Positions 1 through 32,234 of a DNA stretch of 32,234 nt are shown here, in pieces; the first letter of the stretch is position 1; each line of letters begins with the position of its first letter. The DNA lies in contig JAQBYJ010000066.1 of assembly GCA_027622555.1 (NCBI GenBank), forward strand, positions 1 through 32,234, in the 5' to 3' direction. The notes below the pieces were generated by a model. It saw only the letters and a list, made by a program, of their open reading frames with translations. It was not told the DNA's origin and did no database searches. Source of the DNA: Verrucomicrobiota bacterium (GTDB taxonomy: Bacteria; Verrucomicrobiota; Verrucomicrobiia; Opitutales; UBA2995). A program made the translations under genes and the position numbers.

Positions 1-1014
1 GCAGCAACCGGTAAAGTCTTCCGCGATTTTCTATTCCAAGAAGATATTCTCAACGGCGTGCCAATCTGGCAAGATGATGTCCCCAGCCCTGCGGAATTAA
101 GGGCATTTGGCGTGCGCGGCAACAACAGTGATCGCAGCTTCCAAGACATCGATACCTTCTACGTCACAGACAATATGTTCTTTATGGAAGACCGTCTCAA
201 TATCCTGGCCGGCCTTCGCAAAATTGACATCAATCAACGCTCGATCGCATTGGGTGGCGCACCACAGGGTACGCCAATCGATGATGGAGACACAAATTTC
301 CAATTGGGCGGTGTCTACCGGATCAATCCCAATGTAAGTTTCTTCGCCAATGTGGCCGATGCTTTCGAACCACAAAACGCAACGGATCCCGATACAGGCG
401 AATTTATTGGACCACAATCCAGTGAAGCCATCGAAATCGGGTTCAAGTTTATCGATCTTTTCGACGGAAAGCTCAGCGGGTCGGTAGCGGCGTTTAACAT
501 CAAGAAAGACAACGTGGTTCGAAACGACTTCAATCCCGTTACCTTTATGTCGGATCAATCCGTGACCAGTGACGAGAGTGAAGGAATCGAGTTCGAGTTA
601 TTCTACAATCCAACGGAAAATTGGAACATCGTAGCCGCCTATAGCTGGATTGATGCGAAAGTCGTAGGCGAAGTCGCCACAGGTCTTCCTTTAGAAGGCG
701 CAACGCCGCACCGCTTTACGCTCTTCACCAACTACACAGTGGATGAAGGCCCGGCAGAAGGGCTCCGGTTCGGCGGTGGTTTAGTCTACGCAGATGGACC
801 AATCCAGCAATTTGGCAATATCGTAAACAGATTTGTAACTGAAGACGGTTACATGGAAATCAATTTGTTTGCGCGTTACCCAACCATGATCGGAGACCAG
901 CCCGTCACGTTCGGAATCAATATCGACAACGCAACCGACGAATTTTACGTTCGGTCTCGTGCAGCAACCAACGAAGCCCGCACGATTCTTTTATCAGCCT
1001 CTTTTGATTTGTAG
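1..1014 (+). CDS. TonB-dependent receptor, C-terminal beta-barrel part (partial)
   Basis: The reading frame is open from the first base, so the 5' part lies outside the window; 337 residues and the stop are present. The visible part is the outer half of a 22-strand outer-membrane beta-barrel: alternating aromatic and polar strands, a segment FANVADAFEPQN followed by a SSEAIEIGFKF strand and a FNIKKDNVVRND strand, then ESEGIEFEL, the pattern of ferrichrome/siderophore-type receptors (FhuA/FecA group). It ends in ILLSASFDL, a C-terminal strand typical of BAM-inserted barrels. The receptor would import a ligand (siderophore or oligosaccharide) into the periplasm using TonB energy. The ligand cannot be named, because the plug domain is missing. 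A strong terminator follows, so it is not cotranscribed with the sulfatase. Confidence 0.88.
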   Translation, partial: AATGKVFRDFLFQEDILNGVPIWQDDVPSPAELRAFGVRGNNSDRSFQDIDTFYVTDNMFFMEDRLNILAGLRKIDINQRSIALGGAPQGTPIDDGDTNFQLGGVYRINPNVSFFANVADAFEPQNATDPDTGEFIGPQSSEAIEIGFKFIDLFDGKLSGSVAAFNIKKDNVVRNDFNPVTFMSDQSVTSDESEGIEFELFYNPTENWNIVAAYSWIDAKVVGEVATGLPLEGATPHRFTLFTNYTVDEGPAEGLRFGGGLVYADGPIQQFGNIVNRFVTEDGYMEINLFARYPTMIGDQPVTFGINIDNATDEFYVRSRAATNEARTILLSASFDL

Positions 1015-1038
1015 TTCTATTGTAGTTTGTAGTTCAGG

Positions 1039-1080
1039 CAAACCCTCTTCGGTTGATTCCGGAGAGGGTTTGTTGTTTCC
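1039..1080 (+). terminator. Rho-independent terminator after the TonB-dependent receptor
   Basis: CAAACCCTCT (1039-1048) pairs perfectly with AGAGGGTTTG (1063-1072). The stem continues inward with TCGG/CCGG pairing around a small TTGATT loop. TTGTTT follows the stem. The element sits 25 bp after the receptor stop codon. Confidence 0.85.
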
Positions 1081-1139
1081 ATCTCTCTGTTAAATCTATC
1101 CATTCATAAGCCGTCGGAACTTTACTACACTGACCTCCT

Positions 1140-2822
1140 ATGACTAAGATTAATTGGAATCGCATCATTTCTCTCAGCCTCATACTCTTCTCTACCCTGG
1201 TATTAGTTGGCTGCGGACAAGGCTCAAAGGAAACACAGTCCAATTCCCCAGAACCATCCCGAGGAAAGCCAAACATTCTGTTTATAATGGCCGATGATCA
1301 CACCTGGCAGGCTATCGGAAGCTACGGCAGCCACCTCAAAGAATTTTGCCCAACACCCAATATCGATCGACTGTCTAGCGAAGGTGCGCTGCTTAAAAAC
1401 GTTTATTGCACCAACTCCATTTGCACTCCAAGCCGGGCCTCGATTCTCAGTGGCCAGTACAGCCATGTGAACGGGCTGATGACACTCGAAGACACCTGGG
1501 ACCGGGATCATCAACCAAACATGGCGGTAGAGCTTCAAAAGGCAGGTTATGAAACCGCGATCATTGGCAAATGGCATCTCCACTCCGAGCCGATGGGTTT
1601 CGACTACTATAAGGTGTTACCAGGCCAAGTGCTGTATTTTAACCCTTTGCTCAAGGAGAAAGGGAAACCCTGGAAGGACCACAACGAAGGTGGAGAAGCT
1701 TACGAGGGTCACTCAAGCGATGTTATCGGCAACGAAACGATCAAATGGCTGAAAGAACAACGCGACACCGGCAAACCATTTTTTCTCATGTGCCATTTCA
1801 AAGCCCCACACGGACTTTGGGAATACGCTCCGCGATTCAAAGAATTGTATGCCCATGTTGAGATTCCCGAACCACACAGCCTGTTTGAAGATAATAGCGA
1901 CCGGTCAGACGGTTCACGCGATTACGGCAGTACCGTAGGGCCGACTAATAAAATTCGCAGCCGGGTCGCCTGCATGCAAAACGACTTCTGGCCGGGTGGT
2001 CCGCTCGACGTTACCGTTATGGATGAAAAAGAACAAACCCGCGCAGCCTACCAACGTTACCTCAAAGACTATTTACGGTGCGTGGCGGGAGTGGATGAAA
2101 ACGTGGGCCGTGTGTTAGCCACTCTCAAGGAGCAAGGCATTGAGGACGACACGCTTATCATTTATACCGGCGACCAAGGCATGATGCTTGGCGAACATGA
2201 TCGCGTCGATAAACGTTGGGCGTTCGAGGAGTCGATGCGGATGCCGTTCATCGCCCGATACCCAAAGGAAATTGAACCAAACAGCATCAACAAGGATATT
2301 ATCAACAACGTAGATTTCGCCCCCACCCTTTTAGACTTCGCTGGCGCAAAAGCTCCCAAGGAAATGCAAGGTCGGTCTTTCCGTAAAAACCTCGCGGGAG
2401 ACACGCCAAAAGATTGGCGCCAATCCACCTACTATCGATATTGGATGCACCGCGCCCACCACGATGTCCCAGCGCACTATGCTATCCGCACTCAACGCTA
2501 TAAACTAATCTTCTATTACGGCCTGGCACTTCATCCACGTATGGACAAATTCTGGCCAGAGAATGCGGTCTCGGATTCAACCGAAGCCAATTTGCACCAA
2601 GTCTCTTCGTGGGGAGTCACCAGACCGGAATCAACTCCCGCACGGCTCGAGCTGTACGACATCGAAAAAGATCCTTACGAGCAGCAAAACGTGTATGAGG
2701 ATCCCACCTACTCTGCCGTCGTTGCAGACCTGAAAAAACAACTCTCAGCAATAAAGGAAGAAGTTGGCGACCTGGACGACCTTTATCCGGAACTCGTTGA
2801 ACGCCGCAATCAAGTTTGGTAA
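1140..2822 (+). CDS. Lipoprotein S1-family sulfatase
   Basis: A 560-residue formylglycine-dependent sulfatase. The N-terminus is a lipoprotein signal with lipobox LVGC (Cys25), so the enzyme is probably tethered to a membrane in the periplasm or at the surface. The sulfatase core starts at KPNILFIMADDHTW (metal-binding Asp52-Asp53). The activation motif is CTPSR, with Cys95 the residue converted to formylglycine. GKWH (Lys144, His146), KAPHG (His234) and TGDQG (Asp345) complete the usual active-site set. An unlinked anaerobic- or FGE-type maturase is needed for activity and is not in the window. The natural substrate is probably a sulfated polysaccharide or sulfated glycan, by analogy with the many sulfatases of marine Verrucomicrobiota and Planctomycetota. 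No clear Shine-Dalgarno precedes the ATG; it was chosen because it opens the signal peptide. Confidence 0.9.
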   Translation: MTKINWNRIISLSLILFSTLVLVGCGQGSKETQSNSPEPSRGKPNILFIMADDHTWQAIGSYGSHLKEFCPTPNIDRLSSEGALLKNVYCTNSICTPSRASILSGQYSHVNGLMTLEDTWDRDHQPNMAVELQKAGYETAIIGKWHLHSEPMGFDYYKVLPGQVLYFNPLLKEKGKPWKDHNEGGEAYEGHSSDVIGNETIKWLKEQRDTGKPFFLMCHFKAPHGLWEYAPRFKELYAHVEIPEPHSLFEDNSDRSDGSRDYGSTVGPTNKIRSRVACMQNDFWPGGPLDVTVMDEKEQTRAAYQRYLKDYLRCVAGVDENVGRVLATLKEQGIEDDTLIIYTGDQGMMLGEHDRVDKRWAFEESMRMPFIARYPKEIEPNSINKDIINNVDFAPTLLDFAGAKAPKEMQGRSFRKNLAGDTPKDWRQSTYYRYWMHRAHHDVPAHYAIRTQRYKLIFYYGLALHPRMDKFWPENAVSDSTEANLHQVSSWGVTRPESTPARLELYDIEKDPYEQQNVYEDPTYSAVVADLKKQLSAIKEEVGDLDDLYPELVERRNQVW

Positions 2823-2848
2823 GGTTCACAGTCATATTTAATAAACAT

Positions 2849-2868
2849 CCCCGCCGCAAGCAGGCGGG
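2849..2868 (+). terminator. Possible hairpin terminator after the sulfatase gene
   Basis: CCCGCC (2850-2855) and GGCGGG (2863-2868) form a 6-bp GC stem around a 7-nt loop, 27 bp after the stop codon. The T-run behind it is poor (TATTTC), so termination efficiency is uncertain. Confidence 0.4.
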
Positions 2869-2948
2869 TATTTCAAATGCAAAAATCACAACTTTTACTC
2901 AAGCCACAAGTTGAAAACGACGGAATCCCAATGGTGACCACGGTATTT

Positions 2949-4756
2949 TTATTTGGCACGGTGATTGACGAGCATTTGGAATGGGATGCCTAAATCATGC
3001 TGGGATTTTTCCTGCATGCACGGCCAGGAAGCATCCGGATAGAATCTTGCCTTTAGCGAAATGAGGCAGACGCGCAGGGCCGCGAGACTGCAATTGAGGT
3101 TGAAGTTTTTTGATCGGGTACGATCTTCGCGCATACAGGCGTCGCGCACCCAATGATTGCGGCTCTCGCATCCTCCCCAGTGTCCTCGGGCGAATTCGGC
3201 GAATCGCTGTGCGCAGCCTTTTTGGCAAGGATGGCTGGAGAGGTAAAAGGAGACGCTGGGCTCTTCGCTTTGCTCGAAGCCGCTGGTGCGCCGGATGACC
3301 GTTAGGCTTCGCGCTCCCGGCAATCCCGCCTCTAGCGGCTCGAAGGGATAGACCGCGATTGCCCGTTGGTCGAGTCGTCCGTGACTGGCGTCGGGTTCTT
3401 CGATATGGGTAAAAAAGGGGTGGTTTGGGCCAGTTTAGAAGCGGCTTTATGGGCATGGCGATTCTCGTCCTTGAGTTGGAAAAAGTAGTCGCCCCGCGCC
3501 TTGAGAATCGCAGCGGCCTGGCCCTTGTTGTTGTTGAGCGCGTCACCGGTGATGGTCGCGTTTTCGAGGTTGCAGCTTTCGTAGAGGCGCAATGCGACTG
3601 TTTGCTCGCCCTCCCGTTTATGCTCTTCGCTTTTGGGCTTGTTGGCGGCAAAATCCACGGCGACGGGGGCTCCGGTCTCGTGATCGCTCAGGCACAGGCT
3701 CAGCGCGCGGTCGCGTATCCACTTTCCGTCGATGGCCAGCGCGCGCGGCAGCGTTCCCAGATTCGCTTGCAACCATCCGTTGAGGCAGCCGGCGAATTGC
3801 TGCGGATCGATCTGAATCAATAGATTGCGCAATGCGGTGTAGCTGGGGGCTTTGCGTGTTTTCGCGTCTTTCTTCCTGGGGAAACTCAGCCACTCGCGCT
3901 GGCTTTGGGTCAGGAACTGCCCGTAGCGCTGGATCGCCGCAAGGTTGTCGCGTCCGGCGAACAGCGCCATCGCCACGATGCTCAGCAAGGACGAGGCCCG
4001 GAACGTCCGATTGCTCCTGCGGGGATCCTCGAAGTGTTCTGCGAGATAGTCTTGCAAGGATTCGAGCTGGCCTTTCTTCAGGGGCAGGTCCCGCTCCGGA
4101 CTGTGCACATTGAGGGCCTTGCGGTAGGCCGGCGGCATGTCCATGCCCGTAAGGATGCGGCGGGCATTGCGATTGAGAGGCTTCAGCCAAAGCTTCTTCG
4201 GCCTGCCGTGCTCCTGGTAGTAGTCCATCCGGTGGCGGCGGAATCCCTGGGTCAGGCCGCACGGCCGCCACCCGGCGGCTTTGTAGCAAGTGCCTTCGAA
4301 TTGCTCTATATCCGAGAACGTTTCAGCCAGAACGGGACTGTATCCATACTTCAACTTCCAGTGCCCGGGCAAGGCGCGCACGGCCAAGGCCAGAGAGCGC
4401 GAGGCGAGGTTGGGCATGCGCGTTTCGCCCAGCACCAGAAAGCGGCGGTTCATCGCCACCAGGTTGAGGCGCTCGGCGCGCTGCTGGGAGGTCCAGCCAA
4501 TCCATTGCTCCCGGTCGGCCAGCTTCAACGCGGCGCTTCCCCAGTCCAGCAAGGCCACCCAACGCCCCTGGTATTCCACAGCCTGAAGCAGTGCGCGGCC
4601 TGTGCGCAAATCCCCCAGATAGTGCTGCTTGTCCAGCAGCTCTCCCGCTCGTTCATACTCGTGGGCTTCGAGAACGCGAACCGTTAACTCTTTCAATAGA
4701 AACACAGGCGGATCTGAGGTGAAAGCCGTGTTGGGTGTTTGGTTTTTCGAATTCAT
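2949..4756 (-). pseudogene. DUF4338-ISAs1 family transposase, interrupted by a -1 frameshift
   Basis: The gene reads from ATG at 4756 to a frame end near 3332, then continues in the -1 frame to the stop at 2949. The first ~190 residues form a DUF4338 domain (LLDKQHYLGDLRTGRALLQ, then YKAAGWRPCGLTQGFRRHR), also found in some defence proteins and often fused to ISAs1 transposases. The ISAs1 DDE region follows: AIDGKWIR and ITGDALNNNKG hold the two Asp residues. After the frameshift, ARGHWGGCESRNHWVRD carries the glutamate of the family's HWxxExxxHW signature, followed by ED and the terminal LxSLKAR segment. The gene is clearly more GC-rich than its neighbours, which suggests transfer. Either a one-base loss in a T7 tract made a pseudogene, or the slippery heptamer recodes the frame. 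No convincing terminal inverted repeats or target duplications were found. Confidence 0.85.
3410..3416 (-). other. T TTT TTA slippery heptamer at the transposase frameshift
   Basis: On the minus strand the codons CCT TTT TTA read in the upstream frame contain the heptamer T TTT TTA, which fits X XXY YYZ in the correct phase. A -1 slip gives TTT TTT then ACC, exactly the frame that encodes the conserved C-terminal end of the transposase. A simple deletion in a seven-T homopolymer would look the same. Confidence 0.5.
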
Positions 4757-5079
4757 CCCAGCGTATCACGACTGAAATGAGCCCCGAGGGCAAGTTTATT
4801 TATCAATCCCTGTAACCATACGCATTATACGCTCTAAATAATTATACCGTGACGATTGGTTGTCCGTTGGGTGAAAGTACTTGATCGAGACTGATCGAAG
4901 CTAAATCATGCACAGCTTTTCTGACGATGAAAATCCAAGAGTTTCAATTAACGCTCGTTTTGAGCTTGGGAGAAAGATCTGTTGAAAAAGTGTGTTCGAA
5001 TTCTCTAAATCCGGAATCACCGACGCGGATTCTGGAGTACCGGTTGTCTTTTAATTTTTAATCATCTTAATCACTTATT
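4757..5079. other. 323-bp gap between the transposase and the aldehyde dehydrogenase
   Basis: AT-rich noncoding DNA holding the upstream end of the insertion sequence and the promoter side of the aldehyde dehydrogenase gene. A CCCTG at 4808-4812 would read CAGGG inward, as many ISAs1-family ends do, but no matching left end was recognised. An open frame from ATG 4927 to 5061 (44 codons) has no recognisable similarity and no ribosome binding site. Confidence 0.4.
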
Positions 5080-6657
5080 ATGCAAATAAACGGATTATCT
5101 CTCATTGGTTCATCAACAGGCTCCCAGGGAGACTCGTCATTCAAGGCGATCGACCCTTCAACGGCTCTGAGTGTTGAACCTTCCTTTTACGCAGCCACAG
5201 CTGATGAAACGAATCGTGCGGCTGATCTTGCCCAAAGAGCTTTCCTTTCGTTTAGCAGAAAGTCTGGTGCCGAAAGGGCTGCTTTTCTCAGGGAAATTGC
5301 TGATCAGATCGAAGCTCTTGGCGACACGCTGACGCAACGTGCGATGGCCGAAACGGGTTTACCGGAAGGTCGTATCAAAGGAGAAACAGGGCGGACAACC
5401 GGACAGCTTCGTTTGTTTGCTTCCGTGGCTGAAGAAGGTTCCTGGGTAGAAGCCCGTATCGATACCGCTCTACCTGATCGTCAGCCGATTCCAAAGCCTG
5501 ATATCCGTTCCATGAAACGTCCGATCGGTCCGGTGGCTGTTTTTGCAGCAAGTAATTTCCCTTTGGCATTTTCGGTCGCAGGAGGGGATACCGCTTCTGC
5601 CTTGGCTTCCGGTTGCCCCGTCATTGTTAAGGCTCATTCTTCTCATCCGGGAACTTCCGAGCTGGTCGCGCAAGCCATCCTGGCGGCTATCAGAGAAACA
5701 GGAATGCCCGAAGGCACATTCAGCTTATTGCACGGAAGCGGCCGTGTCGTCGGTTCAGCGCTGGTTACTCATCCATCTATTCAGGCAGTGGGATTTACCG
5801 GTTCAACGGCCGGAGGATTGGCTCTTATGAAACTTGCATCCCAGCGACCTCAACCCATTCCCGTTTTTGCGGAAATGGGTAGTGTGAATCCCTTGTTTAT
5901 TTTACCAGGTGCGGCTGCTAAAAATCCGGCGGGATTGGGTGCAGGGTTACTGGCATCCGTCACCATGGGAGTTGGGCAGTTTTGCACCAACCCGGGTGTG
6001 GCCCTGGTTGAAGCATCTGATTCTGGTGATGCTGTTGTCGGGGCTTTAGTTGAGGGAATGGCCAGGGCACCTTCCGCAACCATGCTCAATCCCAGTATTC
6101 ACAGTGCCTACACCAGTGGTGTAGCTGCCAGATGTGAAAACCAGAAAGTGAAAACGCTGGTGATCAACGATGACAATGGTTCGGGTTGTCCCGGAGTTGC
6201 CGCTGTTTTCGAAGTAAGTGCAGATACATTTCTCGAAGATGAATCGCTTAGTGAGGAGATCTTTGGCCCCGAAACGACTTTGGTTCGATGGAAAACAAAG
6301 CAGGATTTAATGGCCGTTGCTGAAGAGCTGGACGGTCAGCTAACTGCAACCATCCACGGCACGGATGAGGATTTCCTGGAGTACGCGGATTTGATCTCAA
6401 TTCTGGAAAGAAAAGTTGGGCGAATCGTTTACAACGGCTTTCCAACCGGCGTGGAAGTATGCCCATCCATGGTGCACGGTGGACCGTTCCCGGCTACTTC
6501 TGACGGAAAGAGCACTTCCGTCGGCACTTATGCCATTGAGCGCTTCATTCGCCTCATGGCTTACCAAGGTAGTCCCCAATCGCTGTTACCCGATGAACTC
6601 AAGGACGGAAATCCTTTAGGGATTTGGCGCATGGTGAATGGCGAGTATAGTCGCTGA
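5080..6657 (+). CDS. Aldehyde dehydrogenase, 2,5-dioxovalerate (alpha-ketoglutarate semialdehyde) type
   Basis: A 525-residue cytosolic NAD(P)+-dependent aldehyde dehydrogenase. Family residues are in register: Asn159 in FAASNFPLAF, Lys184 in VIVKAHSSHP, the nucleotide-binding GFTGS (Gly238-Ser242), the general base Glu265 in FAEMGSVNP and the nucleophile Cys302 in GQFCTNPG. The FAEMGSVNP and GVGQFCTNPG pair, and the long N-terminus, are typical of the KGSADH group (EC 1.2.1.26), which oxidises 2,5-dioxopentanoate to 2-oxoglutarate at the end of non-phosphorylative pentose, hexarate or hydroxyproline breakdown. No dehydratase or other pathway partner lies next to it, so the substrate is inferred from family resemblance only. 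No good Shine-Dalgarno precedes the chosen ATG, which matches the usual family N-terminus. Confidence 0.85.
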   Translation: MQINGLSLIGSSTGSQGDSSFKAIDPSTALSVEPSFYAATADETNRAADLAQRAFLSFSRKSGAERAAFLREIADQIEALGDTLTQRAMAETGLPEGRIKGETGRTTGQLRLFASVAEEGSWVEARIDTALPDRQPIPKPDIRSMKRPIGPVAVFAASNFPLAFSVAGGDTASALASGCPVIVKAHSSHPGTSELVAQAILAAIRETGMPEGTFSLLHGSGRVVGSALVTHPSIQAVGFTGSTAGGLALMKLASQRPQPIPVFAEMGSVNPLFILPGAAAKNPAGLGAGLLASVTMGVGQFCTNPGVALVEASDSGDAVVGALVEGMARAPSATMLNPSIHSAYTSGVAARCENQKVKTLVINDDNGSGCPGVAAVFEVSADTFLEDESLSEEIFGPETTLVRWKTKQDLMAVAEELDGQLTATIHGTDEDFLEYADLISILERKVGRIVYNGFPTGVEVCPSMVHGGPFPATSDGKSTSVGTYAIERFIRLMAYQGSPQSLLPDELKDGNPLGIWRMVNGEYSR

Positions 6658-6682
6658 AGCATTTTTAAACAGATTGCCGACT

Positions 6683-7717
6683 TCACTCGGAAGCGGGATC
6701 TTCCAGGACTGGCATCTTTACCGCATCGTTTCGTCGGTCAAACATGGCGCTCTCCATCGATTTTGGATAGCGTGCCCGAGGATTGGAAACCTCGGTCAGT
6801 TTTTGCCCGGAGGCTTCATCCAGGTTCCATGATCCTGCAAGAAGGTTGTCTTTCAACTGCTCGCAGTTTCGCGCACCGACAATGGCTGAGGTGATACCAG
6901 GTTGATCAATCACCCAGCGTAGCGCGACCTGAGCCGGGCTACGTCCCAACTCACTAGACACTGCGAGCAGGGTCGTTAGAATCTCTTCGGTATTTGGGGC
7001 ATAAAACGGATCCGGGAAACACCACCCGTCTGCGGAACGTGTACCTTCGAGATTACGCTTTTCGCCTGGTTTGTATTTCCCCGTCAGGAAGCCGCCGGCC
7101 AGAGGCGCCCAAACAATGGTGCCCACACCCTTGTATTGGCAAAGAGGAATAAGCTCATCCTCAATATCGCGGACGAGTAAACTGTATTGAGGCTGGTAGC
7201 ACTCGATGCGAGACCAGTCATGATGATCGCTGATCCACAAGGCATCCATCAAACGCCAGGCCTCGAAATTGCTGCAGGCAAGATAGCGGATCTTGCCTTG
7301 AGAAACCAAATCGTTGAGTACCCGCAATGTTTCCTCGATCGGTGTCTGCACGTCGACATGGTGGATATAGAAAATATCGATGTAATCCGTTTTCAGTCGC
7401 TTCAAACTGGCTTCGACCGAATTCATCACATGCGAACGCGACCAGCCTGAATCATTCGGTCCCGGACCCATGGGGTTGAAAAACTTGGTAGCAAGAATGA
7501 GATCATCTCTTCTAGCACCTAGTATGTTACCCAGGATTGTTTCGGACTTTCCTCCTATGTAGGCATTGGCTGTGTCGATGAAATTGACCCCGGCTTCAAT
7601 GGATAGTCCGAGCATTCGATCTGCTTCTGCCTCGTCCGTGTAAAGACCAAAGGTCATGGTACCGAGACAGATTTCTGAGACTTTCAAGCCTGAGCGACCG
7701 AGATTTCTATATTCCAT
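6683..7717 (-). CDS. Aldo-keto reductase
   Basis: A 344-residue NADPH-dependent (beta/alpha)8-barrel oxidoreductase. It starts with MEYRNLGRSGLKVSEICLGTMTFG, the standard opening of this group. The catalytic tetrad is visible: Asp48 (FIDTA), Tyr53 (NAY), Lys78 (LATKF) and His119 (FYIHHVD). The C-terminal SAIVGARNCEQLKDNL segment supplies cofactor contacts. The sequence resembles the YajO/Tas-like bacterial AKRs acting on small aldehydes or sugars; the substrate is unknown. The gene converges with the aldehyde dehydrogenase, 25 bp apart, with no evident terminator between them. Confidence 0.88.
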   Translation of the reverse strand: MEYRNLGRSGLKVSEICLGTMTFGLYTDEAEADRMLGLSIEAGVNFIDTANAYIGGKSETILGNILGARRDDLILATKFFNPMGPGPNDSGWSRSHVMNSVEASLKRLKTDYIDIFYIHHVDVQTPIEETLRVLNDLVSQGKIRYLACSNFEAWRLMDALWISDHHDWSRIECYQPQYSLLVRDIEDELIPLCQYKGVGTIVWAPLAGGFLTGKYKPGEKRNLEGTRSADGWCFPDPFYAPNTEEILTTLLAVSSELGRSPAQVALRWVIDQPGITSAIVGARNCEQLKDNLLAGSWNLDEASGQKLTEVSNPRARYPKSMESAMFDRRNDAVKMPVLEDPASE

Positions 7718-7831
7718 ATTTTGGGGTTGTTAATGAGGTTTTATTAATCTGAAAGAATACCTGTTGTGGGTCGAGGAAAACTATAAAGGTCGGGCTTTAT
7801 CGCGGGCGTATCATTCCCACATAGAATCTTC

Positions 7832-7941
7832 CTCTTACTCGTCTTCCTCCTCAATTTCAGCTAATTGGGGAAATGAAAGCAAGGATGCCTTTGGTGTTAT
7901 GCACTTTTCTGCGTGGAGAAAAGTAGGAGGACGAGTAAGAG
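7832..7941. repeat. Imperfect 20-bp inverted repeat
   Basis: The arm at 7832-7851 (CTCTTACTCGTCTTCCTCCT) pairs with the arm at 7922-7941 at 18 of 20 positions, separated by 70 bp. It could form a long hairpin in the 3' region of the aldo-keto reductase promoter side, or be the remnant of a small mobile element. The second arm runs into the GAGTAA tandem repeat. Confidence 0.55.
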
Positions 7942-7974
7942 TAAGAGTAAGAGTAGGAGTAAGAGTAGGAGTAA
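7933..7974. repeat. GAGTAA/GAGTAG hexanucleotide tandem repeat (7 units)
   Basis: Seven consecutive 6-bp units: five GAGTAA and two GAGTAG, followed by a degenerate GAGGAC. This is a potential slipped-strand, phase-variable tract, but it lies between genes rather than in one. Confidence 0.8.
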
Positions 7975-8030
7975 GAGGACAGGTGACATTCAAGCCTGAC
8001 ACCCGAAACCTGACACCAATAAATTTCCCC

Positions 8031-9686
8031 CTACACACCAACCGCTGCCACGCAGGCTTCACAAGTCTTACGAATTCCCTGGAAGAAGTCGTTGCCTTTG
8101 TCGTCGACAAGAATGAAGGCCGGGAAATTCGCCACATCGATTTTGTAGATGGCTTCCATGCCCAGCTCCGGATATTCTAGAAGTTCGACTTTCTTGATAT
8201 TATCCTGGGCAAGGATGGCTGCGGGACCGCCGATCGATCCCAGGTAAAATCCTCCATATTTTTGACAGGCGTCGGTGACTTGCTGGCTGCGATTACCTTT
8301 CGCCAGCATGATCATCGATCCGCCTTTTGCCTGAAAGGGTTCGACGTAACTGTCCATTCGTCCGGCAGTCGTTGGACCGAACGATCCCGATGGCATACCT
8401 TCGGGTGTCTTGGCTGGACCTGCGTAGTAAACCGCATGATTCTTAAAATACTCCGGAAGATCGCCTTCAGTTTCCAGTCTCTCCAGTAACTTTGCGTGGG
8501 CGATATCACGAGCGACAATAATGGTTCCAGTGAGGCTCAACTGGGTTTCAATTTTCAAAGAGCTGAGTTGCGCGAGGATCTCTTTCATCGGACGATTGAG
8601 GTCCACGTTTACCACTCCTTTGTAGTCGGTTTCACGCAGATGATCGGGGATGAATCGACCCGGATTGGTTTCGAGCTTTTCGAGCCAGATGCCATCCTTG
8701 TTGATCTTTCCTTTCATGTTTCTGTCTGCCGAGCAAGAGACGCCCATGCCAATAGGGCAGGAGGCTCCATGACGTGGAAGACGGATCACGCGCACATCCA
8801 AAGCAAAATACTTTCCACCAAATTGTGCGCCATAGCCGAGTTTGCGTGAGTCTTTTAACAAAGCGTTTTCCATCTCAAGGTCGCGAAAGGCCCGGCCATG
8901 TTCGTTACCCGTGATGGGCAACTCGTCATAATATTTGGTCGAAGCAAGTTTCACGTGTTTGAGGTTGGCCTCCGCGCTGGTTCCGCCGATGACAAAGGCA
9001 ACATGGTAGGGTGGGCAAGCGGCTGTTCCCAGAGTCCCCATTTGCTCAAGCAGAAATTTTTCCAAGGCAACCGGTTTTAGAACGGCCCGGGTCTTTTGAA
9101 AGAAAAAGGTCTTGTTTGCCGATCCTCCTCCTTTGGCGACGAAAAGGAATTTATATTCCATCCCCTCGGTGGCGTAGAGGTCGACCTGGGCAGGTAAATT
9201 GGTGCCGGTATTTTTCTCCTCATACATAGTGAGGGGCGCATTTTGGGAATAGCGAAGATTCTCTTTTATGTAGGTGTTGTAGACGCCTCTGGAGAGGTAT
9301 TCCTCGTCGTTTACCCCGGTCCAGATTTGTTGGCCCTTTTTGCCCATGATGATGGCCGTACCTGTGTCCTGGCAGAACGGAAGAATGCCGTGCGAGGAAA
9401 CTTCAGCGTTCTTCAAAAGGGTCATGGCCACGTTGCGATCGTTGTCTGACGCTTCGGGGTCCTCAAGGATCGCCGAGACCAATTCCAAATGTTCTGCCCG
9501 CAGAAAAAAAGCGATATCGCGCATTCCCGCTTGAGCGATCAACGTCAGGGCCTCCGGGTTTACTTTCAGGATGGGCTTTCCATCAAATTCACTTTCTTCG
9601 ACATACTCGGAGCTCAAAAGCGCGTATTCTGTTTCATCTTTTCCGAGAGGAAAAGGATCCTGGTAGTGGAATTCGGGAGTGGGCAT
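8031..9686 (-). CDS. Class I fumarate hydratase (iron-sulfur)
   Basis: A 551-residue homodimeric [4Fe-4S] fumarase interconverting fumarate and (S)-malate in the TCA cycle, in the cytosol. The three cluster cysteines are present at Cys105 (LPFCQDTGT), Cys224 (TAACPPYH) and Cys318 ([11 protein letters not shown]), the same numbers as in E. coli FumA. The N-terminal alpha domain and the C-terminal beta domain (from about residue 380, with [11 protein letters not shown] and the [10 protein letters not shown] segment) are fused, as in FumA/FumB, and the length is typical. The cluster makes the enzyme oxygen- and superoxide-sensitive. The gene stands alone, upstream of the repeat-bearing gap. Confidence 0.95.
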
Positions 9687-9810
9687 GCCTTTTTAACTAG
9701 GTTGGTTTATTTACGGAAAACAATCACTGACGAAACCCTTTGCGTCAAACCTCTCTATCGATTCTGACGTAGAAGTGTTTCACAGTTCAAACGTGTCGAC
9801 TAATCTGTGC

Positions 9811-11259
9811 TTACTCTGATGCGAATATTTCATTGTTTTGGATATTACCATCAACGTCGTAGTGGGTCAGTGAAATGTGGGGAATGCCTTTACTGCGTTT
9901 TACATTAACACCGAGAAACCCTCCTTTAATTTGCAGGTATTTATGGGCGTCTTCACGATTCTCCATCTTGTATCCGCCTGCATGCATGTTCGATCCTGCT
10001 CCGGCTGAATATTCGCGCGTTCCCGTCTTTTTATCAACAGATGCGTATTGCCAGTGGCGGTCGCCGCAAAGAACAAATGCGTTCTTTTGTTTACCCATAA
10101 ATTCACGGATTTGATTTCCTTCCCAGGTAAATCCTTCGTTGGCGTGGTTATCGTTCTTGCTCCCTCTATCAGGACCAACAATCGGTGTTGGGCTAATCAG
10201 AACCTTGAAACTGGCATCCGATTCGGCGAACGATTTGAAAAACCAGGCTTTTTGTTCCTCACCCCAGATCGTTTTACCTGGTCCGTCCTCTATGTTGTTC
10301 GGACTGCGAAAGTCCCTGCCTTCCACCATCCAGATTTGCAGATCTTTACCCCAGCGGATGGTTCGGTACGTCTTTTTCCCAATAGGAACCTGCTCACGGT
10401 AGATGGCCAATCCTTGTTCCCAGGTTAAGTCCCCATAATTCTCTCCGGGCCAGGCATCATTCTTGAGAGTGTCGTGGTCGTCCTTTATGAAATAAGAGGC
10501 AAATTGACGATAGAAGTCGACCTGGTAGGGTAGGGCGAAAATGCGGTTCCATTTATGTCGGGCCAGCTCAACGCTTCTGGCCCATGGGTCGGCTTTGTCA
10601 TAGTATTCGATATCACCTGCATGTACCATGAAGTCGGGTTTTACGACGCGGGCCATGGATGGATATATCTTGTGACCGTTGGCCAAATCGTCTCGACGGC
10701 CAAAATCGTGGCAGGTTACAACCGTAAATGTGACTTCTTCTGCTGTGGTTGCTTTGGGTGCTGTTTTAAATTGTCCGGTGACAGAGGCGCCCAGTTTCCT
10801 TTCAGGATTTCTGGAAGCCAGGACTACCTCGTAGTTGGTATTGGGTTTGAGCCCGTTGATCTGGATTTGGGTTGTATGGTCTTTCTTCGGGTCAACTCGT
10901 ATCCAGTCTTTCTCAACTACTTTGCTTGTGTCGTTATGAGGCCAGTAGATCAGTCTTACTTCTCCCGCAACTCCCGAAAGGCTAAACGCCATGTCATTCA
11001 GGGTAGCACCTTCCGGCATCCGACTCGCTTGTTCCATTCTGGGTGTTCCGCTACTGTTCGTCCTTTCAGTGGGAACTTCATATTCAATCCACATATGACC
11101 CTGCATATTGAATTCGGCATCTCTGGTTAAACGGGTCCAGATGATGGCGGAGTCCTGATCGACCTCCCCAATCTTCAGGCCATTTCCAAAGTAGGTTGCG
11201 CTCAAGGAGCCTTCGAGCGTTATGAAAAATAGGAAAAGGTAGTATTTGGTAATTTTCAT
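9811..11259 (-). CDS. PhoD-like alkaline phosphatase (metallophosphatase), secreted
   Basis: A 482-residue protein with a signal peptide (MKITKYYLFLFFITLEGSLSA), so probably periplasmic. An N-terminal beta-domain (GLKIGEVDQDSAIIWTRL to about residue 165) precedes the metallophosphatase domain. The metal-binding motifs are VTCHDFG, HAGD (His213-Asp216), DDHD (260-263) and, near the C-terminus, GDRHW. This arrangement is that of PhoD-like phosphatases, which release phosphate from phosphodiesters or monoesters. The exact substrate is not deducible, and no Pho box was identified. The start is only 7 bp downstream of the stop of the deaminase remnant on the same strand, so the two may once have formed an operon. 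Confidence 0.85.
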   Translation of the reverse strand: MKITKYYLFLFFITLEGSLSATYFGNGLKIGEVDQDSAIIWTRLTRDAEFNMQGHMWIEYEVPTERTNSSGTPRMEQASRMPEGATLNDMAFSLSGVAGEVRLIYWPHNDTSKVVEKDWIRVDPKKDHTTQIQINGLKPNTNYEVVLASRNPERKLGASVTGQFKTAPKATTAEEVTFTVVTCHDFGRRDDLANGHKIYPSMARVVKPDFMVHAGDIEYYDKADPWARSVELARHKWNRIFALPYQVDFYRQFASYFIKDDHDTLKNDAWPGENYGDLTWEQGLAIYREQVPIGKKTYRTIRWGKDLQIWMVEGRDFRSPNNIEDGPGKTIWGEEQKAWFFKSFAESDASFKVLISPTPIVGPDRGSKNDNHANEGFTWEGNQIREFMGKQKNAFVLCGDRHWQYASVDKKTGTREYSAGAGSNMHAGGYKMENREDAHKYLQIKGGFLGVNVKRSKGIPHISLTHYDVDGNIQNNEIFASE

Positions 11260-11265
11260 GATAGC

Positions 11266-11505
11266 TTAGGTGGTAGTTCCAATATCTTCGAACCACATTT
11301 TTTTATTTTTCTCAATAAAGTGGGTCATGAGCTCAATGCATTCGGCATTGTTCAGCACAGAGGTTTCGACTCCTTTGTGAACCAGAACTGATCCGATGGG
11401 TATTCCTCCCTCTGCCAGGCCTTTGCGGGCCTCTTCAATGGCAGCTTCCATGAATGGATCTTGGTTCATTTGTCGGGTAGGCGTTCTGTTCTCAGGCATC
11501 CACAC
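11266..11505 (-). pseudogene. Cytosine deaminase remnant with internal in-frame deletion
   Basis: Only about 79 codons remain, likely starting at ATG 11469 (MNQDPF). DPFMEAAIEEARKGLAEGGIPIGSVLVHKG matches the N-terminus of yeast-Fcy1-like cytosine deaminases, and SVLNNAECIELMTHFIEKNKKMWFEDIG matches their extreme C-terminus. The ~95 residues normally between them, with the zinc-binding HxE and PCxxC motifs, are missing; the join is near 11370/11371 and keeps the frame. The product cannot bind catalytic zinc or deaminate cytosine. It could in principle still be translated as a small protein. The gene lies immediately upstream of the phosphatase and divergent from the TetR-RND operon. Confidence 0.75.
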
Positions 11506-11550
11506 TCCCGGATAAAGAAAAATCGAAAAATAGGTTGCTTTTATTTTTTA

Positions 11551-11590
11551 AAACGATTGTTTGAAACGATCGTTTAAATCAAACGTTTGA
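11551..11590. promoter_or_regulatory. Cluster of palindromic operator-like sites in front of the TetR operon
   Basis: Three related elements are packed in 40 bp. AAACGATTGTTT (11551-11562) is a near-palindrome, AAACGATCGTTT (11564-11575) is a perfect 12-bp palindrome, and TCAAACGTTTGA (11579-11590) is another perfect palindrome abutting the TetR start codon. The first two are 13 bp apart. The sites lie in the divergent promoter region and are the natural candidates for autoregulation by the adjacent TetR-family repressor. Confidence 0.7.
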
Positions 11591-12226
11591 ATGAATGCCA
11601 CCCAAATAAAGATCCTTGAAGCAGCCGAGTCGGAATTGGCCGAATTTGGTTTTGCCGGGGCATCCATTCGCAATATCACCCAACGAGCGGGTGTGAACGT
11701 AGCGTCGATCAACTACCATTTTGGATCGAAGGTGGAGTTGATCAAAGAGCTCTTCAAATTTCGCATTATGCCCTTGAATGAGTTGCGCCTTGGTATGCTC
11801 GAGGACGCCAAGGCCAAGCATGAAGATGGGATCGTTCCGGTTTATGAACTGGTGGATATTCTGGTTCGACCGGCCGTCTCAAGACTCATGGGGAAAGAAG
11901 GCCGCAGATTTGTTCAGGCGATGGCTCGCTGTATGTCTGAACCGCTGGACTTTATGCGTGAGTTGGATGAGGAAATTTTTCAGGAAGTGTTTACCACTTT
12001 TCTTGCGGCCTTCCAAAAAGCACTGCCTTCACATGATCCGAGTCAGGTGATGAACAAGTTGCATTTCATAATATGCACTATGGTGGGATTCATGATGCAT
12101 TTCCCTAGAATGGATCAATTTATTGGTCACCAACTTAGCCAGGACGAATTTAACAATGTACTGGACCAATACATTGAATTCATCGCCGCCGGTATTGAAT
12201 CCGCGCGTACGCCAATTTCTAAATGA
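11591..12226 (+). CDS. TetR-family transcriptional regulator of the efflux operon
   Basis: A 211-residue repressor. The N-terminal helix-turn-helix (residues 7-50) contains ASIRNITQRAGVNVASINYHFGSK, with the YHFGSK signature at 42-47. The rest is an all-helical ligand-binding and dimerisation domain. The ATG directly follows the palindrome TCAAACGTTTGA and has no Shine-Dalgarno, so translation may be leaderless or inefficient. The stop overlaps the next gene by 4 bp (ATGA), which implies translational coupling and cotranscription with the pump. The expected role is ligand-released repression of its own operon. The inducing compound is unknown. Confidence 0.92.
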   Translation: MNATQIKILEAAESELAEFGFAGASIRNITQRAGVNVASINYHFGSKVELIKELFKFRIMPLNELRLGMLEDAKAKHEDGIVPVYELVDILVRPAVSRLMGKEGRRFVQAMARCMSEPLDFMRELDEEIFQEVFTTFLAAFQKALPSHDPSQVMNKLHFIICTMVGFMMHFPRMDQFIGHQLSQDEFNNVLDQYIEFIAAGIESARTPISK

Positions 12227-13620
12227 GCTCCACCATTCGTACTTTATTTTTGATAACCTTGCTTACATTGGTTGCCGGATGCGCTACAACGGCACCTGAC
12301 TCTCAGAACGATAATTCGGAACTGCAAAACAATGTGCCTGGTGATTGGAGCCAAGATTCTGATAAGGGTAAACTTGCCAGCGATTGGTTGCGGGATTTCG
12401 AAGACGACAATTTGGTAAGTCTCGTCGAAACGGCTATGATGCAAAATCCGTCGCTTCAGGCAGCGGTCTACCGACTTCAACAAGCAGAAGCCAATGCACA
12501 AATTGCAGGTGCGTTACAGTACCCAAGCCTGGGGCTGAGTGGTTCCGGGACAAAACAAAAGGTATTATTTAATCCGTTTGGTTCCTTTACTATTACGAAC
12601 TACAGTCTTTCCCTTTCCTCTCAATGGGAGCTCGATGTTTGGGGAAAAGTGCGTGAGCAGCATAGTGCAACCTTGGCAATGTTCGAAGCTTCTGGTTACG
12701 ATATGGAGGCCCTGCGTCTTTCGCTTATCTCTCAAATCAGTAAAGCCTGGTTTAACGCCAAGGAACTTTTATATCAAAGGGAATTGGCGGTCAGCAGTGC
12801 AGAAAGTTTTGATTCGAATTTAAAGATCCTGGAGGACCGTTATCAACGCGGGTTGGTTCAAGCGTTTGATTTACGTTTATCGAGGTCGCAGGCAAGCGTG
12901 GTCAGAGCTCAAGTAAGTCAGCGTGAAAGTGCCCTGGACCAGGCCATTCGCTTACTTGAAACCTTGGTGGGAGAATATCCGGGGCGGACGATTGAGCTGA
13001 GCAAAGAATTGCCAGCGGTAAGTACACCGATTCCTGCCGGTCTGCCAGCGTCGTTGCTTGAACAACGTCCGGACCTTCGTGCTGCCGAGCGACGTCTTGC
13101 TGCCTCGGGGGCAAATTTTAATGCAGAGAAAAAAAACCGGCTTCCAGACATTTCGCTAACCGGCAGTTTGGGACAGGCTTCCAATGAGCTGGGCAATCTT
13201 TTGGATTCTGATTCTGGGGTTTGGAATTTAGCAGGAAATATAACGGCCCCCGTTTTTATGGCCGGGCGGCTTGGGGCACAACGCCGTCAAGCCGAAGCGC
13301 AATTCAATGAGCAGGTGGCCAATTATGAGTCCGCTATTCTAAATGCGTTTCGCGAAGTGGAAACCGCATTGGCGAATCAGACGTACCTGGTTCAATTGGT
13401 AGACGACCTGAATCTCGCTGCTAAACAAAGTTCCAAGGCGCTTGAACAAGCCTGGGTTTTATACGGACGGGGGTTGCTGGATATTTCCGCAGTGCTCGAT
13501 GCCGAACGGCGATCTTTCGACACACGGAGTCAAAGTATTACTGCTATCAATCGTGTATTACAAAACCGGATCGATCTCTATATCGCTCTGGGTGGTGGAT
13601 TTAATTTAGACGAGGAATAA
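12223..13620 (+). CDS. RND efflux outer-membrane lipoprotein (TolC/OprM, NodT family)
   Basis: A 465-residue outer-membrane factor. The signal peptide ends in lipobox VAGC (Cys20), so it is lipidated like OprM. Two outer-membrane efflux (OEP) repeats follow: the first from about residue 60 (LVSLVETAMMQNPSLQAAVYRLQQAEANAQIAGALQYP), the second from about 270 with RPDLRAAERRLAASGANFNAEKKNRLPDISLTGSLG and PVFMAGRLGAQRRQAEAQFNE. It forms the trimeric exit duct of the tripartite pump encoded by this operon. The start overlaps the TetR stop by 4 bp. Confidence 0.93.
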   Translation: MSSTIRTLFLITLLTLVAGCATTAPDSQNDNSELQNNVPGDWSQDSDKGKLASDWLRDFEDDNLVSLVETAMMQNPSLQAAVYRLQQAEANAQIAGALQYPSLGLSGSGTKQKVLFNPFGSFTITNYSLSLSSQWELDVWGKVREQHSATLAMFEASGYDMEALRLSLISQISKAWFNAKELLYQRELAVSSAESFDSNLKILEDRYQRGLVQAFDLRLSRSQASVVRAQVSQRESALDQAIRLLETLVGEYPGRTIELSKELPAVSTPIPAGLPASLLEQRPDLRAAERRLAASGANFNAEKKNRLPDISLTGSLGQASNELGNLLDSDSGVWNLAGNITAPVFMAGRLGAQRRQAEAQFNEQVANYESAILNAFREVETALANQTYLVQLVDDLNLAAKQSSKALEQAWVLYGRGLLDISAVLDAERRSFDTRSQSITAINRVLQNRIDLYIALGGGFNLDEE

Positions 13621-13623
13621 ATT

Positions 13624-14847
13624 ATGGATTCTCACTTAAAATCAGAACGAGGAAATATCCTCTTGAAAATCTTGTTACCGATCGTGTTCGTTTTAGGAGC
13701 GACTGCTTTTACGGTTATCCTGATCGTACTGAAGCCTGAACCGGAGAAAAAAGAATTGGTCAGAATGCTTCCCGGGGTAGAGGTTATGACTCTCCAGGTC
13801 GAACCACTATCCTTGACCATCGAATCCCAGGGCACGATTCAACCGCGAACCGAAACGGTCCTGACTGCAGAAGTTTCGGGGGTAATTGAATATGTATCTC
13901 CCAAGTTATTTGCCGGCAGCTTTTTCAAAAAAGGGGACGTTCTTATAGAAATGGATAAGGTGGAGTACACCGCTGCTTTGGCTAATGCTAAAAGTATGCG
14001 TGCCACCGCCAGGCTGGCGTATGCTCAAGAAGAAAGCCTCAGTGAACAGGCCCAGTTGGATTGGAAAGAATTGGGACGGGGTCAACCCAATGACCTTGTC
14101 TTGAGGAAGCCTCAACTCGAAAAAGCTGCCTCTGATATCGAGAGTGCGGAAGCTGGAGTAATCGTTGCGGAACGGAATCTATCGAAGACCACTGTTCGAG
14201 CTCCGTATGATGGTCGGGTTCACACAAAATTTGTGGATGTTGGTCAGACGGTGAATGCTCGTACGACCCAATTGGCCCGGATATTCGCAGTCGATGTTGC
14301 AGAGGTACGTTTGCCCATTTCGTCAGAGGATGTGGCATTTATAGATTTGCCCGAGGTGTCTCAGGATGGACGATCAACTTCTACTGATTCGAATGTATTT
14401 CTTTCCTCTCAATTCGGGAATAAATCGTGGAATTGGATGGGGGTCATTGATCGTCTGGAAGGTGTCATCGATATCTCGACCCGACAGATTTACCTCGTTG
14501 CTCGCGTTGAGGACCCGTATGGACAATCTATTAATCCGGACAGGCCTCCCTTGAATGTCGGGCAATTTGTCTCAGCAAAAATTTCGGGGAAAGACCTTGG
14601 CCCGGGATTCGTTATCCCGCGTTCAGCTTTAAAACCAGGAAATCTGGTTTGGATAATTGACGAAAACGATCAGTTGAAAATTACACCGGTTGAGGTCGCG
14701 AAGGCGGAAGTCAATGAAGCCTATATTACCACAGGATTGAAAAACGGAGATCGGCTTTGTATTACGCAGCTTGGCATCGTAATCGATGGCATGGAAGTCG
14801 AAGTTCATGAAGAAAATTCCGCCAAGCAGATGGGGAGTGAGCTATGA
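13624..14847 (+). CDS. RND efflux periplasmic adaptor (membrane fusion protein)
   Basis: A 407-residue adaptor. It is anchored by one N-terminal TM helix (about residues 12-36), then has the HlyD/AcrA order: lipoyl half-motif with SGVIEYVSPKLFAGSFFKKGDVL, a helical hairpin (about 115-180), the returning half with TTVRAPYDGRV, and beta-barrel and membrane-proximal domains. It bridges the inner-membrane pump and the outer-membrane factor. GAGGA at 13612-13616 is a well-placed ribosome binding site. The stop overlaps the next start by 4 bp. Confidence 0.93.
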   Translation: MDSHLKSERGNILLKILLPIVFVLGATAFTVILIVLKPEPEKKELVRMLPGVEVMTLQVEPLSLTIESQGTIQPRTETVLTAEVSGVIEYVSPKLFAGSFFKKGDVLIEMDKVEYTAALANAKSMRATARLAYAQEESLSEQAQLDWKELGRGQPNDLVLRKPQLEKAASDIESAEAGVIVAERNLSKTTVRAPYDGRVHTKFVDVGQTVNARTTQLARIFAVDVAEVRLPISSEDVAFIDLPEVSQDGRSTSTDSNVFLSSQFGNKSWNWMGVIDRLEGVIDISTRQIYLVARVEDPYGQSINPDRPPLNVGQFVSAKISGKDLGPGFVIPRSALKPGNLVWIIDENDQLKITPVEVAKAEVNEAYITTGLKNGDRLCITQLGIVIDGMEVEVHEENSAKQMGSEL

Positions 14848-17800
14848 TAGCTTGGTTTACTAAGAACGGAGTCGCGGCGAACTTGACTATGCTAATCATG
14901 GTTGTGGGAGGGGCTGTTTCCCTCTTCTCAATCAAGATGGAATTATTTCCACAGTTTTCGTTAGATACCATTGTGGTACGGGTTCCTTATCTTGGGGCAT
15001 CTCCGGAGGAAGTGGAAGAGGCAGTCAATATCCGGATTGAGGAGGCTCTTCAAGGGCTTGAGGGAATTAAGGAACTTCGTTCTTCAGCCTCCGAAGGATA
15101 TGGTGCTGTCAGTGTTGTGGTAGACAAAGGCTATGATCTTCGAAAAGTGAAGGAAGATGTCAAAACCAGGGTCGATGCCATTACTACTTTCCCGGCAAAC
15201 ACAGAACGTCCCATTATTGATGAATTTTTGATCCAACGTGACACGATATGGATAGCGATCTCTGGCGATACCGATGAATTAACGCTCAAGCATTTGGCTA
15301 AAAAGGTTAGGGACGATGTAGTAGAACTTCCTGGAGTGAGTCAGGCGTTTACCCGTGGTGTTCGTGACTATGAAATTTCAATTAACGTATCGGAAAATAA
15401 ACTTCGGCAATACGGTTTAACTTTTGACCAGGTCATGCAGGTCGTTCAGGGGAATTCATTGGATCTTCCGGCCGGTCAGATTCGTTCAACTGGTGGTGAG
15501 ATATTGCTCAGAACCAAGGAGCAAGCCTACCGCGGTAATGAATTTGAAGAGTTGGTTTTAATCAGTCGCCCGGACGGAACTCAGGTACGTTTATCAGACG
15601 TTGCTGAGATTGAGGATGGGTTTGAAGACGTTACCATTTTCTCCAGTTTCAATGGAAAGGCTGCTGCCCTCGTTCTGGTTCGGGAAGTGGGCCGTGAAAG
15701 TCCTCTCAACATATCCGCTCAAATTTATAAGTATGTTGAGGAATCCAAGGAAACATGGCTTCCCGACGGCATAGAGCTAATGGCTTGGGGTGATTCTGCA
15801 TTTTATCTGGAGGATCGTCTGAACCTATTATTGGAGAATGGTGCTATCGGATTTGTACTCGTGCTTATCTCCTTGTCACTTTTTCTACGTCCTTCTCTAG
15901 CTTTCTTCGTCGCCGCCGGAATTCCGGTTAGTTTTTTGGCCACCTTTCTGGTAGGTCCTGTTTTTGGGCTTTCGATAAACCTGATCTCGTTGTTCGCATT
16001 TATTCTGGTGCTGGGAATTGTAGTCGACGATGCGATTGTGGTTGGAGAAAGTGTTTTCTCTGAATTTCAAAGAAATGGCTCCGGGGTAGAATCTGCTATT
16101 CGAGGGACTCATTTAGTTTCGACTCCGGTAACTTTTGCGGTGCTGACCACCATCGTCGCGTTCTGTCCTATTTTCTTTCTTCCGGGCTTGATGGGGAAAT
16201 TCTTTGTTTCCATTCCGCTTGTGGTAATACCGACCCTGCTTTTTTCATTGGTTCAAAGTAAATTAGTCCTGCCTTACCACCTTTCACTTTGCAACGTTGG
16301 TAGTAAACGTAATCGTGATGAATTGAATTTGTTTTCAAGATTTCAACGGAAAATCTCGGACAGTTTGGAAGCTTTTATTCGCAACGTATATGACCCGTTT
16401 GTTGAGGTTGCGATAAACTGGCGCTACGCGACTCTGGGAGCTTTCATTGCCATATTGATTGTGAGCTGGGGAATTGTGGCGGGTGGATGGATACGTTTCG
16501 TACAGTTTCCAAATGTTCCCAGCGATTTCATTTTGGTTCAGCTTGAAATGCCCGAAGGGACTTCTTCAGAAGATACAGGACGTGCGATGGAAAAACTGGT
16601 TGCCGGACTGGATCAAGTACGGGAAGAAGCGAAATCAAACGGCGAACACGATCCAGTTGCTCATTACATGGTGGCAGTAGGTTACTCCACCATGACCGGT
16701 GGCCCCAATCCTGAGAGTACCGTGGTGGGAAGTAACATCGGCTCCATTGTTGTTGAATTAGCCAAAGATGGAGTGAGGGATTCCAATGCTTTTGAAGTAG
16801 CCGATCAATGGAGAAAATTGGTTGGTCAGATTCCAGGTGCCAGTCGACTAACCATGAACGCGGGTGCCGCAGGTCCGGTGGGGCTTCCGGTAGATATCCG
16901 ATTGACCGGACCGGATTTTAATCAACTCAAGCAAGCCTCTCTGGAAATTCAAAAGAGGTTACAAGTGTTCGAAGGATTAAATGACATCCGTGACACCTAT
17001 TCGGAGGGAAAGCAGGAAATAAAAATTAAGCTCAAGGATTCTGCGCGTGGGCTTGGATTGAACGCTTCAGATTTGGCGCGGCAGGTCAGACAGGCTTTTT
17101 ATGGTGGAGAAGCGCAACGGATTCAACGCGATCAGGATGACGTAAGAATCATGGTTCGTTACCCGAAGTCTGAAAGAGAATCTATCGGGAATCTTGAAAG
17201 GATGTATATTCGTACCCCTTCAGGACAATCAGTGCCGATGAATGAAGTGGCTGATATTGAATTTGGACATGGCTATCCAGGTATCGCCCGGATCGATCGT
17301 CAACGGGTGATCAACGTGCAAGCGGATGCGGACAAGGATGTGGCAAATCCGACTGAAATTAATAAAGTCATTTATCCGATGAATCAAAATATGAAGCGAA
17401 TGTATGAAATGTTTGGTCAGGAGGTACAACCCTCGATATTGGAGGAGGTCTTGGCGAATTATCCGGGGGTTAGATCCATCAAAGACGGAGAGGCTAAAGA
17501 CTTTGAAGAATTGATGCCTGTCTTGTTGTTGGGTGGTTTCTTTGTCATAGTAATTATTTATACGCTTCTGGCTATTCCGTTTAAAAGTTATGTTCAGCCC
17601 ATATTGGTTATCTCCGCCATTCCCTTCGGAATTGCAGGTGCGATATTTGGTCACCTGATTAACTTTCAAAATTTTGGGACCCCACAAGACCTGAGTACAT
17701 TATCTATGCTGGGCATCATTGCCCTATCTGGTGTCGTCGTAAATGACTCCTTGGTACTAGTAGATTACATCAATAAATTAAGAGCGCAGGGAGTGCCGCT

Positions 17801-18116
17801 CAAGCAAGCCGTGCACCAGGGAGGTATCGCTCGGTTCCGTCCTATATTATTAACTTCGTTAACCACCTTTGTGGGTCTTGTTCCCATTCTTTTGGAAAGC
17901 AGTCTTCAAGCCCAGTTTCTTATTCCAATGGCAACTTCCTTATCGTTCGGTGTGTTGTTCGCCACCTTTATCACGCTGTTACTGGTTCCTGCCTTATATC
18001 TGATCCTGGAGGATGTTATGCGCGTCGGGACTGCGTGTTTCCGTTGGTTGTTAAATTTATACTTTCCCAAGAAAAAGTCGGTGAGCAGCAGTTACTCAAT
18101 TCCCGGAGAACGATGA
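14844..18116 (+). CDS. RND family efflux pump permease (AcrB/MexB-like, HAE1 type)
   Basis: A 1090-residue inner-membrane proton antiporter with 12 TM helices and two large periplasmic loops, the length typical of the family. It begins with MIAWFTKNGVAANLTMLIM. The paired TM4 acidic residues of the proton relay are present as VVDDAIVVGE (Asp395-Asp396). The TM10 region reads GVVVNDSLVLVDYIN. The porter-domain text YLGASPEEVEEAVNIRIEEAL and the second-half equivalents are standard. GGGGAG at 14832-14837 is a strong ribosome binding site 6 nt before the ATG. Substrate is unknown; the divergence from AcrB and the linked SDR leave open a role in exporting a metabolite or lipid rather than drugs. 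Confidence 0.95.
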   Translation: MIAWFTKNGVAANLTMLIMVVGGAVSLFSIKMELFPQFSLDTIVVRVPYLGASPEEVEEAVNIRIEEALQGLEGIKELRSSASEGYGAVSVVVDKGYDLRKVKEDVKTRVDAITTFPANTERPIIDEFLIQRDTIWIAISGDTDELTLKHLAKKVRDDVVELPGVSQAFTRGVRDYEISINVSENKLRQYGLTFDQVMQVVQGNSLDLPAGQIRSTGGEILLRTKEQAYRGNEFEELVLISRPDGTQVRLSDVAEIEDGFEDVTIFSSFNGKAAALVLVREVGRESPLNISAQIYKYVEESKETWLPDGIELMAWGDSAFYLEDRLNLLLENGAIGFVLVLISLSLFLRPSLAFFVAAGIPVSFLATFLVGPVFGLSINLISLFAFILVLGIVVDDAIVVGESVFSEFQRNGSGVESAIRGTHLVSTPVTFAVLTTIVAFCPIFFLPGLMGKFFVSIPLVVIPTLLFSLVQSKLVLPYHLSLCNVGSKRNRDELNLFSRFQRKISDSLEAFIRNVYDPFVEVAINWRYATLGAFIAILIVSWGIVAGGWIRFVQFPNVPSDFILVQLEMPEGTSSEDTGRAMEKLVAGLDQVREEAKSNGEHDPVAHYMVAVGYSTMTGGPNPESTVVGSNIGSIVVELAKDGVRDSNAFEVADQWRKLVGQIPGASRLTMNAGAAGPVGLPVDIRLTGPDFNQLKQASLEIQKRLQVFEGLNDIRDTYSEGKQEIKIKLKDSARGLGLNASDLARQVRQAFYGGEAQRIQRDQDDVRIMVRYPKSERESIGNLERMYIRTPSGQSVPMNEVADIEFGHGYPGIARIDRQRVINVQADADKDVANPTEINKVIYPMNQNMKRMYEMFGQEVQPSILEEVLANYPGVRSIKDGEAKDFEELMPVLLLGGFFVIVIIYTLLAIPFKSYVQPILVISAIPFGIAGAIFGHLINFQNFGTPQDLSTLSMLGIIALSGVVVNDSLVLVDYINKLRAQGVPLKQAVHQGGIARFRPILLTSLTTFVGLVPILLESSLQAQFLIPMATSLSFGVLFATFITLLLVPALYLILEDVMRVGTACFRWLLNLYFPKKKSVSSSYSIPGER

Positions 18117-18811
18117 AACGAGCACTCGTAACAGGAGCAAACCGCGGCATCGGTTTGGAAGTCGTGAATCAGTTTTTGAAACGAAACTTTCATGTTATTT
18201 TGGCTTGTCGAAATCGTAGGCTAGGGGAGGAGGCAGCCCAATCACTCGGAAAGCTGTCATCGAATGTGACCGTTTTTGAGTTAGATGTCTCGAGCCAGGA
18301 TTCTGTTGATGGGTGCGCTGAAACTGTTTCTGAGCAATTTGATAGTTTGGATGTATTGGTAAACAACGCTGGCATTCTCATAGATCGGCCAGAATCTATT
18401 CTCACTGTAACAGAGGATGAGTTGAATCAAACGTGGAACACGAATTCGTTGGGACCATTGAGAGTTACACGGGCTTTTCTTCCACTGCTCAGGAGGAGTC
18501 CGGATGCCCGGGTTATCAATGTATCGAGTCTATCGGGACAACTGAAGGGCATGGGCACATGGTCGCCACCCGCCTATAGTATCTCGAAAACTGCACTGAA
18601 TGCAGTGACTCGAATTCTGGCAAGTGAACTGGCCTCTGAAAATATCAAGGTTAACTGCATAAGCCCTGGATGGATAAAGACAGGCATAGGCGGTGCAAAT
18701 GCACCCGGAACACTCGAAGAAGGAGCCGATACCATTGTTTGGTTGGCAGGTGAAGCGGCTGCGGAAATCACAGGCCAGTTTCTTCAGAATAGAAAGTCTG
18801 TTGAGTGGTAG
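18113..18811 (+). CDS. Short-chain dehydrogenase/reductase, last gene of the RND operon
   Basis: A 232-residue classical SDR. It has the Rossmann motif TGANRGIG (Thr7-Gly14), NNAG (84-87), NVSS (136-139) and the YxxxK pair Tyr155/Lys159. It resembles carbonyl-reductase-like members, with a slightly longer stretch between the serine and Tyr155. The start at 18113 overlaps the pump stop by 4 bp (ATGA) and has GGAGA a few bases upstream; an earlier in-frame start at 18035 lies inside the pump gene and was rejected. Cotranscription with the efflux pump suggests it reduces, and so detoxifies, or modifies the pump's substrate; this is inference. Confidence 0.88.
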   Translation: MKRALVTGANRGIGLEVVNQFLKRNFHVILACRNRRLGEEAAQSLGKLSSNVTVFELDVSSQDSVDGCAETVSEQFDSLDVLVNNAGILIDRPESILTVTEDELNQTWNTNSLGPLRVTRAFLPLLRRSPDARVINVSSLSGQLKGMGTWSPPAYSISKTALNAVTRILASELASENIKVNCISPGWIKTGIGGANAPGTLEEGADTIVWLAGEAAAEITGQFLQNRKSVEW

Positions 18812-18817
18812 CTTTTT

Positions 18818-18849
18818 AAAAAAAACACCTGCTCGGCGAACCGAACAGG
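18818..18849 (-). terminator. Rho-independent terminator of the PEGA-repeat gene
   Basis: Read on the minus strand, CCTGTTCGG and CCGAGCAGG (18828-18849) form a stem around a TTCG tetraloop with one mismatched pair, followed by an 8-T run (18818-18825). It lies 38 bp past the stop of the minus-strand PEGA gene. It may also help end transcription of the converging SDR operon. Confidence 0.85.
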
Positions 18850-18886
18850 CATTTATAGAACCGCTTTGTGCTTTTAACTAGAAATA

Positions 18887-21571
18887 TTATTCCTCGATTT
18901 CTTCTGCCCGAGCCAGTTCAACGACTGGTGGCAGTTTTGCGACGTCACCGAGAATCACAGGAATTCGCACACGGGTTTTTACTGGATGTTCTTTCCTGAT
19001 ACCAGGTTCGAACTCCCAATCAGATATATCATTTATCAAGCGATCATGCGCACGGAGGTAGGTAGTCTCCAGGACTTCAATTTTCTCAGGTTTTCCTTCT
19101 GCATTGATAACAAATTCTACAAGGAATCGGTGAGAAGAGTTTCCAACCAAACGGTTGAGTGAGCTTAAGCCACCTTTGGTTTGGACCGGAATGTGGTCCA
19201 AATCTTTATGATTTACTTCGCGATCCCAATTTAAGAGTTCGGCTTTCAGGTGTTGTTCGGATTGAGTTACTACGTCCGTAGTCAACTCCGTGTCCTCGTA
19301 GCCCGATTGACGAACAGTAAAGGTTTTCTGGCCCACCTTCAGGCCTTTGATACGAAGTGGGGTCTTTCCGAGAAAAACGCCTTTTTCAAAAACGGATGCG
19401 TTGTCCGGGTTGGAAGTGATCATGACCCAACCTTCAGGATAGACTAGATCAACTCTGGAAGTTTCGTTGTATTGAACAGTTACCGATTCGGAGTAGTCGT
19501 CCCAGTCTTCGCGGGAGAACTGTACTTCGTAGTCGCCTTCCTTTATGTCAGGGATTGTTACTGGAGATACACCGGAGAATATAATTCTGTCCAAGCCCTC
19601 TACTGAAACGAGATCAAAGGAAACACCTTCGGGAGTGGTACTCACTTCGAGTGTCCCAACAGGTAAATCCAAATCAGTTTTTACGATTTGGCTGTCGGTA
19701 GATTCAACCGTAACATCCAGAAGCTTTGAAATATAACCGTCCAATTTTAACTCGATTGAAAAGGCTCCAAATTGCAGTTGATCAACTGTGACGGGAGAAG
19801 TGCCTTCATGGTTACCGTTTATCCAAACGGTCGCGCCTGCAGGAGTTGTGTCGATAAATAGAGATCCCAATGGAGCAGCAGGTGGTGCTTCCACTTCCGC
19901 AATTTCAATGAGATTCACCGATTCTACTTCAGGTGCTTTCTCGATCTTCGCCTTTACGGGAGGGAGAATTTGTTTTGGCTCTTCGATTTTGGCAACCTCC
20001 ACAATCGGATTTTCCTTTATCGTTTTTATTTCAGCTTTAAATGCTTCGTAAGGACTGGTTGCCTCCACCTTAACTAATTCCTTTACCGGCTTAGGTACTG
20101 GAACTGGAATAGGTTTGGGAGCATTCAGAAAATAAAATAATCCGCCGCAACCTACTATAATAAGGGCCGCGATTCCTCCAAAAATAGGGCCGAGTTTACT
20201 TTTCTCGGATTCCTCCTCCTGGAGTTGAGAAACAAACTGCTTTTTCTCTATCGGTTGAGGGTTCTCTGTTTTTTGATCCTTAAAAGTGATGACTTGGACT
20301 GGGTCTTCCTTGGTTTTTTCTTCAAAGAAAACTTCTTCAGTTTCGGATTCACCAAAAACATCTGTTGATTCATTGAGGAATTCTTTTACGGAACCTTCTT
20401 CAAAAAAAGGAACAGGTTCTTCAACAGAAGAAGCATCTTCTATTTCATTAGGTATTAAACTGTTCTGTGGTTGATTAACCTTTTGAGTTGGAGGTTCGAT
20501 GGTTTCCTCGACTGGTAATCCAACGGTAAACCCCTGGCTCATTTTACAGGCAACTGAGACTACCTGCATACCCATGGGTGCCATCCAGCTTTGCTTGCCT
20601 GGCTGAGAATGAGCACAGTAAGCGAGTCCAATAAAGCCTGGGTTGTTTGCGGAATCGCCAAACAAGGGAAGGTTCTTCAAGAAACTGAAATCAGATGATG
20701 AAAACCCCTTCAACCCTAGGGCGATCGACACTTCCTTACTGAACCAACCGTAGCTCGGTGGAATGGTGGAGATCAGCAATCGGTCGATTTGGACAGAGAA
20801 TTTTGCTCCAAGTTCTTTTAACACCGGTGTTAGTTTCTGACTGAAATTTTCAGCGATGCCGGCCTGGTGTTGGCTAAAATCGAAAATTCCATTGTAGAAA
20901 AGAAGTAGAGCGGCGCTTTCAAACTTTAGCTGTAATTTATTCTGGATGCTTTCAGCTATGTCCTGAATCGAAACTGGAATCTTCCTCGAACCCAATATAC
21001 CTTCCGGTGATGAAATGGTTATCGTTGAGCTGTTCGTTCCTATCTCGAGAATCGCAACTGAATCCTGACTTTGTGATTCATTTCTCCAATCGGCCAAGGC
21101 ACCGGAAATTGAGAGAGTGTTATTAAACAGCTCAAAGTTTTCGAAACCTAGTTCGCTGGCTAACGCTTGTGCCCTGAGGAAATCACTTCTTTTGGAGCAA
21201 TTGGCCAGAAGTGAACTTCTGCCTTCAAACAGCTCAGCGTTATCAGATTCCAGGAATTGGACGTCGCAATCCTTTTCTGCTATACCGGAATTTGCCTCTA
21301 AAACCTGGGCAAATGCGTCGGGCTCCTTGATCAACGAAAAATCTGCAAAGGTTTGAAGTGAAGCTGCCTCTGAAACAAGATTGATGTAAACATAATCTTT
21401 TCTTGATTCTCCGAAGAAGCGCTTGAGAGCCATTTCTAGTGAACCCGTTGCTTTAGGGCTTTGGTAAAAGAAATGGGGCTTCACTTGGCCGTCGGATGCG
21501 GGCTTATGAGTAATTGCAACAGCGCCTTCAGCGTGAAGGTGTAAGATGGAATATGGGTGACAAGATCTCAT
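18887..21571 (-). CDS. Membrane protein: actin-like (PilM-type) domain, TM, three PEGA repeats, TonB C-terminal domain
   Basis: An 894-residue mosaic protein. Residues about 10-350 resemble an ASKHA/PilM-like fold (VAILEIGTNSSTITISSPEG at 172-191, a phosphate-loop-like start). Residues 355-460 are acidic, low-complexity and probably disordered. One TM helix spans about 461-483 (GPIFGGIAALIIVGCGGLFYF). It is followed by Pro-rich PIPVPVPKPVK, then three PEGA repeats (about 569-637, 638-710, 715-780; e.g. SLFIDTTPAGATVWINGNHEG, VMITSNPDNASVFEKGVFLGKTP). The end (about 810-875) is a TonB_C-like domain: FLVEFVINAEGKPEKIEVLE, then WEFEPGIRKEHPVKTRVRIPVIL. Topology would put the actin-like part in the cytoplasm and the PEGA/TonB_C part in the periplasm. 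Function is unknown; a scaffold or envelope-linking role is possible. Confidence 0.78.
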   Translation of the reverse strand: MRSCHPYSILHLHAEGAVAITHKPASDGQVKPHFFYQSPKATGSLEMALKRFFGESRKDYVYINLVSEAASLQTFADFSLIKEPDAFAQVLEANSGIAEKDCDVQFLESDNAELFEGRSSLLANCSKRSDFLRAQALASELGFENFELFNNTLSISGALADWRNESQSQDSVAILEIGTNSSTITISSPEGILGSRKIPVSIQDIAESIQNKLQLKFESAALLLFYNGIFDFSQHQAGIAENFSQKLTPVLKELGAKFSVQIDRLLISTIPPSYGWFSKEVSIALGLKGFSSSDFSFLKNLPLFGDSANNPGFIGLAYCAHSQPGKQSWMAPMGMQVVSVACKMSQGFTVGLPVEETIEPPTQKVNQPQNSLIPNEIEDASSVEEPVPFFEEGSVKEFLNESTDVFGESETEEVFFEEKTKEDPVQVITFKDQKTENPQPIEKKQFVSQLQEEESEKSKLGPIFGGIAALIIVGCGGLFYFLNAPKPIPVPVPKPVKELVKVEATSPYEAFKAEIKTIKENPIVEVAKIEEPKQILPPVKAKIEKAPEVESVNLIEIAEVEAPPAAPLGSLFIDTTPAGATVWINGNHEGTSPVTVDQLQFGAFSIELKLDGYISKLLDVTVESTDSQIVKTDLDLPVGTLEVSTTPEGVSFDLVSVEGLDRIIFSGVSPVTIPDIKEGDYEVQFSREDWDDYSESVTVQYNETSRVDLVYPEGWVMITSNPDNASVFEKGVFLGKTPLRIKGLKVGQKTFTVRQSGYEDTELTTDVVTQSEQHLKAELLNWDREVNHKDLDHIPVQTKGGLSSLNRLVGNSSHRFLVEFVINAEGKPEKIEVLETTYLRAHDRLINDISDWEFEPGIRKEHPVKTRVRIPVILGDVAKLPPVVELARAEEIEE

Positions 21572-21978
21572 TTAACTCAGGAAAAGGATGTCTAGTTTTT
21601 TCAACGAGGAATGCTGTGGTAAAAAACTACGGGTATATGGATAGCTTACCTGTTTCGGTCCTAACAAGAAACGGGCCCCGAATTATTTACTTTTTACTCT
21701 TTTTTGAACGCGTAGCTCGAAGCCTGAATTGAAACGGCTTTATTCTTCGTTTTCGTAGTATTCCGTATCGCTTATATATCCAAATTTTCTTCCGGCAAAA
21801 TGAGGATTTTTCCAGTGTCAGGATATGTGGCCACTTCGACTTCACAGTTGCTGGCGATCACTGTGAAAACCAAGTCCTTTGAGGAATCATTCTAAATCCT
21901 CTCCCGTTCTTAACCGAAGCTAACAAAGCGTGGGTTCAAAAATAGGAGAAGCAGGATTATCTGTTGGCCCAACCTCTG
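21572..21978. other. 407-bp gap with a possible decayed reading frame
   Basis: Lies between the lactonase (ending at 21979) and the PEGA gene start. On the minus strand, 21772-21891 is open for 39 codons without a start (SKDLVFTVIASNCEVEVATYP, ending LPEENLDI); it reads like genuine protein and could be the tail of a vanished gene. Otherwise nothing recognisable. Confidence 0.35.
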
Positions 21979-22992
21979 CTAAAATCCAATTCCGCTAACT
22001 TTGGTCTGTACGCGAAGGACATAGGTGTCGGCGGTTATATAAAGTATCGAGCCATCCGGTCCTCCAAAAGCGCAGTTGCTGGTTTGCTCTCCTGTAAGGA
22101 TATGTCCGAGGAGATTTCCCTCTGCATTCAGAATCATGATACCACCTGGGCCGGATGCCCACAGATTACCCTGAGAGTCTACTTTAAGTCCATCGGGATT
22201 ACCTTTGCGTCCAGGCCCCATTAGAGGGGTGGAATCGTAGAGCAATTTACCTTCGCCTACTGTACCGTCAGCATTCACCGGAAAGGAAGTAATAGTTGGC
22301 TTGTCGGCAAATGACTGTGCAACGTAAAGGGTTTTTTGGTCGGGCGATAACCCTATTCCGTTAGGGCGTTCGATTTCTTTTGTGAGCAAGACAACTTCGC
22401 CGGATGGTCGAAGAAGATAGACACCACAGTAATCCATTTCTCGACGGGGATCAGTAAAACGATCGGGGAGTCCGTAGGGCGGATCGGTGAAATAATAATT
22501 TCCGTTGGAGGCACGGGTTACATCGTTTGGGCTGTTAAACCGTTTACCATTGTAATTGTCTGCCAAGGTTTTCTTACCACCGTTATTGAGCATAACGGAG
22601 ACCCTGCGATCACCGTGCTCGCAGGAAATGAGCCTTCCTTCCGGATCAAACATCAAACCGTTGCTCCCTGGTTCTGTTCCATAGTCGGTTACGCCGGTGT
22701 AGCCCGAAGGAGAAAACCACTTGCTGGCCCCTTTACCTTCCACCCATTGATAAACCGTGTTACTGGGGATTTCAGAGAATACCAGGAATTGGCCTTCTTT
22801 GTTCCAGGCCGGCCCTTCAGTCCATACATAGCCAGAAGTGATAACCTGAATCGGAGTTTTGGGGTCAATGAGTTTTGCAAGATCCGGGTGATGCTGCCTG
22901 ATTTCGCCAAGGGTGGGGAAGTTTATGGAGTCCTGGGCGCTTGCCTGAAAGCCAATCAATAATGCGGTAATTAAAGCGGAGAATCTTTTCAT
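21979..22992 (-). CDS. SMP-30/gluconolactonase-like secreted protein
   Basis: A 337-residue six-bladed beta-propeller of the SMP-30/gluconolaconase/LRE family with a signal peptide (MKRFSALITALLIGFQASA), so periplasmic. Metal-ligand positions of the family are visible: Glu in YVWTEGPAW, Asn-Asp in FNSPNDVTRA, and Asn-Pro-Asp in KGNPDGLKV. The enzyme would open sugar lactones using a divalent metal, in aldonate catabolism. Several HPDLAKLIDPKTPI-type N-terminal residues precede the propeller, as in Planctomycetota and Verrucomicrobiota homologues. No sugar-catabolic gene is directly adjacent. Confidence 0.88.
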   Translation of the reverse strand: MKRFSALITALLIGFQASAQDSINFPTLGEIRQHHPDLAKLIDPKTPIQVITSGYVWTEGPAWNKEGQFLVFSEIPSNTVYQWVEGKGASKWFSPSGYTGVTDYGTEPGSNGLMFDPEGRLISCEHGDRRVSVMLNNGGKKTLADNYNGKRFNSPNDVTRASNGNYYFTDPPYGLPDRFTDPRREMDYCGVYLLRPSGEVVLLTKEIERPNGIGLSPDQKTLYVAQSFADKPTITSFPVNADGTVGEGKLLYDSTPLMGPGRKGNPDGLKVDSQGNLWASGPGGIMILNAEGNLLGHILTGEQTSNCAFGGPDGSILYITADTYVLRVQTKVSGIGF

Positions 22993-23134
22993 TCTGTTTC
23001 GTACGGGGTTATGGAAAACATAAGTCAGTGGAAGTATTGAGAACGCGTCAAAACCTATCCTTCAATTTACCGAATCGAAACGGTGGTCTGATACTCGACA
23101 AACGACCATCCATCCGTTGTGTTAGTCGTCTCCC

Positions 23135-24538
23135 ATGTCTTTAGAAAAAAACTACTCGCCTGGTCTCGGAATCGCACTGGTTCCTGTACTGTGTCTAATC
23201 CTGTTCCTTTTCATCGGGATCTTTGTGTTTGGGACGGATCCACATATCCCGCTCATTCTTGCGGCGGTGGTGGCAGCTTTCATTGGTAGTAGAGCAGGTT
23301 TTGGTTGGAAAGACTTACAAAGCAGCATCGTTTCCAGTATCTCGATTTCGATGCCGGCCATTCTTATTCTTATTGCCATCGGTATTCTGATCGGGACCTG
23401 GGTCGCCAGTGGGATTGTTCCATTAATGATATTTTATGGGCTAAAAATACTTTCTCCCGGTTTCTTCCTGGTTGCTACTTGTTTAATCTGTTCGGTTGTT
23501 TCATTTGCTACCGGAAGTTCGTGGTCTACTGCCGGTACGGTCGGCGTTGCTTTAATCGGCATTGGGCAGGCCTTAGGGCTTCCGTTGCCGATGGTCGCTG
23601 GTGCGATTGTTTCGGGGGCCTATTTTGGTGATAAACTATCGCCTTTATCCGATACCACCAATCTTGCGCCAGCCGTGGCAGGTGCGGAGTTATTTGAGCA
23701 TATTAAACATATGCTGTTTACGACCGTTCCAAGTATGACCATCGCCCTGATTTTATACGCTATCCTGGGAGCAAGGGTTTCGGGTGAGGCAGCCAGTATT
23801 GAATCGGTGGCGTCACTGAGCCAGACCTTGGATTCGCTGTTTAATTTGACTCCCTGGCTGCTTCTCGCCCCTGGTTTGGTTTTAACGCTCATTTTTTTGC
23901 GTGTCCCCGCATTACCAGTATTGTTGGCTGGCGGTTTTGCTGGCGGTATCCTGGGTGTGATCACACAAGGCATTCCTGTCGGGACTATTTTTTCGGTCAT
24001 GCAAGGTGGTTATGTCTCAGAAACCGGTGTGACGCAAATAGACGAGCTTCTGACTCGCGGAGGCATTGATAGCATGATGTGGACTATTTCCCTTATTCTT
24101 TGCGCGATGGCCTATGGCGGTATCATGGAAGGCGCCGGAATGCTTACCACGATTTCCAATTATATTCTAAAGTTCGCAACCACCACAGGTCGGCTTGTTG
24201 TGACTACGGTGCTGACCTGTTTAGGGATGAATGTTTTGGCCCCGGATCAATACCTCTCCATTATTGTTCCTGGACGCATGTACAAAGGAGCGTTTGAAGA
24301 TTCAGGTCTGGCCGCTAAAAATTTATCACGTTGTCTCGAGGATGCGGGGACGCTTAGTTCGCCCCTTATTCCTTGGAATACCTGTGGCGCAACTATGATG
24401 GCATTTCTCTTGGTCAATCCTCTGGCCTATCTGCCCTACGCATTTTTGAATCTTATTAATCCGATTATTTCGGTGATTTATGGTTTCACTGGATGGACCA
24501 TGGAAAAAAGAGACGGTCCCTCGAAACCAGACCAATGA
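23135..24538 (+). CDS. nhaC: Na+/H+ antiporter, NhaC family
   Basis: A 467-residue inner-membrane protein with about 11-12 hydrophobic segments. The family motif GAYFGDKLSPLSDTTNLA is intact at 161-178, with the probable ion-coupling Asp166 and Asp173 within it, and FATGSSWSTAGTVG precedes it. NhaC exchanges Na+ out for H+ in, fitting a marine or saline habitat. Some relatives couple other substrates (e.g. malate-lactate), so the solute is inferred. The gene is separated by a 142-bp region from the divergent lactonase gene, which presumably carries both promoters. Confidence 0.92.
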   Translation: MSLEKNYSPGLGIALVPVLCLILFLFIGIFVFGTDPHIPLILAAVVAAFIGSRAGFGWKDLQSSIVSSISISMPAILILIAIGILIGTWVASGIVPLMIFYGLKILSPGFFLVATCLICSVVSFATGSSWSTAGTVGVALIGIGQALGLPLPMVAGAIVSGAYFGDKLSPLSDTTNLAPAVAGAELFEHIKHMLFTTVPSMTIALILYAILGARVSGEAASIESVASLSQTLDSLFNLTPWLLLAPGLVLTLIFLRVPALPVLLAGGFAGGILGVITQGIPVGTIFSVMQGGYVSETGVTQIDELLTRGGIDSMMWTISLILCAMAYGGIMEGAGMLTTISNYILKFATTTGRLVVTTVLTCLGMNVLAPDQYLSIIVPGRMYKGAFEDSGLAAKNLSRCLEDAGTLSSPLIPWNTCGATMMAFLLVNPLAYLPYAFLNLINPIISVIYGFTGWTMEKRDGPSKPDQ

Positions 24539-24550
24539 ACCTGGTTTCGA
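24521..24550 (+). terminator. Hairpin at the end of nhaC
   Basis: TCGAAACCAG (24521-24530) and CTGGTTTCGA (24541-24550) form a perfect 10-bp stem around a 10-nt loop. It overlaps the last codons and stop of the antiporter gene. No T-run follows, so it may be an RNA-stabilising or Rho-linked element rather than a classical terminator. Confidence 0.55.
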
Positions 24551-24646
24551 AAGGTACATTAAGAAACTTAATTTAGCTCTGAAGTTCGGCTAATCCTTTG
24601 TTGGAAATTTTGCATTAGGTGGCAAATACTTGTACTATTGGGAATC

Positions 24647-25087
24647 ATGAAAAACATATTAGTACCAGTAGATTTCTCCGATGTAACTGAAGCAGTAGTT
24701 GAGGCGGCATTTGAACAAGCTGTTTCTTCTGATGCTGTTATTCGAGTTGTGCATGCGGCTGCCGTTACTCCTGCTTTTGTGGGGTATGGCGTCGGAGTTG
24801 TGCCTGATGTGGAATTCCGTGAAAAGATTCTGGAAGCTGAGCAAAAACAACTCGATGATATTGTGAATGGGCTGCGGGAGCGTGGTGTGTTCGCCGAGTC
24901 TGACTTACCTGAAGGACCGATCGTGGATTCTTTAATGAAAGAGATTGAAGAGAACAACATCGACATGGTTGTTATGGGTTCACACGGTCATGGCGCGGTG
25001 TTTAACATTATCGCTGGCAGTGTAACTCAAGCGCTGCTGCGCAGGTCAAAAGTACCTGTCCTGGTGGTTCCTTCCAAGCGGTCCTAA
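24647..25087 (+). CDS. Universal stress protein (UspA superfamily, ATP-binding type)
   Basis: A 146-residue single USP domain. It begins MKNILVPVDFSDVTEAVVEAA and ends with the nucleotide motif GSHGHGAVFNIIAGS, which fits G-2x-G-9x-G(S/T), followed by KVPVLVVPS. This places it in the ATP-binding class. The ATG at 24647 was preferred to an in-frame TTG at 24638 because GGGA lies just upstream and homologues begin MKxILVPVDFS. Such proteins respond to starvation, oxidative or osmotic stress. Coupling to nhaC is plausible, although a hairpin lies between the two. Confidence 0.92.
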   Translation: MKNILVPVDFSDVTEAVVEAAFEQAVSSDAVIRVVHAAAVTPAFVGYGVGVVPDVEFREKILEAEQKQLDDIVNGLRERGVFAESDLPEGPIVDSLMKEIEENNIDMVVMGSHGHGAVFNIIAGSVTQALLRRSKVPVLVVPSKRS

Positions 25088-25148
25088 GAGATTTATTTAA
25101 GCTCTCTTGTCAGTCATACGCGGCACTAACTGCTTGATGTAGAGTTCG

Positions 25149-26480
25149 TCAATCCTGTGGGTACCTTATTTGGTACTTCTCATAGAGTTGCGTATGTCTG
25201 CTTGAGAGTTCAACTGAACGACCTTCAATAAATGCCAATTCCACAATGGAACGAATATCCAACGGATCTCCGTTCGTGACTATCAGGGACGCATCTTTTC
25301 CCACTTCGAGTGAACCCAGTCGATCCGCCACTCCGAGAATTTCAGCAGGATATATGGTGATAGCTTTGATGGCTTCCTCTCTTGGCAGCCCGAAGGCGAC
25401 CGCTCTGCCTGCTTCATAGGGTAGGTTTCGTTCGTTATGTGGGCCCCCGTTATAGGCAATGGCAAATGTTACACCTGCTTTATGAAGTGTTGCTGAATTC
25501 TTGAATGGAGTATCGTAAGATTCTGAACGACGGCGGATGGGGCCATTCACGTTACCGATAATGACCGGTATATGGTTTTCTCCTAAAAACTCCGCAACTC
25601 GCCAGGCATCGGCTCCTCCCACGAGAACTAAGTCAAGGTCCTCTTGTTGAGCCCAATTGACAGCGTCGCGGATTTGTCGAACAGAATTGGCATTAACAAG
25701 TACCGGTATTGCTTTTTTTACCACCGGCTCGAATGCCTCCCAGCGAAGATCCACGTCGAGTGTTTTATTACCCTGGTTTTTGGCTTTCCAGAATGCCCGT
25801 GCATCAGCAAATGCTTGTTCCAGCTCCTTGATTTTTTTGGCGTAGTTTTCCTCTGCTTTTTTTTGGTCATCTACTGAACTTGGATCGATTTCAAATCCTC
25901 TGACCTGGGGATCCGGGGGCCAGGTAATTTTCATGCCGATGGGAGACCTGAACGTCAAATCTTCCGTCGTCCATCCGTCCAGGTTGAGCAGTGCAGTTTG
26001 CCCGGCTATCAATCCGCCTCGGCGATTTGATGGGTTAAGGTGGGCGAACAATACTCCGTTTGCTCGAGTAACCGGAATGACCTCACTGTCTGGATTGACC
26101 GCTACCTCGGGGCGGAGGCTGGGGTTCAGTTCTCCTCCTTCGCCAAGATCGATGGTCGCGCTTACTGAATTGATCTCGATGAGACCTATGGAAGAAATGG
26201 CGGAAATTAATCCAGGGTATATGTGCTTCCCGGTAAGATCGATCACGGTGCTTCCCTCCGGAGGAATAATGGACTGGGTGACTGCAGTGATCTTTCCGTT
26301 TTCAAAGAGAAGGTCACCGCCGACAAGGGTCGCACCGGTTATGGTATGGATAGTTCCGTTCTTTAATAGGATGGGGGAGTCTTGTTTTGCTCCCGGAATC
26401 ATATCATGTCCGTGAGAGATGTGGGTTGTGATGGCGAGTACAACTAGAATCAGAAACGGGTGTGGTTTAAAATGTCTCAT
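25149..26480 (-). CDS. Amidohydrolase-like secreted protein lacking the HxH metal motif
   Basis: A 443-residue protein with a signal peptide (hydrophobic residues 8-22). It has the beta-sandwich plus TIM-barrel order of the imidazolonepropionase-like amidohydrolase group: [31 protein letters not shown], then [16 protein letters not shown], then [29 protein letters not shown]. The family DxHxH motif is replaced by S93-A-I-S-S97, so at least one metal site is missing. It is either a degraded partner or a non-canonical enzyme acting with its neighbour. Its start overlaps the upstream amidohydrolase by 4 bp, so the two proteins are probably made together, in the periplasm. Confidence 0.85.
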
Positions 26481-29400
26481 AGGTGGACTCCTTCCTCTTC
26501 TGCGGCGCAGCTGTATTGATGGGTGCCGTCATGGTATATCCAATTATGCGTTTCTTCGGGTTTGGGATCATCAGGGGGATCCTTATCTGGAGGTCCGTTT
26601 TTGGAACCCATATTTAGCTCCTTAAGTCGTTTGCCTAATGCTTTCTGAACCAATCTATTGCGTTCCCGACTATCTGCCTCGAATTGATTTTGGGCAGTTT
26701 CTTTGTCGAAATATTTTATGCCTTCTATCCAGGTTTGTTCCGCATGTGCAAAAGTTGATAGAGGATGATCGCTCCAAATAACAAAGTCCCCGTCTTTCCC
26801 TTTTTCAAGGGAACCGACTCGATCATCTATACGAAGTTGAATGGCAGGATTGAGAGTGACGAATTTGAATGCTTCTTCCTCTGAGATTCCTCCGTATTTA
26901 ACAGCCTTTGCTGCTTCTGTATTCAGGCGAGTTGCCAGCTCCGCAGCGTAGACATCGTCCGAATTAAACGAGGTCACTACACCCTGGTCATGAAGAATTT
27001 TTCCGTTGTAGGGAATAGCGTCTATGACCTCGAATTTGTAGCCCCACCAATCGGAGAAAGTGGATGCCCCTGCGTTAATATCAGCGAGCGCATCGGCGAC
27101 TTTATATCCTTCGAGTATATGTTGAAATGTGCCTACTTCCAGATTCAGTTTCTTGGCCAGGCGGGCAAACATAAGTATTTCATCCTGTCTGTAGGAATGG
27201 ATGTGAATAATACGTTCTCGGCGAAGTATCTCCAGCGTGGCTGCCATTCGTAAATCGACTCTGGTTGGAGTGATTGATTTTCCGGAACTGAAATCATTCC
27301 GCTTCCGTTCATAGTCTTCTGCCGCCCTGAAATAACTCACGAAGAATTGTTCAACACCTAAGCGGCTGTTAGGATAGCGACTGGAGTTTTCGTCTCGGCT
27401 GCGTTTTACATTCTCGCCTAAGGCAAATTTCACGCTGGGCCGGGCACCTTCGAATTTGATACCCTCCGCGTCTTGTCCCCAGCGCATCTTGATTACCTGG
27501 CTTTGACCACCCATGGGATTGGCTGAGCCGTGTAAAATATTTGCGGTTGTAAGCCCTCCCCCTAGCTGACGAAAAATATTAATATCGGCTGGGTTAAGAA
27601 CGTCCCCGATCCGAACCTCCACGGAGATTGCCGAGCCGCCTTCGTTAAGGCCGCCCGTGCCACCAACATGGGAATGGCAATCTATCAGGCCAGGTGTCAC
27701 ATGCTTCCCTTCCGCATCGATGACTTCAGCGCCTCGGGGAATTTTTAGATTCGTGCCAATTTCTGCAATTTTTCCGTCAATAATCAATAGGTCCGTATTC
27801 TCCAGGACTCCATCCGGGCCACTGGTCCAGACGGTCGCATTTTGAATAAGAACTGTCTCCGGCCTATTGAGAGATTCGACTCCATAAATCCCTGCAGGGT
27901 AGCGATTGAAAACCAGTTCCGGAATTTCAGGCGCCTTCTCCTTGTCTTCCTTCTTCTCGTCTTCGAGAGATTTCGTGCGGGTTGCAGTCCAGGTTACGAA
28001 TTCCCCATCTGGTAATTGGCCACTACCTGATAACGTATTTCCCCTGATATAAGCCTGTAGGCGGACCCAACCTTCGCCGTCTTGTTCTCCCAATAGTTCC
28101 TGGGAAGCAAGTAGAATGAATTCATTTCCCTGAATGGTAAATGGAATGGATGTTTTTCCTGCTTTGAGCGTAAATTTATTGCCGCTGCCTTTTATCTCCC
28201 CGGTATCGAACCCACTTACGCCAGTCCAATCAAAGGTCCATATACCTTCCAGGTCCTTTTCACCCGCGGGCTTTCTTTCTATGTAATTACCTTGGATCCA
28301 TAATTCAGATACAACCGTCTTTTCATCCTGGAATAAATCTCCAGTGGTTACAGTTAGGTTGGCGATCTTACCTACTTCAATTGTGCCCAACTGATCATCT
28401 ACATCATAGAGCTTCGCCGGATTAGTTGTGATAGCGGCCAAGGCCGTGTCAGGATTGAGACCTCGCTTTACCGTCTCTCGAATTGCATTCCACAGATTGT
28501 TGTTAGGCCCTGAGTTAAAATGGGAGGTAAAACAAAAAGGGACCCCCGCTTCTTTAAGGAAGGCTGCATTTGAAGCTGCCATTTCCCAATGTTGTAACTG
28601 TTCAAGCGAAACACCCATTGATTTGTCCGCTCTTTCCACATGAGGAGTTTGAGGAAATGACAAGGGGAGTATGATTGTTTTTCCCAAGCCTTTAAGGATC
28701 TCAGTGCGCCGGTACTCATATCCATTTCCGAGCATTGCGTATTCGAGATCAAATTCCTCTGCGACTGCTTGAATGCGTTGATATGCCAACTCGTCTTGCG
28801 TCTCAAAGAGTGCCCATTGTTTCTGACTGATCAATGGTTGAAGTGCAGCCAAAGCGGCGTTCGCATCGGGTTGCTCCAGCTTGTTTGGATTATTGTGATG
28901 AGCTTTTGTAATTTCGCCGTACCAATTGGCATCGTGCAAGGTTTGTCGGACAAGAGCAACGCTCCCCATAAGTGAGGCGGGGTAAGTGTCACCATCATTG
29001 GGACGCTCCGTCCGCGAGTCCTGCCAGAGATCAAAGGCGATGTGGTGGGCCGTATTCGTGCTGACAGTAGACTCTTGAATTGATTTCTTATCGGTATGGA
29101 TCAAGAGCCCTTGTCCACGGTATATCCCACGAGCTGGGTAGGTGGCGACGGTCGAGAAACCGGCGTCGTTAAAACCGTCTGCTTCCTTTTTATTTGCATT
29201 GAAATAATCGACGGCATCCCTCTCCGGCGTGATGAGTGGATTCCACGATATGGCTCCTGTTCCATCGGGTGTGGATGGTCTTTTAGGTGCCGGACCCTCA
29301 GTATCCTCACCTCCGGAGCGAAACTTTTTGAGGCCTGGAGGCATCCCGTAGTTTGAGTAGGCATCTATAAATCCGGCGTAGACAGTTTTTCCAGTTATGT

Positions 29401-29647
29401 CCCAGACACGGGCATCCGAAGGAACTTTTATGTCAGTGCCCACCGATTCGATCAAGCCATCGCGAACCACAATGGTCGCGGATTCTATTATTTTTCCAGG
29501 AGCGGTTACCGCCGTGCCATTGATGAGTGCGTGTACTCGTGGGGTATTTGTGTGAAGCCCCTTCACGGGCGTCGTTTCAGTTTCTCCTACGAGTAGAGCT
29601 GGAATAAGGGAGATTAGTATGAGGAAACTTAATAGAAATCGATGCAT
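26477..29647 (-). CDS. Tandem two-domain amidohydrolase, secreted
   Basis: A 1056-residue protein with a signal peptide ([21 protein letters not shown]) and two amidohydrolase modules joined by a beta-rich linker. Module 1 (about 35-460) lacks the DxHxH motif: the position reads D95-A-Y-S-N99. Module 2 (about 600-1010) keeps GLIDCHSH with His658 and His660, plus later [10 protein letters not shown] and FNSDD, so it is likely the catalytic half. In between, about residues 470-570 ([25 protein letters not shown]) resemble a lipocalin-like or beta-sandwich insertion. A hydrolase for cyclic amides, dipeptides or similar is likely; the substrate is unknown. It precedes and overlaps the 443-residue paralogue. 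Confidence 0.85.
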
Positions 29648-29861
29648 GAGATGGAATTGGAAAAGAGTTTGGAGAATTTCAGGGGCTACCCAGGTGAAAT
29701 AAGAGAAGCCATAATTAGTCTGAGTTATTCTCCGGGCAATTTAAAAGAAGAAATAGGAAATGGAGTTAAAATCCCTTCACATTTGTTCTGTCAAATTCCA
29801 GACCAGTTCCTTAGTTACTTTGTTGACCAAATGGAATGTAACCATTTCTTTTGCGCCCTTC

Positions 29862-31118
29862 ATGTGTTTAAGACGAATCAACCGATCACTCCTTGTGCTA
29901 CTATTATTTTGGGCCCTGCCCGGAATAGAAGCCACGGTGCCAACCGATCCCGGTCTTTATGCCACCTTTACAATCACCCATGGGGGCGATCCTTTTGGTG
30001 AGTTTACTTGCAAGCTGGAATACCAAAAAGCCCCAATGACTGTTGCCAATTTTGTGAGTCTGGCGAAAGGGACCCTGGGATGGGTCGATCCTGTCGGAAG
30101 AACGGTTAAAAAAGGAGTTCCTTTTTATGACGGCATTGCGTTTCACCGTATTGATCGGACTTTTGTGATTCAGGGTGGTTCTCCCAATGGTGAGGGAATC
30201 GGCGGTCCCGGCTACACGTTCCCGGACGAGTTTCACCCTGACCTGTTTCACGGTGCTCGCGGAGTGTTATCCATGGTCAATTCCGGACCTAATTCTAACG
30301 GAAGCCAATTTTTCATCACTATCGAAGACTCGCCCTTTTTAGATGGGAAGCATGCGGTTTTTGGCGCGGTGTTACCGGAAGACATCGACGTGATAACCTC
30401 CATAGTCACCGATGTGCCTCTTGATTTCCCCGAGAGCACCTATGCTAAACCCATAAAAGATTTGGTTACCGAGAAAGTGGTAATCACCGCCATAGGGGCG
30501 GAGGCACAGGCATTCTCTGAAGCCAACTACGGATTGCCCATTCTGGATCATATTCAAACGACCATGGCAAGAGAGGGAGAAAGCTTTTCCTTACAGTTTC
30601 CCCAGGAAAGATTTCATGAGTACGAAAGCTCTCGTTCGGAGGATTTGGAGGAATGGATCTCTATTTCCTCCATAATGAACATGGAGCTTCCAACAGAAAA
30701 TGCGTTTATAGATTTAAGCTCGTTAATTTCAGGTAAGGACAAACAGTTTTTTAATGCCTATCAAATCAACCATGGCTATGTTCCCGACGGTGTTGTTGGA
30801 AAGCAAATCACTTTGAATTTCCGATCTTCAGGAGAGCTGATGAAGCTGAACATTACAGCTGAGCGCACACCTGAGAATAATGGCAGTTCGTTGGGGACTT
30901 TCACTTTGAATGGCTCTATGTCGGCCAGTATTGAAGATTATATCTGGATTCAGGAGAATGATTTCGGGAGCATTCTACTAGTTTTGGAAGGGTTTGTTCA
31001 GCTGAACGTCGACCTGAAATTTCACAACGAAACGTCAGGAAGCTGGACCGGTTACTGGTTTGATACTTCCATTGATGCTCCGGTTGATTTCTTCGGAGAT
31101 TTCTCTATTTCGGATTAG
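29862..31118 (+). CDS. Secreted cyclophilin-type peptidyl-prolyl cis-trans isomerase with C-terminal extension
   Basis: 418 residues from the ATG at 29862, which begins a good signal peptide (MCLRRINRSLLVLLLFWALPGIEA); a start 102 bp earlier would bury it. The cyclophilin domain covers about residues 30-205: FYDGIAFHRIDRTFVIQGGSP (Arg96, Gln104), GPGYTFPDEF, and NSGPNSNGSQFFI (Gln129, Phe130), with active-site residues intact. It catalyses proline isomerisation during periplasmic or outer-membrane protein folding. The remaining ~210 residues (from about FHEYESSRSEDLEEWISISS) are beta-rich with no recognised domain; the SxDLEEW pattern occurs in C-terminal regions of other secreted proteins of this phylum. 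It is divergent from the amidohydrolase operon. Confidence 0.85.
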   Translation: MCLRRINRSLLVLLLFWALPGIEATVPTDPGLYATFTITHGGDPFGEFTCKLEYQKAPMTVANFVSLAKGTLGWVDPVGRTVKKGVPFYDGIAFHRIDRTFVIQGGSPNGEGIGGPGYTFPDEFHPDLFHGARGVLSMVNSGPNSNGSQFFITIEDSPFLDGKHAVFGAVLPEDIDVITSIVTDVPLDFPESTYAKPIKDLVTEKVVITAIGAEAQAFSEANYGLPILDHIQTTMAREGESFSLQFPQERFHEYESSRSEDLEEWISISSIMNMELPTENAFIDLSSLISGKDKQFFNAYQINHGYVPDGVVGKQITLNFRSSGELMKLNITAERTPENNGSSLGTFTLNGSMSASIEDYIWIQENDFGSILLVLEGFVQLNVDLKFHNETSGSWTGYWFDTSIDAPVDFFGDFSISD

Positions 31119-31147
31119 CGGTCGTATATTTCAGAAGAGCTCAGCAA

Positions 31148-31631
31148 TCAATCTTCTGCAGTCAGGAAATCGCCGGGCTTTATCGCCCTGGGAGTAATCC
31201 GCACTTTTCGAATGGCACCTTTAAACCAGAAAACGTTGTTGATGCGTACTCCCAGAGAAGTGCGACCAGGACCTTGAGGTTTGAAATCAACTTCTTTACC
31301 AAGCTCCATTCGACCGTTCACATAATGTTTAAATATCTTACCATCCATCACGATCGCGGCATGATACCACGGTCCGATCTCATGAGTGTCACCTACCGCA
31401 TACATCGTGTTGTTCTGTTCACCGGTTTGCATGAATGCGTCCATAAACCATTGGTTTCCCTCAACTAATCTGGTTTCGAACATTACTCGTTCTTCCGTAT
31501 CACCAACTTTCATGTGGAAAAATCGTTGCTCTGCTGGGCCACCTGCATCCGGACGAAAAATTACTTCAACGGTGAACTCGGTCATCCCGGTCAACGGATG
31601 GATGGGCGGAAAAATCATTATCACAGAACTA
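31148..31631 (-). pseudogene. LamG/concanavalin-A-like domain protein, 5' part missing at the repeat array
   Basis: The C-terminal ~156 residues of a LamG-fold protein. HPLTGMTEFTVEVIFRPDAGG, then NQWFMDAF, WYHAAIVMDGKIFKHYVNG and GRTSLGVRINNVFWFKGAIRKVRITPRAIKPGDFL are the usual strands of secreted LamG_3-type proteins. Homologues carry a signal peptide and roughly 40-60 further residues before the HPLTG segment; here the frame runs into repeat 1 of the array at 31632. An ATG at 31618 lies in frame but has no ribosome binding site and starts mid-domain. The frame stays open through the first two repeat units, giving a peptide with APTPSFRRQALVT twice, which is clearly not native. The gene therefore looks split or truncated. 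Confidence 0.75.
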
Positions 31632-32234
31632 GTCACCAGTGCCTGTCGGCGGAATGAGGGAGTTGGGGCTCCTTGGCCGTGGTGGTGACGAATTAGCTTA
31701 TGAGTCACCAGTGCCTGTCGGCGGAATGAGGGAGTTGGGGCAGCATATGAGATTGAAGTCATGGACTTGAAAACGTCACCAGTGCCTGTCGGCGGAATGA
31801 GGGAGTTGGGGTACGTTTAGCCAACATTGGATGGGACGCAGGAGGTCACCAGTGCCTGTCGGCGGAATGAGGGAGTTGGGGTAAACACTAACCGTACAGA
31901 AGTAGAACTGAAGTCACCAGTGCCTGTCGGCGGAATGAGGGAGTTGGGGATAAAAGAACACCACATAACCACCCTACAAATGCGTCACCAGTGCCTGTCG
32001 GCGGAATGAGGGAGTTGGGGTTGCCAAGGAGCTCAAGTTGCCATACAATGGCAGTCACCAGTGCCTGTCGGCGGAATGAGGGAGTTGGGGTTAACTCCGG
32101 AAATGATGGATGTGATCGAATCCCATTCCGTCACCAGTGCCTGTCGGCGGAATGAGGGAGTTGGGGCGTTTAGCTGATGTATACCAGCTTTTTCCCGAGT
32201 CACCAGTGCCTGTCGGCGGAATGAGGGAGTTGGG
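31632..32234. CRISPR. Direct-repeat/spacer array (CRISPR-like), 9 repeats and 8 spacers, truncated by window end
   Basis: A 37-bp repeat starting GTCACCAGTGCC and ending GAGTTGGGG occurs at 31632, 31704, 31775, 31845, 31913, 31984, 32054, 32130 and 32199 (the last cut one base short by the window end). All copies are identical. The eight spacers are 35, 34, 33, 31, 34, 33, 39 and 32 bp and share no general similarity. The repeat is much more GC-rich than the surrounding DNA. Its only internal dyad is a weak TGCC-TGTC-GGCG hairpin, and neither end has the GAAAC/GAAAG end common in CRISPR repeats. No cas gene, leader or tracrRNA is visible within the window; they may lie to the right. The orientation is unresolved. 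Confidence 0.8.

Follow-up and report, generated by a model that had tools for sequence, protein, structure and literature searches.

The window, the whole stretch of DNA that was analyzed, is one entire contig of 32,234 bases (G000:C66) from an assembly of 6.0 Mb in 238 contigs, estimated to be 95.8% complete. Nine copies of a 37-bp repeat and eight spacers occupy positions 31632-32234, at the right end of the contig, and a second, shorter array lies on another contig of the same genome (C207, also L012). The features concerned are as follows.

31148..31631, minus strand: LamG_3 (concanavalin A-like) gene, flanking and not part of the CRISPR, probably 5'-truncated where the array begins
31632..32234, minus strand: CRISPR array, trailer (leader-distal) end, with the 37-bp repeat CCCCAACTCCCTCATTCCGCCGACAGGCACTGGTGAC; strand taken from the cas2-leader-array order of relatives
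31669..31703, minus strand: trailer-nearest spacer, 35 bp, presumably the oldest of the eight, given the orientation
31741-31774, 31812-31844, 31882-31912, 31950-31983, 32021-32053, 32091-32129 and 32167-32198, minus strand: the other seven spacers
Contig C207, 116-300 and 301-4989: second CRISPR array and, directly joined to it at 301, a BREX-type pglX without its first half

Repeat copies in the window start at 31632, 31704, 31775, 31845, 31913, 31984, 32054, 32130 and 32199, and the mutually unrelated spacers between them measure 35, 34, 33, 31, 34, 33, 39 and 32 bp. A preliminary description of an array of 37-bp repeats with eight unique spacers of 31-39 bp running off the end was borne out; its nine perfect copies are, more precisely, eight that are complete and identical and a ninth that lacks its last base, where the contig stops. 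Near-identical short repeats (about 23-50 bp) alternating with regular, unique spacers of similar size define a CRISPR array, and this is what was found. Nine identical, regularly spaced 37-mers cannot be the product of chance. A gene for a repetitive protein was considered and rejected, the repeat spacing of 68-76 bp being no multiple of three, and so was a minisatellite spread through the genome, which the preliminary description had entertained: this type of repeat occurs in only two places of the 6.0 Mb.

Elsewhere on the window contig, a minus-strand ORF at 3332-4756 joins a DruA-like domain (PF14236) to a DDE_Tnp_1-associated transposase domain and is probably a transposase; its end looks frameshifted, with an overlapping frame continuing leftward. 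In the region 7764-8180, simple-looking repeats (TCTCACCCTCACCC-like) at about 7990-8060 fill part of the gap to an aldo-keto reductase gene, and the C-terminal end of a fumarate-hydratase-like ORF (8031-9686) runs against this stretch.

The only other place in the genome with this type of repeat is contig C207 (5087 bases), which carries three copies of GCCCAGCTCCTCCGATCTGCCGACAGGCACTGGTGAC and what looks like a degenerate fourth copy further out. The sister repeat is identical to that of the window at 30 of 37 bases, and the last 19 bases are exactly common to both. An origin of the spacers from the host genome was rejected, since the array stretch matches its own genome only at this sister array. 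Comparison of the spacers with phage and plasmid records gave no match better than E ~2, and an exact search of IMG/VR for the cores of three of them was negative; the 54-repeat array of a related genome, described below, likewise gave no phage match. These negatives say little about targets, as the viruses of the lineage are probably poorly sampled.

The repeat itself was then compared with other sequences. Rfam gave no match, the full 37-mer was found in no other genome contig of the collection searched, its 26-mer core in no viral contig searched, and a literature text search for the core returned unrelated papers only. By contrast with the 5' half, which has only 5-8 of 18 bases in common with cas-linked repeats, the last 19 bases are found again, unchanged or with one or two changes, in arrays of other genomes of the order. 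Searched for exactly in a 257-Gb genome collection, this 19-mer turned up in two arrays, one of 54 repeats in an Opitutales MAG (L028) and the other at a contig end of a Puniceicoccaceae MAG (L027), and besides these at four single sites, roughly as many as chance would give. When one mismatch was allowed, 373 genomes of the order yielded in addition arrays of 27 and 7 repeats in G047 (L071; 34 copies in total) and an array of 3 repeats in G077 (L072). A single one-mismatch site in G245 was set aside as not being an array, and G168 and G289, which apparently are the genomes of L028 and L027, as contig places and copy counts agree, were not counted twice.

Three of these related loci carry cas genes next to their arrays. 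In L028, an operon encoding Cas10/Cmr2, Cmr3, Cmr4, Cmr5, Cmr6, Cmr1, a CARF-adenosine deaminase, a CARF-PDDEXK protein, Cas1 and Cas2 is followed by the array. On the L027 contig the order is array, Cas2, Cas1, Cmr1, Cmr6, Cmr5, Cmr4, and L071 contains Cas10, Cmr3-6, Cmr1, a CARF-adenosine deaminase, Cas1 and Cas2, with both arrays within the same 20 kb. Judged by family models, the three loci are type III-B CRISPR-Cas systems. The stretch read around the L072 array held no cas genes. The CARF-adenosine deaminase effectors lie at 11595-13568 of L048, which covers the same contig as L028, and at 2931-4826 of L071; the former was recognized by PADLOC as CARF5--CARF_ADA (E 2e-158), and the CARF-PDDEXK protein is encoded beside it. 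Extra Cas1 genes were seen on other contigs of the relatives G008 (C1, C11) and G009 (C134, C185), each of which thus has more than one CRISPR-Cas system.

The relatives also provided the orientation. A leader stands between cas2 and the array in L028, in L027 and at the shorter (7-repeat) array of L071, and the repeats there read toward ...GCCGACAGGCA(C/T)TGG(T/A)GAC as one moves from the leader into the array. Next to the first repeat, a TTACA..CCGCA element is common to the leaders of L028, L027 and the longer (27-repeat) L071 array, which also have a CTGCCG motif further upstream in common. The cas2-leader-array order indicates that the transcribed strand of the window array is the minus strand, on which the 3' end of the repeat is ...GGCACTGGTGAC. 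In this orientation the window shows the trailer end, and the leader, together with any adjacent cas genes, would lie to the right of 32234. The TTGGGG-type G-rich end is then the 5' end of the repeat, and the impressions of a G-rich end and of a missing standard terminus arose because the repeat had been read on the other strand. The hairpin is as weak as had been noted (MFE -6.7 kcal/mol, z -0.46).

Combined, these results indicate, with a probability of about 0.9, that the window carries the trailer-side end of an ordinary CRISPR array with a repeat from the family that the type III-B (Cmr) systems of the order (Opitutales/Puniceicoccaceae-type) use, a subtype assignment that leans on the 3' half of the repeat and on kinship, because the 5' halves have so little in common. 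The locus had been put forward as an unusual subtype or a different system of repeats and variable spacers, and as the strongest candidate in the window for an undescribed one. The ends of the repeat, as first read, do look atypical, Rfam gave no match and no cas genes are in view; however, the same 3' half forms CRISPR repeats beside cas1, cas2 and standard III-B cmr genes in three genomes, and its own genome has the repeat in two places only, with unique spacers. A non-CRISPR system or a minisatellite is consequently so improbable that the candidate was struck off the list.

In type III-B systems, a crRNA with a repeat-derived 5' tag guides the Cas10-Cmr complex to complementary RNA. If active, the window array would be transcribed from its minus strand and the transcript cut into crRNAs, whose 5' tag would come from the conserved 3' end of the repeat, namely its final 8 bases, CUGGUGAC. 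Such crRNAs would load the Cas10-Cmr complex, which would be guided to complementary RNA, cut the matching RNA and signal to CARF effectors. The array alone, without cas genes, cannot work.

The genome was also surveyed for cas genes. Queried by tblastn with Cas proteins from a relative, the window gave no match, in agreement with the preliminary description, although this absence from 31 kb means little because those 31 kb lie on the trailer side. Models for Cas1 and Cas2 had no match in the binned genome and did match in relatives and controls; models for RAMP proteins likewise had none, with matches in the positive controls (the L028 and L027 genomes). A single Cas10 query from L048, run without a control, had no match, and the Cas6 model (PF10040) matched neither this genome nor the relatives, and is uninformative. 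Thus, the Cas10 (Cmr2) and Cmr RAMP genes that a type III-B system has in the same genome were not found in the 95.8% complete assembly, nor was the Cas1-Cas2 pair that often, not always, accompanies them. The preliminary description would have recognized ordinary CRISPR by a repeat of known subtype lying beside a standard cas operon; such an arrangement exists in the relatives and was not found in the window's own genome. The array is accordingly classed by its III-B-associated repeat and not as a III-B system, and the suggestion that it is an orphan is right as far as the assembly shows: within it the array is orphaned, by true loss or by incomplete binning, an appearance due at least in part to the contig ending inside the array.

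A true relic, in which the lineage has lost its cas genes and rearrangements have left both arrays as decaying remnants joined to truncated genes, would be a sub-case of the array reading, concerning its present state and not its kind. The absence of Cas1, Cas2 and RAMP matches from a 95.8% complete genome speaks for it, as do the surroundings of the arrays. The LamG_3 gene in the window has a homologue with about 60 more N-terminal residues. On C207 the array runs at base 301 directly into what remains of a BREX-type pglX, namely its second half, starting at about codon 583 of a Runella homologue; the first half was not found in the assembly in a search run without a control. The pglZ-like gene on the same contig ends early, its match to the profile stopping about halfway, so that the second array stands beside a broken BREX locus. 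Both arrays hence abut interrupted genes at their trailer ends. Against decay, all complete repeats in the window are identical, suggesting recent upkeep, and the contig breaks on the leader side, exactly where the cas genes of relatives lie, so that the bin may just lack them. A relic is thus quite possible, at somewhat less than even odds; with the contig broken there and an incomplete assembly, genuine loss cannot be distinguished from sequence that is missing.

These junctions would ordinarily be explained by misassembly at repeats or by rearrangements in defence islands undergoing decay. That arrays of this family might move or insert within genes, by ectopic formation or transposition of a whole array, is very unlikely. 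Right after the shortened pglZ-like gene, at 4985-5060 of C207, there is a tandem short unit (AAGGAAATAAGGGGTCATATCTTG), possibly the end of a mobile element.

For the order, these results place on record a type III-B-associated repeat family with a near-constant 3' half and a variable 5' half. They also illustrate a general pitfall: an array that a contig end cuts on its leader side will pass for an orphan and, if the wrong strand is read, for an atypical one.

Among known systems, one of the closest counterparts is the array of the Opitutales MAG (JAFGCZ010000014.1; L028/L048), which like that of the window has a 37-bp repeat with identical last 19 bases and unique spacers, of 34-43 bp there versus 31-39 bp here. 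There, unlike in the window, the 54 repeats come after a complete cmr operon, the genes for two CARF effectors, cas1, cas2 and a leader; the repeat also differs in its 5' half, with 7 of 18 bases in common. The Puniceicoccaceae MAG (REEB01000180.1; L027) has the same last 19 bases, there adjoining cas2, cas1 and cmr genes; the 5' half of its repeat again differs from that of the window, and its contig is cut within the array and within cmr4. With orphan (isolated) CRISPR arrays the window has in common an array without a cas gene in the same assembly; the difference is that its contig ends on the leader side, so that its orphan status is not proven.
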